Of a stretch of 64,000 bases of DNA, positions 1-64,000 are shown in pieces; the first letter of the stretch is position 1; the number at the start of each line of letters is the position of its first letter. The stretch is from Hyphomonas sp. TMED17 (lineage in GTDB: Bacteria > Pseudomonadota > Alphaproteobacteria > Caulobacterales > Hyphomonadaceae). The DNA is taken from positions 1-64,000 of the forward strand of contig NHBW01000009.1 in NCBI GenBank assembly GCA_002172915.1, in the 5' to 3' direction. Below the pieces are notes generated by a model. The model saw only the letters and a program-made list of their open reading frames with translations. It had not been told where the DNA came from and did no database searches. A program made the translations under genes and the position numbers.

Positions 1-1
1 C

Positions 2-67
2 GCGCTTGCGATGATCGCGGCTTCATCGCCCGTCTATTTTTATTTGACCCGGAAGAGAGCAGGCTGA
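2..67 (+). CDS. C-terminal tail of a truncated upstream gene, possibly a membrane transporter
   Basis: An open frame enters from the left edge and ends at TGA 65-67. The 21 visible residues are hydrophobic (ALAMIAASSPVYFYL) followed by a basic end (TRKRAG), as in the last transmembrane helix and cytoplasmic tail of permeases such as the APC family. Only this fragment is visible, so both its coding status and its family are guesses. Confidence 0.3.
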   Translation, partial: ALAMIAASSPVYFYLTRKRAG

Positions 68-191
68 ACCTAGAATTTCAGCTAGCCGGCTGTTGGGGCA
101 ACCAAAGTCGGTTTTTTTGTAGACATTATATTTTGAGAAAGAAATGTTGGGGTTGCGGTACGTTTTGCAAGCCGCTTGATATTGGGGGTGG

Positions 192-1403
192 GTGATGAGG
201 TGCGTGCTTCACATTGGAACTGAGAAAACCGCGACAACGCTGCTGCAAAGCTGGGTATATTCAAACCGTGATGCGCTCGGGCAAAAGGGCGTTTACCTGC
301 CTGACGGGTTAGGCAAGCCGAACAATAGCAATCTCGCCGTCGGCTTTTCGAGTGTTTTGGATAGTTGGTTGCGACGTCGCAACATCGAGACTCTCGAGGA
401 GTCCAGACAATATGCCGAGCCGGTTTTACGCGACTTTGTTGAAGAAATCGGACGGGTATCGGACACCTATGATACGTGTCTGATCTCGTCGGAGCAGCTA
501 AGCACAAAAGTGCTAAACATTGACGATATAAATCGGCTTAGTGACTTTCTTAAATCTGTTTTTGATCAAGTTAGTATCATTTGATATTTTCGACCGCAAT
601 TTGATAAAGCCGTGTCGTTGTATAGCACCGGCCTCCGGCAAAATGAGAACCGGTCTCTTTCTGAGATGCTCGAAAACGTAGTTCCAGCTAATCCGCGATA
701 TGATAGCCTGGGACTAGCCGATAATTGGAGTGGCGTTTTTGGCGCCGGAAATTGTACTTTTCGGCTTTATGATCGCGATGCGTTTTTTGCCGGTGACATC
801 CGCCAGGACTTTTTGAGATCGATTTCGCCGAGCCTTGATTGTGATGGGCTTGATATGTCTCTGGGCTCGAAAAATGAGTCATTGACGGGCTTGCAAGCAG
901 CAGCTTATCTCGCCATCAACCGGTCATATCAGTTGGGTGATCAATATAAATTGCATCACGAAGCGTGGTGTAAAGGTACGAAGCAGAGGCTGTCACAAGT
1001 CGGGTCTTTAAAGGCCGGAAAGATACGCATCGAAAATGGCGATACGGTTTCTGAACGTTTTGCGGAGCTTAATCGCGAGTTCCTGAGTAAATATTTCGGC
1101 CCCTCGAATTCTCTGAACTCTAGAGTAAAACTAGACCCCGAAGGAACGACCTTCATGCAGCGAGACGTGGAAGGCATCGTATATGATATCGTCGAAGCGC
1201 TGGTTCCTGCCGCGCCTGCAACAGGCGTGGTCGATGAGGCCGCAGCAGATATGTTACGGGATATTGCAATCGCAATCGAAAATGGTCGTTCACTTTCGCT
1301 GCGGGACGCTTGGAGTCTGATGGCTCTGGCGAACCGGATCAGACCGACAGGTGACAAGATAAAAGAGAAGCTGGCTGCCTATGAAGCGATATTGAACGCG
1401 TAA
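192..1403 (+). pseudogene. Sulfotransferase-family gene interrupted by an in-frame TGA
   Basis: Two open stretches (192-584 and 612-1403) lie in the same frame, separated only by TGA at 582-584. Read through, they give one protein of about 403 residues. The N-terminus has HIGTEKTATTLLQ (residues 5-17), a PAPS 5'-phosphosulfate-binding loop of the sulfotransferase superfamily. Directly after the stop the protein continues YFRPQFDKAVSLYST, which matches the strand usually written VYLRRQD in this family, so the stop falls inside a conserved element. Elsewhere in the window TGA ends intact genes, so recoding is unlikely. This is a nonsense mutation or a sequence error. If functional it would sulfate a carbohydrate, lipid or small molecule. 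A hairpin follows at 1519. Confidence 0.75.
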
Positions 1404-1518
1404 GCAGAGAGTTGATGTTGATTGTAAGCTTTCATGCCGAGCCCATTGAATAAGAATATTGCACGTGTCCGGTACATTTTTTGGGTATCGGCATGCACTG
1501 TCGATACAGCGACAGGAT

Positions 1519-1550
1519 AAAAGGCTTTGAGCTTTATTTTGAAGCCTTTT
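1519..1550. terminator. Bidirectional hairpin terminator
   Basis: AAAAGGCTT (1519-1527) and AAGCCTTTT (1542-1550) form a perfect 9-bp stem around a 14-base loop. The flanks are A- and T-rich on both sides. It lies between two converging genes, as a shared intrinsic terminator would. Confidence 0.6.
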
Positions 1551-1566
1551 ATTTGTTCAGCTACGC

Positions 1567-4188
1567 CTAGTGATAATTTACTTCGAGATCGGGAATTTGT
1601 GACATGACGGTTTTTTGACCGAGATTGGCGACCAGAAGATCGCGATCGGTCAGGCCGCTACGTCCCAGCGTAAACGATTCATAATCATCCGCGACACATT
1701 TGATTTTGTCTGCAGCGACGCCGGCGGCCACAAGATATTCCTTTAACAGGGCGAGTATTTCGCCATCCTCTCTCTGCCTGAGATTATGGAGTTCCTGAGT
1801 GACGATATATTCGTCAAAATTGCCGGCATATAGTGCCATACTGGCAGCATAATATTCATTGCTGCGATTGGGCGCTTCAGTAACGATAAGCCGCTTTTTG
1901 CCGGTAATCGGAAGTCCACGGACCAGTTCGACGATCTCTCTGGCAGGCGCGGCGCCGTCGCAGTGAATATGCAGCAATGTATAAGGCAGCTGCCGGAACA
2001 GATTATGGCGACCGGGATTTGTTATGGGATTAGACCGGAACGCAGTTAGCCCCGCTTTGATATTAGCGAAAGGTGTCTTCAGCTCATGCAGGGCCACGAT
2101 GCTGGCGAGGCAATTCAGAGCGATAGCGCGAAACGCCCCGCCATGCGAATCTGGAATATCTTCCAAGGGTATCCGTCCTATAATTTTGCGCTTATCGATC
2201 AGGACCAATTGGTTATGGGCGCTGAGAAAAGCGATCGGCTGGCCTGTTTTCCCGTGCGCAATAAGCTCAGGATTGTCTTCGCTGAGGCTAAGAAGCGCGA
2301 TACGCTGGGCACGGCAAAATTGTTTCTGGTTGAGACAATGGGAATGATCCGCGTTTAGAACCGCCAATTGTGTGGCGTTTCGCGCCACGAGCCCTTTGAT
2401 ATTAGCCAATTGTTCGACCGTTGTGACACCATCCTGATTCAGATGCATGTCATGTACGTTCAGAATAATGCCAATATCTAGTTTTTCTGGCCGGATTCCG
2501 AAATTAACCAGGCCGTCTCTCGCGAATTCGAAGACGCCAACATCAATTTTTGAGCTTTGCAACAGGCTAGTCGCGGCCATGCCGCCTGAAAAATCACCTT
2601 CGCTGACAATCTGGTCATTAATCCAGATGCCTTGCGTTGTTGTCGCCCCGACTTGCCAATCATTTGCCATCAAACTTGCACGAAGCATTTGTACCGTGGT
2701 GGTCTTGCCGACGCTGCCGGTGACACCAATGCAAGGTATTCGGCCGGTTTCGCCGGTTATGAAAAGCGTATCAATGATTGGTTTTGTGACGTCTCTGGGA
2801 TGATCCGCACCTAGGTGCGGCCGTAATCCCGGGCAGGCATTAACTTCAATTATTGCACTCGGGACGCTGCGCCATGATTTTGAAATATCCGGCGATATGA
2901 AATCAATTCCGGCGACATCAAGGCCGATCAGGTCGGCGGCTCTTTCAATTGCAAATTTGTTGTCCGGATGTACTTCATCGGTGACATCGATTGAATGCCC
3001 ACCGGTCGAAATATTCGCGGTTTCCTTCAATTGAATCCATTGACCATTCTTGGGAATGCTTTCGAGCGTCAGCTCATGTTTGGCCAGCAGCTGAACCGTG
3101 CGGTCATCGATAATCAGCTGTTCCCGTAATCTTTCAAACGGGATGTAGCCGCGCTGGGGATCCTTGTTCAATAGTGAGACAAGTTCGCGAATAGAGTGCT
3201 TGCCATCACCTTTCACACCGCCAGGAATTCGGATTGCCGCGGCAATGAGCTCTCCATTTACAACAAGCAGACGATGATCTTCACCGGCAATGAATTTCTC
3301 GGCTATGACCGCTGTGCGGCCGTCACTAGCGGCTTGATAAGCCGCCTTTGCGGTTTCGATATCGTTGATATTCGTCGAGACGCCGCGGCCCTTGCTGCCT
3401 CCGAGCGGCTTTATGACGAGTGGGAATTGCAGATTATCTGCGACAGCTGCAAGTTCCGCGGCTGAAGCGATATTGCGTGTGCTGGCTGTTGGCAGACCGG
3501 CTTCAGCCAGGCGAAGTGATGTTAGCAGCTTATTACGACTTAGTTCCGCAAGAATGCTGGTCTGACTGGTTTTGCTTTCCAGCAGCCGCTGGCGGTGTTT
3601 GCCATATCCAAGCTGTACAAAATAATCCGGTGTTGTTTCGCGAATGAATGGAATATTCCGGCTTAAAGCTTCGCGTATTAATACGATGCTGGACTGGCTT
3701 AGCCCTTTAGCTACGGATACTTTTCGGGCTTGAATGTATTTTTTGAAAATAGCTGTTTTCTGCTTTGATCCGATATCTTCAGCGGTTGCCGCTTCGGTCA
3801 GCAAATTCAGGACAAACTGGCATGCGGTGGTGCCGATTATCTCATCATCACAATAGTAAAAATAGACGGTTTGGCCGTTCGTTTTATGCCAGAACCGTCC
3901 TGGTTGTGGGCTGCTGCAAAAGTCGCGGAGTAATAGTTCGCCGAGAATATTAATTAGACAATCCAGCGGGGCTGGATGGTCTATAACCTTCCGGGCATCC
4001 TTTAACAGCTCGGATTCTGGCCAGATGGGAACGCTCGCGCGAATAAGTTCAATAGCCTTTCGTGCGGTATCCTTAGGCTGGTTCGCCCATATCTCCGTGA
4101 TCGCGCAGGGCTTCACAGCGAACCGGAAGCCAGCGGCATAAGTCAGCAAATTCGGGCCTTTATAGAATCGTGTTTCCGTTGATTCCAT
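1567..4188 (-). CDS. Cyanophycin synthetase-like ATP-grasp/Mur ligase fusion
   Basis: The 873-residue protein has the cyanophycin synthetase layout: an N-terminal domain (about 1-200), an ATP-grasp domain (about 215-475, with LVIKPLGGSKGRGV and ACPGLRPHL) and a Mur-ligase domain with P-loop GVTGSVGKTTT near residue 488. CphA enzymes polymerise Asp and Arg into cyanophycin. The P-loop has V where cyanobacterial CphA has N (GTNGKTTT), which looks more like MurF, so the substrate may differ. An open frame extends upstream to a TTG at 4257, but ATG 4188 is preferred: AGAGA lies just upstream and the family-like start RFYKGPNLLTY follows. No cyanophycinase is next to it. A further upstream reading frame (to 4460) looks non-coding. 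Confidence 0.8.
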   Translation of the reverse strand: MESTETRFYKGPNLLTYAAGFRFAVKPCAITEIWANQPKDTARKAIELIRASVPIWPESELLKDARKVIDHPAPLDCLINILGELLLRDFCSSPQPGRFWHKTNGQTVYFYYCDDEIIGTTACQFVLNLLTEAATAEDIGSKQKTAIFKKYIQARKVSVAKGLSQSSIVLIREALSRNIPFIRETTPDYFVQLGYGKHRQRLLESKTSQTSILAELSRNKLLTSLRLAEAGLPTASTRNIASAAELAAVADNLQFPLVIKPLGGSKGRGVSTNINDIETAKAAYQAASDGRTAVIAEKFIAGEDHRLLVVNGELIAAAIRIPGGVKGDGKHSIRELVSLLNKDPQRGYIPFERLREQLIIDDRTVQLLAKHELTLESIPKNGQWIQLKETANISTGGHSIDVTDEVHPDNKFAIERAADLIGLDVAGIDFISPDISKSWRSVPSAIIEVNACPGLRPHLGADHPRDVTKPIIDTLFITGETGRIPCIGVTGSVGKTTTVQMLRASLMANDWQVGATTTQGIWINDQIVSEGDFSGGMAATSLLQSSKIDVGVFEFARDGLVNFGIRPEKLDIGIILNVHDMHLNQDGVTTVEQLANIKGLVARNATQLAVLNADHSHCLNQKQFCRAQRIALLSLSEDNPELIAHGKTGQPIAFLSAHNQLVLIDKRKIIGRIPLEDIPDSHGGAFRAIALNCLASIVALHELKTPFANIKAGLTAFRSNPITNPGRHNLFRQLPYTLLHIHCDGAAPAREIVELVRGLPITGKKRLIVTEAPNRSNEYYAASMALYAGNFDEYIVTQELHNLRQREDGEILALLKEYLVAAGVAADKIKCVADDYESFTLGRSGLTDRDLLVANLGQKTVMSQIPDLEVNYH

Positions 4189-4509
4189 GATCGTTGATCT
4201 CTGCCAATTTAGAGTGGGATATCGTAATTGATCACCCGGTTTTAGGATGAAAGTCAAACTCTATACTGCGCATCCGGGACGGCGTCGGAATGCCAGCATT
4301 TCCACGTGCGATATTCTTTATCCGTTGCCGGCAAACAATAATGAATGAGGCATTGAGCAATTGTGACGTTTTGCAAGTCCCAGCAGTACCGGATTGTGGA
4401 GTTTGAATGCGACCCGGCCACGATAAAGCCGGCTATATCGGCTCTTTGCGGTCTGGCCATATTTTAAAGAGCTGCGAAAGCCATCCTGTAAAAAGATTAT
4501 CTTTATGCT

Positions 4510-5421
4510 TCAGACTGCCTGTAACAGCCAAAGCATCAGGGGGAGGGTAAAGACGACGAGCAGTGCCTGCATTGCGATTAAATTTGCAGCCAGAGCCGCG
4601 TCGCCATTAAGCTGTCGGGCGAGAATGACGCCAGCGCTTGCGGTCGGTGTCGCTGTTGCGACAATCATAATGCTTCTGCTGAGGCCGTTAATGTCGAAGA
4701 GGTAGGCGAGACCGACCGCCAGTATCGGCATAATCAGGACCCTGATTAATGACCACGTCAGCACTTTGGACAGATTGGCATGTAAGCTTTTGAAATTTAT
4801 CGCTGCGCCAGCGGTTAAAAGGCCAACCGTAATGGCGCTTTGTCCGACCAGACCGAGTGCGTCGTCAATCGGGCCAGTGGGAACGAAATTTGTAATATTA
4901 AGAAGTCCGCCAATAAAACAGGCGAGAATAAGTGGATTAGTGATGACCTGGACCATGCGATCGCGCAGTGAACCCGGCGTTTCACTGTAAGCGGCGAATG
5001 CGGATGTTGATATGAGATTTGCCGTCGGGATCATACCGGCGGCGGCAACGGCTAATAGTGCTAGTCCTTCGCTGCCGAAAATGGCTTGAGCAACCGACAA
5101 ACCGATAAAAGTGTGCCATCTGACATTAGACTGGATGATCGCGGCGACCGAGCCTTTCGAAATGCCCGGCCAGTAATGAGAGAGCAGGCCGATTGCCGCC
5201 ATCAGCAATTGACCGCAGATCAGGGCGGCCAGCATTGCAAATGTCGATCCATTGAAAGATGCCGTCGACAAGACGTCAATGATCAGGGCGGGAAACAGAA
5301 TATACAGGCCAATCCGTTCGATGGCACTCCAGCCTATCCGGTCAATCAGTCCCGTCGCAGCAATCGCTCGTCCTAGTGCGACAACAAGAAAAATGGGGAG
5401 AACCGCCTGTATAACAATCAT
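4510..5421 (-). CDS. AEC family transporter (auxin efflux carrier-like)
   Basis: A 303-residue protein that is hydrophobic along its whole length, with about ten membrane segments. It starts MIVIQAVLPIFLVVALG and has the GLYILFPALI stretch usual in bacterial AEC permeases, with a second similar half ending in the hydrophobic LLVVFTLPLMLWLL. The family exports or moves small organic acids or amino acids across the inner membrane; the substrate cannot be read from sequence. The length is normal and the gene stands alone, with the cyanophycin-like ligase downstream on the same strand about 320 bases away. Confidence 0.85.
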   Translation of the reverse strand: MIVIQAVLPIFLVVALGRAIAATGLIDRIGWSAIERIGLYILFPALIIDVLSTASFNGSTFAMLAALICGQLLMAAIGLLSHYWPGISKGSVAAIIQSNVRWHTFIGLSVAQAIFGSEGLALLAVAAAGMIPTANLISTSAFAAYSETPGSLRDRMVQVITNPLILACFIGGLLNITNFVPTGPIDDALGLVGQSAITVGLLTAGAAINFKSLHANLSKVLTWSLIRVLIMPILAVGLAYLFDINGLSRSIMIVATATPTASAGVILARQLNGDAALAANLIAMQALLVVFTLPLMLWLLQAV

Positions 5422-5908
5422 GCTGTGCAGCTCATCTGGCGCGCTAGCGATACCGGATTAAGCGGTGTTAGCTGCGAGACTTGTATCATGAGTTTGGTTT
5501 TCATGATCTTTCTATAAAGGGCTGTTTTGATTTTTGTCGATCTCTAGCACAGTTCTTCGAAAATCCGGTCACGGCTGGGCGATGGCGCGCGTCTTGGTCG
5601 TCACTAAACTTCTGGGGCACCGCTAGCCTTTTTGGTTCGTCTCGATATCGCGCACTTTAGATGTTGCTAAGCGGCAAGATCAAATCCGTATAAATACGCG
5701 TTTTGCATTTGCACAGATTTTGGATTGGGCGGGATACTTCCGAGGCTAGGCCGGATTGATATGTGGCGAGTGAAATAGCCGGATTCTGTTGATTTGTGCC
5801 GCCGGATGCCGATTGATGGCAAACCATAATAAGAATTCTGCAGCGGTGGTCTTCTGTTTCGAACGGCCTACCTCTTCAACTCAAAACGTCGCTTGAAGAG
5901 GGCAGTCC
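5422..5908. other. Intergenic region between divergent genes
   Basis: It separates the AEC transporter (minus) from the photolyase (plus), so it should hold both promoters. I see no convincing gene or long inverted repeat. A GAAGAGGG ribosome-binding site sits just before the photolyase ATG at 5909. Confidence 0.4.
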
Positions 5909-7429
5909 ATGGCCAGTTTAATACTCGTGCTTGGCGATCAGCTGTCACACAATTTATCCTCACTGGCCGCCGCCGATAAGGCCGTGGACCGCATTTTGAT
6001 GTGCGAAGTCGCTGACGAAACGACCTATGTTCGACATCACAAGAAGAAAATCGCTTTTATTTTCTCGGCGATGCGGCATTTCGCGGAAACGCTGCGCGCG
6101 GTCGGGTGGCACGTCGATTATGTTAAGCTGGGAGATGCTGGCAATACCGGCAGTTTTACCGGAGAAGTGCGGCGGGCCGTGCAGCGCATAAAGCCTGCCG
6201 AATTGATTGTTACAGAACCCGGCGAATGGCGGCTACGCCAAATATTGGCGGAATGGGAAGAGACGATGGCGCTTCCGGTCACAATTTTGGCCGATACGCG
6301 TTATTTGTGTTCGCATGCCGAGTTTGCCAGCTGGGCCGGAGGCCGCAAGCAATATCGAATGGAATATTTCTATCGTGACATGCGGCGCAAAACAGGTCTG
6401 TTAATGGCTGGCAGTGAGCCGATTGGCGGGAAGTGGAATTTCGACTCAGAAAATCGCAAACCGCCTCCCAGCGGGCTGACACTGCCGCAACCGCTCCGCT
6501 TTGCGCCTGATGTGATAAGTCGCGACGTGCTGGCGCTGGTCGCCGACAAATTCGAGGATCATTTCGGCTACCTTGAGCCGTTTTGGTACGCCACGACCGC
6601 CGAGCAGGCCGAACAGGCTTTTGAGCATTTTGTCGTTTCGGCACTGCCGCGGTTCGGAGATTTTCAGGATGCAATGCTGGAAGACGAGAAGTTTCTTTAT
6701 CACGCGGTTATATCAACTTATCTGAATGCCGGCCTGCTTGACCCGTTAAAGCTTTGTCAGCGTGTCGATTTTGCGTATCAGGCAGGTCATGTTCCAATTA
6801 ATGCGGCAGAAGGGTTTATTCGCCAGATTATCGGCTGGCGGGAATTCGTGCGCGGTATCTATTGGCAGAAAATGCCGGACTATGCCGGCCTTAATTTCTT
6901 TGAAAACACCCGCGATCTGCCTGATTTCTACTGGACTGGCGATACTGAAATGGCGTGCATGCGAGCGGCAATTTCCCAAACCAGAGAAGAGGCCTATGCC
7001 CATCATATTCAGAGATTAATGGTCACGGGTAATTTCGCATTACTGGCCGGAATTGACCCGCACCAGGTGCATGATTGGTATCTAAGCGTTTACGCCGATG
7101 CTTATGAATGGGTTGAGTTACCGAATACGCTTGGTATGAGCCAGTTTGCAGATGGTGGCGTTTTGGGGTCGAAGCCGTATGCGGCGAGCGGAAACTACAT
7201 CAACAAAATGTCCAATCACTGCAAGACATGCCGGTATGACGTGAAGCAGAAAACAGGTGAAAAGGCGTGCCCGTTCAATCCCCTTTACTGGGATTTTCTA
7301 GTGCGAAATGCGGAAAAACTCAGAGGTAATCCTCGAATGGCGCAAATGTACCGGACATGGGATCGCATGGCGCCGGATCGTCAGGCCGAATATCGCCATA
7401 GCGCCGCGGAAATTCTTAATACGCTTTAG
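5909..7429 (+). CDS. phrB: Fe-S bacterial cryptochrome/photolyase, (6-4) photolyase PhrB type
   Basis: 506 residues, full length for the FeS-BCP class. These enzymes use FAD, a ribolumazine antenna and a [4Fe-4S] cluster to repair (6-4) photoproducts in light. The cluster ligands are visible as C350, C438, C441 and C454, which is the spacing I recall for Agrobacterium PhrB. The paired His (residues 365-366, in AYAHHIQRLM) implicated in (6-4) repair is present. The N-terminal antenna domain spans roughly 1-130 and the helical FAD domain the rest. It converges on a second photolyase-family gene with a 4-base overlap, suggesting a light-damage repair pair. Confidence 0.92.
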   Translation: MASLILVLGDQLSHNLSSLAAADKAVDRILMCEVADETTYVRHHKKKIAFIFSAMRHFAETLRAVGWHVDYVKLGDAGNTGSFTGEVRRAVQRIKPAELIVTEPGEWRLRQILAEWEETMALPVTILADTRYLCSHAEFASWAGGRKQYRMEYFYRDMRRKTGLLMAGSEPIGGKWNFDSENRKPPPSGLTLPQPLRFAPDVISRDVLALVADKFEDHFGYLEPFWYATTAEQAEQAFEHFVVSALPRFGDFQDAMLEDEKFLYHAVISTYLNAGLLDPLKLCQRVDFAYQAGHVPINAAEGFIRQIIGWREFVRGIYWQKMPDYAGLNFFENTRDLPDFYWTGDTEMACMRAAISQTREEAYAHHIQRLMVTGNFALLAGIDPHQVHDWYLSVYADAYEWVELPNTLGMSQFADGGVLGSKPYAASGNYINKMSNHCKTCRYDVKQKTGEKACPFNPLYWDFLVRNAEKLRGNPRMAQMYRTWDRMAPDRQAEYRHSAAEILNTL

Positions 7430-8682
7430 ATCAAGCCTAATTGTTGCAGGATTTCAGGAATTTTCTTCTTGAGACCAAAAAAACCACGTTGAGCTTTTGG
7501 CCAGACCATCTGGTCATACGCGATATCCAGATAGATGAATGTGATATCGTTTTGTTTTGCAGCGGCTTCGGCAGCATCGAGTCGTCTGAGGACGGGGCCA
7601 ATGGCCGGGCGAACAACTAAGACGGTTTCGAGCTTGTGTGCTAAGCACCAGTCACAAAGTGCCGCTGCCCAGTCTTCATTATCCGATGTTTCCCCTTTAA
7701 GGCCGAAGGCATCCGAGCCGGTCTGAACCGCGTTCTTGACCGCTTGGGTTGTAAAATCAGAGACGTGCTCGCCAAGTGGCAGTAAAGACCTCTGGGTCGG
7801 TGAGGTTAGGCCCAATATGGTGGCAGGCGCAGCCGCCAGTCTCAAGATTGCGGGTGCGCAATGCTCTTCAGTTATCAAAAGGCCGTAAGGTTCTTCCGGA
7901 CAGGTCACCGGTTTTGCTGCGGGTAGGGGCGTAATCGATAATGCTTCAGCTGGCAGCGGCGGCGCGATTGGAGATAATTGCCCGGCCGGGTTGAAGCGCC
8001 CATTTGTGAAACGTTCGATATTGTCGGCCCGGGCCAAATAGGTCTTTCCGACTGTGTGCAGGCCCGCGACCCAACGCCAGCTGCATGTATTCGATGCGGG
8101 ATCACCATCGATAAGATGCCGGAAAAAGAAATCGGCGCCAAGTTCCCATGGCAATTTTAGAGTGAAAATCCAAATGCTCGCAAACCACATACGGGCGTGA
8201 TTGTGCAAATATCCCGTCGCGACCAGCTCGTTTGCCCAATAGTCAAAGCAGTCGATGCCTGTATTGCCGGAGACTGCCATCTCATAGTCACGCTTCAGGC
8301 CGCTATCATTGTCTAAGTGTTTGATGCAGCCAGTGACGCCCACCCGGTAGCGTTGCCAGACATCCGGACGGTGTGCCAGCCAGCCTTTAAAATAGCCACG
8401 CCAGAAGACTTCCTGGATGAATTTCTCCGATGCCTGATAAGTGTGTCTGGCCAGCACCGATGTAAGTAATTCGGTTTCTGAAACCAGCCGATATCTGAGC
8501 CAAGGTGAGAGCAGGGAGACATGGTTGCGCTTATTTTCGCCGGGGTCCGTATTGCGCTGACTGGCATAGTGACGACCGGCATTTGGAACAAATTCCGATA
8601 TTCTCTGTAGACCTGCACGGCGCTCCGGTGACCATTTATAGGCGCCGGTATCAGGGGTGGAAAATAAGGAAGTTTGCGTCAT
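7426..8682 (-). CDS. Photolyase-family protein with N-terminal FAD-binding domain
   Basis: 418 residues. Residues 15 to about 250 match the photolyase/cryptochrome FAD-binding helical domain (EKFIQEVFWRGYFKGWL, then DYWANELVATGYLHNHARMWFAS). The usual N-terminal alpha/beta antenna domain is missing: the protein begins almost directly with the FAD domain. After it come a Pro-rich linker and a C-terminal alpha/beta segment (about 285-418, with LETVLVVRPAIGPVL and ITFIYLDIAYDQMVWP), which could be a relocated antenna-like domain. I believe this short form occurs in other alphaproteobacteria. Whether it repairs DNA or senses light is unknown. It shares a 4-base stop overlap with the PhrB gene. 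Confidence 0.8.
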   Translation of the reverse strand: MTQTSLFSTPDTGAYKWSPERRAGLQRISEFVPNAGRHYASQRNTDPGENKRNHVSLLSPWLRYRLVSETELLTSVLARHTYQASEKFIQEVFWRGYFKGWLAHRPDVWQRYRVGVTGCIKHLDNDSGLKRDYEMAVSGNTGIDCFDYWANELVATGYLHNHARMWFASIWIFTLKLPWELGADFFFRHLIDGDPASNTCSWRWVAGLHTVGKTYLARADNIERFTNGRFNPAGQLSPIAPPLPAEALSITPLPAAKPVTCPEEPYGLLITEEHCAPAILRLAAAPATILGLTSPTQRSLLPLGEHVSDFTTQAVKNAVQTGSDAFGLKGETSDNEDWAAALCDWCLAHKLETVLVVRPAIGPVLRRLDAAEAAAKQNDITFIYLDIAYDQMVWPKAQRGFFGLKKKIPEILQQLGLI

Positions 8683-8758
8683 CGAAATGACATAAGTCAG
8701 ACGTCGCGAACGGGAAGTCCTTGTGCCAGTGAACGGCGCAACTTTGTCTCGTGCGGGT

Positions 8759-9787
8759 CTATAGGCCGGTTTTCTGGTTCAGCTTCAAGGCGTCTATAAT
8801 CTGAAAAATACTATGCAACTCTCTGAGAAGCGATCGGGCATCATCGATAAAATCCTCGGTCTCGAACACCGAACCGGGTTCGAACAGATTGAGCCGCATC
8901 GGCACCATCATGAGCAGCTTGTTTTGATAGAAGCTGCATTCAATCGTTTTACCGCCATACCGCGTGCGAAGCGCCAGAAGGCGCTGCATAAAACTCGTGG
9001 TCAATAAATAACGAGCTTCGATCTGGTCATCGCTATAGACCGCGAATTCAGATTCAAACTCGACGTCTTCGAGCCGGACCCGTTCGAGTCTGTCTGTCGC
9101 TGCGCGAAACCAGTTGGTTATCCTTCCCTCATCCTTCCGGATAAGTGTCTGGCCTGAAAACTTCTTATGAATATCCAGCAGGACCATAACGCCCTTGAAC
9201 ACGGTTACAGAGCGTTCCTTGCGGCCTGTCTTGCGTTTTAAAACCAGTTCTGTTTCGAACAGCTCAATTGGTACGCCAAGATAATTGCCGACGAAGCGGT
9301 CTTCATTTTTTTCGATTGTATAATCAGGAACGATGCCAAACGGCTTTAAGGGTCTGACCCGCTCGCCGGGCGCTGGCTGATATTCAAATGGTCCGAAAAA
9401 TTCTATAATAAGCGGGAAAATCTGGTTTTTCAGAGCACTTCGATAATGTGCCAGAGGTGCATAGGTAAAAACGGCCCCGACCGCGAGGAGAAGGGCAGAG
9501 GTGACCAGCGTGAACGGCAATAGACTATTGCTTTCAGAAAGGCCGGAATAGCCGAAATAATGCCCGCCGATTACCAGCAATATGGTCGCGCACAGTATTA
9601 CGAGACGTGACTGGAAGCTGGCGACCGAAGCTTTTCTAGTCGTTTCGAAATCGACAACACGATGTTTGATATGGCGGTCATAATGTGCGCTGAAACCGGC
9701 TTCATGCGCCGTTTCTTCAGTAAAGACAGGCAGGAATTTTTCGCCGGGTTCAGTCGCACCCGCTTTATTTTTCGTGGGAGCGGTCAT
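8759..9787 (-). CDS. DUF3137 membrane protein
   Basis: 342 residues. Two hydrophobic helices near residues 60-115 (VILCATILLVIGGHYF and LVTSALLLAVGAVFTYAPL) are followed by a soluble domain of the DUF3137 type. The gene starts 16 bases after the lemA stop and is almost surely cotranscribed with it; LemA and DUF3137 genes are frequent neighbours in proteobacteria. The function is not established. The pairing suggests a shared membrane-associated role. Confidence 0.82.
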   Translation of the reverse strand: MTAPTKNKAGATEPGEKFLPVFTEETAHEAGFSAHYDRHIKHRVVDFETTRKASVASFQSRLVILCATILLVIGGHYFGYSGLSESNSLLPFTLVTSALLLAVGAVFTYAPLAHYRSALKNQIFPLIIEFFGPFEYQPAPGERVRPLKPFGIVPDYTIEKNEDRFVGNYLGVPIELFETELVLKRKTGRKERSVTVFKGVMVLLDIHKKFSGQTLIRKDEGRITNWFRAATDRLERVRLEDVEFESEFAVYSDDQIEARYLLTTSFMQRLLALRTRYGGKTIECSFYQNKLLMMVPMRLNLFEPGSVFETEDFIDDARSLLRELHSIFQIIDALKLNQKTGL

Positions 9788-9803
9788 TGTTAGTCATGCC
9801 CAT

Positions 9804-10376
9804 TTAATCAAGAATCTCATCGGCATCGACCGGCGCCTTGTTTGCAGCATCGGCTTTGTAGAAAGGCATGGTTTTTGCTGTTGTCAGGCCGGCGATCAGC
9901 GAACCGGGGAAAATCTCGATCGAATTGTTAAGCTCTGTCACGGCGGAGTTGTAGAAGCGCCGGGCGGCTGAAATCTGGGCTTCAATTTCGTTGTAAGTCT
10001 GCTGCGCTTGCAGCATGGTCTGGTCCGATGCGAGTTCGGGATAGGCTTCGACCGAGACCATGAGCCGGCTCATTGCGCTATCAAGCTGGCTGGCAATGTC
10101 TAAATGCTCTTTTGTCGCTGCACTATCGGACGGGTCGTAGGGGCCGCTTGTTTTGGCGCGTAATGCGGTGACTTCACTGATTAACTCTTTTTCGTGTGCC
10201 ATGAATTTTTTCGCAATTTTCAGAACATTGGGGATGAGGTCGCTGCGCTTGGTCAATTGCACATCAATCCCGGACAGCGCCTCCAATGCACGGTTCTTGG
10301 CTGCGATAATCGCCGCATATTTAAGATAGATCAGTAGAGCTGACCCGATAATGGCAATCAAGACTATTGTATCCAT
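9804..10376 (-). CDS. lemA: LemA family protein
   Basis: 190 residues. An N-terminal membrane anchor (IVLIAIIGSALLIYLKYAA) is followed by the helical LemA domain, with the typical VQLTKRSDLIPNVLKIAKKF and a later segment (AQQTYNEIEAQISAARRFYN) before the FPGSLIAGL region. LemA proteins are anchored helical-bundle proteins of uncertain function. A CGGAGAG ribosome-binding site precedes the ATG. It is the first gene of a two-gene operon with the DUF3137 protein. Confidence 0.93.
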   Translation of the reverse strand: MDTIVLIAIIGSALLIYLKYAAIIAAKNRALEALSGIDVQLTKRSDLIPNVLKIAKKFMAHEKELISEVTALRAKTSGPYDPSDSAATKEHLDIASQLDSAMSRLMVSVEAYPELASDQTMLQAQQTYNEIEAQISAARRFYNSAVTELNNSIEIFPGSLIAGLTTAKTMPFYKADAANKAPVDADEILD

Positions 10377-10502
10377 TTTGCTCTCCGTTCTATTTATCGA
10401 CCTCGATGTTTCTAAACTATCACCGAAATTGCAATCTGCAGGCTATAAACTCGATTCTGATCGGCTTAGGAACTTTTGCATACGGGCATTTCCGGGCTGA
10501 AA

Positions 10503-11657
10503 TTATCGGTATCTGAGCATATCCCTGTTTATGTTTTGAATGGATGAGACACCAAGTAGTTTCATGTCTCTTTCGATCTCGGTACGCATATTACCAAGCG
10601 CGCGTTCGACCCCCGGCTGACCAGCAGCGGCGAGCGCATAAAGATACATTCTACCGCCTGAGCAAGCTTTGGCGCCGGCGGCAATCGCTTTGAGGACATG
10701 GGTTCCACGGCGAACACCGCCATCGAGAATAATTTCAATATCGTCGCCAACGGCATCGGCAATTTCCGATATCTGATCAAACGGCGAGCGTCCGCCGTCG
10801 AGCTGACGTCCACCATGATTTGATATCATAATCGCTGATGCTCCGATATCTACGGCTTTGCGGGCGTCGGCAACACTCATAATCCCTTTTAAGCAGAAAG
10901 GACCGTCCCATCTGGAACGGAGCGCTTCGGCATCCGACCAGTCCATTGACTGGTCGAGCATCGTTGAAAAATACTCACCGACCGATACAGAGACATTTGA
11001 TCCTTCACGGACATGGTCTTTCAGTTCAGCGAGTTCGAATGGGTCCCGCAAGAAATAGTTTAAGGCCCAGGCGGGATGAAGGGCAAAACTAAGCAAGCTA
11101 GCTGGTGTAAGCCGTGGCGGGCTGGTGAAGCCGGTCCGTAGATCGCGCTCGCGATTGCCGCCGGTGATCGTATCGACGGTAAGGGTCAGGACGTCGAATT
11201 TTGCTGCTTTCGCGCGCTCGAGCATGGTCTGGTTCAGCCCACGATCCTTGTGAAAATAGAATTGGAACATTTTCGGTGTCGAGATCAAGGCGCCGATTTC
11301 GGCGAGACTTACCGTTCCAAGTGAAGATACACCGAACAGTGTGCCGTGCTTCTCTGCAGCCCGGGCAACGGCGCGTTCGCCATCATGGTGAAACAGGCGT
11401 TGCAGCGCTGTCGGGGAGCAAAATAGTGGCATATCAAGCCGCTGACCGAGAACGGTCACCGACATATCGACAGTTTCTACACCGGCTAGGACATTCGGCA
11501 CGAGATCACATACCTCAAAAGCATGCGTATTCCGGCGATATGTCACTTCATCATCCGCCGCCCCATCAATATAATGAAAAATTGGTCCGGGCAGCCGCCG
11601 CTTGGCCAATTGCCTGAAATCATCGACATTATGACATTGGTTCAATCGGTGGGCCAT
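10503..11657 (-). CDS. FMN-dependent alpha-hydroxy-acid oxidase/dehydrogenase (LldD-like)
   Basis: 384 residues, normal for the L-lactate dehydrogenase/glycolate oxidase family of FMN TIM-barrel enzymes. It has the entry motif FHYIDGAADDE, the substrate loop QFYFHKDRG and the catalytic signature ISNHGGRQLDGG, whose His is the active-site base, followed by the FMN-phosphate region IILDGGVRRGTHVLKAIAAGA. It oxidises a 2-hydroxy acid such as lactate to the 2-oxo acid; the exact substrate is not certain. An OYE-type flavoenzyme lies about 40 bases upstream on the same strand, so the two may be one operon. Confidence 0.88.
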   Translation of the reverse strand: MAHRLNQCHNVDDFRQLAKRRLPGPIFHYIDGAADDEVTYRRNTHAFEVCDLVPNVLAGVETVDMSVTVLGQRLDMPLFCSPTALQRLFHHDGERAVARAAEKHGTLFGVSSLGTVSLAEIGALISTPKMFQFYFHKDRGLNQTMLERAKAAKFDVLTLTVDTITGGNRERDLRTGFTSPPRLTPASLLSFALHPAWALNYFLRDPFELAELKDHVREGSNVSVSVGEYFSTMLDQSMDWSDAEALRSRWDGPFCLKGIMSVADARKAVDIGASAIMISNHGGRQLDGGRSPFDQISEIADAVGDDIEIILDGGVRRGTHVLKAIAAGAKACSGGRMYLYALAAAGQPGVERALGNMRTEIERDMKLLGVSSIQNINRDMLRYR

Positions 11658-11695
11658 GGCTTGATCCTTGTTGATCGTCGCTTCGTGTCTTGACT

Positions 11696-12784
11696 TTATG
11701 ACACTGCGTCGTCCGCGACAAAGCCCCTCCAGTTGCGCATATACTTGACGAAGGTGTCGCTAAGACCCTCCTGCTTAAGATGTGCTGCGCTGACAGGCAG
11801 TGTGGCCGGTTCAAAGTCAGCATTGTGCTGTACCAATTCGGGAAGATTGTGATGCAGAATGGCGCCGCGACCAATCACGACAAAGTCGAGACCGGCATCC
11901 ATTGCGCGCCTTGCATCCGAGGCGGTCATGATTTTACCGGCAGCTCCGAGTTTGACATGGCTTCGTGGCAGGTCTGTGAACATTGATAACAGGGATTTGT
12001 CTTTGTAGGAGTCTTCGCCGGCTGGTTTGAAGACGTCCCAGAGTGACATGTCGAGATAATCAATTCGGTCGTCGACGAGCAACTGTCCGGCGAGATCGAT
12101 AATTTCCCCAATTTGCATACCAAATCGTTCCGGTGACAGGCGGACACCGAGACTGAAATTCTCCCCGCATTGTTCGCGAATGGCCGCGATTAGATCGAAC
12201 AGAATTCGGGACCTGTTTTCTAATGAGCCGCCATATTTATCGTCCCGCTGATTGACTTCGGCACTGAGGAACTGGCCGAGAATATAGCCATGGGCACCAT
12301 GGAGCTCGACGCCATGAAAGCCGGCGGCCTGAGCGCGTTTTGCGCCGGCAATGAAATCCTCTTTCAAGTTTTCGACCTGTTCGAGGCTTAATGCTTTTGC
12401 TCCCCATTCTTCATTGTCAGACGGGCATTCGGGTGGACCCTCGATCAGATCATGCGGTGTTCGCATCCCAGCATGATGGAGCTGGACGACCGAATGTGAG
12501 CCGTGCTCATTAATTGCGCTAGCCAACCGCGTTAAACCAGCAAGATGTTTGTCATCATATACACCGAGCTGACCGGGAAATCCGACGCCACGAGCACGGA
12601 TCGCTGAAGCGCAGGTCATGGTTAGACCGAAATCGCCTTCTGCTCGTTTTGTCAGCCAGTTGAACTCGTCATCGCTGAGAATACCGTCCGGATAGCTTTG
12701 CTGATTGGTCAGAGGCGCAAGCATGAAACGGTTTTTCCAGTCCGGCCCCCGTTTCATTTCCAGCGGCGAAAACAGGTCAGTCAT
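11696..12784 (-). CDS. NADH:flavin oxidoreductase, Old Yellow Enzyme family
   Basis: 362 residues forming an FMN TIM barrel. Family signs are FMLAPLTNQQSYPDG near the N-terminus, the active-site region GFHGVELHGAHGYILGQF with the conserved HGAHGY, the RSRILFDLIAAIREQ helix and a C-terminal VVIGRGAILH phosphate-binding stretch. OYE enzymes reduce activated C=C bonds or nitro groups using NAD(P)H. The substrate is unknown. It is divergent from the enoyl-CoA hydratase-like gene, with a 259-base shared promoter region, and upstream of the alpha-hydroxy-acid oxidase. Confidence 0.9.
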   Translation of the reverse strand: MTDLFSPLEMKRGPDWKNRFMLAPLTNQQSYPDGILSDDEFNWLTKRAEGDFGLTMTCASAIRARGVGFPGQLGVYDDKHLAGLTRLASAINEHGSHSVVQLHHAGMRTPHDLIEGPPECPSDNEEWGAKALSLEQVENLKEDFIAGAKRAQAAGFHGVELHGAHGYILGQFLSAEVNQRDDKYGGSLENRSRILFDLIAAIREQCGENFSLGVRLSPERFGMQIGEIIDLAGQLLVDDRIDYLDMSLWDVFKPAGEDSYKDKSLLSMFTDLPRSHVKLGAAGKIMTASDARRAMDAGLDFVVIGRGAILHHNLPELVQHNADFEPATLPVSAAHLKQEGLSDTFVKYMRNWRGFVADDAVS

Positions 12785-13043
12785 AATTGCTTATCCCCAA
12801 ATCAGGCGCCATTTGCGGCGCGAAAAGAAGCATCTATGCAAAGCAGGATCTTCGTCGCAAGGGCTGTCAGGTGATAACCCAGCGGCAACTTGACGAATGA
12901 ATTTGCCAATGGTGCCATATTTGATCTGGCGCCTTTTTATACCGCTTCAGGCCGGCAGGACGATGATCGGGCGGTGATCACGCAATGTCGCCGGCTCAAG
13001 TCTGGTCGGGCAGCGGACTGGTCAACTCAAAGGATATACTGAC

Positions 13044-13874
13044 ATGACATTCGATTTTTCTAAGACAGGAACGGATCATCTTCTGGCGGAACTTGATCAG
13101 GGCGTTTTGACACTGACAATGAACCGTCCGGATGCCCGAAATGCGATGTCGGCGGAGATGACGTCGGCGTTACAAAGCGCTCTGGCTGCGGCTGAACTGG
13201 ATAATCGTGTCGGATGCATTGTTTTAACTGGCGCCGGTAAAGGCTTTTGCGCCGGTGGTGATGTGAAGGGCATGGTCGCGAGCAATGAGGGCCATGGCGA
13301 AGCTATAAGTATAGATGCTGCGATACATCGTCAGCGTGTGAACCAACGTGGTACTTCCGGCCGGCTTTACGCGATGCCGAAACCGACAATCGCCGCTTTG
13401 CCGGGCGCAGCTGCGGGAGCCGGGCTTGGCCTTGCTCTGGCCTGCGATCTCCGCATCATGGCGAGCTCGGCGATTATGACGACTGCATTTGCGCGTGTCG
13501 GCTATTCTGGCGATTATGGCGGGACCTTTTTTCTAAGCCAGCTGGTGGGAACGGCAAAGGCTCGTGAAATGTACTTTCTGTCGGAACGCATCGGGGCCGA
13601 AGAGGCCTTGCAACTTGGTCTGACTAATTGGGTATGCAGCCCCGATGAATTATCAGAACGCGCGCGTGATATCGCCCGTCGTCTGGCCGCCGGACCGACA
13701 GTTGCATATCGCTATATGAAAGAGAATTTGAACCGCGCTTTGTCGTCTGATGATTTGAATGACTGTATGGATCTGGAGGCAACCCATCATATTCATTGTG
13801 GTCTAACCGAAGACCATAAGAATGCGACGCGTGCGTTTGTCGAAAAACGAGAGCCGGTTTTTAAGGGCCGCTAG
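13044..13874 (+). CDS. Enoyl-CoA hydratase/isomerase family protein
   Basis: 276 residues of the crotonase fold. The oxyanion-hole motif GKGFCAGGDVKGM and the second Gly-rich loop PGAAAGAGLGLALACDL are present. At the position where many hydratases carry catalytic acids the protein reads ARVGYSGDYGGTFFL, so an Asp is available but the canonical Glu pair is not obvious; the reaction may therefore not be plain hydration. The family acts on acyl-CoA thioesters in fatty or aromatic acid breakdown. AAAGGATA provides a ribosome-binding site before the ATG. Confidence 0.88.
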   Translation: MTFDFSKTGTDHLLAELDQGVLTLTMNRPDARNAMSAEMTSALQSALAAAELDNRVGCIVLTGAGKGFCAGGDVKGMVASNEGHGEAISIDAAIHRQRVNQRGTSGRLYAMPKPTIAALPGAAAGAGLGLALACDLRIMASSAIMTTAFARVGYSGDYGGTFFLSQLVGTAKAREMYFLSERIGAEEALQLGLTNWVCSPDELSERARDIARRLAAGPTVAYRYMKENLNRALSSDDLNDCMDLEATHHIHCGLTEDHKNATRAFVEKREPVFKGR

Positions 13875-14130
13875 TCGTTCCGGCGCCTGTATCGAAATCT
13901 GAAAGTAAGCATTGTTGCGGCCCGACCCTGCCGGATGCGTCTATGCCCGCGCATCAAGGTCTGCGGTGTGGCCCTGGTCATGCGTATGCGCATATTGTCT
14001 GTTCTGGCCCGGCAACGCCAGGCGCTATGTTTAAGTCAGACCCATTATTGTCGCTACGAACGTCTGGATGATGTGATTGGGATTATCATTGACGGAATTT
14101 TGCCGACGCTCATACTCAACCAGGTCAATT

Positions 14131-15123
14131 ATGATGAATGCAAAGCGAATGAAGATTTCGGAAACCCGCTCTTTTTTTATGGCGCATGTAGCGTCGCCAA
14201 TCGATCTTGGTCAGTTTTTGAAACTGGCAAGAGCGAGCAAGTTTAGGCAAGGGTTTGTATCTCGCTCCATTCGCCTGAGACTATCGGCGCAGCTGGCTCA
14301 TGCCGCATTTCTGGCGCCCGAGAAACTTGCTGGTGTCTGGGATACACTCACGCTTGGATGGCAGGGGCGAACCATTCAGGCGCCGCCGGTTCAGTCGCCC
14401 GAAGGTCTAAGTGAGGCAGGGGATCCGGAATTATGGCAGGCATTCTGGGACGTTGCCGAGGATGCGATAGCGGGAAAGCTGGATGCCTTGTCGATTACAG
14501 CCCGAACGGCCGCACTTGGAGCGCTCGCCGGCGAAGCATATCAGGCCCGGACTGCCGCTGCAGCGGTTAATTACCCCTGCATTGATCAATTACTGGGTTT
14601 GGAACCGCCGCAACGTATTCGACTGGAGCAGCTTGCAGCCTGTCCTGCAGGATCGATTGGCTCACAATTTCATGATCTGATCATCGAGAATGAATTCGAT
14701 CTGGAAGTTCTCGACCGTGACGCGATCGGTCTGGCCGGCCTGCCGGCGCCGCTCGACTATCTCAATACACGTATCCTGCAATCCCATGACCTCTGGCATA
14801 TTGTGGCCGGTTACGAGACCACTGCATTACATGAAATCGCCTTGTCGGCATTTCAGATGGCGCAATTCGGCCATGCCTATTCGGCGCAGTTTTTGGCAGT
14901 GACAGCAGTCATCGGAAGCTTGTCGAGCGGCTTTGGCTGGCCAGTCCTGATGACGACGCTGACGTCGGCCTGGCGGCATGGCCGCGAAACACCACCAATC
15001 ATGCTGATTAATTGGGAGAATGAGTGGGAAAAAAGTGTTGAGCAAGTGCGGTCCGATTTTGGTATCTGCCCTTACATCCGGCCCTATCCGGCTGACCTTA
15101 TCGAGCGGCGGCTGGCAGCCTAG
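14131..15123 (+). CDS. coq4: Coq4 family ubiquinone biosynthesis protein
   Basis: About 330 residues. The Coq4 zinc motif HDxxH-x11-E is visible as HDLWH followed by E after IVAGYETTALH. Coq4 proteins act in ubiquinone biosynthesis; in eukaryotes COQ4 is implicated in C1 decarboxylation/hydroxylation of the quinone ring. The open frame reaches back to 14077, but the adjacent ATG codons at 14131 and 14134 or the later MAHVASPIDLGQFL fit the family better. The first 130 or so residues before the core are more variable. No other ubiquinone gene adjoins it. Confidence 0.82.
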   Translation: MMNAKRMKISETRSFFMAHVASPIDLGQFLKLARASKFRQGFVSRSIRLRLSAQLAHAAFLAPEKLAGVWDTLTLGWQGRTIQAPPVQSPEGLSEAGDPELWQAFWDVAEDAIAGKLDALSITARTAALGALAGEAYQARTAAAAVNYPCIDQLLGLEPPQRIRLEQLAACPAGSIGSQFHDLIIENEFDLEVLDRDAIGLAGLPAPLDYLNTRILQSHDLWHIVAGYETTALHEIALSAFQMAQFGHAYSAQFLAVTAVIGSLSSGFGWPVLMTTLTSAWRHGRETPPIMLINWENEWEKSVEQVRSDFGICPYIRPYPADLIERRLAA

Positions 15124-15196
15124 AGCGATGTGTCAGCCGGCGCTGAGGGACTAGGGCTGACGCGGATACGTAGCGGTACGATATGTACTGGCGTCA

Positions 15197-16867
15197 TCAT
15201 TCGTTGGCAGCATTGGTCATGAGACGCTGTAATCCGGATTCTAGTGCGTCGAGCTTGCGTTTGCGGACGTTTTCTTCGGTATGAATTTCCTTGTCGAAGA
15301 TCAGCCATGTCTTCTGGTCCGGGCTATAAGCCGGCCAGTCGGTCAGCCCGGGGCCGTTGGGTGACGCGGTTTTAGCAAAATTAAGCCAATAGCCGGTCAT
15401 ATGGTCGGTGATCGCCTGGTCGGCTGGTGTCAGCGGCGCCGCTCCATGTAGATCGAAAACGAAGGGAATTTCAGCTGAGTGATAAGCATTGACGGTCTGT
15501 TCTGGCGAACTGGGGCTGCGCCGGAAGTGATAGATCCAAACCGGTAGTTTGCGATTAGCGTGGCTGTCCGCCAGTAATCTTGTGTGCACGCCGTAGCTGT
15601 CGTCACCGAGCATGTCGGTTTCCGTCTGCTGACGCGCTGAAAATTGGTCAAACCCGTAATCGGCTATAAGACTGTCGGCATCCGGGCCGAAGACCTGCTT
15701 GAAATGGGCCAGGCGGGCGTCTGGGGCATCGGGAAAGTTATAATCATAGCGCGTCGGTCGGTTGTACCATTCGTAAAATAACGATCCTTCATCGCCATTA
15801 TAGCCGAGAAGAATAGGAACGGGTGCCAGCTGATTGTCGTTTATCAGATTCCATAAGCGCGCAGGCTGTACGTAACCGTCTGCCAGCGGTAGAAATTTGC
15901 CGAGATGCTCGGTGTCTGTGAGCGCGGCATGTAACAAATCATCGGCATCAATATTTCGCAAATCATCAATGCTCGCTTCAGATGTGGCGAGATTGTTTTG
16001 GCGCATGAAATTAACGCCCATTTGTTCACCGGATGGATGCCCACGAAATTCGTTTTTCAGTTCCGTCGGGTTCCAAGAATACACACCTGATTGCAGGATC
16101 GCTTTTTGGTACAGCCCGTCTGCGAGGGGTGACGCCATTAGTTCCGACACCGCCTGTGCGCCTGCACTCTGGCCAAAAATGGTAATATTTGCGGGATCGC
16201 CGCCAAAAGCGAATATGTTGGCAGCGACCCATTCCAGGGCGGCAATCTGATCAAGAATGCCATAATTTCCCGATACGCCATTCGGGTCTGCTTCAGAAAG
16301 GCGCGGGTGGGCCATGTAGCCGAATACGCCGAGACGGTAGTTGATTGTCACCAGAACGATGCCTTCAGCTGGTAATTTAAGCGATTGATATGCAGCGAGG
16401 CTCCCGGTTCCGGATTGGTGGCTTCCGCCATGGATCCAGACCATTACAGGACGAGCTTCCGTCGGTGCGATCTCTGGCGTTGTGACATTCAGAAACAGGC
16501 AGTCCTCACTTATCGGTAATTGCGGTAATGCTTCGAATTTCTTGATTGCACGCCGTGTTTTCTCTTCTGGCCAGCCGTGGCGCTTTATCATTTCCTTTGT
16601 GAAAATGGATGGAGCTGGGTTCTGCATCGCCCGCGCGCCAAACTGTGATCCGTCCCGTATACCCTCCCAGGCTGACGGTTTTTCGGGTGGTGCCCACCGC
16701 AATGGCCCGATTGGCGGGGCAGCAAAGGGAATGCCTCGAAAAGTCGCCAGGGGTCCTGTGTCAGTGTCTAGCCATAGACCTTCAATCTGACCCTGTTGTA
16801 TTGTGACGAGAGGGCGCGCTTGCAATTGGGTTGTCCCATTATCTCGTGTAATGCCTGATCTGGTCAT
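15197..16867 (-). CDS. Type B carboxylesterase
   Basis: 556 residues, a full-length alpha/beta-hydrolase of the carboxylesterase type B family. The second family signature SEDCLFLNVTTPE, the oxyanion region VWIHGGSHQSGTGS and the nucleophile elbow FGQSAGAQAV (serine nucleophile) are present, with the acid in DEGSLFYEWY and the His in the NAYHSAEIPFVF region. It hydrolyses carboxylic esters. No signal peptide is evident. GGAGG lies before the ATG, and an inverted repeat about 40-60 bases upstream may be an operator. Confidence 0.92.
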   Translation of the reverse strand: MTRSGITRDNGTTQLQARPLVTIQQGQIEGLWLDTDTGPLATFRGIPFAAPPIGPLRWAPPEKPSAWEGIRDGSQFGARAMQNPAPSIFTKEMIKRHGWPEEKTRRAIKKFEALPQLPISEDCLFLNVTTPEIAPTEARPVMVWIHGGSHQSGTGSLAAYQSLKLPAEGIVLVTINYRLGVFGYMAHPRLSEADPNGVSGNYGILDQIAALEWVAANIFAFGGDPANITIFGQSAGAQAVSELMASPLADGLYQKAILQSGVYSWNPTELKNEFRGHPSGEQMGVNFMRQNNLATSEASIDDLRNIDADDLLHAALTDTEHLGKFLPLADGYVQPARLWNLINDNQLAPVPILLGYNGDEGSLFYEWYNRPTRYDYNFPDAPDARLAHFKQVFGPDADSLIADYGFDQFSARQQTETDMLGDDSYGVHTRLLADSHANRKLPVWIYHFRRSPSSPEQTVNAYHSAEIPFVFDLHGAAPLTPADQAITDHMTGYWLNFAKTASPNGPGLTDWPAYSPDQKTWLIFDKEIHTEENVRKRKLDALESGLQRLMTNAANE

Positions 16868-16904
16868 TATGGCCTCCGTATCTTCGACTTGTCATGATTG
16901 TCTA

Positions 16905-16927
16905 AATTACTCTCGGTGCAAGTAATT
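16905..16927. promoter_or_regulatory. Inverted repeat upstream of the esterase, possible operator
   Basis: AATTACT (16905-16911) and AGTAATT (16921-16927) form a perfect 7-bp dyad with a 9-base spacer, 38 bases upstream of the esterase start. Size and symmetry fit a dimeric repressor site such as those of TetR or MarR proteins. A second dyad, GGTGA...TCACC (16929-16946), adjoins it. The rest of the 340-base gap to the MATE gene shows nothing else. Confidence 0.35.
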
Positions 16928-17207
16928 CGGTGATTTATTTTTCACCTGACGCGGACTTCGGCGCGCTGTTTGCTGTGATCGAGGGTTCGGCAGGCCGTGT
17001 TCTGCTATCGTGTTTTACAGTATCTAAGGACGGTCGGCGCTGATTGTTAGAGGCGTCTGGCGATAGCAAAATCCGGGCATGTTTAACATTCTTCGAAATG
17101 ATCGATTGCGCTGGCCTAGGGGCAGGGGGCTAGGAGATCGTCTTTAGATATTATTTGAGCGTAGGATGGTCGACCATTATTAGGCTCGATTTGGCGTTTT
17201 AACTTTT

Positions 17208-18644
17208 ATGACAGATAGACTTTCCACAATTGCCGGCGAAACGGCGCCAATAGCAACCGATGCCGTCGACACATTTGAACGTGGGCTGATCGAGGGGCCA
17301 TTAGTGCCGACACTGATCAGGTTCTCATTGCCACTGATTGGAACAAATTTACTGCACTCGATTGCCGGCGCCTATACGGCCGCATGGGTTGGTCAGACCA
17401 TTGGGCCGGACGGCTTGACTGGCGTCGTTATTGTCAATGTTCTTGTATGGATGATGCTTATGGCTACCGTGATGGGGGTTGCGTCTGCATCAAGTATCAT
17501 GATTGCACAGGCCTATGGAGCCAACCGATCCGATCATTTAAAGGCGATTGCTAGCACTTCGGTCGCATTTGTGGTCGCCGGTTCAGTGGTTTTGGCTGCG
17601 CTAGGCTGGAATTTCTCACCTTTACTGGTCGATCTGATTTCGACGCCCGAGCAGGCCAAGGCTCTGACAATTGAATATCTTCAAGCCACCTGTTTTGCCT
17701 TATTAGCCGTATTCCCATTTGTTTTCATTACCGTCATGATCCGTGGAACCGGCGATGCGAGAACGCCGTTCTGGTTTACCGCCCTTTGGCTCAGCCTGTC
17801 ATTCCTCCTTATTCCGGTAATGCTGACCGGCGCTTTTGGTCTTCCGAAATCTGGGCTGGCGGCGGTTGCTTATGCAAATCTGGTCGCGGCACTGATTGCT
17901 CTGGTGGCGATGCTGATCTTTACCTGGGTAAGCAAACACCCGATTACGCTCTTCATCTCAGACCGCGCCTATTGGCTGCCTGACGTCAGCATACTCCGGC
18001 TATTATTGCTGCGCGGTATGCCGATGGGCCTGGAAGGCATTCTTATCTCGGGGGTTTATCTGGCATTATTGTCAATGGTGAACCAGTATGGCGCAGCGAC
18101 TACAGCGGCGTATGCTGCTAGCACGCAATTGTGGGGCTTCATCCAAATGCCGATTGGCGCATTTGCAAGCTCGGTGGCCGCAATCGCTTCGCAGAATATC
18201 GGGGCGGGGCGCTGGGACCGGGTTGATCAGCTGGCGCTGCGGGGATGCTTGCTGAGTGGCGGCGTGGCGACATTTGGCGTGCTCGCAATCTATGCTGCGG
18301 GTAACGCTTTGTTTTCGATTTTCTTACCGGATGGCGGGGAATCGCTTGCGATGGCGCTACGGATTAATCTTCTGGTACTCTGGAGCTGGATTCCACTCGC
18401 CGTCACAATGGTACTGTTTGGTATTGTCCGGGCGAACGGCGCCATGGTTCCGCCCACACTTATTATGGTTGGAACGCTCTGGCTGGTCCGCATACCCTTC
18501 GCTAATTATGTTCAACCCTATCTCGGTGCGGATGCGATTTGGTGGAGTTTCCCGGTCGGAACGATCAGTTGTGCGGCGCTGTCGTTCCTTTACTTTAAAT
18601 ACGGGAAGTGGCGGGAGAAGACGCTAATGGGGGATTACAACTAG
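17208..18644 (+). CDS. MATE family efflux transporter
   Basis: 478 residues with about twelve membrane helices in two similar halves. It begins with a soluble tail, then GPLVPTLIRFSLPLIGTNLL, the usual first helix of bacterial MATE pumps (NorM/DinF type), and the second half opens with LRGMPMGLEGILISG. It exports cationic drugs or metabolites using an H+ or Na+ gradient across the inner membrane. The 3' end overlaps the convergent decarboxylase gene by 50 bases. No regulator gene is adjacent. Confidence 0.93.
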   Translation: MTDRLSTIAGETAPIATDAVDTFERGLIEGPLVPTLIRFSLPLIGTNLLHSIAGAYTAAWVGQTIGPDGLTGVVIVNVLVWMMLMATVMGVASASSIMIAQAYGANRSDHLKAIASTSVAFVVAGSVVLAALGWNFSPLLVDLISTPEQAKALTIEYLQATCFALLAVFPFVFITVMIRGTGDARTPFWFTALWLSLSFLLIPVMLTGAFGLPKSGLAAVAYANLVAALIALVAMLIFTWVSKHPITLFISDRAYWLPDVSILRLLLLRGMPMGLEGILISGVYLALLSMVNQYGAATTAAYAASTQLWGFIQMPIGAFASSVAAIASQNIGAGRWDRVDQLALRGCLLSGGVATFGVLAIYAAGNALFSIFLPDGGESLAMALRINLLVLWSWIPLAVTMVLFGIVRANGAMVPPTLIMVGTLWLVRIPFANYVQPYLGADAIWWSFPVGTISCAALSFLYFKYGKWREKTLMGDYN

Positions 18645-19860
18645 AATTGTCTTCAAGAATGGCGACAGTCGTTTCCGATTGAAAACCATTAAAATCTGTC
18701 GCCAGCGCCTGACCATAAGCGCCAAGATTGCAAATTTCGATCCAATCGCCCTCGCGGATATCGTCGGGCAGGTAGAATGGTCCTGCCATTACATCACTGC
18801 TGTCGCAGGTCGGCCCGAAAAACCGGAAACCAGCTTGCTGGTCTTGGGTTCGAGGCGTCCAGGTTTGCTGGCTAGCATGAACAGGCCGGTGGCGCCTTGT
18901 TTCATGTTTCCAGGCGAACCTTCCGGCGTCAAAAAGGGAACCAAAGCTGCCCTCATTGAGATATAGGTCATTGCCTTTACGCAATTCGACCCGCGCCAGT
19001 GTCGAACCACCTTCAGCGCACAGGGCGCGACCTGGTTCTCCGAATATCTCTAATTCTGAAAATCCGTACTCGGCCAGCGCGGCCTGAATTGTTGTGAAGT
19101 AAGTCTCTAGCCCTGCGACATCCATTCCCGGATACTGAATTGGAAATCCACCGCCGCAATCGAGTGTGTCGATCTCGATGCCTGCTGTATCCAATAGCGC
19201 CCGGACATATTTTATCGTGCTCCGATAGGCCTCCGGATCAAGACACTGGCTACCAACATGGAAGGTGATCCCCAGTTTTTTGACCAATGGTCTTGCCGCG
19301 ACCAGACACTCAATTGCGTGATCCCAGTCCGCACCGAATTTCCCGGCCAATGGCATAATCGCCGCACCATTCGGCACCGCCAGTCGCAAATGAAGGTTCA
19401 GGTCACGTGCGCGTCCAGTTTCAGCGATGATCTTCTCGAGTTCGGACAGGCAGTCGAATGCCATGTCCCGAACGCCGCTCTGATAAGCGTATGCAATCGT
19501 CTTTCGGGATTTGACCGGATGCATCAGATACAATCGTGCATCTGTTGATAATGCTTGTATGAGGTCGATCTCACGCACCGAGGCAACATCAAAATGCCGG
19601 ATACCCGCTGACCACAGGATTTTGAGCATCGCCGGATGCGGGTTCGCTTTCACAGCGTAGAGTGATGTTCCGGGAAAGCCCGCAAGAAATTGCTCTGCGC
19701 GCGCAGCAACTCTTTGGGGGTAGAGGATGTAAGCCGCATCATCGCCGGTATAGCTGTCGAGCATGTCGGCGATCGAGTTGAAGACAGGCAGGCCATAGGG
19801 GCGGTCAATGTCAGGTAGAATGCCCGGCTGAGCCAATTGTGACGGTTTGAAATTGAACAT
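18595..19860 (-). CDS. Ornithine/lysine-type fold III PLP decarboxylase
   Basis: 421 residues. The PLP lysine lies in YAVKANPHP, the phosphate-binding Gly loop is LDCGGGFPI, and GEPGRALCAEGG follows. The C-terminal catalytic Cys motif GPTCDSSD is that of ornithine decarboxylases rather than diaminopimelate decarboxylases, so putrescine (or cadaverine) formation is the likely reaction. The last 50 coding bases overlap the convergent MATE gene on the other strand. Confidence 0.88.
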   Translation of the reverse strand: MFNFKPSQLAQPGILPDIDRPYGLPVFNSIADMLDSYTGDDAAYILYPQRVAARAEQFLAGFPGTSLYAVKANPHPAMLKILWSAGIRHFDVASVREIDLIQALSTDARLYLMHPVKSRKTIAYAYQSGVRDMAFDCLSELEKIIAETGRARDLNLHLRLAVPNGAAIMPLAGKFGADWDHAIECLVAARPLVKKLGITFHVGSQCLDPEAYRSTIKYVRALLDTAGIEIDTLDCGGGFPIQYPGMDVAGLETYFTTIQAALAEYGFSELEIFGEPGRALCAEGGSTLARVELRKGNDLYLNEGSFGSLFDAGRFAWKHETRRHRPVHASQQTWTPRTQDQQAGFRFFGPTCDSSDVMAGPFYLPDDIREGDWIEICNLGAYGQALATDFNGFQSETTVAILEDNSSCNPPLASSPATSRI

Positions 19861-20238
19861 GACGGTGTCCGTAAAAGCGAATAATCACTTCAAGAAGCTG
19901 AATTTATGATGGTTCATAGAGACTAAGCGGGCGACTATCGCCCGCACGGCCTACTTAATTCAGCCACGGCAGCCATGTAATCGGCGTCCTTGGCAAGGTT
20001 CCTAAGCAACGTCGAAGTATCAAACTCGACATTCAGGTTTATGAAAAAGAAAGAGAACGAACTCCAATAATGAGTCATCCAATTATCCCCGCAAAGCAAG
20101 ACCGGCCCAACCGGTATTGAAAGTGAAGACAGTTGGGCTCACTCGTACTGACGATTAGATCCGTCGTAGCTCGCTTACTTGTCAAATTTCTCGTTATTCT
20201 GTCGAAAAGAAGTCGTCAAGAATATTTTTAATGGTGTC
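19861..20238. other. Intergenic region without a recognisable gene
   Basis: This stretch lies upstream of the decarboxylase and downstream of rne, both on the minus strand. It contains a short GGGCGACTATCGCCC hairpin (19929-19943) but no coding sequence I can support. It should carry the decarboxylase promoter. Confidence 0.35.
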
Positions 20239-20261
20239 GGGCGGTCGGGACCGGACCGCCC
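20239..20261 (-). terminator. Hairpin just after the rne stop codon
   Basis: GGGCGGTC (20239-20246) pairs with GACCGCCC (20254-20261), an 8-bp GC-rich stem with a 7-base loop, starting 7 bases beyond the rne TAA. No clean U-tract follows, only an A/T-rich stretch, so it may be a terminator or a 3' stabilising hairpin. Confidence 0.5.
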
Positions 20262-20268
20262 GTCGATA

Positions 20269-23037
20269 TTATTTTCTCGACCACCAACCGCGCCGTTTTC
20301 GCTTTTCCGGTTTGGCCGTTTCCGTAGCCTTTTCCGGTTCGACAATACCTGCATCATCAGTGGATGTCGTTGTTATTGTTGCGTCGACGGCTTCGACCGC
20401 TGTGTCCTGTGTCGTTTCACTGGCAGCGTTTGTTGCGACAATTTCTGCATCTGCCTCAATATCAGCTTCGACTTCGATATCAGTTTGATCCGGGACCTCG
20501 ACAGTTACAGCCGGCTGATCATCTGCAGGCTTGGATGCCGCTTCATTGGCAGGATCGGTTACGGGCTCGTCAGTCATTACCGCATCAATTGTCATCGTAG
20601 ACGCCGAAGTGTCCTGCTCGTCGGGCTGTGCCCCTTCGGATTCGGTCAGGACAACTGTTTCAGCGACACTTGCGCCTGCATCTTCCGTCAATTCAACCGC
20701 TTCGTCATGGCTGGTTGCCAGCTTTTCGTCACTGTCGCGGCGGCGACGGCGGCGGCGGCGTTTGCGACGTCCGTCCCCTTCGGTATTCGCGTCTTTTTCG
20801 TTCTTTTCGGCCGCCTCTGCTGCCGGTTTTGCGCTAATTGGTTCGAGCGTGGCCAATTTAACCGGTTCGGCCTCAAGCCCGCCGAGCGTGGCTTGTGGGA
20901 GTTCCGGTACTTCATCTGCCAGCAAATAAGAGAAGCTTGCTGCTAAGCCGTCAAGCAGGGCGGCGCCATCGCTTGGTGGCGTGCTGGCAGCACTCAGATC
21001 GTCTTCGCGCCGGCGTTTGCGTCCACCTCGACGGCCTCGGCGTCGACGTTTCTTGCGGCCTGTTTCCTCCAGAAACGCATCTTTATCGTCGCCATCACCA
21101 TCCTGACTGTCTTCGTCAGAGCCATCAGCTTCATCCTCGGACGGGTCTGGAAGGAGGTGATCATCCTCATCGCCCTTGATGAATTTCGAGCGATCGAATT
21201 TCCGGTTGCCACGGCTACCACCCTGACTGTCTTTTTCGGCATCAACTTTGAATTCGCCAGGGATTAGCTGGCTGGATGAAGTGATCGAAATCGAGAAGCC
21301 GGCATCTGTTTCGATTTGTAGTAGCGCATCACGTTTCGTGTTGAGAATAAAGAAAGCGACGTCGGTCGGTGCGGTTACCGACAGGCTTTTCAGTCGACCG
21401 GTTGCGGCGCGTGCCTCGATGACCCGCAATAATTGCAACCCGGCTGATGAAACTGTTCGTCGGTGGCCGGTGCCATCGCAAGCTGTGCAGGGTTCGGAAA
21501 TGGCTTGTGTAATCCCGGCGCGTCGGCGCTGTCTTGAGATCTCCATCAAGCCAAACTGCGAGATCCGGCTGTTCTGAACGCGTGCCCGATCCAGTTTCAG
21601 GCATTCTTTCATCTTCTTTTCGACCGCACGATTGTTCTTATTCTCGTCCATGTCGATGAAATCGATGACAACCAGTCCGGCCAAGTCACGCAGCCGCATT
21701 TGCCGGCACGCTTCCTCGGCGGCTTCGAGATTTGTTTTCAAAGCCGTCTGTTCGATACTGCGCTCGCGGGTTGATTTGCCCGAGTTCACATCAATCGCGA
21801 CCAGAGCCTCTGTCTGGTGGATAACGAGATAGCCGCCGGATTTCATTTGCACCGTCGGCGAGAAAACATCTTCGAGCTGGTCTTCAATTCCTTCAGTGGC
21901 AAATAATGGCAGTTTTGATGTCCAGCGTTTAACTTTGCGAGCCTGACCGGGCATCAAGGTCTTTGCGAGGTCTTTTGCTTCACGATAAGCAGCATCACCC
22001 TGAACAATAACTTCCGTCAGACTGCTATCGAACATGTCCCGGATAGCCCGGTGAACCAGTCCGCCTTCCTGGTGTATCAGGCTCGGGGCCGTGGAATCGA
22101 GCGTCTTGGTTCTAATTTGAGACCAGAGGCTGCGCAGATAATCATAATCACGCCGGATTTCAGAATTCGTGCGCTTTGAGCCTGCCGTGCGGACAATCAG
22201 TCCCATGCCTTTGGGGACATCAAGCTCCGACATGATCGATTTAAGACGCTTTCGGTCGTTACTATTGATTATCTTTCTTGAAATCCCGCCGCCGCGTGGC
22301 GTGTTTGGCATTAATACTGAGTATCGGCCCGCCAATGACAGGAATGTTGTCAACGCGGCGCCCTTATTGCCACGTTCTTCTTTGACGACTTGAACCAATA
22401 AGACCTGACGGCGTCTTATCACTTCCTGGATTTTATAATGCCGGCTGCCCGACGGCCGGCGTGATCTGCGTTCGCTGTCACGGCGGGCCGGGGCCGCTGC
22501 CGGCTTGCTGTCATCTGCCTCTGCATCGGCGTCGCCATCATCGCTTGCTTCGGCGCTTTCGGTCTGGGCATCTTCTTCATCTGCCGAATCGGATGAATCA
22601 TTATTGTTTTCGTCAGATGAGTCTTGCTCTTCTGTCGCTTCGGAATCGGCGTTGTCGGTGTCATCCTCGCTTGGGGATATAATGATATCCTCGTCAGAAT
22701 CGTCGAAGTTTTCGAACTGATCATCGAAATCGTCATCTGATTCTGCTGCTTCACGCGCAGCTTCTTCGAGGATCCGGTCGCGGTCCTCTTGCGGTAGCTG
22801 ATAATAGTCAGGATGTATTTCGCTAAAAGCCAGGAATCCGTGTCGGTTGCCGCCATAATCGACGAAGCAGGCTTGCAGGGATGGCTCGACCCGGGTGACT
22901 TTTGCTAAATAGATGCTGCCGCGCAGCTGTTCACTGCCGGAGGTCTCTAGGTCGAAGTCTTGAATCTGTCCATTTTCAACGAGTGCAACACGGGTCTCTT
23001 CCGGGTGGCCTGCACCGATTAACATTGTCTTGTTCAT
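20269..23037 (-). CDS. rne: Ribonuclease E
   Basis: 922 residues. The N-terminus MNKTMLIGAGHPEETRVALV, the interrupted S1 domain, the DNase I-like catalytic part with its Asp residues (VAIDVNSGKS and LVVIDFIDMD) and the zinc-link CTACDGTG are all present, followed by a long charged C-terminal scaffold with several Arg-rich patches (GRKKRRRRGRRGG, KRRRRRRRRD) and a final KRKRRGWWSRK. RNase E cleaves mRNA and stable RNA precursors and organises the degradosome. The S1 domain is split by an acidic insertion (about 86-199) rich in D, E and S. A 405-base region upstream may include a long leader, as in other bacteria where RNase E controls its own mRNA. Confidence 0.97.
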   Translation of the reverse strand: MNKTMLIGAGHPEETRVALVENGQIQDFDLETSGSEQLRGSIYLAKVTRVEPSLQACFVDYGGNRHGFLAFSEIHPDYYQLPQEDRDRILEEAAREAAESDDDFDDQFENFDDSDEDIIISPSEDDTDNADSEATEEQDSSDENNNDSSDSADEEDAQTESAEASDDGDADAEADDSKPAAAPARRDSERRSRRPSGSRHYKIQEVIRRRQVLLVQVVKEERGNKGAALTTFLSLAGRYSVLMPNTPRGGGISRKIINSNDRKRLKSIMSELDVPKGMGLIVRTAGSKRTNSEIRRDYDYLRSLWSQIRTKTLDSTAPSLIHQEGGLVHRAIRDMFDSSLTEVIVQGDAAYREAKDLAKTLMPGQARKVKRWTSKLPLFATEGIEDQLEDVFSPTVQMKSGGYLVIHQTEALVAIDVNSGKSTRERSIEQTALKTNLEAAEEACRQMRLRDLAGLVVIDFIDMDENKNNRAVEKKMKECLKLDRARVQNSRISQFGLMEISRQRRRAGITQAISEPCTACDGTGHRRTVSSAGLQLLRVIEARAATGRLKSLSVTAPTDVAFFILNTKRDALLQIETDAGFSISITSSSQLIPGEFKVDAEKDSQGGSRGNRKFDRSKFIKGDEDDHLLPDPSEDEADGSDEDSQDGDGDDKDAFLEETGRKKRRRRGRRGGRKRRREDDLSAASTPPSDGAALLDGLAASFSYLLADEVPELPQATLGGLEAEPVKLATLEPISAKPAAEAAEKNEKDANTEGDGRRKRRRRRRRRDSDEKLATSHDEAVELTEDAGASVAETVVLTESEGAQPDEQDTSASTMTIDAVMTDEPVTDPANEAASKPADDQPAVTVEVPDQTDIEVEADIEADAEIVATNAASETTQDTAVEAVDATITTTSTDDAGIVEPEKATETAKPEKRKRRGWWSRK

Positions 23038-23442
23038 AAATTATAGCCTTGGGAGCTGGCGGCGCTAACGCACGGCTTGGCCGGCGATGGCGAACGACGC
23101 CAGATTTTAAAATTGTAAATTGTGACGCAGCTTCTCTTTCTCTGCTCTCTTGAGCGAGGCGAGACGTAAATTTCCATCCATGCATCACGCGGTTCATATA
23201 TATTCCATTCCAGTATCGGGATCGTTGAGCGCTTTGTTCTGTGCCCAACCCCAGCAGGAAGCCTGTCTGGCCGCAATGGCGAGATGTGTCTACATGCCCC
23301 GTTCGGCTCCGGAAGGAAAGACCCAAAATGACCGAGCGATAAAAAATAATTTTTAATATGCTGGTACATCTGCAGTTAATATTGCGATGTCATATAATTA
23401 AAGCGATAGACGGTTATAACGTACTCGGTTGAGGAGGCTCGC
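23038..23442. other. Divergent promoter region of rne and the amidase, likely rne leader
   Basis: The 405 bases between the rne start (minus) and amidase start (plus) contain no supported gene. A ribosome-binding site GAGGAGG lies before the amidase ATG. The length would allow a long structured 5' leader for rne. Confidence 0.45.
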
Positions 23443-24906
23443 ATGATATTTCGATTGGGGCTTTGCATGGCGATGGTCCTGGCGGTTTTCGCGCCCTGGT
23501 CGCTGGGACAAATCCGGTCCGTCGGTATCGCCGGTGATGGCGAATATACGCGCGTTACTATCGTCTCTGACCGTGAGATTGAAACCGAAGTCTTCCTGTC
23601 AATGGAGGCTACAGGTCCTGTCTTCGAATGGTTCAGCCCCGGTTTCTCGATATCGCCACAGGCCTATATTGGCGATCCGACCGGCGGTATTTCATCATAT
23701 AATCTGGGGGTCGGCGGTATCCGGTTTAACCTCGACAGACCGATGATGGTGGTTCGTCAGCTAAACCTGCCACCAACCCGCACGGAGCCGACCTATCGCT
23801 ATATCGTCGACCTTTCAACAGTATCTCTGGCGCGCTTTCAACGGGCCGAACAATATGGCGCGCGCAATCGCGCGCAGCCCGTTCCTGATTTGCCGGCAAC
23901 CGCGATGCCAACTCGGACGATGACTGCGCAGCTTGGTTTATCCGAGCCGGTGGAGACGGCAGCGGCACAGCCGTCAGACCCGGCAGCCACAGGGAGACCA
24001 GCGGCCGGCTCGCCCGCTTCGGCGGATCCGGTCGATATTGCCTGGTCACCGAGCTTGAAGCCGGATCAAGTCGGACGCCTGCAAGCAATTAACGAAAATG
24101 CGTCGCAGACAGCCTCGTCAGTTGCAGCAACGGTGACCGCGCTGGCAAGCCCGGGCACCGCGCCTGCGCCGTCGTTGAAGCCGGGTTACCGGCAGGCGGA
24201 GGCGCCGGCGCCACTGCCGCCGCGAATCCCGATGATTGTCGTCGATGCAGGACATGGCGGTAGAGACCCCGGCGCGATTGCTGTGAATGGCCGTTATGAG
24301 AAAGACATCGTTTTGCAGACAGCATTGCAGCTTGGCCGTCTGCTTGAAGCTGATGAGCGTTATGATGTCCGCCTGACCCGGGAAGACGACCGATACATCG
24401 AGCATGAAGACCGGGTTTCAAGCGCCAGAGACTGGGGTGGTGATCTGTTTATATCGATTCACGCGGATGCCGCTGCGAACTCCGAGGTTACCGGTGCTTC
24501 GGTTTATACGATATCAAGCCGTGGAGAACGCAGAATCGAGGGCACCGCGATGCAGAATGGTTGGGAGATACCCCTGGAAACCGGCGCGCCCTCGGAAGTA
24601 AACGATATTCTAGAAGATCTGGTTCTGCGCGAAACCAAATCCAATTCGGCTATTTTTGCCGAGTTTCTTGTGCCGGAATTAGGCAAGGCGGGGCCACTCG
24701 TCCGTAATTCGCACCGGCAGGGAAACCTGTTTGTCTTGCTTGCGCCGGATGTGCCGGCGGTTCTGGTCGAGATCGGATTTCTGACCAATGCAAATGATGC
24801 AGCTCGCCTGTCGTCACAAAGTGGTCGGCAAAAAAGTGCGGAGGCAATCAAACGGTCAATTGATGCCTATTTTGACCGACAGAACATTTTGCTGGCGTCA
24901 AACTGA
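23443..24906 (+). CDS. amiC: Periplasmic N-acetylmuramoyl-L-alanine amidase with AMIN domain
   Basis: 487 residues. A signal peptide (ends near LGQ, residue 23) is followed by an AMIN targeting domain (about 25-130), a low-complexity Ala/Pro linker (about 140-255) and an Amidase_3 catalytic domain from about 260. The zinc site starts in IVVDAGHGGRDPGA, with the Glu in GRYEKDIVL, the His in ISIHADAA and a catalytic Glu in VLVEIGFLTN. It cuts the amide bond between MurNAc and the stem peptide during cell separation. PBP1A and prfB follow in the order common in alphaproteobacteria. Confidence 0.94.
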   Translation: MIFRLGLCMAMVLAVFAPWSLGQIRSVGIAGDGEYTRVTIVSDREIETEVFLSMEATGPVFEWFSPGFSISPQAYIGDPTGGISSYNLGVGGIRFNLDRPMMVVRQLNLPPTRTEPTYRYIVDLSTVSLARFQRAEQYGARNRAQPVPDLPATAMPTRTMTAQLGLSEPVETAAAQPSDPAATGRPAAGSPASADPVDIAWSPSLKPDQVGRLQAINENASQTASSVAATVTALASPGTAPAPSLKPGYRQAEAPAPLPPRIPMIVVDAGHGGRDPGAIAVNGRYEKDIVLQTALQLGRLLEADERYDVRLTREDDRYIEHEDRVSSARDWGGDLFISIHADAAANSEVTGASVYTISSRGERRIEGTAMQNGWEIPLETGAPSEVNDILEDLVLRETKSNSAIFAEFLVPELGKAGPLVRNSHRQGNLFVLLAPDVPAVLVEIGFLTNANDAARLSSQSGRQKSAEAIKRSIDAYFDRQNILLASN

Positions 24907-25002
24907 TATGAGGTCTTTCATCCTGCCGCGCGCTGCCTTAGTTTTGACCTCATCAAATGTGATGCCTTATTCCGATAGCAATTATTGCGTTTAGAGATAC
25001 CG

Positions 25003-27531
25003 ATGCTCGATACCTTAAAAGACTATTTATACAGTTGGCGCTTCGTCCGCCATGCCGCGATCGCAGCGGTCGCTTTCGCGACTATCCTGTTATTAAGCAT
25101 TTGGATGTGGGTCATTACACTATCGCGCGGCTTGCCGTCGGAGCTGGCATTGGCCGAATATGAGCCACCGATCACTTCGCGGGTTCATGCTGGCGATGGC
25201 ACTTTGATATATGAATTTGCTGACCAACATCGCGTCTTTATTCCGTATGACGCGATCCCCGAACATGTTGTCCAGGCTTTCATTGCCGCGGAAGACAAGA
25301 ATTTTTTCAGCCATAATGGGCTTGATTATGCCGGTATATTAAGAGGGGCGCGTAATTCGCTGATCAGCAAGTTGTTTGGCTCTGGTGCCTTGCAGGGTGG
25401 TTCGACAATCACACAGCAGGTTGCAAAGAACATGCTGCTTTCAAACGCGCAGGCGGTTGAACGTAAAATTAAGGAAGCGATTGTCGCGCGCCGTATGGAG
25501 CAGACTTTTAGCAAAGAGCATATTCTCGAGCTTTATCTCAACGAGATTTATCTGGGAGGTCGGTCCTATGGTGTCGGATCGGCGGCGCTGAACTATTTCA
25601 ATAAATCGTTGCCTGAGCTGAATATTTCAGAGGCCGCTGTCCTGGCCTCACTTCCAAAATTTCCTGGGCGGGTGAACCCGTACACCAATCCTGAACGGCT
25701 TTTATACCGCCGTGATTACGTGATCGGACGGATGCTCGCGGATGGATATATTACCGAAGAAGAGGCTGAAGAAGCTAAAGCAATGCCGCTGGAGACAACA
25801 AAGCGCTTTGTTGGCGAGGAATATTCTGCAGCGCTTTATTTCGTGCAGGAGCTGCGCAAGCAACTTGTCGACCAATATGGCGAAGAAATGTTGGCGCAGG
25901 AGGGGCTGTCGATCCGGACCACCATTGATACAAGGTTGCAGCTCGCCGCCCAGACATCGCTTCAGGACGGTCTGGAAGCCTATGACCGACGGCATGGCTA
26001 TCGTGGCCCGATTGCCAGTATCGATGCAGAGGCGGGTGATGTCCTTGAGCAGTTGAATGCAACGAGGCTGCCGCCCGGCTATGGCAATTGGGAAGGTGCT
26101 ATGGTTCAGCGCGTATCGACAACCGGCGCCCGGTTATTGCTGACCGACGGCAATCCGGTTGACCTTTCCGCCGACGATGTCGAATGGGCGTCAAGCTATG
26201 AACGCTCACGGGGGCAAACTGGTTTGCGCCGGGGTGACATTATTCTGGTCGATGTGACCCGACCGGCAGTCGCTGAAGATGTCGATAGTGCTGTAACGAC
26301 ATCCGCAACCGAAATACGGGCTGAGATTAAGCAGATTCCGGAAGTTGAAGGCGGGCTTGTCGCGCTTGATCCACATACCGGACGCGTTTTGGCAATAGTC
26401 GGGGGATACTCGTTTTACAAAAGTCCGTTTAATCGTATCACGCAAGCGCGCCGTCAGCCTGGCTCGGCATTCAAGCCGTTCGTATATGGTGCGGCGCTTG
26501 AGCGTGGTTATACGCCAGGCACGCGGATACTGGACGCACCTTATGTCTATTATGACCCGAATACTGGCGAAGTCTGGAAGCCTCAAAACTATATCGAAGG
26601 CCGCAGCTATGGTCAGGAGACTATGCGCGTCGCGCTTGAGCAATCGCACAATCAGGTTACCGCGCGCGTTGCAACCGATATTGGGCTTGAGGCGGTATCG
26701 GAATTCGGCGAGCGGTTCGGGATCTATGATAATCTGCCGCCATATCCGGCAATGGCATTAGGATCTGGCGAGACAACCCCGTGGCGTATGGCCAAGGCCT
26801 ATGCTGCTTTTGTAAATGGCGGACGGGAAGTCCGGCCAACACTTCTTGACCGGGTTCAGGACCGCCATGGCGAGACGCTTTATCGGCATGACGAACGCGA
26901 CTGTGTCGCCTGTGCGGTGGCAGAATGGGATGGTGGCCTGCCTCCACAGCTGGCCGACGACCGGACGCAATTACTCGATCCGATTATTGCTTATCAGCTT
27001 GTCCATATGTTGACGGGCGTGGTCGAGCGAGGGACTGCCCGCGGCGCGCGCCGGATTGGCAAGCCGGTTGCAGCGAAAACCGGCACAACAAATGACTATG
27101 TCGATGCGCTAACATTCGGTTTCTCCCCGGATCTTGTCGTTGGCGTCTGGGTCGGTTTCGATTCACCGAGAACACTGGGTGATGATGAGAGTGGTGGCGC
27201 CGTTGCAGGTGTTATTTTCACAGACTTCATGGAGATGGCCTTAGCGGATAAGCCGGGGCTGCCATTCCGGATCCCGCCAGGCGTGAGACTGGTAAATATC
27301 GACGCTGAAACGGGTGAATTGCCTACACTGGCAACGCGTTCGGTTATTACCGAAGCTTTCCGGCCAGGTTCCGAACCGGGTCTGCGCTTTTCTAGTAATA
27401 TCGGGCTTAGCCTGTCTGGCTCGTCAAGCGGCCCTGGTTTTGATCAGGATTTTAAGGAGTTGGGTTTTGAAACTATTGTTGACGAATCGGGCGATCAGGT
27501 CGTTGAGGAAAGCTTTGACGACATCTATTAG
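25003..27531 (+). CDS. mrcA: Penicillin-binding protein 1A (bifunctional transglycosylase/transpeptidase)
   Basis: About 842 residues. One N-terminal membrane helix, then a GT51 transglycosylase domain with the catalytic Glu in FIAAEDKNFFSHNG and the QGGSTITQQVAKN motif. An OB-like insert comes next, then the transpeptidase with SxxK (GSAFKPFVYG), SxN (SHNQV) and KTG (AAKTGTTNDYVDAL). It polymerises and crosslinks peptidoglycan. The open frame begins at a TTG (24985), but ATG 25003 with an upstream TTAGAGA is the likelier start. It lies between the amidase and prfB. Confidence 0.95.
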   Translation: MLDTLKDYLYSWRFVRHAAIAAVAFATILLLSIWMWVITLSRGLPSELALAEYEPPITSRVHAGDGTLIYEFADQHRVFIPYDAIPEHVVQAFIAAEDKNFFSHNGLDYAGILRGARNSLISKLFGSGALQGGSTITQQVAKNMLLSNAQAVERKIKEAIVARRMEQTFSKEHILELYLNEIYLGGRSYGVGSAALNYFNKSLPELNISEAAVLASLPKFPGRVNPYTNPERLLYRRDYVIGRMLADGYITEEEAEEAKAMPLETTKRFVGEEYSAALYFVQELRKQLVDQYGEEMLAQEGLSIRTTIDTRLQLAAQTSLQDGLEAYDRRHGYRGPIASIDAEAGDVLEQLNATRLPPGYGNWEGAMVQRVSTTGARLLLTDGNPVDLSADDVEWASSYERSRGQTGLRRGDIILVDVTRPAVAEDVDSAVTTSATEIRAEIKQIPEVEGGLVALDPHTGRVLAIVGGYSFYKSPFNRITQARRQPGSAFKPFVYGAALERGYTPGTRILDAPYVYYDPNTGEVWKPQNYIEGRSYGQETMRVALEQSHNQVTARVATDIGLEAVSEFGERFGIYDNLPPYPAMALGSGETTPWRMAKAYAAFVNGGREVRPTLLDRVQDRHGETLYRHDERDCVACAVAEWDGGLPPQLADDRTQLLDPIIAYQLVHMLTGVVERGTARGARRIGKPVAAKTGTTNDYVDALTFGFSPDLVVGVWVGFDSPRTLGDDESGGAVAGVIFTDFMEMALADKPGLPFRIPPGVRLVNIDAETGELPTLATRSVITEAFRPGSEPGLRFSSNIGLSLSGSSSGPGFDQDFKELGFETIVDESGDQVVEESFDDIY

Positions 27532-27573
27532 GTCAGAGCCGAATTTTATCCCAGCAGAATTGTAGGACCCCGA

Positions 27574-28693
27574 ATGTCATCAGAATTACTCGCCATGGTA
27601 AATCAAATCCAGCAGTCGACCGAGCTGCTGAGGAGGCGTCTTTGACTGGGACAATGCTGTTCGCCGGCTAGATGAATTAAATGCCTTGTCCGAGCGCCCT
27701 GATTTCTGGGATACACCCGAACTTGCTCGAAAATTAATGGGCGAGCGCCAGAAGCTCGAGGATGGCATGCTGAATATCAGCACGCTAGAGCAGGATGCGA
27801 GCGACGGCCTCGAACTTATTGAATTGGCCGAGGGCGACGAAGATATGTTGCTCGACGTCAAGCAGAGTTTGAGTGCCGCCGTTGCCAGAGCTGAACGGGC
27901 AGAATTGGAAGCGCTTTTTTCCGGCGAAGCTGATGGTAATGACTGTTTCATGCAGATTAATGCCGGTGCGGGTGGAACTGAAAGCCAGGACTGGGCGGCT
28001 ATGCTCCGCAGGATGTATGTGCGCTGGGCAGAGAAGAATGATTTTAGTGTCGATGAAGTTGAAAGTCATGAAGGCGATGAGGCCGGGATCAAATCCGCAA
28101 CTTTGAATATTCGCGGTACCAATGCATATGGCTGGCTCAAATCGGAACAGGGTGTGCACCGGCTGGTTCGCATATCGCCATATGATAGTTCAGCCCGGCG
28201 GCACACGTCGTTCGCATCGATTGCGATTTCTCCAGTTATCGATGACTCGATCGTCGTTGACATTAATCCGTCTGATGTCCGAACCGATACGTATCGCGCC
28301 TCAGGTAAGGGCGGGCAGCATGTGAACAAAACCGATTCAGCGGTGCGTCTCACACATGAACCGACAGGTATAGCGGTCGCCTGTCAGTCCGGCCGTTCCC
28401 AGCATCAAAACCGCGCAACGGCCTGGGACATGTTACGGTCGCGTCTTTACGAGATGGAGCTGCAAAAACGTCAGCAGGCGGTAAAAGATACACATGATGA
28501 GAAAAGCGATATCGGCTGGGGGCATCAGATCCGCTCATATGTGCTGCAGCCATATCAGCTCGTAAAAGACTTGCGAACCAATCTTGAAACGTCTGATACG
28601 AGCGGCGTTCTGGACGGTAATATAACGGTATTTTTGACTGCGGCTCTGTCACACGCGATTGGTGGTGAAGAGGGATCAGACGAGACAGGCTAG
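27574..28693 (+). CDS. prfB: Peptide chain release factor 2, expressed by programmed +1 frameshift
   Basis: The first 23 codons start at ATG 27574 and end at an in-frame TGA (27643-27645). After a +1 shift at CTT the protein continues [13 protein letters not shown] and covers RF2: the GGQ motif is in [12 protein letters not shown], and the SPF anticodon-recognition region is represented by [13 protein letters not shown]2 ends translation at UGA and UAA. Since RF2 itself recognises the internal UGA, low RF2 favours the shift and more RF2 is made: a classic autoregulatory loop. The downstream part runs to 28693; the joined product is about 372 residues. It follows PBP1A by 42 bases. Confidence 0.96.
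27631..27646 (+). promoter_or_regulatory. prfB programmed +1 frameshift signal
   Basis: A Shine-Dalgarno-like AGGAGG (27631-27636), three bases (CGT), slippery CTT (27640-27642), then TGA C. Spacing and order match the Escherichia coli prfB site, where the internal SD, CUU and slow UGAC terminator drive the shift. Confidence 0.95.
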
Positions 28694-29017
28694 AGGCCGC
28701 GCGACGATACTCGGCTAGTTTGCGTTGCTTAGAGGCGGTGCGTCCGAAATTCGAAACCGAGCAACTGTTCGTTGCCGATTGTCTCGGGCGACGGGCACGT
28801 AGACCGCCATTCCTGAGCGGGCTGAATAATGTCAGGCCCGCTGAGGATGCGGCATTATAAGCGGCATGGACGTCCCGCAACGCGTTGCTTTGACGCTGTT
28901 CAGATCAGCGCGTGGCAGTTTTATCCGAGCGCGGGTATATTATGGGTCGAGGGTACAGAATATCGTCGCCGGCTTGATATTAACCGGCTTGAGCAGCGGA
29001 TAATCGCTTTTGACGGT
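28694..29017. other. Intergenic region with one hairpin
   Basis: Between the convergent ends of prfB and the bactofilin gene. AGCGGGC (28816-28822) and GCCCGCT (28836-28842) form a 7-bp stem that can extend with TGA/TCA past a bulge, a possible prfB transcript end. No gene is supported here. Confidence 0.35.
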
Positions 29018-29527
29018 CTAGTTTTTTGTGTCGGCAAGAAGCGGTCGTGCACTGCCATTCGACTGCGCAGTATCGCCCGCCCCGTTGATCGGCGTAACAC
29101 GATTGGAACTCGTTGCTTCGCTTAACGGGTTGTCATGCCGCTTGACCTGGCCTTCGAAAGTCGCCTCGGGCTGAATGATCAGTGCGCCATGGAGAATGTC
29201 GCCTGTGACCTGAGCGCCGCTCTCAAGTTCTACCCGACGTGCGCGGATCGTGCCTTCGATAACACCCTTAACGCGCAGGCTCTCGGCGCGGACTTCGCCG
29301 ACCATCTGGCCAGAGGCCCCGATTGTGATATCACTTGCGGTTATGTCGCCCTCAAGGTGTCCATCGATCTGAACAGCGCCCTGAGACTCGATCGAGCCGA
29401 CAATCTTTACGTCGGAACAGATGATTGACGCGCCAACGCGACTAGCTGGTTTTGAAGATGCGCCGCGTACTGCATCTTGGACGGGTGAAATTCCGTTTGC
29501 TGAATCGTCTTTATTCTTCGTAAACAT
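29018..29527 (-). CDS. Bactofilin (polymer-forming cytoskeletal protein)
   Basis: 169 residues. A disordered N-terminal tail leads into a beta-helical bactofilin core (about 30-130) with the repeating pattern IICSDVKIVGSIES, VQIDGHLEGDI, GEVRAESLRVKGVIEG and VTGDILHGALIIQ. Bactofilins self-assemble into filaments and localise cell-wall enzymes. The start overlaps the M23 peptidase gene by 17 bases, so translation is probably coupled. The pairing matches bactofilin/LytM partnerships known in Caulobacter-related and other bacteria. Confidence 0.93.
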   Translation of the reverse strand: MFTKNKDDSANGISPVQDAVRGASSKPASRVGASIICSDVKIVGSIESQGAVQIDGHLEGDITASDITIGASGQMVGEVRAESLRVKGVIEGTIRARRVELESGAQVTGDILHGALIIQPEATFEGQVKRHDNPLSEATSSNRVTPINGAGDTAQSNGSARPLLADTKN

Positions 29528-30722
29528 GTTTGCCTGCCTTTAGAAATTCAACTGGGTTGGATCTCTTTCCGTTGATAAAAATCTCATAGTGCAAATGCGG
29601 CCCGGTACTGCGTCCCGAAGACCCCATGGTTCCGATATCGTCACCTACCGCGACGATGTCGCCGCGCCGGGTTCTGATCTGGTTTAGGTGAGCATAGCGA
29701 GAAATGTAGCCTTGACCATGGTCGATATCCACAACCTTGCCGTAACCGGTTTTCCGGCCGGCAAAAATAACCTTGCCCGGTCCGGCTGCAACAATTGGTG
29801 CATTCCAGGCGGCGCCGATATCAATACCATAATGCCAACCCGGTCGGTTGCTGATCGGATCCATTCTTGGTCCGTAGTTTGAAGTAACCCGGTAGGCGAT
29901 GCCAACCGGCGCTGCCAGCGGTAGGTTTTCAAGAAGGCTACTATAGCGACGCGCTTCTTCCATACGCGCTGCAACTTGTATCATGCGAAGGTCGAAGTCG
30001 GCGTCTTCCGGACTTCTCAGCTCGTCGGCATTGAAGTTTTCGAGGCTGATCATTGGACCGCCCATATTTGTCAATTGCGCGTTCTGTGAAAGATCCGTCT
30101 TGGTAAGTTGTAAGACAGCATAAGCCGCTTCCGCTAGTTCGGCAGCCCGTTCTTCGAGTTTGTCGAGGAATAGCTGCTGCTCATTGTAAATAGCCTGAAC
30201 CCGTTCACTGGTTACGCTTGTCGACAGATCTCCCGGCGTCGGCGCGAGCCGCTGTGATTGTCGTGGATCTGCCTCTGCCGTAGATGGATCTATCAGAATT
30301 GCGCCGCCATTGCCTTCGAGAACCGACGTATCCAGTACGCTGTCATTTTTGAAAGCATCAAGCATAGCTTCGAGCTGGTTATGGCGCTGTTGCAACCGTG
30401 TGGTGGCGGTGTCGAACTCGGCACTTCGGGCTTCCAGCTGAGACCGGGAAAGCTCGTCATTGGCTCTTAGTTCCTGTACCCAGCGCTCGAGCTTAAGCAC
30501 TTCGCCATCTGAGTTCGAAATCGAAATAGAGGGCGGCATGAAAAGAACGCTCGCACTGGCAAAAATAAACCAGAGCGACACGGCAGTCACACCAATCGCA
30601 ATAATGACTTGCTGAACTGTAGAGATGATAAAATAGCGGACCACACCATCGCTACGATGGTAAATCTGCCTTTCGGGAAAGGCTGTTTGGATAAACCGAG
30701 ACGTTTTTGCAAAAAAACTCAT
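29511..30722 (-). CDS. M23 family (LytM-type) metallopeptidase, membrane-anchored
   Basis: 403 residues. A short cytoplasmic part, a transmembrane helix (about 30-60, VIIAIGVTAVSLWFIFASA), a coiled-coil region (about 75-130 and 170-200) and a C-terminal M23 domain. Zinc ligands are visible in GWHYGIDIG (HxxxD) and GPHLHYEIF (HxH). It either cuts peptidoglycan crosslinks or regulates amidases. It is directly upstream of and overlapping the bactofilin gene, which suggests the filament positions this enzyme for cell-shape control. Confidence 0.92.
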   Translation of the reverse strand: MSFFAKTSRFIQTAFPERQIYHRSDGVVRYFIISTVQQVIIAIGVTAVSLWFIFASASVLFMPPSISISNSDGEVLKLERWVQELRANDELSRSQLEARSAEFDTATTRLQQRHNQLEAMLDAFKNDSVLDTSVLEGNGGAILIDPSTAEADPRQSQRLAPTPGDLSTSVTSERVQAIYNEQQLFLDKLEERAAELAEAAYAVLQLTKTDLSQNAQLTNMGGPMISLENFNADELRSPEDADFDLRMIQVAARMEEARRYSSLLENLPLAAPVGIAYRVTSNYGPRMDPISNRPGWHYGIDIGAAWNAPIVAAGPGKVIFAGRKTGYGKVVDIDHGQGYISRYAHLNQIRTRRGDIVAVGDDIGTMGSSGRSTGPHLHYEIFINGKRSNPVEFLKAGKHVYEE

Positions 30723-30883
30723 TTTTAAAGCGCTGCAGCTTCCCTTTTGGACCGGTTCAATAAACCACCATCTTCATAAGCAAATTCTGACAAATTAGGG
30801 AAGAGTGTTATGTCACAGAAATAGTGGAAGTGAAGTTCAGCCTAAATTTTGAACATGAAGCGCCAATTTCCGGCATCAACACT

Positions 30884-31360
30884 TTACGCTGTTGTTTGGG
30901 AAATATGGTCAAGCACAGTCTGTGCATGTCCTTTCACTTTCACTTTCCGCCATATCGCGCTGATCGAGCCGTCCGCTTCGACAATAAAGGTCGAACGCTC
31001 GATCCCCATATATGTCTTTCCGTACATTTGCTTTTCAACCCAGACGCCGAATGCCTCGCAGGCTTCGCCATCGTCGTCTGAAGCCAGCTCGACCGTCAGT
31101 TCCTGCTTATTGATGAAATTCTGGTGCGAGCGCAGGCTGTCTTTTGAAATTCCGAAAATGTCATAGCCAAGTTCGAGGAATTGCGCTTTCAGCGCACTGA
31201 AATCTTTAGCCTCGGTAGTGCATCCTTTGGTGTTATCCTTCGGATAGAAGAACAAGATATGACCTTTCCCGCGTGGGTGATTGAGACTAACATTAGTCTC
31301 GTCGCCGGTGGGGAGTGTGATCGAAGGCGCATTTTCACCTTTTTCTGGTCTTTTTGTCAT
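30884..31360 (-). CDS. bcp: Bcp-type thiol peroxidase (peroxiredoxin)
   Basis: 158 residues with the peroxiredoxin fold. The peroxidatic Cys lies in NTKGCTTEAKDF (about residue 46). Many Bcp proteins have a second Cys five residues later (GCTxEAC); here that position is Lys, so resolution would need another Cys, such as that in GEACEAFG (about residue 101), or an external thiol. It reduces hydrogen peroxide and organic peroxides with thioredoxin. Its start lies close to, and divergent from, the AsmA-like gene. Confidence 0.92.
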   Translation of the reverse strand: MTKRPEKGENAPSITLPTGDETNVSLNHPRGKGHILFFYPKDNTKGCTTEAKDFSALKAQFLELGYDIFGISKDSLRSHQNFINKQELTVELASDDDGEACEAFGVWVEKQMYGKTYMGIERSTFIVEADGSISAIWRKVKVKGHAQTVLDHISQTTA

Positions 31361-31395
31361 GGCAGGGTCCTAATATCTGCGTTGCAAAGGCGGGA

Positions 31396-34300
31396 GTGTC
31401 TAATTTGGTTCGGCAAACCACAAAAACCATCATTCTGGAAGTCCTAGGCGTTATTTCACTCCTGGTCATAAGCTGTGTGGTCTTCTTTTTGGTCCTGCTG
31501 TCACGTGGGCCGATTGAGCTGGAAATTCTCAAGGATGACGTCGAAAGAGGTCTGACCTCGGCTCGTAATGGCAAGCAGGTTGAGATCGATCGCCTGACAT
31601 TGCAATGGTCTCTAAAACATCGGCGCGTTTATATTGTCGCTGACGGTTTATCGCTGTTCTATGCCAATAATGATGAAGCTGGTTGGGCCGAACGCGCCGA
31701 AATAACGCTCGATGCCGGTGCGGCTTTGCTCGGACGGATTGAGGTTATTGATACCGACCTCTATCGCGGATGGTTATATTTACAGAATACCGGCCCAAAT
31801 CAATGGACGCTGGCGGGCGAACCATTACCCGAACTTGCAATTGGCCAGCTGCCACAAACTCCTCAGGAGTGGCTGAACCGGACCAACGAGGTCTTGTCCT
31901 CGGCCTTGGTCGAGTTCGACGAAATGGCGGCGTCGTTCAGTATGCGGTCGGCCGGCTTTGATCAGATGCAACTGGTCTTCATGGATGCCAATCGTCGCGA
32001 GTTAGCGACGATTGAGGATGCATCCGGGGCTGTCCGGTATCAGGATGGTAATGTTTTTGTTTCGCTGGCTGGGGCCGGCGAGGGTGTCGGGTTGCCCGAC
32101 CGATTTGAAATGTCGATGGATACGACTGACAGTTTCACGGGTTTGCGCGCCAATCTTGATATTGGCGAATGGCCATTAATCGACTTGCTGGACCGCTTCG
32201 GATTCCAGCAGTTTGCAGCCGGAACTGCATCTGTTGGAACCCATTTTGCTGCGGCCGTCGACCGTGAAGACGGTCTCGAAGAGCTTGATGTTCTGATCGC
32301 ACGTCAGACCGGCGAGCTGACATTGCACGGGATTGAAGAGCAATTGTCGGATTTTAACCTGTATGCCCGCTATCGGCCTTTACAGGATGAAGTCATACTT
32401 GAGCGGCTCGATGTCACTTCTGCGCATTTCGCGTCGATCCTGTCCGGAAGCGTCAGTAATATAACGGGTCAGGAACAACGCACTATTGAACTCAGCGCCC
32501 CCAGTTTGAAATTTGACTTGTCGCAGTATTTCCCGTCGGCCTGGTCCTTTAACAATGTGCGTTTTTCGGCTGAGGTTTCGAATGATTTCAGTCGCATCGA
32601 TATTACTGAATTGTCTGGTGTCAAAGATGGCGTTGGTACCGAGATTTCCGGCCGCTTGGATCTTGTAAATAGTGAAGATCCCGCTGAGTTACCTTTTGAT
32701 ATGGCGTTGGATTTCGCGCTCCGGGGCGACTTTGGTAAGACGTTCCTGTTGGACTATTGGCCAGTTGATTTTGCGACTGGTGGGCGGGATTTCCTGGTCG
32801 ACCGGCTGCTGGCGACAAAAATAAACGGTTTAGTCGGTGAATTAAATCTGAGCTCGGATAGTTTGATTGACCGGCGTCTCGATGATGAGGAACTGGATAT
32901 CAAGTTTGCTTTTCAGGATACAGACGTTCGGTATATGAGCGACTTACCACCGGTTGAGCAGGCGCATGGGACCGGCTGGATTAAAGGCAATAGCATGTCG
33001 ATGTCGGTCGTCGATGCTGTTAGCGGCGGCTGGGGCGTAAACAACGTAACTGTCGAGTTTCCGCAATTCACGCCTCGCGGTGAGAAGTTTACAATCGAGG
33101 CCGCGATTGAAGGTGAAGCGCGTGCGCTACTCGAGAGCCTCGCGCAGAGCCGTTTCTGGTATGATGAGGATGGCCAGTTCCAACCGGAGGACCTTGACGG
33201 ACAGCTGACGGCTAATTTTCGACTCGACCGGCCTGCATTGCGGGATGTCAGTGTTGAAGATGTTGATTTGAAAATCGAAGGTAAAGTGACCTCGGCCCGT
33301 ATCTCTGATTTCTTCTTCGGGATCGATGTTGACAATTCTACTGTAGATTTTGATGTCACGCAGGACCGGATGATAATGTCAGGTTTTGGCGATCTTGGAT
33401 CCGCACCGATACAGTTTGCTTGGCGAGATATGTTTCGCGACAATGATGCGCCGGCATCGGTATCGGCAACCGCAATCGTAAATGCAGATCTGTTAAACCG
33501 GCTTGGTCTGGTCGGGCGTGCATATCTCAATGGCGATGTGCCGATTGAAGTGCAGGGCGAAGTTGGGGCGCAGGGGATTAGCCAGGCGACGTTCTCGATG
33601 GATTTCAGTGACGCCAGGATCGCGATTGACGAGATGAACTGGGTCAAGCCTGTTGGCGAAGCAGCCCGCGCTTCGGTGGTTTACAATCGCACTGCGGATG
33701 GCCGCAAAATGTCAATTCGGGCGGTCGGTGACTCGATCTATATGGCCGGGGCGCTCGAATTGGGGGTTCTCAACCGGCTTGAACGGCTTGAGTTCGAACG
33801 GCTTTATCTGAAAGAGACCGCTGATATATCAGGGGTTATGACGCGCACCGAGTCAGGTGGCGCTGAGCTTTCGTTAAATGGCGACTATCTCGATGTCAGC
33901 CCCTTGCTGGCGAATATTCAAGGGCTCGATGCTGCCGGTTCTAGCAATGATAATTCGGAGGGTTTCGGTTTTCCGATTGCGCTTGACGCAGACGTCAACC
34001 GGTTGATTTTACGGCGTGGATTGGAGCTCGATACAGCCGGACTCAAAGTGACTGGCGATGTTAACGGGATCAGTTCACTCGAAGCGAATGGGACAACGCT
34101 TCGCGGCGCGCGGCTCGGCGCCTCTTACAATTGGGACGGAACTTCAGCGCCGACCATTGGTTTGTCGACAAGTGATGCGGGTTTTGTCGCAGAAGCCTTT
34201 TTCGGATTGCGTTTCATGCGTGGTGGTAATCTGTCCTTATCCGGTCAACTCGGCACCGCGGGACAACCGGCAACGCTAATGGTGGAACTGCAGGATACGC

Positions 34301-34842
34301 GTATTTCAGAGGTTCCGGTCGTGACCCAGATTTTGTCACTGGCATCCCTGCGCGGACTGGCTGACACGCTGAGCGGGGACGGGATCCTGTTTAGTGATAT
34401 CGTGATTCCGATCAGCATTATTAATGGTCGATATATTGTTGAAGGCGGCCGTGCCAGCGGGCCAGCGCTTGGCCTGACAATGAACGGCTTTTTCGAAACC
34501 GAAACGGGTCAGGTTGAAGCCGATGGCGTTCTGGTGCCGAGTTTCGGTGTGAATTCTGTGCTTGGTGCGGTCCCGATTATCGGTGATTTATTTGTCGGGC
34601 GGCGCGGCGAGGGTATTTTTTCAATTACCTATTCCGTTGCTGGCACGTTTGAGCGGGCGCAAATTGCGGTTAATCCACTGTCTGCAGTGACGCCGGGCAT
34701 TCTTCGACGGATTTTCGAGAACCCCTCGGATACGTCGATCCCATCTTCATTATCAGTGGATCCGAGTTTGAGGCCGCCGACCGAAACCCTGCCGCCACTG
34801 CCGGATGATGAATACGTCCCGACAGCCCCTGGTCTTGATTAA
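31396..34842 (+). CDS. Large AsmA/YhdP-like inner-membrane-anchored periplasmic protein
   Basis: About 1148 residues. One N-terminal helix (IILEVLGVISLLVISCVVFFLVLL) anchors a very long beta-rich periplasmic region with the DUF3971/AsmA-like C-terminal features seen in YhdP (for example PIIGDLFVGRRGEGIFSITY near the end). This superfamily forms elongated grooves thought to carry phospholipids between membranes. The open frame reaches ATG 31354, inside the start of divergent bcp; GTG 31396, preceded by AAAGG, is the more plausible start. The stop overlaps that of convergent tyrS by four bases. Confidence 0.85.
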   Translation: MSNLVRQTTKTIILEVLGVISLLVISCVVFFLVLLSRGPIELEILKDDVERGLTSARNGKQVEIDRLTLQWSLKHRRVYIVADGLSLFYANNDEAGWAERAEITLDAGAALLGRIEVIDTDLYRGWLYLQNTGPNQWTLAGEPLPELAIGQLPQTPQEWLNRTNEVLSSALVEFDEMAASFSMRSAGFDQMQLVFMDANRRELATIEDASGAVRYQDGNVFVSLAGAGEGVGLPDRFEMSMDTTDSFTGLRANLDIGEWPLIDLLDRFGFQQFAAGTASVGTHFAAAVDREDGLEELDVLIARQTGELTLHGIEEQLSDFNLYARYRPLQDEVILERLDVTSAHFASILSGSVSNITGQEQRTIELSAPSLKFDLSQYFPSAWSFNNVRFSAEVSNDFSRIDITELSGVKDGVGTEISGRLDLVNSEDPAELPFDMALDFALRGDFGKTFLLDYWPVDFATGGRDFLVDRLLATKINGLVGELNLSSDSLIDRRLDDEELDIKFAFQDTDVRYMSDLPPVEQAHGTGWIKGNSMSMSVVDAVSGGWGVNNVTVEFPQFTPRGEKFTIEAAIEGEARALLESLAQSRFWYDEDGQFQPEDLDGQLTANFRLDRPALRDVSVEDVDLKIEGKVTSARISDFFFGIDVDNSTVDFDVTQDRMIMSGFGDLGSAPIQFAWRDMFRDNDAPASVSATAIVNADLLNRLGLVGRAYLNGDVPIEVQGEVGAQGISQATFSMDFSDARIAIDEMNWVKPVGEAARASVVYNRTADGRKMSIRAVGDSIYMAGALELGVLNRLERLEFERLYLKETADISGVMTRTESGGAELSLNGDYLDVSPLLANIQGLDAAGSSNDNSEGFGFPIALDADVNRLILRRGLELDTAGLKVTGDVNGISSLEANGTTLRGARLGASYNWDGTSAPTIGLSTSDAGFVAEAFFGLRFMRGGNLSLSGQLGTAGQPATLMVELQDTRISEVPVVTQILSLASLRGLADTLSGDGILFSDIVIPISIINGRYIVEGGRASGPALGLTMNGFFETETGQVEADGVLVPSFGVNSVLGAVPIIGDLFVGRRGEGIFSITYSVAGTFERAQIAVNPLSAVTPGILRRIFENPSDTSIPSSLSVDPSLRPPTETLPPLPDDEYVPTAPGLD

Positions 34843-36092
34843 TCCGGGTGAACGAGCGCTATTCGTTTTTTGCCGATTTGAACTTTGAAGGCGCCGACCG
34901 TATCTAGGACATCGTCCCAGTTATGATTGCGTTCATCCAGTATTTTTTCATCATTGATGCGAACAGCACCTTCTTTCAGCTTACGGCGACCTTCGCCATT
35001 TGATGCGACCAGTCCGGCGACACGCAGCAGGCTAATTGTCAAGGGGCCATCAGGATATTCGGCCCGGTTGATCTGAAACGTCGGAAGATCCTGTGATACG
35101 CCACCATCAGCAAAGGCTTTTTGAGCCGCTGAATCGGCCGCTTGAGCGGCAGCCTCACCATGCAGCAGCGCGGTTGCGGCATTGGCCAGCGCAATTTTGG
35201 CCGTATTAATCTCGGCGCCTTCGAGTTTTTCGAGTTCGGCAATTTCCGCTAGCGATAGATCAGTAAACATTTTCAGAAACCGGCCAACATCTGCATCCTC
35301 GGTATTTCGCCAGAACTGCCAGTAATCATAGGGAGAACAGCGGTCTCCATTCAGCCAGACTGCGCCGGTTGCGGTTTTTCCCATTTTGCCGCCGGAAGCG
35401 GTTGTGATGAGCGGGCAGGTTAGTCCGAAAGCTTGCGCGCTTTCGGCTTTATGAATCAGGTCAACGCCGCCGACGATATTACCCCACTGGTCTGAACCAC
35501 CAATTTGTAGCTGGCATTTGTGACGCCGATACAATTCAAGAAAGTCATAAGATTGTAATAGGAGATAGTTGAACTCCAAAAAACTATAAGGCTGCTCATT
35601 CTTCAGACGCCGCGCCACAGTTTCCTGTTTCACCATTGTGTTGATAGAGAAGTACCGTCCGATCTCGCGTAAAAACTGGATATAGCCAAGATGACTGAGC
35701 CAGTCGTCATTATTCACGATGATGGCATCAGTCGGCCCGTCGCCAAATTGCAAAAATGGTTCGAACGCCGTTTTGATGCTTTTTATATTGGCATTGATTT
35801 CGTCTTCCGAAAGAATTGGGCGCGATTTCTCTTTGTCCGTCGGATCGCCGATTTTCGTCGTTCCGCCGCCCATTAAAACGATGGGTTTACCACCGCTTTG
35901 CTGGAATTTTCGCAGCATCATAATGCTGACGAGGGATCCGACATGCAGACTGTTTGCGGTCGCATCATAACCAATATAGGCGGATGGTGCCGGACCAGCG
36001 CAATAAGTGTCCAACTCGTCTGTATGAGTTACCTGTTTAATATATCCGCGCTCGTCTAGAGTGCGTAAGAATTTAGATGCGTAAGCGCTCAT
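34839..36092 (-). CDS. tyrS: Tyrosyl-tRNA synthetase
   Basis: About 417 residues from ATG 36092, preceded by AGGAGA at good spacing; an open frame continues upstream to 36173 but lacks family similarity. The class I signature appears as ANSLHVGSL, the second motif as GGKMGKTATGAVW, and a C-terminal S4 RNA-binding domain follows (RRKLKEGAVRINDE). It charges tRNA-Tyr. It diverges from anmK with 59 bases between starts and converges on the AsmA-like gene with a shared TTAA. Confidence 0.96.
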   Translation of the reverse strand: MSAYASKFLRTLDERGYIKQVTHTDELDTYCAGPAPSAYIGYDATANSLHVGSLVSIMMLRKFQQSGGKPIVLMGGGTTKIGDPTDKEKSRPILSEDEINANIKSIKTAFEPFLQFGDGPTDAIIVNNDDWLSHLGYIQFLREIGRYFSINTMVKQETVARRLKNEQPYSFLEFNYLLLQSYDFLELYRRHKCQLQIGGSDQWGNIVGGVDLIHKAESAQAFGLTCPLITTASGGKMGKTATGAVWLNGDRCSPYDYWQFWRNTEDADVGRFLKMFTDLSLAEIAELEKLEGAEINTAKIALANAATALLHGEAAAQAADSAAQKAFADGGVSQDLPTFQINRAEYPDGPLTISLLRVAGLVASNGEGRRKLKEGAVRINDEKILDERNHNWDDVLDTVGAFKVQIGKKRIALVHPD

Positions 36093-36151
36093 TCGGGAAT
36101 GTCTCCTAGATCGGCGCGATCTAACACGGTTGGAGTAAGGATTGAAGCGCA

Positions 36152-37300
36152 ATGGAGCATGAATTTCAGCCAATATGGGTCGCGGGCTTTATGTCTGGGA
36201 CATCATTAGATGGTGTGGATGGCGCAATGCTGTTGACTGATGGGGAAAAGATTACGCAATTTGGTGCTGTAACCGAGCTTGAATATACCGCCGCCGAGCG
36301 ACAGATCCTGGCCGATGCAACGGACGCTGCGCGCCACTGGAATTGGCTGGGTGATATGCCAGAACAGATATTTGAGCAGGCCCGGCAGGTCATAAACGAA
36401 ACGCATCACAGGGCGTGGCAGAATTTGTTGGCGGCTCACAACACGTCCACAGATGGCCAGAATGCATCTGTAAGGCCAACACTGGTCGGGGTGCATGGCC
36501 AGACGGTTTTGCACCGACGCCCGGCGAAGGGGCGCCGAGGTGCAACATTACAATTGATGGATGGTATTGGATTTGCCGCCAAGCTCGGCTGTCGTGTCGC
36601 TTATGATTTCAGAGTAGATGATGTTGCTGTCGGCGGAGAGGGCGCACCTCTGGCACCGGTCTACCACCGCGCGCTGTTGGAACAGCTCGGGCCGGCGCCC
36701 GCTGTAGTCCTCAATCTCGGCGGTGTTGCGAATATCACCGCCCGCCAATCGGACGGACAATTGCTCGCCTTCGATACCGGTCCGGCTAATGGCCCCATCG
36801 ATGAATGGGTGCAGGGTCATGGCCGCGGGAATTGTGACTATGGCGGCAGGTTCGCCGCAGCTGGCCGGGTCCATGATGGTTTGCTGGCACAACTGCTTGA
36901 GCATCCATGGTTTTTCGAGGCAGCACCGAAGTCGCTGGATCGCTATGATTTCAATGCAAGCATGGCACGCGGTTTATCTTTCGAAGACGGTGCAGCGACA
37001 TTAACCGCTTTTTCCGCACACGCTGTGGCAGCGGGGCTTCGTATGCTGGACGAGCCACCTAGCCGGGTCATAGTGTGTGGTGGTGGTCGTCATAACCCGG
37101 TGCTGATGCAAATGCTGACGGCGTTGCTTCCATGTCCGGTGCAGACAGCAGAGGATGTCGGCTGGCGTGGTAATTCAATTGAGGCCGAGGCTTTCGCCTT
37201 TCTCGCAGTCCGGTCCTTGCGCGGTCTGGCCATGAGCTGGCCGCAAACGACCGGCGCGCCGCGTCCGCTGTCAGGTGGCCGGCTTGTGTCGCCGGACTAG
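36152..37300 (+). CDS. anmK: Anhydro-N-acetylmuramic acid kinase
   Basis: 382 residues of the ASKHA kinase fold. The start WVAGFMSGTSLDGVDGAML is the family signature; DFRVDDVAVGGEGAPLAP and VVLNLGGVANIT follow, then DTGPANGPIDEW. AnmK opens the 1,6-anhydro ring and phosphorylates recycled anhydroMurNAc to MurNAc-6-phosphate in cell-wall recycling. No murQ is visible alongside. The stop shares CTAG with that of convergent metG. Confidence 0.96.
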   Translation: MEHEFQPIWVAGFMSGTSLDGVDGAMLLTDGEKITQFGAVTELEYTAAERQILADATDAARHWNWLGDMPEQIFEQARQVINETHHRAWQNLLAAHNTSTDGQNASVRPTLVGVHGQTVLHRRPAKGRRGATLQLMDGIGFAAKLGCRVAYDFRVDDVAVGGEGAPLAPVYHRALLEQLGPAPAVVLNLGGVANITARQSDGQLLAFDTGPANGPIDEWVQGHGRGNCDYGGRFAAAGRVHDGLLAQLLEHPWFFEAAPKSLDRYDFNASMARGLSFEDGAATLTAFSAHAVAAGLRMLDEPPSRVIVCGGGRHNPVLMQMLTALLPCPVQTAEDVGWRGNSIEAEAFAFLAVRSLRGLAMSWPQTTGAPRPLSGGRLVSPD

Positions 37301-39018
37301 GCGTCGGATCCGCCGAACTGTTCTGACCATGCAGCAACCATTGCGTCCTCAATCTTCTGGAACAGGACCGGTGGCGCTTGCACTGTCATATTATGCGGCA
37401 AGGCATCAAGAAGATTTGTGTCGTCTGCATCAGGCCAGGCCCGGTTCTCATCCGGTATGCCAAGCGTGTCGAGAATCGTCTTCGCGGTTTCAGGTATGAG
37501 AGGTTGCGCGATAATCGCAAATATTGCGACGAGGTTTAACCCGGTCCGAACGCCAATTGCGGCGGCATCGACATCATTTTTATACTTCACCCAGGGTTCG
37601 GCCCGCGTAAGATATTCGTTGCCAGCAGCCCATAGAGCGCGTGTTTCTGCCGCGGCCTTGCGGAACTCCATTTGTTCATAATGCTCGTTGAGCGCGGTCA
37701 GCCGGTTTTTCAGTTCCTCGGCCATCCAGGCCTCATCCTCGCCTGGCGTGCCACTGGTCGGCAGTGTGCCGGCGAATTTTGAAACTGTATATTTCGTGAT
37801 GCGGTTAACGAAATTACCAAGAACATTTGCCAGATCGGAATTGATCGAAGCTTGAAATCCTTCCCAGGTAAAAGCGGCATCCGAGCCTTCGGGTGCATTT
37901 GCCATAAGGTACCAGCGCCAATAATCAGCGGGAAGCAGGTCGAGTGCCTGATCCATAAACACGCCGCGCTGATTAGAGGTTGAAAACTTGCCGCCATACC
38001 AAGTGACCCAGTTGAAAGCCTTCAACCTGTCTACGGTTTTCCATGGTTTGCCTGACCCTAATAATGTCACGGGAAATGATACGGTATGGAAGGCTACATT
38101 ATCCTTGCCCATGAACTCGACATATTCGACGTCATCGGCGCCCTCGTCAGTCAGCCACCAGCGTTTCCAGTCACTATCGGTGCGGTTTGCCCATTCCTCA
38201 GTTGCCGCAATATATTCGATAGGGGCGTCAAACCAGACGTAAAAAACTTTGTCTTCAAAACCCTTGCGCGGCTGTCCATCCGTATCAAGGACGGGTACGC
38301 CCCAGCTTAAATCGCGTGTGATGGCTCGATCACGCAAGCCTTCATCAATCCATTTCAGGGCGATCGATTTTGCGAGCTGGGGCCAGTCATGCGAATTATT
38401 GACCCATTCGCGAATGCGATCCTGCAATTTTGATTGTAGCAAGAATAGGTGTGCGGTGTCCCGAATCTCGATGTTGCGACCGCCTGAAACAGCCGAATAG
38501 GGATTTATCAATTCGACAGGATCGAGCAGTCGCCCGCATCCATCGCACTGGTCACCCCGTGCCTTCTCATAGCCGCAATCGGGACATGTACCTTCAACAT
38601 AGCGATCGGGCAGGAAACGTCCGTCATCAACGCTATATACCTGCTTTGAAGTTCGCTCTTCGATTAGCCCGTTTTGTTCAAGTAATCGCGCGAAATATTG
38701 AGTGCGGGCGTGGTTTTCAGGACTAGATGAACGCCCGAACCAGTCATAGCTCAAATTGAAACCCGCTCCGGCATCGCGCTGTATCTGATGCTGCTCGTCG
38801 CAATAGATGCGGACGTCCATATTGCCGGCCTGCGCGGCGAGCTCGGCTGGCGTTCCGTGTTCGTCGGTGGCGCAGATGTAGAGTACGTCATGACCGCGCA
38901 GACGTTGAAAGCGGGCGTAGATATCTGCCGGAAGCATCGATCCAGCCAGATTACCGAGGTGCTTGATACCGTTTATATACGGCAGTGCCGAGGTGATGAG
39001 AATCCGACGGGGCGTCAT
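37297..39018 (-). CDS. metG: Methionyl-tRNA synthetase
   Basis: About 573 residues from ATG 39018 (TPRRILITSALPYINGIKHLGN); the open frame extends to 39255 without family similarity. HIGH is HLGN and KMSKS is KFSTS (GGKFSTSNQRGVF). A zinc knuckle CPDCGYEKARGDQCDGCG sits in the connective peptide. The C-terminal EMAPII-like dimer domain is absent, as in many alphaproteobacterial enzymes. It charges initiator and elongator tRNA-Met. Confidence 0.96.
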   Translation of the reverse strand: MTPRRILITSALPYINGIKHLGNLAGSMLPADIYARFQRLRGHDVLYICATDEHGTPAELAAQAGNMDVRIYCDEQHQIQRDAGAGFNLSYDWFGRSSSPENHARTQYFARLLEQNGLIEERTSKQVYSVDDGRFLPDRYVEGTCPDCGYEKARGDQCDGCGRLLDPVELINPYSAVSGGRNIEIRDTAHLFLLQSKLQDRIREWVNNSHDWPQLAKSIALKWIDEGLRDRAITRDLSWGVPVLDTDGQPRKGFEDKVFYVWFDAPIEYIAATEEWANRTDSDWKRWWLTDEGADDVEYVEFMGKDNVAFHTVSFPVTLLGSGKPWKTVDRLKAFNWVTWYGGKFSTSNQRGVFMDQALDLLPADYWRWYLMANAPEGSDAAFTWEGFQASINSDLANVLGNFVNRITKYTVSKFAGTLPTSGTPGEDEAWMAEELKNRLTALNEHYEQMEFRKAAAETRALWAAGNEYLTRAEPWVKYKNDVDAAAIGVRTGLNLVAIFAIIAQPLIPETAKTILDTLGIPDENRAWPDADDTNLLDALPHNMTVQAPPVLFQKIEDAMVAAWSEQFGGSDA

Positions 39019-39136
39019 GACAATAAATATCTTCCATAGTTCGCTATATTCAGCGGCGCGTAATTCTTCTGCGTTCATAGCGCTGCGCGCGAAAAATGGA
39101 ACCGATGAAAAGTGGAGCCGAACAAAGGAGAAAATC

Positions 39137-39553
39137 ATGAATCGTGTGTTAGGCGTTAATTGTCTTGGAATTCTGGCATCTGGTCTGTCTATCTGGATTT
39201 TAGGCTGGCTGTGGTATGCGATTATATTTAACGCGCCCTGGCTCGCGGCAAACAATTACACTGTCGAAGCATTAGCCACGGGCGAAGAGCAATTCCTGCT
39301 TTATGTCGGTGGTGCGCTTGTTTCGTTACTACTGGCTTTTTCACAGGGCAAAGCAATGGTGGCATTCGGTGCTGAAACGGCGCTAGCCGCGGTCAAAGTC
39401 GGCCTTGGTATTGGACTATTCATCGCAACGCCGATTGTTGCCACCTACCTGATCTATAGCGTCGACCACAATTGGACGCTGTTCGCGATCGATGCCAGTT
39501 ATATGGTTTTAAGCTTCTGTCTTGCCGGGCTGATATTCACCCGCTTCAAATAA
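39137..39553 (+). CDS. DUF1761 membrane protein
   Basis: 138 residues from ATG 39137, chosen because AAAGGAG (39124-39130) lies directly upstream. Four hydrophobic helices are visible (ILASGLSIWILGWLWYAIIF, LLYVGGALVSLLLAF, LAAVKVGLGIGLFIATPIV, YMVLSFCLAGLIF), matching the small DUF1761 family. Function unknown. It diverges from metG and is followed by a strong hairpin. Confidence 0.82.
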   Translation: MNRVLGVNCLGILASGLSIWILGWLWYAIIFNAPWLAANNYTVEALATGEEQFLLYVGGALVSLLLAFSQGKAMVAFGAETALAAVKVGLGIGLFIATPIVATYLIYSVDHNWTLFAIDASYMVLSFCLAGLIFTRFK

Positions 39554-39571
39554 GGGCGGCCCGAAGCAAAT

Positions 39572-39603
39572 GGCCGGAACACTAAAAATTTAGGGTTCCG
39601 GCC
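39572..39603 (+). terminator. Hairpin terminator after the DUF1761 gene
   Basis: GGCCGGAAC (39572-39580) pairs perfectly with GTTCCGGCC (39595-39603), a 9-bp stem and 14-base A/T-rich loop, 18 bases after the stop. No U-tract follows, so it may be only a weak terminator. Confidence 0.5.
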
Positions 39604-39821
39604 TCGGAGAGGTGTTGTCAGGCCGGGCAAAGAGAGCACTGGAGCGGGGGGAAGGGCACTTCGTTTGCGCTCTGCGAATTTGCACCAGATCCTTTCAACC
39701 CCCTCAATAGGCCATTACTTCATGGCGCAATGATGTCATTGCGCGGAAATAATGTGGCAAACACATGAAAATGTTATGACGTATTGCACTTCCTGAAAGC
39801 TCGCATTAAAGGGACCCCAGT

Positions 39822-39897
39822 GCCCCTATAGCTCAGCTGGTAGAGCAACTGATTTGTAATCAGTAGGTCCGCGGTTCGAGTCCGTGTGGGGGCACCA
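39822..39897 (+). tRNA. tRNA-Thr (anticodon TGT)
   Basis: A 76-base cloverleaf with encoded CCA. The acceptor stem pairs GCCCCTA with TGGGGGC (one T-G pair). The D arm is GCTCAGCTGGTAGAGC, the anticodon stem ACTGA/TCAGT holds loop TTTGTAA with anticodon TGT, and the T arm contains GGTTCGAGTCC. The anticodon UGU reads ACA and, by wobble, ACG threonine codons. The 3' end is GCACCA. Confidence 0.97.
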
Positions 39898-39940
39898 CTT
39901 CCTGTTTTTCAAGTTCAGCATGCTTCGGTAAAAAACCATG

Positions 39941-39957
39941 ATTAAGCAGGGCTTAAT
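39941..39957. promoter_or_regulatory. Perfect 7-3-7 palindrome downstream of the tRNA
   Basis: ATTAAGC (39941-39947), spacer AGG, GCTTAAT (39951-39957). A T-rich run (39964-39980) follows, so this may be the tRNA transcript terminator; its A/T-rich symmetry would also fit an operator. Confidence 0.35.
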
Positions 39958-40513
39958 GGGGTATTTCTCTTGTTTTTTTGTCCGGTAAAATGCGGTCTGA
40001 TCCCGCCAAGTTCGGGGATGGCGTGGGTATATTTGCGGGTAAAAATATCTCTGTGTTTAATTTAAACAAATAAATTCAGCATACTACAAATCAGGAGCGG
40101 GGCCGTTTGGGCACCTAAGCGATGTTATGATTTCAGTGTTGCAAACCAATCCTGGCGAATGTTGTCACACTTTTCTGGTCGAAATGAGAGAAACAATAAA
40201 ACGCTTGGTTTTGCACTGTTATATGCCGCAGCCAGAGCGCTGAATTTCAACAATGTTTCATCACTTAAATTCGGTATTTTGAACATGCTGTATAAAAATG
40301 TCGTCGGACCATATATCTTGCGCCTTCCGAAACGCTGCCGTTGGGCGTATTTAGCGGCACGCAGATTTTTGTTGTTTGACCGGGTTGCGCGAGGTGGCTA
40401 CCGGCAGCGGCTGCAATATGTTTAAGTTAAACCAGATACAGTTAGTGGTTTATTTGTCGTGCTAATATTCGCGCATCTAAATGATGCTGCCTAAAGGCTT
40501 TAGAGGATAAAAA
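39958..40513. other. Intergenic region with one weak reading frame
   Basis: An 88-codon plus-strand frame (40159-40425) lies here, with no recognised domain and no good ribosome-binding site; I do not call it a gene. A ribosome-binding site TTTAGAGG for the next gene is at 40499-40506. Confidence 0.3.
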
Positions 40514-40936
40514 ATGCTTCCAAGAGCTCTGTTTGTCGCCGGTTTTATTTTTGCCGGCATAGCGTCCCAGCCGGGCCTAGCGAAGCCAATAAAAAATCCG
40601 GTTTATACGTGCTATACAAAAGAGACGATGCAACCTGATGCGGATGGAAGTTTTAAAGCGGCCAGCATAATCGAGCGAATATTTTATAATACATTCACGT
40701 TTGATGAAGCATCTGGAAGAATGCAAAGCGGTCAGCAATCCGAGGCTTATGTCTTCGAGCTACATCAGGGAACGTCGTCTACCAACAATCTGCTGGCCTC
40801 CCGCCAGTTGCAAGGTTCTGCAAGTTTTGTGCTGGAGGCGCTGATCATAAAAACATGGGATGGCAAGAATGGTCAGTTTCCATTCGTTTTGCACCTTCAG
40901 CATCATTCGCTGGCAGGGGTGTGCACGCGCAATTAA
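40514..40936 (+). CDS. Small secreted protein of unknown function
   Basis: 140 residues. A clear signal peptide (LPRALFVAGFIFAGIASQPGLA, cleavage near residue 23) leads to a mature domain of about 117 residues with two Cys residues near its ends (CYTKE and AGVCTRN), which could form one disulfide. I do not recognise the family. A strong ribosome-binding site precedes it. It stands alone between the tRNA gene and the trehalose operon on the other strand. Confidence 0.7.
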   Translation: MLPRALFVAGFIFAGIASQPGLAKPIKNPVYTCYTKETMQPDADGSFKAASIIERIFYNTFTFDEASGRMQSGQQSEAYVFELHQGTSSTNNLLASRQLQGSASFVLEALIIKTWDGKNGQFPFVLHLQHHSLAGVCTRN

Positions 40937-41255
40937 TGATCCGGGGGTGTCGGCGTAATGGATTTCTGACGATACTAGCGTCTGTCCGACATGCCAGAAT
41001 GGCTGCGTCCATCACCCCGAGAATATTTTAGCTGGTTGTCGAATTGATTGATATTGTCATGTGAACCTGCGCCTGATTTTCGTTCTTTGTCTTTCCGGTC
41101 TTCAGGGCAAGGGTGAGCCGGAATAGATCGTAACTGATATTCTGTTATGGCCGGCAGATGCTGGTCGTCAACATACATGAATCGGCTTGTTCCAGCGTCA
41201 TGACGGAGGCCATGGCGGTAAACTCGCTCGGTTTTTCTGTTTGTGTTCGTGAGGC
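40937..41255. other. Intergenic region, no feature seen
   Basis: It lies between convergent genes (the secreted protein and GH15). I find no gene and no strong terminator; short open frames here only overlap the GH15 end. Confidence 0.3.
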
Positions 41256-43025
41256 CTAGACGACTTCGTCCCATTGCCGACTGAGCCGCGCAGCGGCGTT
41301 AATAATTCCAACCATGGAGTAAGTTTGCGGGAAATTGCCCCACAATTCTCCGGTTTTGGTATCAACATCTTCAGACAGCAAGCCGAGATTTGTCCGTGTG
41401 GATAGAACGGCTTCGAACATTTTGCGGGCATCCGCAACGCGACCGATCCGTGCCAGCGCGTCAATGTGCCAGAACGTGCAGGCCGTGAAAGCTGTTTTGG
41501 GTGAGCCGAAATCATCTTCGATGCGGTAACGGTAGACATGGTCATCGACCCGCAATTCTTCATCAACACGCTCTACTGTCGCGATATAACGCGGATCCAT
41601 CGGATCGATAAAACCGATCTCGGCCATAAGCAGGACTGACGCGTCGAGATCTGTTCCACCAAATGCACCGGTGAAAGCCTGACGGTCCTCGTTCCAGGCC
41701 TTGTCCAATATTGTTGCGTGTATTGTTTCCGCGCGTGCGTCCCAGTGAGCGGCCCGCTCGGTTCGGCTCAGCGCTTTGGCAATTCTGGCGAGTCGATCAC
41801 ACGCCGCCCAGCACATAATGGCCGAGGATGTGTGAATATGCGCGATGCCTCGAAACTCCCAGATGCCGGCATCAGGCGTATTATAGACTTGATAGGCGCG
41901 TTCTCCGACCTGCTCGAAATGTTCGAATTCCAGGTCGCCGGCTTTGGCGAATAAGCGATTATCGAAAAATGCCTGCGCTGCACCTAGTATGACATGTCCG
42001 TAAACATCATGCTGGATATGCTCGGCGGCCTGATTACCAAATCTTACAGGTCCCATGCCGCGATAACCAGTGAGACGCTCGCCGATTTCTTCGGTTAGGT
42101 CTGTTTCCAGAGCGATGCCAAATACAGGCTGAATATGCCCACCTTTGGTCATCGCGACTGTGTTGCGGAGATAGCCAAGATATTTTTCAAGCGTACCAAC
42201 CGCAGCCAGCCTATTGAGCGCCGTTACGGTGAAATACGCGTCCCTTAGCCAGCAGAACCGGTAATCCCAGTTTCGTTGCGAGCCGGCATGTTCGGGTATT
42301 GAGGTTGTCAGAGCGGCAACAATGCCGCCGGTCTCTTCATATACGCAAAGCTTGAGCGTGATCGCCGCTCTAATCACGGCCTCTTGCCATTCGGGCGGTG
42401 TTGCGAGGCGCTGCGACCATTCCTGCCATGTATGCAGAGTCCGTTGCAGCCAGTCGCTAGCAATCGATTCCGGGTTGTCGGATAAGGATTCGTCCGGCCC
42501 GAGTACAAAGCTTAGCTCGCGGTCGAGCACGAATTCCCGCTCATCCATGACAAATGATACCGGCGCGTCTGTGGTAACTCGAAAATCGAAATCTTCGTCC
42601 GGAAAACGGATATGGGATACGCCACGACGGCGCAGGATTGTTCGTTCCCCGCGCTTGCTTTCCGCCCGCAGGAATACCGTGATACGCGGCATACCAGATA
42701 GTGGTGTGATCCGCCGCACCATTGAGGCAGGCCGGAAGAGCCGACCCCGGTCAAAAAATCGCGGGGCGAAGTCTGTAATCTTGAGTGATGATCCGTCTGC
42801 AGCAGTCAGAATTGTTTCGATAATGGCGGTATTACGGATATAGGTTTGCGTGCAGCTAACCTGTCCGGCAAGCGCGATAGAAAAGGCACCATTGCCACCG
42901 AGCAAAGCATTGAAAATCGGCTCGCCATCAAAGCGCGGTAGACACATCCACTGGATCGATGCTGTCGGGTCAATAAGGGCTGCAACCGTGCCATTGCCAA
43001 TAATCCCAAGTTCAAGCGTGCTCAT
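41256..43025 (-). CDS. GH15 family glycoside hydrolase, likely trehalase or glucoamylase
   Basis: 589 residues. The N-terminal beta domain starts LELGIIGNGTVAALIDPTASIQWMC, as in GH15 glucoamylase/trehalase-type enzymes. In the (alpha/alpha)6 barrel, the catalytic acid region is YRFCWLRDAYFTV and a second Glu lies in SEDVDTKTGELWGNFPQTYS. The gene is third in the otsA-otsB operon and overlaps otsB by 14 bases, which supports a trehalose-related role, for example breakdown or control of trehalose level. Specificity is inferred from context only. Confidence 0.9.
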   Translation of the reverse strand: MSTLELGIIGNGTVAALIDPTASIQWMCLPRFDGEPIFNALLGGNGAFSIALAGQVSCTQTYIRNTAIIETILTAADGSSLKITDFAPRFFDRGRLFRPASMVRRITPLSGMPRITVFLRAESKRGERTILRRRGVSHIRFPDEDFDFRVTTDAPVSFVMDEREFVLDRELSFVLGPDESLSDNPESIASDWLQRTLHTWQEWSQRLATPPEWQEAVIRAAITLKLCVYEETGGIVAALTTSIPEHAGSQRNWDYRFCWLRDAYFTVTALNRLAAVGTLEKYLGYLRNTVAMTKGGHIQPVFGIALETDLTEEIGERLTGYRGMGPVRFGNQAAEHIQHDVYGHVILGAAQAFFDNRLFAKAGDLEFEHFEQVGERAYQVYNTPDAGIWEFRGIAHIHTSSAIMCWAACDRLARIAKALSRTERAAHWDARAETIHATILDKAWNEDRQAFTGAFGGTDLDASVLLMAEIGFIDPMDPRYIATVERVDEELRVDDHVYRYRIEDDFGSPKTAFTACTFWHIDALARIGRVADARKMFEAVLSTRTNLGLLSEDVDTKTGELWGNFPQTYSMVGIINAAARLSRQWDEVV

Positions 43026-43764
43026 CTGTCTGCTCCTTCAGCCATCTCCAGACGGTGTCTGTATCTTCAAAACGGTAAGGTGCGCATGTCTGCCCGGTGC
43101 CGACCTTTATGCCGGTCCCTCCGAGGGCGACGGCAGCCTGCATGGCATCTTCGTCGGTTTTGTCATCGCCAATCATGATCGGGACCCGCCCGGAGAATAA
43201 TGGGAGAGACATGATCGATGTCAGTGCCGTTCCTTTATCAACGCCAGCAGGTTTCAGTTCGATAATCATTTTGCCATGCTGGAAGGCATATCCCGTTGTT
43301 TGTCGGGCAAGGGCTTGAAGCTTGCTTGCGAGGTCTGGTCCGGCCTCAGGGTTCTGGCGGTAATGGATCGCGAGCACAGCGCCTTTTTCTTCGATTCTGA
43401 TGCCTTTTGTGTCGCGAATTATAAGTTCCGTCGCTTGCAGAAGTGCGGCGGGAGCCTTGACGGCCACAGGGGTGGGTTGAGCACCAGGCGGACAGATATC
43501 GTGGCCATGGCCACCGACACGCCATAGCGTTTGCGGTGTGCGTGTGCAAAGGTCACGGACATCGCGTCCGCTAATTAGAACCAGAGCGCCGTTTAGTCGC
43601 TGGGCAACGGCGTGCAGGCATGCTGCTCCATCTTTAGGAAGAGCTACTGCATCGGGATCATCCTGCAGAGGTGCCAGCGTGCCATCGAAATCCAGAAACA
43701 GCGCATGCTGGGAACTTAAGACCGGAAAGGTTTGGCCCGAAAGGACCGGTGATTCAGTCATCAT
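43012..43764 (-). CDS. otsB: Trehalose-6-phosphate phosphatase
   Basis: 250 residues of the HAD superfamily. Motif I is LFLDFDGTLAPL with both catalytic Asp residues, motif II is in VLISGRDV, and motif IV is MIGDDKTDEDA. It dephosphorylates trehalose-6-phosphate to trehalose. It begins 6 bases after otsA and overlaps the GH15 gene, so the three are an operon for trehalose, an osmotic and desiccation protectant. Confidence 0.95.
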   Translation of the reverse strand: MMTESPVLSGQTFPVLSSQHALFLDFDGTLAPLQDDPDAVALPKDGAACLHAVAQRLNGALVLISGRDVRDLCTRTPQTLWRVGGHGHDICPPGAQPTPVAVKAPAALLQATELIIRDTKGIRIEEKGAVLAIHYRQNPEAGPDLASKLQALARQTTGYAFQHGKMIIELKPAGVDKGTALTSIMSLPLFSGRVPIMIGDDKTDEDAMQAAVALGGTGIKVGTGQTCAPYRFEDTDTVWRWLKEQTDEHA

Positions 43765-43770
43765 GTTTGG

Positions 43771-45150
43771 CTACACCGGTGTAAATTTCAGCGCGTTAAG
43801 ATCATCGAGGAAGGTCTTCCGCCACCATGTAATATCTTGTTCGGCAACGATGCTTCGAAGAGCCCGCCAGCGGTGAACACGCTCGTCCAGTGGCATGGTC
43901 AACGCAGTATGAATGACATGTGCGAGATTTCTTGTGTCGTGTGGATTAACCAAGAGCGCATCTTTGAGCTGTTCGGCGGCGCCAGCAAATTCTGACAGGA
44001 CGAGCACGCCGGGATCACTCTCGTCTTGTGCCATGATGAACTCTTTGCAAACCAGATTCATGCCATCCCGTAATGGGGTGACCAGCCCGACCCGGGCGAT
44101 CCTGAAAAGTCCGGCGAGTTCCTCTCGGTCATAGGACCGGGCCAGATAGCGTAAAGGAATCCAGTCGAGATCGCCATAATCGCCGTTAATCCGCCCGGCC
44201 AGACCATCCAGGGTCTGGCGTAACTCGCGATACCCGTCGACTTTACTGCGCGATGGCGGCGCGATTTGTGTCACGGACACACGGCCATGGGTTTCGGGAT
44301 ATTCATCGAACAGCTGACCGACCGCTTTGAAACGTTCGGGTAGACCTTTGGAATAGTCCATTCGATCGACGCCGATGACGAGTTTTCGCCCGCCGAGGAA
44401 ACGACCGATACGGTCGGCAGCGTCTTGTGCGGTTTCGGTTTTCGCAGCGTCGGCAAATCCGGTCGCATCAATGCCGATTGGATAAGTTTCGATCTTAATC
44501 GTCGTGCCGAAGGCCTCATATATGCCGCCACCGCAAGTCATGCCATGACAGTCCTCGAGAAGGTATCGTGTGAAATTACAGCGGTCCTGATCTGACTGGA
44601 AACCGATAATCGAATAATCGCACATTGCACGGGCGATCTCCTGATGCTCGGGCAGGGCTCGGAATACTTCAGGCGGCGGAAATGGTATATGCAGGAAGAA
44701 GCCAATCGAGCCGTTCCAGCCGGACTGCCGCATTGCCTGTCCCATCAATAGAAAATGATAATCGTGCACCCAGACCGTATCACCGCTACATAGCCGGTCG
44801 GTAACAAGATCGGCGATGCGCTGGTTCACATCTGTGTAGACCTGAAACGCCTCGGAGCTGAACGTCGCGAGATCGAGGCGGTAATGGAAAACAGGCCACA
44901 GAACGGAATTGGCATATTGTAGATAGAATTGCTCGTGTTCGTCGGCTGTCAAGTCCGTGAGAACAAATTCGACACCATCATCCTTAAGTGTTCGGGCACA
45001 TTGCGGAGGTTGCTCGACGATATCGCCTGACCATCCGAACCAGACTCCGCCGGTTGATTTCAAAGATTCCCAGACCGCCACTGCCAGTCCGCCAGCTCGC
45101 GCGCCTCGATCGGCCGCGGTTCTATTTGATATTGCTATAAGTCTGCCCAT
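43771..45150 (-). CDS. otsA: Trehalose-6-phosphate synthase
   Basis: 459 residues of the GT20 family, a retaining GT-B glycosyltransferase. It starts [22 protein letters not shown], with the Gly-rich UDP-binding loop [17 protein letters not shown] and [13 protein letters not shown] are the acceptor- and nucleotide-binding motifs, and [12 protein letters not shown] follows near the C-terminus. It joins UDP-glucose and glucose-6-phosphate. It is first in the otsA-otsB-GH15 operon. Confidence 0.96.
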
Positions 45151-45563
45151 AACCCAGCAATAGCCCGCCCCGATCGCAAATACAGAACATTGTCAGAAAC
45201 AGCCTAAGCTTCGGCATGAAGCGCAGGAGGAAGGCGCTAAAGCACAAATTTTGAGCACTTCGGCGGGTTTCGACGATATTTATGGAAAAATGCCGCGAGT
45301 CAGCAGCGACGGGCTTGCCGTTGTGCATAATTGTCGTTTGTTGCTGTGCGGCCGTTGCGCTGGGTGGGGGCGCGGCGCTAGGGCGCGATCGGCACGTTGT
45401 TGTGAGACCGGTCTAGCGGTGCAATCAGTCTGTTTCTCGTATTTATCGCGACGCTTATTGTGCGGCGGTCACGGCCTGATCAAACCAGACATTGTCTGGA
45501 AGCATGGTAGTAATCGGGCGAAGAGCGGCGTGTCAGGATTTGCTGGGAGGCACTCTATAAAGC
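45151..45563. other. Promoter-side gap upstream of otsA
   Basis: The operon promoter should lie here. I see an AGCGC...GCGCT dyad (45220-45238) of unclear meaning. A plus-strand frame through this region runs antisense into the next gene and looks non-coding. Confidence 0.3.
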
Positions 45564-47003
45564 TTATGAGGTTGGGATCACCCATGCCTCCTCTTCAACC
45601 GACCCGCCAAGCAAGTCAGTCACGGCGCGATCGGTCACATGTCGGCCGATCTTTGCCATATTGTGAAAATTATCGAGACCATTATTTGGAAAACCCTTGC
45701 GGGTGCGATGAATGTTAAACTGCGTCGAGAAGCTCTGCCCGAAGGCGTGTTCGATGCCGTCTTTTCCAAGCATAAAACCGAGTAGCCCGCCCCAGGTTGC
45801 GGCCGGATTATCAGAATCCCAGCCGCACAATGTCGCGATCTTAATGGTTTCTCGAATGTCACCTTCGCCATAAAACAGGCTGATTAAACTGGCTCCGAAA
45901 TTGATGCCCGAGGCAAAGCATCCATTACAATATAAATTGCGGGACGAAATATCGTAACCGTCGGCCTGGTCGACTTGATATTTTTCATAAAGCTGATCCC
46001 GCGTTGTTTCCCATGCGACACCATGAAGATAATTCGATTTTACAAAGTCGAACATTGCCGCCGTATAACTGCCCTCAGGTAAGTGTAAACGCGCCTGTTC
46101 GGCCATGATAGTGATGTTTTCCTGCATTGGAACATGCTCTGGTGCAGCAGCTGCAAGGGCATGCATAATGACGTAGAACTCTGCTGCGAGCGCGGCTTCC
46201 CCCCGCCCTGTTGTCCGGATTGGCAAATAGGCCATTTCCAGGGCGGCATCGGGGCGCCCGGGCGCGTAGAGACCAAATATCTCGGTGGTTAACTGCGCAT
46301 CGATCATTTCCCAGTGCGGGTTGTTCGCCGGCGCACTTGTTTCTGGTGGTTCCACTCCGGCAAGCATTAGTTCATGCGCCCGTTGATTCGACACCCATAG
46401 AAAATTTTGAAAGCCGTTTTCATCGGGGCCATAAGGGGTTGGCTTGGTCTCGTCATAAATGTGGGTAATCCAGATTTCCCGGATCTGTGCCGGCGATAGC
46501 AGGCTTGTTTCATTCTGGTAGAGTGCCTGCTGGTAGAGGTATTCGATATCGGTATCGTCGTCAGCGCCCCAGATGTCCTCGTCGCCTCGGTAAACAAAAT
46601 CTATGATCGGCGAGATTGTGCTTGGCTCATCAGACCAGATTGCCGGTTGATCGGGTGCGTTCCAGTCGGCGCGGGTATAAAACCTACCATGCGGTCCCGT
46701 GCCGCCGATTTTATCCATTTCCGTCACCAGCCCAGTCCAGTTTCCGATGGACTGTCCCAACCAGAAACCATGCATGCGGTCGAGATATCGATCACGATCA
46801 ATTATCAGCGTTTCAGGCTCGCCATCAGGCGAAGTCGTGCCAGCTGTCTCCGTCGGCAGCGTTTGAGGTTCTGAATTTGCCGGCGGTTCGGACTGAAAGT
46901 GGCAGGCTGCAATGCTGAATAAACAGATCATGGACACATTGCTAATAACGAGGCTTTTGCAAAATCGTCGCCGCCGTATCACGCTGGCGTTTGGTTCGTT
47001 CAT
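45564..47003 (-). CDS. Putative lipoprotein of the ADP-ribosylglycohydrolase family
   Basis: 479 residues. The N-terminus has basic residues, a hydrophobic stretch and a lipobox SIAAC (Cys about residue 34), so the protein should be a lipid-anchored exported protein. The mature part resembles the DraG/ARH fold: GFWLGQSIGNWTGL near the start, the metal-binding DDTDIEYLY and the late CGWDSDNPAATWGGLLG, which matches the family's DTDT...AGALLGA motif in modified form. ARH enzymes remove ADP-ribose from proteins or small molecules; export argues for a different, extracytoplasmic substrate. A broken putP-like gene lies upstream on the same strand. Confidence 0.82.
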   Translation of the reverse strand: MNEPNASVIRRRRFCKSLVISNVSMICLFSIAACHFQSEPPANSEPQTLPTETAGTTSPDGEPETLIIDRDRYLDRMHGFWLGQSIGNWTGLVTEMDKIGGTGPHGRFYTRADWNAPDQPAIWSDEPSTISPIIDFVYRGDEDIWGADDDTDIEYLYQQALYQNETSLLSPAQIREIWITHIYDETKPTPYGPDENGFQNFLWVSNQRAHELMLAGVEPPETSAPANNPHWEMIDAQLTTEIFGLYAPGRPDAALEMAYLPIRTTGRGEAALAAEFYVIMHALAAAAPEHVPMQENITIMAEQARLHLPEGSYTAAMFDFVKSNYLHGVAWETTRDQLYEKYQVDQADGYDISSRNLYCNGCFASGINFGASLISLFYGEGDIRETIKIATLCGWDSDNPAATWGGLLGFMLGKDGIEHAFGQSFSTQFNIHRTRKGFPNNGLDNFHNMAKIGRHVTDRAVTDLLGGSVEEEAWVIPTS

Positions 47004-47220
47004 GTCCCGGCTCCGACTGGCTGTATCTGTTTGATTTTAGTCAACTCTAACTCAAACGGCGTAAAGCGGTAGTCTGCGAACTGTCTGATGCGACGGCTGT
47101 GCGCGGAGGGCTGGCGCAAAAGCTCCATTTCAGTTGCCGGAGCCTACAAGCCGTTTAATGCGCGACGCTAACCCTATTTCGAGACGGCTAATAATTGAAA
47201 TCGGAAAATTGTGATGCGCC

Positions 47221-48716
47221 TCAAGCGTTTTCTGACATTATTTGGTTCAGCGCGGCATGATTTTTTTGTACCCTTGCTGGCACGCTGCGTCCGAAAAGGC
47301 TCATCATTACAGCCGTAAAGGCGGCGATGATGAAACCGGGGATAATCTCATAGATTAGCGATGATAATGACTGGCCGTCGACCGAGACCGGAGCATACAG
47401 CCAGAATAAGACGGTTAGCGCGCCGGAAATCATCCCATAAAGGGCACCATCCCTTGTAAGTTTTGACCAGAATAGGCTGAGAAGAATAACCGGTCCGAAA
47501 GCTGCACCAAATCCAGCCCAGGCATTTGAAACTAGCGATAGGATATTGCTTGAGCGATCGAAAGCCAGGGCAATTGCAACAAGACAAACCCCGATAGTTG
47601 CTAGTCGACCGACCATAACAAGTTCAGGCTGGCTAGCATTGGTTTTTATGAAGGTTTTATAGAGATCTTCGGTTAGCTAGCTGTAAGAGACCAAAAGCTG
47701 TGAAGAAATCGTACTCATAATAGCGGCAAGAATGGCCGCTAGCAGAAAGCCGGCGATAAGCTGATGAAACAATTGCTGGCTTAGCAGAATAAATATTGTT
47801 TCCGGATCTTCGAGCGCGCTCTGCAAATCGTTTGCTTGAACATAAGCGACCCCGGCAATCCCAACGAATACGGCCCCGAGAAGTGTAATCGCCATCCAGA
47901 CCATGCCAACAAGACGCGCCGTGGCAATATCCTTCAAAGAGCGGATTGCCATGAACCGGACGGTAATGTGCGGCTGGCCGAAATAGCCTAGTCCCCAGCT
48001 TAAAAGAGAGAGTGTTCCAAGCAATGTCATGTTGTCTAACCAGCTGAAAAATGCACTCCGGTCTGGCCCCGGGCTGCCGTCGGCTTGCATCCCTGGAGCG
48101 GCTGCGGCGATGCTGGTTTCGAGCGCGGTAAAGCCGCCAATCACAAACAGGGCGGCGACGGGCACAAAAATGAGTGCAATGAACATGATGGAGCCTTGCA
48201 CAAAGTCGGTCAGGCTGACGGCTAGAAATCCGGCAATGACCGTATAAGCGAGCACTACCCCAGCCGTGACGAAAAGACCGGTATAATAGTTAAGCCCGCA
48301 ACTTGCTTCAAAAAGCTTGCCGCCGGCGACAATCCCAGCCGATGTATACAGGGTGAAAAAACAATTATCACGAGAGCGGAGATAATACTCAGCGCGTGCG
48401 ATGAATCATTGAAGCGGTTTTCCAGAAAGTCCGGAATAGTGATCGAATCCTTTGCCATTTCGGTGTAGACCCGCAATCGTGGCGCGACGAAGCGATAGTT
48501 CAGATAAGCGCCAATCAGCAATCCGATGACAATCCATGCGGCCTCTACTCCACCTAGAAACACTGCGCCCGGCAGCCCCATCAGCATCCAGCCACTCATG
48601 TCCGATGCGCCGGCCGACAGCGCTCCAACCGCTGGATGCAATTGCCGGTTCCCCAGCATGTATTGAGAGATGTCGCCGGTTGATTTGCGATAGGCATAAA
48701 GCCCAATTGCCACCAT
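47221..48716 (-). pseudogene. putP: Sodium/proline symporter (PutP-like), broken
   Basis: Three pieces of one sodium:solute symporter in order. The N-terminal part (48716 to about 48360) has the SGWMLMGLPGAVFLGG signature. Then a run of six A on the plus strand (48356-48361) is one base short of the frame that continues as FFTLYTSAGIVAGGKLFE; this second part reads to a TAG at 47677-47679, within SSQLLVSYS-stop-LTEDLYK, where the family has SSSALTED. The C-terminal part follows in the same frame to 47221. The extreme N-terminus may hold a third lesion: a possible ATG (48766) starts in another frame. The gene would import proline with Na+. It is decayed or contains sequence errors. Confidence 0.85.
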
Positions 48717-48766
48717 TAGAATGAAGAACGACCGAGGGATAAGATTTCGAAAGGGCTGACCGTCAT

Positions 48767-49275
48767 AGGTTCTGAGTCCATTAGCTTAGGATTATTGGGT
48801 GGTTTAGACGTGACCGGCGCAGTCGTGCTTCGGTTTCTAGCCGCGAATTAAATATTGGTTGATCCGCGCGATTGCCTGACATCAAAGGGTTTGGCCGGTT
48901 ATAATTGGAGCTTGTAATTTTAATCAACTCTTCCGTGTGTTATTGAGCGAGACAGGTCCAAGTCCTTACTTGAGAGTAAAAGTCGGCTTGCCGCCCATAT
49001 ATGCCTTGCAGTCTTGGCATCGGCCCATTTGAGGCCGAGTTCGTCCGGGGGCTTGCCTGGAACAATCATCCCCGTAATGCTTATTCGTCTGAGACGCCGC
49101 TTATCGGGTTATGAGATACTTCTTGTAGTGGCTAGAGCCAGTACTAAGGCGCTATGCTTGCCAGCGGTTTCAGGCGGCGTCCACTTTGTGTGAATTGCTT
49201 GTTCTATTTGCCTGCGGCTGCTTGTGGTGACAGATTGGCATGATGGAAATGACCGATTCTGGAGGTTTATGATCG
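48767..49275. other. Intergenic region upstream of the repeat protein
   Basis: It separates the broken symporter gene from the NO-synthase locus. A small TCGGCC/GGCCGA hairpin (49020-49038) is visible. A GGAGG ribosome-binding site for the repeat protein is at 49261-49265. No gene is supported. Confidence 0.35.
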
Positions 49276-49707
49276 ATGCCGGATAAATTTCTGAAATTTG
49301 CCTCAGTACTCGCCTCAGTACTGGCCTTTTTCTGGCTCTTTACGATCCCGGCAAATGCGCTGTCCGCTGCGTGTCACTGCAAGGGGTATGCCGGGCCAGG
49401 CGGTCCATGTTATGCGGGGCCTGGCGGTCCAGCCTATGATGGTCCGGGCGGGGCGGCGTATTCGGGGCCCGGTGGTCCGTGTTATGCCGGACCCGGTGGC
49501 GCGGCCTATGATGGTCCGGGCGGTCCGGCTTATGCAGGTCCGGGTGGCGCCTGTTATGCGGGCCCTGGTGGTCCGGCATATGCGGGTCCCGGCGGCGCGG
49601 CTTATGACGGTCCTGGTGGTCCTTGTTATGACGGCCCGAGCGGCGCTTGTTATTCTGGCCCCGGTGGCGGCAAGGATTGTCCGGAGATCTGTTCTCGCTG
49701 CCCTTAG
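49276..49707 (+). CDS. Secreted Cys-containing YxGPGG octapeptide-repeat protein
   Basis: 143 residues. A signal peptide (about 1-28, ends IPANA) is followed by a short CHC-containing lead and twelve octapeptides of the form Y-[ADS]-G-P-G-G-[PA]-[CA] (residues 38-133, last one degenerate), then a Cys-rich end (C135, C139, C142). Ten Cys in total; C45, C69, C93 and C117 fall exactly 24 residues apart, so the core has a three-unit super-repeat. Composition suggests an extended, elastic or metal/thiol-binding surface protein; no function is known to me. GGAGG lies 10 bases before the ATG. The NO-synthase fusion gene begins 156 bases downstream on the same strand. Confidence 0.75.
   Translation: MPDKFLKFASVLASVLAFFWLFTIPANALSAACHCKGYAGPGGPCYAGPGGPAYDGPGGAAYSGPGGPCYAGPGGAAYDGPGGPAYAGPGGACYAGPGGPAYAGPGGAAYDGPGGPCYDGPSGACYSGPGGGKDCPEICSRCP
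49387..49674 (+). repeat. Twelve 24-base tandem units encoding YxGPGGxx
   Basis: Consecutive 24-base units differ mainly at third codon positions and at the variable residues, so the protein pattern is conserved more than the DNA. Cys codons mark every third unit (72-base period) through the core, with an extra one in unit 11. Confidence 0.9.
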
Positions 49708-49825
49708 ACCGAACATGATAATCGACTTTTGCTGATAATTTGCAAATCCTTATTGGCAGACTGCAAATGGTAGCTGGTGCCGCAGCATTTTACCTGATTG
49801 TCTTGAAAATGTTCTGTTATTCCGA

Positions 49826-49840
49826 CAGACTTTCAGTCTG
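49826..49840. promoter_or_regulatory. Palindrome just upstream of the NO-synthase fusion
   Basis: CAGACT-TTC-AGTCTG (49826-49840) is a perfect 6-3-6 inverted repeat, overlapped by a second one, TTCAG-T-CTGAA (49832-49842). It ends 23 bases before the ATG at 49864, where it could act as an operator or an mRNA hairpin near the start. Confidence 0.4.
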
Positions 49841-49863
49841 AAGACGACCGGGTGGGGCATGAT

Positions 49864-52800
49864 ATGGCGACGGTAAACACAAGTTGGGCCGATAGTATTA
49901 TCGAAAGCGGTCTGTTCGTATCACTGGATGCAGCCCAAAGGCGGGTCTTAGAATCGGTCGTCGAAGAGGTTAATGTACGCCCTGGTGAAGTTTTATTCCG
50001 GCAGGGCGATGCCTCAGACGCTGCTTATATTGTTATTACCGGCGCGATGCAGGTGCTGGCCAAGGATTATAATGACCGCGAGGTGATTATCGCGCGCCTT
50101 GAGCGTAAATCCTTTTTTGGTGAACAGGGCTTGCTGCAAGCGGCGCCCCGGCCGCGAAATGCAACGCTTCGGGCAGTAAATGGGTCTCGCCTTTTGAAGA
50201 TCCCGGCGGCGGCATTTAAAGCCATTCATGACAAACAAAGCGACGGCCGGCTGGCCAGAAAAGATGCTGAGAACGCGCTCGAGCGCATGGCCAAAACATC
50301 GGCTATTGGCGATGCTTTCTCTCAATTGACGCTGGCCGAAGCGGCCCCGGAGACCAGTCACCTGCTTGCAGGAGAGACGATGGATGTTTCCAATCGGGAA
50401 ACGGATCGTATTTACTGGGTCGAACAGGGTGATGTCACGATTTATCGCAACACGTCTGAGGGGCTCGCTCTGCTGTTACGGGTTGGAGCTGGCGGTGTGT
50501 TCATATTGTCCGACGAGGTCCTTGATGACCAGCCGAATGCGATCGGGAATGCCGATCTCATACTGGCCGAGACAACAGCGCAGCTTCTAAGCATGAATGT
50601 GGGTGCTAGCCGGGCCGGGTCTGGAGAGGACGGGGCTGGTGTGGATGTATGGCGCAAATTGCGGCGCGCCTTGAATGTTCAACGTATGGGGCTTGTGACC
50701 CAGTATGAGGGGGTCTTTGAAACGGAACCAGCGCTGATGACGCAGTACCGGCTAAGGGAGGGCCGGCAAGTTGTTGCCGCATCGCTGATCGAACGGGATG
50801 CGGTGGCATTTCGGGAGGTCGGTTGTGATGGCGCAATTGAATGGCTTACCTCTGACGTCGCTGCCGGGGTTCGCATCGGGCGTATGTCTGACCGGATTGT
50901 TGCAATTGACGCCGGTATGGAATGGCGCGGGCTTGGTGAGGCTGTCGAATGCTTGCTGAAAGGGCGGGAGTTGAAGACCTGGCATGGCGAGTTCTTTGAA
51001 CAAAACGGGGTTCTCGATGGCACGGCAACCGTGGAGACCGGGACCGGCGATGAGTCCAGTATTATATGTGCCTGTACTGGAACCACGCGTGGCCGGGTCA
51101 TGGCGCTCCTGTCTGAAGGCGCATCACAGAGTGACGTTCAGGCGTGCACTGGCGCCGGCTCGATCTGCGGTAGCTGCACTGTCCGTATCGGGGAAGTATG
51201 CGGCGATGAAGACCTGATGCGACCGGTACATGTCGATCGGTTTGAGCGGCTATCAACTGATCTGGCGGCGCTTAAACTGGTCGGGGCAGACTGGGTCCTG
51301 CCAGCGGCTAGCCCGGGCCAGCACATCGCTTTAGAGAGTTTTATAAATGGGCTCTGGATCCGGCGCTCTTACACCTTAGTCGGCACGCAGGGTGGCGAGC
51401 AAGGGTGGACGCTGGTCTTGAAAAAAGAGCCGATGGGGACGTTGTCGCCGTGGCTTTTTGAGCAGGGTCGTTCAGTTTTGTTAAGGGTATCGCAAGCACA
51501 GGGCGACGCCATAGATGCTGAAACCGACCGACCGCTTGTTTTCATGGTTGCCGGCGTCGGGGTGACACCGGCGCTCGCAATACTGAATGGGGCAGTTACT
51601 CGACCGGTAACAATTCATGCCTCAGTATCGGATCAGTCGACGGGCGATGTGGTCCGGGCCCTGATGGATCAGTGTGGGGGTCTGGCAAATTTAATTATTC
51701 AAAACACCGCCGAGCGGGGTCGGGTCGGCGCGTCTGAAATTGCCGACATGCACCGGCGTTTTCCCAATGCTGACTGGTTCGTCTGTGGACCTGAGAGTTA
51801 TGAAGCCGACATTACCAATTGTCTGAATAATTTAGGGATAGACGAGGCGCGTATTCGTGTTGACCGGTTCACACAGGCCGGTGAGCCACCTGTCGATGAC
51901 GGCAATTGTCCGGCGCCGGTGCCAGCCTTGCCCGCTCTGGCTGCCCGTCCTCATGAAACCGGACGTATTGAACTATCTGAAACTGATCCGGACGCGCCTG
52001 AGGCGGCTGTTTTGCTGGAGCAAATATTCGCGGAATGGCAGCAGACCGGCGAGCATGATCTCGCCGGTAGTGAAGACGTACGCCGCGAACGACTTGCTTT
52101 AGCCGGGTCTGGGCAATTATTTGATCCGACCACTGAAGAGTTAAAGGCTGCAGCACGACTGGGATGGCGTAATGCAAATCGTTGTATTGGCCGGCTGTAT
52201 TGGAACGGGCTTGAAGTGCGCGACCGTCGGCATGTGCGTGATCCCGAAGCGATGCTTTCCGAAATGGTTGATCATTTGAATTTTGCAACAAATGATGGAA
52301 AATTGTGCAGTCTGATAACTGTTTTCGCAGCCGTCGATGAAGGCGGAACTGAAATTATCAGTCCGCAATTGGTGCGTTATGCCGGATATCGTGATGCAAA
52401 TGGTCAGGTAACCGGTGACCCCGGGCATATCGCATTAACGAAAATGGCTGAAGCCGCGGGATGGCGCGGCGCTGGCGGCGCTTTCGATCTTTTGCCATTA
52501 ATGGCCAGAGACGAAACAGGCCGCCTTCATATCAGATCTTTGCGGCCAGACGAGGTTCTAGAAGTGGATATCTCGCATCCCGATTATGGCTGGTTTTCCG
52601 AGCTCGACCTGAAATGGCATGCCGTGCCAGGGATTGCCAGCCAGGCTCTGGATGCATTCGGCCGAAAGTTTCGGGTTGTTTTCAATGGTTGGTATATGGG
52701 GACAGAAATCGGGGCGCGAAACCTGAGTGACCCATATCGATATAATGTTCTGCCGGCGATTGCCCGTCGGATGGGGCTCGATATTAGTGATGATGCTTCG

Positions 52801-53058
52801 CTTTGGCGGGATCGCGCAATGCTGGAACTTAACCGGGCTGTGCTGTATTCTTACCGGCAGGCTGGCGTAACGATGCTAGACCATCATACCGCCTCAACCG
52901 AGTTCCTGCAGTTTGTTGCAGATGAACATGCGCTTGGACGCGAGGTTCAGGCCGAGTGGTCCTGGATTGTACCGCCAATATCTGGCTCTGCAGTAACGCC
53001 TTATCATCTCGACTTTCCCAATACTTACTTCAAACCGGCTTATGTGCCTCTCGACTAG
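49864..53058 (+). CDS. nos: Nitric oxide synthase fusion: cNMP-binding, [2Fe-2S], FAD/NAD reductase and NOS oxygenase domains
   Basis: 1064 residues from ATG 49864 (GGTGGGG upstream; the frame opens at GTG 49852). In order: cyclic-nucleotide-binding domain (16-121) with phosphate-binding cassette FFGEQGLL and R98; a degenerate second copy (156-246); an unassigned segment (250-395); a BFD-like [2Fe-2S] domain (400-448; C402, C404, C435, C438); a ferredoxin-reductase module (451-670) with FAD motif RRSYT, NAD loop GVGVTP and CGP; and a NOS oxygenase domain (711-1064). The last has the heme Cys C774 in WRNANRCIG, the arginine-binding Glu E948 in NGWYMGTEIG and the pterin-side WSWIVPPISGS. It should make NO from arginine with its own electron chain: NAD(P)H to FAD to Fe-S to heme. 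Cyclic nucleotide control is inferred. Confidence 0.93.
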   Translation: MATVNTSWADSIIESGLFVSLDAAQRRVLESVVEEVNVRPGEVLFRQGDASDAAYIVITGAMQVLAKDYNDREVIIARLERKSFFGEQGLLQAAPRPRNATLRAVNGSRLLKIPAAAFKAIHDKQSDGRLARKDAENALERMAKTSAIGDAFSQLTLAEAAPETSHLLAGETMDVSNRETDRIYWVEQGDVTIYRNTSEGLALLLRVGAGGVFILSDEVLDDQPNAIGNADLILAETTAQLLSMNVGASRAGSGEDGAGVDVWRKLRRALNVQRMGLVTQYEGVFETEPALMTQYRLREGRQVVAASLIERDAVAFREVGCDGAIEWLTSDVAAGVRIGRMSDRIVAIDAGMEWRGLGEAVECLLKGRELKTWHGEFFEQNGVLDGTATVETGTGDESSIICACTGTTRGRVMALLSEGASQSDVQACTGAGSICGSCTVRIGEVCGDEDLMRPVHVDRFERLSTDLAALKLVGADWVLPAASPGQHIALESFINGLWIRRSYTLVGTQGGEQGWTLVLKKEPMGTLSPWLFEQGRSVLLRVSQAQGDAIDAETDRPLVFMVAGVGVTPALAILNGAVTRPVTIHASVSDQSTGDVVRALMDQCGGLANLIIQNTAERGRVGASEIADMHRRFPNADWFVCGPESYEADITNCLNNLGIDEARIRVDRFTQAGEPPVDDGNCPAPVPALPALAARPHETGRIELSETDPDAPEAAVLLEQIFAEWQQTGEHDLAGSEDVRRERLALAGSGQLFDPTTEELKAAARLGWRNANRCIGRLYWNGLEVRDRRHVRDPEAMLSEMVDHLNFATNDGKLCSLITVFAAVDEGGTEIISPQLVRYAGYRDANGQVTGDPGHIALTKMAEAAGWRGAGGAFDLLPLMARDETGRLHIRSLRPDEVLEVDISHPDYGWFSELDLKWHAVPGIASQALDAFGRKFRVVFNGWYMGTEIGARNLSDPYRYNVLPAIARRMGLDISDDASLWRDRAMLELNRAVLYSYRQAGVTMLDHHTASTEFLQFVADEHALGREVQAEWSWIVPPISGSAVTPYHLDFPNTYFKPAYVPLD

Positions 53059-53439
53059 GGTGTCGGCATGCAGTGGCCTCGCCATTATTCTGGCAATGCA
53101 CTCGGTGCGGTTGTCCGGTGACTGAGAACATAATTTTAGAGTCGCGTGTCGGGTGTCAGAGACCATTGTCGCTGTCTGACTGGCGGGCACAATGCTGTCC
53201 GGCATCGGCATGATTATTATAAACAGGAGGAGGCCGCGGTCTGTCTTGAACAGCTATTAACGGCGTACGCCTGAGCTTATCGATACTATCCGGATGAATC
53301 TGGACTGTGGATCGGGCCGATGTACAGCTAGACCGCAGCGCGATCGATTTTTTATATATTGGCTGGCATGGTTTCGTGGTCTTCCGCGATATGCCTCAAA
53401 CACCGCTCTAAAGGCGTGATCTCACGGTAAATGGACGAG
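53059..53439. other. Intergenic region, no gene seen
   Basis: It lies between the convergent ends of the NO-synthase gene and a fucosyltransferase-like gene. I see no clear terminator or coding region. Confidence 0.3.
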
Positions 53440-54345
53440 CTAGTTTAAACCAAACTTGATACCGGGGTTGGAAAGCAACGTTTTTATCAGGATTTTTGAT
53501 TCCCACAAATTCAGCGCGAGCTGCGAAAAGCCCGATACGGTTGCGCCGATAGGGTTTTGGTTTATCTGAAATATTTGCAGCCGTACGGCTAATGACAACA
53601 TGAGCAGATCCAGTATCGCGTCAGTGTTTCGACGGAATGTTGCATCATCCGAAAATTTGGCGGAATGCAGAGCGATTTGCTTCTCCGGTAATGCGCTAAA
53701 TGAAAACACACGGTTTTCACCGAGCGCCTGCTTGAAGTGCGTCACAACTGATTTGTTATCGGTGGCGAGAAATAGTGGCCGCTGACTGGATGCAGAATAG
53801 TTATCTAAAAATGACTTATAATCAGTTTTATAATCGGTATGCCTTACATGCACGGCATCATAGACCCTACCGATCTTTTGCAGCCGCTCTGACAGCTTCT
53901 TGATAATGTGGGGTCGCACCCCAATTCGCAGCAAAGCGAAGACTGAATCAGTTCCACCACCCGTCGAGTGATGCAGCAGGACTTGCTGGGAATAATGTTT
54001 ATCAAAATCGAATGTTAGCAGCTGATTGCTTTCGACTTCGAGAAGCTTTCCACGCCAGTCGCCTTGCCATTTCGTCTGATAATTATTCAGTTTTCCTTGC
54101 ACACCGGTCGGGAAAACATTCATCAGTGCCAGTTTCGGTTTTATAGCTTTAGCTGAAAGAATTAGACGTTTGTGTTTCGGAAAAAAATAGCGGCTAAAAT
54201 CATCATGGAAATTGCGAGCGTTTTCATGGTTCGTATCGACGATTACAGTGCGGTTATAGCGTTCCCCATACCGACAACACTTTTCGATCTGACAGAGAAT
54301 ATCATTTAGGCCGCCTTCGGGGCGACAGAGGATATATTTCGTCAC
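53440..54345 (-). CDS. Fucosyltransferase-like glycosyltransferase
   Basis: 301 residues from a GTG start preceded by AAAAGGTG. The N-terminal part YILCRPEGGLNDILCQIEKC has the Gly-loop of NodZ/FUT8/O-fucosyltransferase-type GT-B enzymes. AVHVRHTDYKTDYKSF matches the GDP-fucose-binding HVRRTDK-like motif, and PLFLATDNKSVVTHFK matches the FLATDD motif. It may add fucose or another sugar to a surface glycan or small acceptor. The DNA looks more A/T-rich than the flanks, which could mean transfer. It stands alone. Confidence 0.7.
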   Translation of the reverse strand: MTKYILCRPEGGLNDILCQIEKCCRYGERYNRTVIVDTNHENARNFHDDFSRYFFPKHKRLILSAKAIKPKLALMNVFPTGVQGKLNNYQTKWQGDWRGKLLEVESNQLLTFDFDKHYSQQVLLHHSTGGGTDSVFALLRIGVRPHIIKKLSERLQKIGRVYDAVHVRHTDYKTDYKSFLDNYSASSQRPLFLATDNKSVVTHFKQALGENRVFSFSALPEKQIALHSAKFSDDATFRRNTDAILDLLMLSLAVRLQIFQINQNPIGATVSGFSQLALNLWESKILIKTLLSNPGIKFGLN

Positions 54346-54705
54346 GTTTCGTCACCTTTTTCGCACGTATCTATCTGGTTTCTATAATATAAGAAGTCCG
54401 ATCGGGAACAGCTCTGATGAAATTGGCTGTCTTAAGAGCCTTAACGCGCTGCGACGTATCCCAATATTCTGCGGTTTGGGCCATGCCAGCCACGATTCCC
54501 GGCATCGTTATTGAATTGAGGTCGGCGGTTTTGACAAGCCTGACAGGTGCTGGAAATAGGCTGCGAGCAGGTTTTCGTGCGGCGGACCTGATACCGGACA
54601 GTGGTGCGACCGGACTAAATGAATGGTTCAAAGCTAAGAGGACCCCGAGTTGCTATCTTCGGCATGGACGGCTTAATAATAATCAAGGGATGGAGGAAAA
54701 GGGAT
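54346..54705. other. Intergenic region between divergent genes
   Basis: It holds the promoters of the glycosyltransferase (minus) and serine hydrolase (plus). Open frames crossing here have no family similarity. GGAGG at 54692-54696 serves the ATG at 54706. Confidence 0.35.
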
Positions 54706-55860
54706 ATGAGCAATTTGATTGCAACCCGAACAAATGAAGGAGCAGCGGCCCATAAAGTACCATTTGTGAGCTATGGCGTGACCCGGGCAGCTGGCGAGGT
54801 CATGACCGGCCATTTTGGTCATACCGGCCACGAAGCTGTTGGTGGTGACAACATTTTCCGCATTGCATCGATGACTAAGCCGATTGTTACAATGGCGGCG
54901 CTGCAACTTGTGGAGGCGGGCAAGCTTGATCTGCATGCGCCTGCAAAAAATATTCTTCCGATGCTGGGCGAGGTCGATGTGCTAGTCGGCGAGGCTGCGG
55001 CGGATATGAAGACTGTGGGGCTCGCGCGCGATATTACCTTGCATCATCTTCTGACCCATACGTCGGGCTATGCGTATGACTTCCATTCGGACAAGATTAT
55101 GGCCCAAGTGCAAGCCGGGAAGGTCCCGCCTCTCGCCGTCGACAATAATGATTTTCTGCGTGCGCCCCTAATCTCTCAGCCGGGCGATAATTGGGAATAT
55201 GGCATCGGGGTCGATTTTGTTGGCCAGATGATCGAAGCTGTCAGTGGGCAGGACCTGGAGACATATCTCCGGGAGATGATTTTCGAGCCACTGAGCATGA
55301 CCTGTACCAGCTTCCGCGCAAGTGTTGTCGGAGCCGACAAGATCGTGCCGCTAGGCGCGCGGTCTGCCGACGGCACAATAACAGACCTGACGGCTATGAT
55401 GCCGTTAATTGATAGTCCGCCCTATTCAGGTGGTGGCGGTCTTTATTCGAATGTCACTGACTATATGAAGTTTATGCGCGTATTACTGAATGGCGAGCAG
55501 GGGCCAAGTGGCCGGATTCTGGGTGCTGATGGGGTGCATATGATGCAGACTAACCAGATTGGTGATCTGCTTGTCCCTTTGCAGCCGACAATGAATGAAA
55601 TGTTGTGTAGCGAACATGAGTGGTTCCCGGGTGTCATTAACCGATGGAGCTATGGCTTGCTGATTAATGAATCGGATGTGCCGGGTCGCCGAAAGGCCGG
55701 AAGCTGCGCCTGGTCAGGCTTGAACTGTACGTATTTCTTCGTCGACCCCAAGAGTGATATTGGCGGCGTGGTTATGATGCAGATGTTGCCGGTTTATAAT
55801 CCGGCATCATTGTCGGTTTTCGAAGCGTTTGAGAAGGCGATTTATGAAACCGACTTGTAG
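54706..55860 (+). CDS. Beta-lactamase-fold serine hydrolase
   Basis: 384 residues from ATG 54706, chosen for the GGAGGAAAAGG upstream. The SxxK motif is SMTK (in FRIASMTKPIVTMAALQL), and the Tyr motif is in the WEYGIGVDFVG region. The fold is the beta-lactamase/DD-peptidase class C type, here without a signal peptide, so an esterase or amidase acting on small molecules is more likely than a beta-lactamase. YSGGGGLYSNVTDYMKFM is typical of this family. A second paralogue-like gene lies at 61690. Confidence 0.87.
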   Translation: MSNLIATRTNEGAAAHKVPFVSYGVTRAAGEVMTGHFGHTGHEAVGGDNIFRIASMTKPIVTMAALQLVEAGKLDLHAPAKNILPMLGEVDVLVGEAAADMKTVGLARDITLHHLLTHTSGYAYDFHSDKIMAQVQAGKVPPLAVDNNDFLRAPLISQPGDNWEYGIGVDFVGQMIEAVSGQDLETYLREMIFEPLSMTCTSFRASVVGADKIVPLGARSADGTITDLTAMMPLIDSPPYSGGGGLYSNVTDYMKFMRVLLNGEQGPSGRILGADGVHMMQTNQIGDLLVPLQPTMNEMLCSEHEWFPGVINRWSYGLLINESDVPGRRKAGSCAWSGLNCTYFFVDPKSDIGGVVMMQMLPVYNPASLSVFEAFEKAIYETDL

Positions 55861-56249
55861 GCACTTAATGATGCTACCGTGAATGAAGTTGCTTCTCGGC
55901 TTGGGCGGTGCCTGAGCAATCGTCTGCGTGTCTTGTCTGTCCTGCCTGGCCGGCCAGTGGCCTGTGATGTGACGCGCTTTCGCGTGCGCGCGGCTGAGAT
56001 AGCCCTGTTAGGGCCGTGTTTCACGCTTTCGGGTAAATGCGAGCCAGGGGCTATGGTTTACGGTTAGTCCGACAGAGCCGTCGCATAATATCAAACAAGA
56101 CGCCATCTGGCGGCCTGCCTCGTGCCGGAGAGGGGCGCGTCTGGTTTAATCGACGATTTTTGGCGTAATCAAACGGTCCGCCTGTTGCGGCGGGTAGCCC
56201 TGTTTTGCGCGCATAGGATGGTGTTTGATTTTAGCGCGTCTTTACTATT
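55861..56249. other. Intergenic region with a short GC hairpin
   Basis: ACGCG-CTTT-CGCGT (55972-55985) is a 5-bp stem-loop. No gene is supported in this gap between convergent genes. Confidence 0.35.
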
Positions 56250-56840
56250 CTATTCGACGCGGCTTACCGAATAGCTGCGGCCGGTGGCCAGGAGTTTCAG
56301 ACGCGTCGAACCAAGTGCCCCTTGTCTGATTTCGACCTCCGTCGGCAATGTTCGGGGGACACGGATCGGGCGCAGCTCCAGCTGGCGCCAGACGAAGCCC
56401 TCTTCTGTGGTGAAGAAGTAGCGTCCGATATTATTACGTTCAATTTCAACCACTTTTGTGACATACCTGTCTGGCTCATCGACAGCACTCTGGCTTGACG
56501 GCGCGTTGTTTCTGGCGCGCGGGAACCAACTTGGTAATAGGCCACCATTGGCTTCAGCGGCATTCCCCCCTGTATTCGACGGCGCGGCATTGCTAGCCAT
56601 TGTTTGGCTGCTGCCGCTTGTTGCTGGCGCTGCCTGGAAATTGTCGGCACTTGTCGCTGGAACGGTCTGCAAATCATCGGCTACCAGACCCGCAGCGGCG
56701 GCGTCGAAACAGGCAAGACGCTCGCCTGGATCGATGACTGATTTACAGGCAATGAAGTCTGCTGGTGTCTGGGTGAAAGCGGTTGTTTGGGTCAAAAACA
56801 GTCCAATTAGCAGACTAGGGATGAAAGCGGTCTTTGTCAT
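56250..56840 (-). CDS. Exported protein of unknown function with CxxxxD...RLACFD motif
   Basis: 196 residues from ATG 56840 (MTKTAFIPSLL). A signal peptide (to about residue 22) is followed by ACKSVIDPGERLACFDAA, a Cys-pair motif seen at the start of many small periplasmic proteins, including some type VI secretion accessory proteins. A Ser/Ala/Asn-rich linker (about 55-115) leads to a C-terminal beta-rich domain (VTKVVEIERNNIGRYFFTTEEGFVWRQ). I cannot name the function. No secretion genes are nearby. Confidence 0.72.
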   Translation of the reverse strand: MTKTAFIPSLLIGLFLTQTTAFTQTPADFIACKSVIDPGERLACFDAAAAGLVADDLQTVPATSADNFQAAPATSGSSQTMASNAAPSNTGGNAAEANGGLLPSWFPRARNNAPSSQSAVDEPDRYVTKVVEIERNNIGRYFFTTEEGFVWRQLELRPIRVPRTLPTEVEIRQGALGSTRLKLLATGRSYSVSRVE

Positions 56841-57029
56841 TGGACATCTCTTTATAATAATAGCGAAAGCTGAAACATCATTAGGTGACAGCAGCGAGTC
56901 AAGCATCAATCGAGCATCTGATGGAACGTTTTCTGCGTTTCACCCATAAAGCCGAATAAGAAAACAATATCGTTTTGATCTTGCCGACACCCCGGCGTGT
57001 TATTGATTGCATTTTTGCAGATTCATGCG

Positions 57030-57049
57030 GCATGTCGCTTTCGACATGC
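57030..57049. promoter_or_regulatory. Strong 8-bp palindrome between divergent genes
   Basis: GCATGTCG (57030-57037), loop CTTT, CGACATGC (57042-57049). The stem is perfect. It lies in the gap 56841-57325, which otherwise shows no gene. Its place between divergent genes favours a regulatory role over a terminator. Confidence 0.4.
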
Positions 57050-57325
57050 TTGTTGTCGATGCCCTGACATGCATGTTTGTCTGAAGTTAGGCGTGGTTAT
57101 GATCGTTGAGGAACAGACGCTTCGTCTGCAGCGGCAAGAGGCCTCTAACACGGCGGGATGAGCGCGTTGCTGCCTGAGGCTCATAAGCAAATTAAAGTTG
57201 CGTCTATAAACCCGGCCTTATATTCCAGAGATTAGACCTAGCTGTTATCAGTCAGTGTAGGTGATTTTATCGATTGCGCTGAGGGGGATATTCCACTGGC
57301 TATTACACTTGAGGATCTGGATACA

Positions 57326-57784
57326 GTGTTTGTGTGGCAAAACTGTCCGGACGAAACCAAAGAAAAGATTATCAGTTTCTGGCGGGATACTAGATTTGTC
57401 GATGATGCTGCCGAACGTGAGCGGCGGGTCAAGGAAGTTACCGCGATCGCTTTACATGGTGAGAATGTTGTTGGGGTATCTAGCGTTTACGTCGAGCCTT
57501 TAATTCGGAAAGATCTGTATTTCGGCTTCTTCAGAGCGGCTTTGTTGCCGGCCTATCAGCAGATCCTATTATCCCGGAAATTGTATCAGGTCACATTTGA
57601 CGGTCTGTCGGCATGGGTTGAAAAGCGGCCACGCCCGCGCATGTGTGGCATCGCTTCGGTCTTTGAAAATAAGGTTTACGAAAAGTCGCCACTGCCGGTT
57701 CGTTCAACCGGCGCATCATTAGTCGGCTTTTCGCCAAAAGGCGAACCGACTTTTGTGAAGTGGTTTGATCACGCGCGGTATTAG
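57326..57784 (+). CDS. Hypothetical protein, 152 residues, possibly acyltransferase-like
   Basis: The frame is open from a TAG at 57239, but the first usable start is GTG 57326. Codons before it (IPLAITLEDLDTVFVWQN) read like natural protein, so either a non-standard start such as CTG 57242 is used or the true start has been lost. The body has KIISFWRDTRFV and VTAIALHGENVVGVSSVYV, which resembles strand patterns in GNAT folds, but no acetyl-CoA loop is clear. Function unknown. Confidence 0.55.
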   Translation: MFVWQNCPDETKEKIISFWRDTRFVDDAAERERRVKEVTAIALHGENVVGVSSVYVEPLIRKDLYFGFFRAALLPAYQQILLSRKLYQVTFDGLSAWVEKRPRPRMCGIASVFENKVYEKSPLPVRSTGASLVGFSPKGEPTFVKWFDHARY

Positions 57785-58065
57785 GCGCTCTAGATCTTCC
57801 AATTAGCGCCCGCCTTGATGGCAGTCTCAATTTTGTAGGTGCGGCTGAATAGACGGAGCGGGTTCGCGGTGGACATAAAACCGGTCGGCGGCCCCTAATT
57901 TCTGCAGCTTTAATATGTTTCGGGGCGGCGGGTCTCGATCCCGTTTGAAACAATCAGCGGTGAGGTAATAAAGCGCTTGCCGTTGCGATATTCTCGCGTA
58001 ACTATTCCCGAGCAGCGTGGGGTTTTAATCACGGCGCGTTAAATCTGGCACATGGGGTTAAAATA

Positions 58066-58677
58066 ATGAAATTCTATAATTCAACCGGTCCGAATCCGCG
58101 AATTGTTCGGATGTTTGCGGCAGAGCTTAATATTCCGCTGGATATGGTGGAAGTCGACATTATGGCAGGCGAAAATCGCGAGGCGGCGTTTCTGAAAATT
58201 AATCCGGCCGGGCAATCACCAGCATTGGTGCTGGCTGATGGTCAGGTGATTACCGAAATTACCGCGATTTGCGAGTATCTTGATGAGATACACGATGGTG
58301 ACAGCCTGATTGGTGACGATGCAGCCGCGCGGGCGCAAACCCGTCGCTGGACCCGTTGGCTGGATTTGAATATTTGCGAGCTAATGTTGGATGGGTTCCG
58401 GTTCGGGGAAGGTCTGCCAATATTTAAAGACCGTATGCGTTGTCAGCCCGAAGCGTCAGACGGGCTTAAAGCGCGGGCGCAAGATCAGATGGCTATGCTG
58501 GAGCAGCGCCTGAAAGATCATGCTTATATCGCCGGGGACCGAATAAGCATGGCTGATATTGTTGGTTTCGGGATGTTTGATTTCATCCAGACGGTTGGAC
58601 AATCCCTGCCGGGGGATGCGATACACATTGCGGCCTGGTTTGAGAAAATGTCCAAGCGGCCGAGTGCGTCGGCCTAG
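58066..58677 (+). CDS. Glutathione S-transferase
   Basis: 203 residues. An N-terminal thioredoxin-like domain (about 1-80) has PNPRIVRMFAAEL, the cis-Pro region NPAGQSPALVL and the glutathione-binding ITEITAICEYLDE. A helical C-terminal domain follows, with RISMADIVGFGMFDF, the conserved N-capping box. It conjugates or reduces small electrophiles with glutathione. A small hairpin lies directly after the stop. Confidence 0.92.
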   Translation: MKFYNSTGPNPRIVRMFAAELNIPLDMVEVDIMAGENREAAFLKINPAGQSPALVLADGQVITEITAICEYLDEIHDGDSLIGDDAAARAQTRRWTRWLDLNICELMLDGFRFGEGLPIFKDRMRCQPEASDGLKARAQDQMAMLEQRLKDHAYIAGDRISMADIVGFGMFDFIQTVGQSLPGDAIHIAAWFEKMSKRPSASA

Positions 58678-58683
58678 CTTGAT

Positions 58684-58698
58684 GCCCTTTGGCAGGGC
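58684..58698 (+). terminator. Short hairpin after the GST gene
   Basis: GCCCT (58684-58688), loop TTGGC, AGGGC (58694-58698), then a short T-rich stretch. It sits 6 bases after the stop and just before the next gene, so it may terminate or attenuate transcription. Confidence 0.4.
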
Positions 58699-58714
58699 AG
58701 TTATTTGCAGTTGA

Positions 58715-59170
58715 ATGTTGATGAATTTTAACACCCTACTTCTGGTTGCGGCCGTGAGTGCAGGCTTGCTGATCCCCCTGCAAGGCATCATAAATGGCCG
58801 CCTTTCTGGCGTGATTGGCGGACCTGTGCAGGCCGCTCTGGTATCTTTCACCATTGGCCTGACGGCGTTGATTATTATCAATATTCTGCTTGGGCATCGC
58901 GTTCCGAGTTTCGAGAGGATGATACAGGCACCGGTCTGGATCTGGAGTGGCGGGTTGTTCGGCGTGATGATGGTGGTTCTGGCGGCGACTGCGGTCCCGC
59001 GAATAGGGGTCGCGACCTATGTATCCGCAATTATCACCGGACAACTGACGGCGGCCATCCTTTATGATCATTACGGAATTCTTGGGCAGACTGTGCGTGA
59101 AGCGACGCCATTACGTTTGCTCGGCGTCGGCTTTCTGATCCTGGGAATTATCTTAATCCGCCGGTTCTGA
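58715..59170 (+). CDS. YdcZ-type (DUF606) small membrane protein of the DMT superfamily
   Basis: 151 residues with about five hydrophobic helices. LLIPLQGIINGRLSGVIGGPVQAALVSF split over helices one and two is characteristic of DUF606/YdcZ proteins, which resemble half-length drug/metabolite transporters. They probably act as dimers; the substrate is unknown. It follows the GST gene by 37 bases and could be cotranscribed with it. Confidence 0.88.
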   Translation: MLMNFNTLLLVAAVSAGLLIPLQGIINGRLSGVIGGPVQAALVSFTIGLTALIIINILLGHRVPSFERMIQAPVWIWSGGLFGVMMVVLAATAVPRIGVATYVSAIITGQLTAAILYDHYGILGQTVREATPLRLLGVGFLILGIILIRRF

Positions 59171-59275
59171 TTCTATCCTTTTGAGAGGCATCATTTCCGC
59201 CATTGAAAAGCGTATTCATAGATCAGAAATGCCGGTTAGCCGGGATTGCCGCTGGCATATCCGTTTGCTGTCGTC

Positions 59276-60274
59276 TCAATCGATCAGGCAAAAGCGCTCG
59301 CCGGCTCTGGCAATGCCATACCCGCGCGCCAATACGTTTCGTGTTTCTTCTGATTGCCGGTAGCGGATCGGATTAGTGTGGTTGAAATGAATGAATTTTA
59401 TGCCATGCCGGACAGCGTCAGGCAGGTCGGCAAACCGCTCCATCATATCGACAACTCGGGGATGGGGTATTTCCGACATGTCGCGGCCCGGCAATTCATT
59501 ATCATCGTAAAATGTTGCATCAAGGAATGCATAGTCGACTTTTGAAACAAGCTCTTCAATGGCAACATCATCATTGCGCTTCCATGCATCCCAGCTGTCA
59601 ATGTCGGGTATAAATAAAGCATCTGCGCCGTCTGTCTCAATCAGGAAGCCAACCGTTTCGGAATATTCGTCGCGATGGGGAACACGCAATGGCGTCACCG
59701 TGATATCCGGTGCCAGACGTTCGGGACGGCGGCTTGCCATTTCAACAAGACTAACATTTTGCAGCCTGACCAGTTGCTCCCAGGGGCCATTGGTTCTCAG
59801 ATAATTTGCAAAACGGGGCATGACATGAACGGGAATGCTCCGCGCGCCAGCCGCCTCGCGGCCGAAAAACATTAAGCCGGTATAGTGGCCAATATGGGCA
59901 TGGGTCAGAAACACGCCGTCAATGGCCAGCCCGGATCGTTGTGTCGGCGCCAACTGATGCAGCAAATGTAACTGCCGGGTGATTTCCGGTGTTGTTTCGA
60001 ACAGATATCTCTTATCGGCGCGGTGATCGATCAGGGCCAGTGATGTTGGCCACAGGGTAAGGTCGATATTGGCCCAGGCTGGGTCATCAAGACGACCAAT
60101 GTGCGGGGCGCCGCCATCCTGGCCAACCCCAAGCGTGACCAGTTCAACACCGCATTGCTGGCTCTGAGTGTTCGTTGCAATACTAGCTGCTCTGGCCGAA
60201 ACCGAAGCGCTGGCAATTTGCAGCGCCAGAGCGAGTATACCGAGGAAAAAAGGTTTGTTATATTTTTCGATCAT
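59276..60274 (-). CDS. Exported PqqB-like metallo-beta-lactamase-fold protein
   Basis: 332 residues. A signal peptide (about 1-30) precedes a fold like coenzyme PQQ synthesis protein B: VTLGVGQDGGAPHIG at the start, the metal motif in altered form FLTHAHIGHYTGL (HxHxGH instead of HxHxDH) and the later FIHFNHTNPI. True PqqB is cytosolic and found with other pqq genes; none is here, so this is more likely an exported hydrolase. The missing Asp would affect the second metal site. Confidence 0.82.
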   Translation of the reverse strand: MIEKYNKPFFLGILALALQIASASVSARAASIATNTQSQQCGVELVTLGVGQDGGAPHIGRLDDPAWANIDLTLWPTSLALIDHRADKRYLFETTPEITRQLHLLHQLAPTQRSGLAIDGVFLTHAHIGHYTGLMFFGREAAGARSIPVHVMPRFANYLRTNGPWEQLVRLQNVSLVEMASRRPERLAPDITVTPLRVPHRDEYSETVGFLIETDGADALFIPDIDSWDAWKRNDDVAIEELVSKVDYAFLDATFYDDNELPGRDMSEIPHPRVVDMMERFADLPDAVRHGIKFIHFNHTNPIRYRQSEETRNVLARGYGIARAGERFCLID

Positions 60275-60418
60275 TGAGTTCCACGCAGTTTCAAACGACA
60301 GTTAAAGCTTACTTCGATGTGATGAACAAGGAGATGGCGGGCGCCTGATAATAGCTGTGTTATTGACTAGGTTTGTGCTTCCAACGTCTTTCGGCCTGCT
60401 GGCAAAAGAGAGTTTTGT

Positions 60419-60712
60419 ATGAGTGTTTATATAATCGCGGAATTCCAAATTCATGATCGCTCTGAATATGATAAGTATGATGCGGGCTTCATGGATGTTT
60501 TCGAAAAGTTCGACGGTCAGCTTTTAAGCGTGGATGAAAACCCGGCCATACTGGAAGGCGACTGGGTTTCGACGCGGTCGGTATTGATCGAGTTTCCGTC
60601 TGAAGACAGTGCGATGGCGTGGCTGAATTCCGATGGGTATAAGGCGATTGTCGGCAGCCGGCTTGCCGGCAGTACGGGGCGGGCGCGTCTGGTGAAATCA
60701 TTCGCCTCGTAA
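60419..60712 (+). CDS. DUF1330 protein
   Basis: 97 residues of the dimeric alpha/beta-barrel (ferredoxin-like) DUF1330 family: YIIAEFQIHDRSEYDKY at the start and STRSVLIEFPSEDSAMAWL in the middle. Function unknown; related folds include small monooxygenase-like proteins. A DUF952 gene follows on the same strand. Confidence 0.88.
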   Translation: MSVYIIAEFQIHDRSEYDKYDAGFMDVFEKFDGQLLSVDENPAILEGDWVSTRSVLIEFPSEDSAMAWLNSDGYKAIVGSRLAGSTGRARLVKSFAS

Positions 60713-60801
60713 GGGTTTTAATTCCGACCGTGTCCGGATTTGTAGAATTCATCATTACCACATAGTCTGTAACGTGTGGGCAAGCTGTTATTGGGGGACT
60801 T

Positions 60802-61260
60802 ATGCGCGCTGTCTGGTTTAAAGCAATTTGTGTCGCAGGCTTATTGAGCGTAACGAGCTGTGACGGCGTATCGACGAACCTGTCCAAGAGTCAGACGCAG
60901 CCCAATGATGTCTACAAGATTATGACACTGGAACAGTGGGAAACGGCTACACAGACGGGGTCGCTAACCACTGATTTCGACCGTAATGACGGGTTCGTTC
61001 ATCTTTCGGCCTCACGACAATTGGCCGGGACGCTGGCTCGCTTCTTTGCCGACGAGGAGCAATTGGTCCTGATACAGGTCGACGAAAGCAAGCTTGGTTC
61101 CGAGCTTGTCTGGGAAGCGCCGTATCCAAATGATGGCCGCGGCGGAGTATTCCCGCATTATTATGGCGATCTTCTGCTGTCCCAGAGCACCGAATATTGG
61201 GAGATAGAACGAGGGGCATTCGATTTGCCGCTTACGGTTCTTAACCAGAGCGAAGAGTAG
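60802..61260 (+). CDS. DUF952 protein with a lipoprotein signal
   Basis: 152 residues. The N-terminus MRAVWFKAICVAGLLSVTSC has a lipobox SVTSC at Cys20. The rest is a DUF952 domain: YKIMTLEQWE, DGFVHLSASRQL and ELVWEAPYPNDGRGG. DUF952 proteins are usually cytosolic and of unknown function, with similarity to ADP-ribosyltransferase-like folds proposed. The lipid anchor here is unusual. Confidence 0.83.
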   Translation: MRAVWFKAICVAGLLSVTSCDGVSTNLSKSQTQPNDVYKIMTLEQWETATQTGSLTTDFDRNDGFVHLSASRQLAGTLARFFADEEQLVLIQVDESKLGSELVWEAPYPNDGRGGVFPHYYGDLLLSQSTEYWEIERGAFDLPLTVLNQSEE

Positions 61261-61689
61261 GGCGGTCGGTGGCCTGCCTTGATCCTGGCTCCAGCATGCA
61301 AAACCATTGATAACGCTTATCCTGAAAGCCATTTTGTTTTGCGGAGGTGATGGCGGGGTGAGTTATCTGGTGTTTTTCAGGCGATCTTCCTGCCGAGATG
61401 ATGGCTTGGTGGCTGGTTAGCATGCTCAACTAATATTTGGTCATTCCATGCTTTATAATCGGAATGCCGGCCATTTTTATCTATCGGATGAGCTAAATGT
61501 CAGCATGTCTCATTTTGGAGCGACCTAAATGCCATTTGAAAACGGCTCAATCGCAGTCTGCTCCCACATCCCGGTCATAACTGATGCTGATGGGCCTGCC
61601 TGATCCGGCATCATATCGAAAATGGCCAGGCTCGCAGCGTCGTTTGAAAGCCCGCGGGGGTTATTTTTCGGACGGGCCTGTCCGAAATC
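61261..61689. other. Intergenic region, no gene seen
   Basis: It lies between convergent genes. A small GATAA-CGC-TTATC palindrome (61309-61321) is the only symmetric element I note. Short frames here have no similarity to known proteins. Confidence 0.3.
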
Positions 61690-62739
61690 CTATTTGGCCT
61701 TCTTAAAGCAGGATGCAATTTCTGCAGTCCAGTCGCGTTGGCGGTCTTTGTATTCAAGCGGCGAGCGGCCGTTTCGAACGACAATAAGATCATCTTCCGG
61801 CACAATTAGTGTATACTGGCCCTGATAGCCATTGGCGGAAAAGCTACCCGGTCCAGCCATGCCCAGCCACCAATGGGCGCCATAACCTAATGCCTCATCC
61901 GGCTGTACAGGCCCCGGCGTGCGCCCATAGTCAACCCAGCCCTCGGGCAGGATCCGTGAGCCAGCCCATATGCCATCGCGTAAGTATAGCAGACCGAAAC
62001 GGGCGAAATCTTCGCTGCTGCAGAAACAGAAGGATGATCCGATAAAGGTCCCGCTCGGATCAAATTTCGGCATCGCCGACATCATGCCGATCGGTTTGAA
62101 CAGTGTCTCGGACATAAACTCGGACATTGCCTGTCCAGCCTGGTTTACGGCTTTGGCCAGACATTGTGCGATGATGTTAGTGGTTCCGCTTGCATAGCTG
62201 CAAACTGTGTCAGGTGGAGACAGCAAGGGTCGACTAGCGGCATAGGCTGCGACATTGTCTTTGCCTTCAACATAGAGCATTTTAATGACATCGGACTCTT
62301 CGCCATCAACATAGTCTTCGACGAATTTCAGGCCACTCGACATTCGTAAAAGCGCATCCAGCGTTATATGTTTACGGGCATCACCATCGCCCTGCCATGC
62401 ATCGACATCAGCCGGTTGATAAATATCCAGCAGTCCTTGTTTTACCGCGATACCAACCAAGGCGTGCGTGATACTTTTCGCCATTGACCAGGACGGATAA
62501 GTATCCGCGGCGCTAAATCCATTTGCGTACTTGTCGTACACTAGCTTGCCATCCTGAATAACCACAAGGGAAAGCCCGCCGGTCAGCGCGGGCTTCACAG
62601 GAGCCTCGAATGCATCGCTGATAAGGTCGTGCAGGCGTTGTTTCTGACTATGTGTTGGTAAATCGGCGCGGATCCATTTGCGGGTTGGCCATGCCGTATC
62701 CGGTGATTGCGAGGGAAGCGGGGGAAGCGCGTGATGCAA
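61690..62739 (-). CDS. Beta-lactamase-fold serine hydrolase
   Basis: 349 residues from a TTG start with GGAG about nine bases upstream. SxxK is SMAK (WSMAKSITHALVG), and the Tyr-containing motif is SYASGTTN. LDALLRMSSGLKF and GYGAHWWLGMAG fit the class C beta-lactamase/6-aminohexanoate-dimer hydrolase group. No signal peptide is seen. It probably hydrolyses an ester or amide. It differs clearly from the serine hydrolase at 54706. Confidence 0.87.
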   Translation of the reverse strand: MHHALPPLPSQSPDTAWPTRKWIRADLPTHSQKQRLHDLISDAFEAPVKPALTGGLSLVVIQDGKLVYDKYANGFSAADTYPSWSMAKSITHALVGIAVKQGLLDIYQPADVDAWQGDGDARKHITLDALLRMSSGLKFVEDYVDGEESDVIKMLYVEGKDNVAAYAASRPLLSPPDTVCSYASGTTNIIAQCLAKAVNQAGQAMSEFMSETLFKPIGMMSAMPKFDPSGTFIGSSFCFCSSEDFARFGLLYLRDGIWAGSRILPEGWVDYGRTPGPVQPDEALGYGAHWWLGMAGPGSFSANGYQGQYTLIVPEDDLIVVRNGRSPLEYKDRQRDWTAEIASCFKKAK

Positions 62740-62909
62740 AGTGATGGTCTCCAGCAGCCGATGCTATGGCTGTATGAATATCAGCGCTGCTCGACAGTCG
62801 ATTGCGCGTGTTTTGCTAGTTCGACGACAATATTCCTGTTCTCATTTGATGTTTCAAGTTGTTTGACGTGCCCGGGCTTACCTGGTGCCATTTCCGGTCT
62901 TCTCTAAGC

Positions 62910-63761
62910 TTATTCAAAATGGATGATTGCGAGCAGCGGCCGATGATCGGCATAGCCTAGCCAGTCGCGTTGACAGTAATTTTCATCGAGAAATGCAAGA
63001 TCTGATTCAACTCTCCAGTTTCTGGCGGGGCCGCTCAGGAAAACGAAATCAAGAATGTTACGATACCTTGGATTGCACTGTGACCCTGTCTGCGGACAGG
63101 TTCGGGCCGCGATACAGGCTGGCGCTGGCCAGTCGATCAGGCCGTCGGACATGAATTCTTCAAATGCCGGATTGCCATGCGGGGTCGGTTTGAGATGCTG
63201 ATAGTCGAAGTTGAAATCGCCGATTGAAATAATCGCCCGGTCGGGCTGGCTGGCTAACCAGGTTCGAAACAAATAAGTCTGTCTTTGTCTGCGTTCGGCG
63301 TCACCCCGGTTGAAATGATGGTTAACGAATGTCAGAGGCGTGCCATCGGCCAGTTTAGCCGTCATAATAAGCGCATCTCTCGAGCCGCCAAAAGCGTCGT
63401 TTTCCGCGAACTGTACCGTCTGAAACTGATCAGTACGGTAAACAAAGGCAAGACGGTCGCGCCATCTTGCGCCAGACTGCCCGATAAAACCGTCATATGT
63501 GACGCTAGAGCCATTATTAAGCTGGTTATCGGTCTGATTAAGGGCATCGATGAAAATATTGAGAGCGGTCTCGTTTTCAACCTCCTGCAAGGCCCACAGA
63601 TCTATCCCCGGCAGGCGACGCAGGTCTTCTGCAACAAGTTCAGGTCGGGTGTCGGGATCGCTTTCAACATTAAATGAGGCGATTTGCAGACGCGTATCTG
63701 CGCTCGCCGGCAGATTTGCGATACCGAGTGTCATCAAAATCAATATTAGGGCGGCTCGCAT
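62910..63761 (-). CDS. Exported endonuclease/exonuclease/phosphatase-family protein
   Basis: 283 residues. A signal peptide (LILILMTLGIANLPASA, about 1-21) precedes an EEP domain: LQIASFNVES, LWALQEVEN with the metal Glu, FVNHHFNRGDAE, ISIGDFNFD and the terminal GYADHRPLLAI with the catalytic His. Four Cys residues near the end (CIAARTC and SQC plus CQRD) may form disulfides. It may cleave nucleic acids or phosphodiesters outside the cytoplasm. AGAGAG lies before the ATG. Confidence 0.88.
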   Translation of the reverse strand: MRAALILILMTLGIANLPASADTRLQIASFNVESDPDTRPELVAEDLRRLPGIDLWALQEVENETALNIFIDALNQTDNQLNNGSSVTYDGFIGQSGARWRDRLAFVYRTDQFQTVQFAENDAFGGSRDALIMTAKLADGTPLTFVNHHFNRGDAERRQRQTYLFRTWLASQPDRAIISIGDFNFDYQHLKPTPHGNPAFEEFMSDGLIDWPAPACIAARTCPQTGSQCNPRYRNILDFVFLSGPARNWRVESDLAFLDENYCQRDWLGYADHRPLLAIIHFE

Positions 63762-64000
63762 TTGTGCTCTCTAATAAACTTAGGTTTGAATTAGAGAGCA
63801 TTATTTTCATGCGGACGCTAGATTAGAATTTTGTCATGGGGGGTGAGATGTCGCGACCGCGATAATTTTACCGCCGGGGACCGATTATTGTAGCGACGGC
63901 ACCGGCGCACGTTTTTCCCAGCTTGAGACCAGGCGATAACCCGATGCCAGAAATAGCCATTTTTATTATAATGCCGACCATAAAAGTATGCTTAAGTATT
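63762..64000. other. Right-edge region, no gene seen
   Basis: It holds the upstream region of the EEP gene. Short minus-strand frames are interrupted by stops, so I cannot support a partial gene at the edge. Confidence 0.3.

Follow-up and report, generated by a model that had tools for sequence, protein, structure and literature searches.

Our analysis confirms that a single uninterrupted gene in the window (the whole 64,000-nucleotide stretch analyzed) encodes cyclic-nucleotide-binding (CNB) units, a BFD [2Fe-2S] domain, an FNR-type FAD/NAD reductase and an NO synthase (NOS) oxygenase on one chain. The reading that we favor, and that we consider moderately probable from the sequence, is that this protein is a self-sufficient bacterial NO synthase gated by a cyclic nucleotide. 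The gene occupies positions 49864 to 53058 of the forward strand, on which all features given below also lie, and runs for 1,064 codons from its ATG at 49864 without an internal stop; a GTG at 49852 is an alternative start. The order of the parts is CNB1, a CNB2-like unit, a region that we call domain X, BFD [2Fe-2S], FNR, and NOS oxygenase. Pfam, NCBIfam and the alignment bear out the domains and the order given in the original prediction, and both cNMP_binding and NO_synthase were detected when Pfam was run on residues 1 to 1064 at a loose E limit of 1. The list was nevertheless incomplete, since it missed the degenerate CNB2-like unit and domain X, and its picture of the family left out a sister set carrying EF-hands as well as the further CNB-NOS proteins, of which there are at least nine. 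The AlphaFold model of the protein has a mean pLDDT of 73.5 and a pTM of 0.53.

At the catalytic end, residues 713 to 1061 (52000 to 53046) match PF02898 (NO_synthase) with an E value of 6e-119, and this part of the model matches the B. subtilis NOS with a target TM-score of 0.88. By HMM, predicted fold and residues, we assign it to the NOS oxygenase family PF02898. The catalytic residues were correctly named from the start: the heme-ligand Cys774 (52183 to 52185), the substrate-arginine-binding Glu948 (52705 to 52707) and Trp1032/Trp1034 in the pterin-stacking region (52957 to 52965) are all invariant in 16 aligned fusion rows, the model being of low confidence at 1033 to 1046. Upstream, the same 16 rows keep the four cysteines of the BFD-like [2Fe-2S] domain (Cys402, 404, 435, and 438; 51061 to 51195) and, in the reductase module (residues 453 to 670; 51220 to 51873), the FAD residues R501 and Y503 and the NAD residues G564/G566/T568/P569 and C641-G642-P643. 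Some of the profile matches count against the favored reading: Fer2_BFD (PF04324, residues 400 to 444) has an E value of 5.4e-4 and 20.7 bits, under the curated 26, and FAD_binding_6 (461 to 533) an E value of 0.02 and 15.6 bits, under the cut-off of 21.1. The branch of the protein in the reductase tree, at 2.18, is also very long. The whole FNR module aligns to the reductase region of the NCBIfam Hmp model (453 to 670, E value 1.2e-16), and its 60.7 bits lie far below the equivalog cut-off of 432, as expected because only a shared domain matches. The NCBIfam NirB model also touches residues 363 to 444.

Directly ahead of the [2Fe-2S] domain, and after the CNB units, the 16-row alignment delimits domain X (residues 256 to 396, about 130 residues; 50629 to 51051), which our protein shares with the EF-hand NOS fusions. 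It is modeled with a pLDDT of 86.8. Its PDB matches by Foldseek were all insignificant (best E value 0.49), and no clear Pfam family was found for it, DUF6204 touching it weakly and below cut-off in two of seven relatives. Many of the weak top Foldseek matches are AIF/ferredoxin-reductase-type proteins, which, like the NirB match, hints at a fold resembling the C-terminal part of reductases, though below significance.

The order CNB-CNB-X-BFD-FNR-NOS oxygenase recurs in nine other proteins, seven of them reached through a genome scan and two from the class of Polyangium. These nine come from MAGs of Sericytochromatia, Alpha- and Gammaproteobacteria and Planctomycetota, from Polyangium, and from two other genomes of the same class as Polyangium. 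The scan gave 80 loci, and in 64 of them the tblastn match was confined to the oxygenase part; among these, L026 was domain-scanned singly. A frameshifted MAG copy (L018) and a copy whose front is lost at a contig end (L023) were left out of the architecture counts; L023 is included in the trees and in the gate-residue count below, L018 in neither. Within Sericytochromatia, the full protein is present in 1 of 18 genomes of the class, the one already known. Six short patterns from the protein gave no match in viral contigs, and none of 113 matching plasmid records covered at least 80% of the query, the best among the 30 listed being NOS oxygenases. CNB-NOS proteins are apparently a small, undescribed family in several bacterial phyla. 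No CNB-NOS fusion, and no identical architecture, was found among the papers listed by full-text searches, although an absence from open-access full texts is weak evidence.

Known fusions help to place this family. The order [2Fe-2S]-FAD-NAD-NOS oxygenase on one chain is that of scNOS, the self-sufficient enzyme of Sorangium cellulosum with an N-terminal reductase and a C-terminal oxygenase (PMC3701330; similar proteins are reported in Microcoleus and Crinalium), so that the comparison with Sorangium drawn in the original prediction was apt. Two Sorangium homologues also share domain X and BFD with our protein, but carry an EF-hand pair in front (see also a legend in PMC7400543) where ours has CNB domains. 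They belong to the sister set, in which EF-hand matches fall in the sensor slot of all seven scanned members, six over the curated cut-off and one (L016) below it only; our protein has no Pfam EF-hand match at E values up to 1. Because EF-hands and CNBs occupy the same slot ahead of an X-BFD-FNR-NOS oxygenase core that the 16-row alignment shows to be shared, the slot appears to be swappable between Ca2+ and cyclic-nucleotide sensors. EF-hand-NOS fusions are published from cyanobacteria and delta-proteobacteria (PMC7016017); like our protein they join a second-messenger sensor to a redox-equipped NOS, with a Ca2+ sensor in place of CNB. The passage on these fusions mentions cNMP-binding domains solely as another partner of EF-hands, in verrucomicrobiae. 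SyNOS of Synechococcus PCC 7335 is likewise a single-chain bacterial NOS with an extra N-terminal domain and a reductase; it has a globin and the canonical mammalian-type layout, and the passages on it in PMC6104048 mention neither CNB nor BFD, whereas our protein has no Pfam match to globin or flavodoxin at E values up to 1.

The shared layout raises the question of shared descent. Our protein could have a separate origin from the other CNB-NOS proteins, through a second fusion or a replacement of the NOS oxygenase, the likeness being one of layout only; we regard this as possible but doubtful. Its closest oxygenase by BLAST score is L026, from the marine alphaproteobacterium AG-426-B21, a stand-alone NOS oxygenase about 49% identical to ours whose ORF, unlike our gene, has neither sensor nor reductase; both share the motif DAFG. 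In the best oxygenase tree the two pair (100/99) outside the fusion clade, and hence outside the Sorangium clade. Trees in which our protein joins a CNB-fusion clade without L026 are rejected (p-AU 0.0058), as is a grouping that joins every fusion to L002 and L008 but leaves out L026 (p-AU 0.0043). A separate origin also draws on the Ile gate described below and on the GC3 of the oxygenase stretch, 0.47 against 0.56 to 0.61 in the rest of the gene. However, these groupings are rejected because they part our protein from L026: once L026 is admitted, neither a single CNB clade (p-AU 0.267) nor a single clade of all fusions, L002 and L008 (p-AU 0.30) is rejected, so that the trees would also accord with an L026 that has lost its front half. 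A p-AU of 5.8e-5 against one fusion clade is confounded, because the nested stand-alone L002 and L008 were shut out as well. In the reductase tree the 11 CNB rows form one group, but its support is negligible (53/17), and both this tree and the N-terminal tree are too weak to decide on one history for the fusions. Recent transfer of the whole gene, considered on GC content, was dropped: its GC3 is an ordinary 0.54, beside 0.50 to 0.58 in its neighbors.

Whatever its descent, the regulatory reading depends on the CNB units. CNB1 (residues 36 to 123; 49969 to 50232) matches PF00027 (cNMP_binding) with an E value of 1.8e-24, and a search of its own genome gives the same bases. Its phosphate-binding cassette, GEQGLLQAAPRPRNATLRA (50119 to 50175), has Glu87 and Arg98, the kind of residues that we take to define such cassettes, and this Glu and Arg are retained in 10 of 10 aligned CNB-NOS proteins, across phyla. 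Strong purifying selection acts on CNB1 in a trio of related Polyangium-type genes: the pairwise dN/dS is 0.04, 0, and 0.01, compared with 0.13 to 0.16 for NOS and 0.21 to 0.31 for the linker. CNB1 has the lowest value in two pairs, and in the remaining one BFD is lowest (0.03). A putative control of NO output by cAMP or cGMP is supported by these conserved binding residues and this selection. The CNB2-like domain (about residues 160 to 250; 50341 to 50613) is recognized by a weak second PF00027 stretch at the E limit of 1 (the per-genome search at 0.001 gives the first only), by alignment and by beta strands in the model. The corresponding stretch, FILSDEVLDDQPNAIGNAD, shows no phosphate-binding cassette with Glu and Arg, and the cassette is similarly degenerate in three of the nine other CNB-NOS proteins, i.e., in 4 of 10 in total. 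This degeneracy would suit CNB domains that are structural or sense something else (a dimerization scaffold, a non-cyclic ligand, redox or heme), leaving NO output independent of cyclic nucleotides, and CRP/FNR-fold domains often serve other ligands and can also serve none. We nevertheless judge such an explanation unlikely, given the conservation of CNB1 and the presence of EF-hands, another second-messenger sensor, in the same slot of the sister set.

The genomic context of the gene speaks on both sides. Two class III cyclases, of the GAF-GAF-PAS and CHASE2 types, are encoded in the host genome, and the scanned CNB relatives all come from hosts with at least one (7 of 7), which suits a cyclic-nucleotide-gated enzyme; but the host's own two lie on other contigs, and both EF-hand hosts tested have cyclases too, so that their presence does not discriminate between the readings and was dropped as discriminating evidence. 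No H-NOX, an NO sensor, was found in the 91%-complete host genome, which weighs against the favored reading. In two related MAGs (L014 and L015), a class III alcohol dehydrogenase of the GSNO-reductase family lies 33 to 34 bases downstream of the NOS gene on the same strand, which we count in favor of the favored reading. These MAGs are close relatives, and their neighborhood therefore counts as one observation; no such neighbor was seen by eye at the other CNB-NOS loci looked at. No operon partner of our gene was recognized among ORFs inspected by eye, four of which were domain-scanned, one matching a family.

Two features of the active site set our protein apart. The NO-gate residue is Ile924 (52633 to 52635), where 17 of 17 other fusions have Val, and the loop before FNGWYM lacks one residue (between Val939 and Phe940; 52678 to 52683), again in contrast to all 17. 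Together with the long branches of the protein, they could mean that it has drifted and that its oxygenase makes NO inefficiently or yields another product, which we find improbable. The heme Cys, arginine Glu and Trp are all present, and bacterial NOS usually have Ile at the gate (PMC9500659), as do 23 of 28 readable stand-alone rows (8 of 36 were missed by the pattern and excluded). The loop has its usual length in 43 of 46 rows read; our protein and L026 are one residue short, and by the pattern applied L051 counts as short too, at another place in the loop. The deletion looks kept rather than an error, because it is shared with an oxygenase as distant as L026. An assembly join or a mis-binned contig is scarcely credible: the host assembly is a draft, with a completeness of 90.8% and a contamination of 2.8%, and 0 of the 17 listed same-genus genomes have NOS, but the reading frame is unbroken over all domains within a 125-kb contig (125,515 bases), the GC3 of the gene resembles that of its neighbors, and the same domain order recurs in nine other assemblies, one of them on a 13.2-Mb contig, which argues against an accident.

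How could a cyclic-nucleotide-gated NOS work? Electrons would pass from NAD(P)H to the FAD of the FNR module, then to the BFD [2Fe-2S] cluster and on to the heme of the oxygenase, which would oxidize arginine, yielding citrulline and NO. A 3',5'-cyclic nucleotide may occupy CNB1, and the tandem CNB units with domain X could then shift the position or accessibility of the cluster and so gate electron flow. Tandem-CNB proteins such as the PKA regulatory subunit and PKG likewise have two CNB units in a row before their effector; there the effector is a kinase, whereas here it would be an electron-transfer chain with a heme oxygenase. The proposed gating role is that of calmodulin in animal NOS, and the EF-hands of the sister set may act likewise. 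The [2Fe-2S]/FNR unit may be a sensor-coupled module that supplies electrons to heme enzymes and can be re-used among them. On a wider view, to which we give about even chances, bacteria of several phyla have modular self-sufficient NO synthases with interchangeable second-messenger input, EF-hand/Ca2+ in one branch and tandem-CNB/cyclic nucleotide in the other, before a common X-[2Fe-2S]-FNR gate; cyclic nucleotides would control NO, and further heme enzymes would make use of the same blocks, an MPAB/Lcp-type oxygenase carrying CNB-BFD and a P450 carrying BFD-FNR.

Animal NOS produces NO under the control of Ca2+/calmodulin, and the NO in turn raises cGMP. If the favored reading is true, a cyclic nucleotide would stand upstream of NO within one molecule, the reverse of this wiring, and one signal molecule could directly switch the production of another. 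The EF-hand sisters would be a bacterial parallel to the Ca2+ control of animal NOS. Such proteins would offer a single-chain system for studying how sensors gate electron flow into the NOS heme, and a direct route to the question of what controls NOS output in bacteria.

The window gene (49852/49864-53058, + strand) is an ORF without interruption. It lies on a contig of 125 kb in a draft genome of 2.45 Mb, where it is the sole NOS match. The original prediction of an NO synthase joined to a cyclic-nucleotide-binding (CNB) domain is borne out by Pfam matches (NO_synthase, 6e-119; cNMP_binding, 1.8e-24). The predicted Fe-S/FAD reductase is supported by an Hmp-type FAD/NAD module at residues 453-670 (NCBIfam), with Fer2_BFD and FAD_binding_6 matches below the cut-off. 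A structure model built with 16 rows (pLDDT 73.5) has strand-rich units at both CNB positions and also includes domain X (the conserved domain preceding the BFD [2Fe-2S] domain), BFD, FNR and the NOS oxygenase (NOSoxy), with unreliable placement of the domains relative to one another (pTM 0.53). Domain X was modelled confidently when alone (pLDDT 86.8), and this model had no significant fold match in the PDB. Just 5' of the gene, a 143-aa ORF (49276-49707, + strand) has Gly-Pro-Gly-Gly repeats and a signal-peptide-like start; an NCBIfam search with it gave no match. A sodium/solute-symporter-like sequence, recognised by eye, is broken into three ORFs (47221-48716, - strand), reflecting either a decayed gene or sequence errors.

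NOS is rare among the relatives of the host. In overlapping genome samples, it was found in 1 of 289 genomes of the class (the host itself), 2 of 200 of the order (the host and one stand-alone NOS) and 3 of 398 of the phylum (the host and two stand-alone). A scan of the genome collection gave at least 598 pattern matches, at least 578 of them confirmed, and the best 80 were kept. Among these best 80, seven loci have the full CNB-CNB-X-BFD-FNR-NOSoxy layout: MAGs of Sericytochromatia (L012), Reyranella (L013), Gammaproteobacteria (L014), Pseudomonadales (L015), Rhodospirillales (L017) and Planctomycetaceae (L022), and Polyangium sp. 6x1 (L074). All seven exceed the cut-offs for cNMP_binding (two stretches), Fer2_BFD and NO_synthase, and six do so for FAD_binding_6, L022 being slightly below. 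In the class of Polyangium, 166 of 192 genomes matched at 1e-20, in most cases over no more than the CNB or the FNR part; three encode full-length CNB-NOS, two of them new (L095, L096). Among 18 Sericytochromatia genomes, only that of L012 has one. This brings the CNB-NOS proteins to ten, window included; a further relative, L023, has a truncated front.

Eight more of the best 80 loci (of at least 578 confirmed) align from about X or BFD onward. The seven that were domain-scanned (L016, L019, L020, L021, L024, L025, L033) all have EF-hand matches, and no CNB, before BFD-FNR-NOSoxy; every EF-hand score of L016 is below the curated cut-off, as are the BFD scores of three Flavobacteriaceae. Two Sorangium genomes are among the members. 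Since either CNBs or EF-hands precede a shared X-BFD-FNR-NOSoxy, one core is associated with two kinds of second-messenger sensor. A bolder claim would be that the sensor slot of self-sufficient NOS is swappable. NOS with an N-terminal reductase (PMC3701330) and EF-hand-NOS (PMC7400543, legend; PMC7016017) are already known; relative to both, CNB-NOS appears to be new, and no such fusion was found in the portions of the open-access full-text literature covered by our search. The EF-hand-type NOS of Paraliomyxa miuraensis (L016/L097) has a C-terminal FHA domain; in the same genome, a second match spans X to NOS and a third NOS alone.

Is the sensor functional? The cassette Glu and Arg of CNB1 (in the window protein, FFGEQGLLQAAPRPRNATLRA) are present in all ten CNB-NOS proteins. 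Those of CNB2 are present in six (L012, L013, L017, L074, L095, L096) and absent from the window protein, L014, L015 and L022. All 16 aligned rows have the same BFD cysteines, core residues of FNR and catalytic residues of NOS. Among three Polyangium-type genes, dN/dS, a rough measure here since the three pairs are related and the domains span 54-364 codons, was 0.04, 0 and 0.01 for CNB1, 0.03-0.17 for BFD, X, CNB2 and NOS, 0.20-0.24 for FNR and 0.21-0.31 for the linker. The minimum was in CNB1 in two pairs and in BFD in the remaining one. In these genes, selection maintains the CNB sensor. Judging from the modules, electrons would pass from NAD(P)H to FAD, [2Fe-2S] and heme. The likeliest control point would be the mobility or access of the [2Fe-2S] cluster, because CNB2 and X directly precede its domain; the direction of control, the ligand and the product of the window protein are likewise deduced.

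The same blocks are found in other proteins, where domain X was assigned by alignment-model match or by eye. L099 (1414-2769, - strand) and L100 (1411-2769, - strand) encode CNB-CNB-X-BFD and form, with L101 (1429-2460, - strand), a CNB-(CNB)-X-BFD group without reductase or oxygenase. L102 (13-3702, + strand) fuses three CNB stretches and BFD to an MPAB/Lcp-type heme oxygenase domain. L098 (1-2472, - strand), from a Polyangium-class genome, has BFD-FNR ahead of a cytochrome P450 in a single chain (Pfam p450, Fer2_BFD, FAD_binding_6), i.e., a P450 with an N-terminal reductase, its frame running off the locus. The layouts of L098, L099, L100 and L102 show that the CNB, X, BFD and FNR blocks have been recombined as units. 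The host itself encodes an 817-aa protein in which a pyridine-nucleotide oxidoreductase part is combined with two CNB domains and 4Fe-4S domains (L134, 2722-5175, - strand, G000:C5), a further putative CNB-sensor redox enzyme; the adjoining ORF, judged by eye, has many CXXCH motifs.

Two class III cyclases (GAF-GAF-PAS and CHASE2 types) are encoded in the host genome, both on contigs other than that of the window, which makes a cyclic nucleotide plausible in the cell. Such cyclases occur in all nine relative hosts tested. Their presence is necessary, not telling, because both EF-hand hosts among the nine have them too. The CNB-NOS genes of L014 and L015 are followed, after 33-34 bases, by a class III alcohol dehydrogenase gene (regions 8243-9128 and 8216-10211, respectively), and this in L015 by one for S-formylglutathione hydrolase. 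The L015 enzyme exceeds the TIGR02818 equivalog cut-off (639 vs 544 bits); the L014 copy, cut by the locus end, scores 486 bits. Class III alcohol dehydrogenases are the GSNO reductase family, and the pairing agrees with NO production plus S-nitrosoglutathione disposal. The window gene has no such neighbour. The four stand-alone NOS genes L003, L004, L009 and L011, which come from the class of the host and from two alphaproteobacterial plasmids, all overlap an upstream radical-SAM gene, a recurrent cassette; a glycosyltransferase lies near by in three (names in L003 and L004 given by eye).

Finally, the history of the oxygenase was traced in a tree of 54 NOSoxy rows. One clade (97/90) unites L023 with all nine CNB fusions besides the window protein, and its sister group consists of the EF-hand fusions plus stand-alone L002 and L008 (entire set 93/94). 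The window NOSoxy pairs with L026, a stand-alone NOS of a marine alphaproteobacterium (100/99), apart from the fusion set, and the two have a one-residue loop deletion in common. Placing the window without L026 in the CNB set (p-AU 0.0058), or with all fusions, L002 and L008 (p-AU 0.0043), was rejected; placing both together in the CNB or the all-fusion set was not (p-AU 0.267 and 0.30). As rejection occurs only when L026 is excluded, the trees show the pair, not its position. The window protein may be a fast-evolving fusion member, with L026 a relative that lost its front. The NO gate is Ile in the window protein vs Val in all 17 other fusions; stand-alone NOS have Ile in 23 and Val in 5 of the 28 rows readable by pattern (of 36). 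The window protein may also be the product of a domain replacement, or a second, independent fusion; the reductase and N-terminal trees did not decide on its origin. In either of these two cases, the CNB-NOS layout would have been reached more than once, which would argue for its function.
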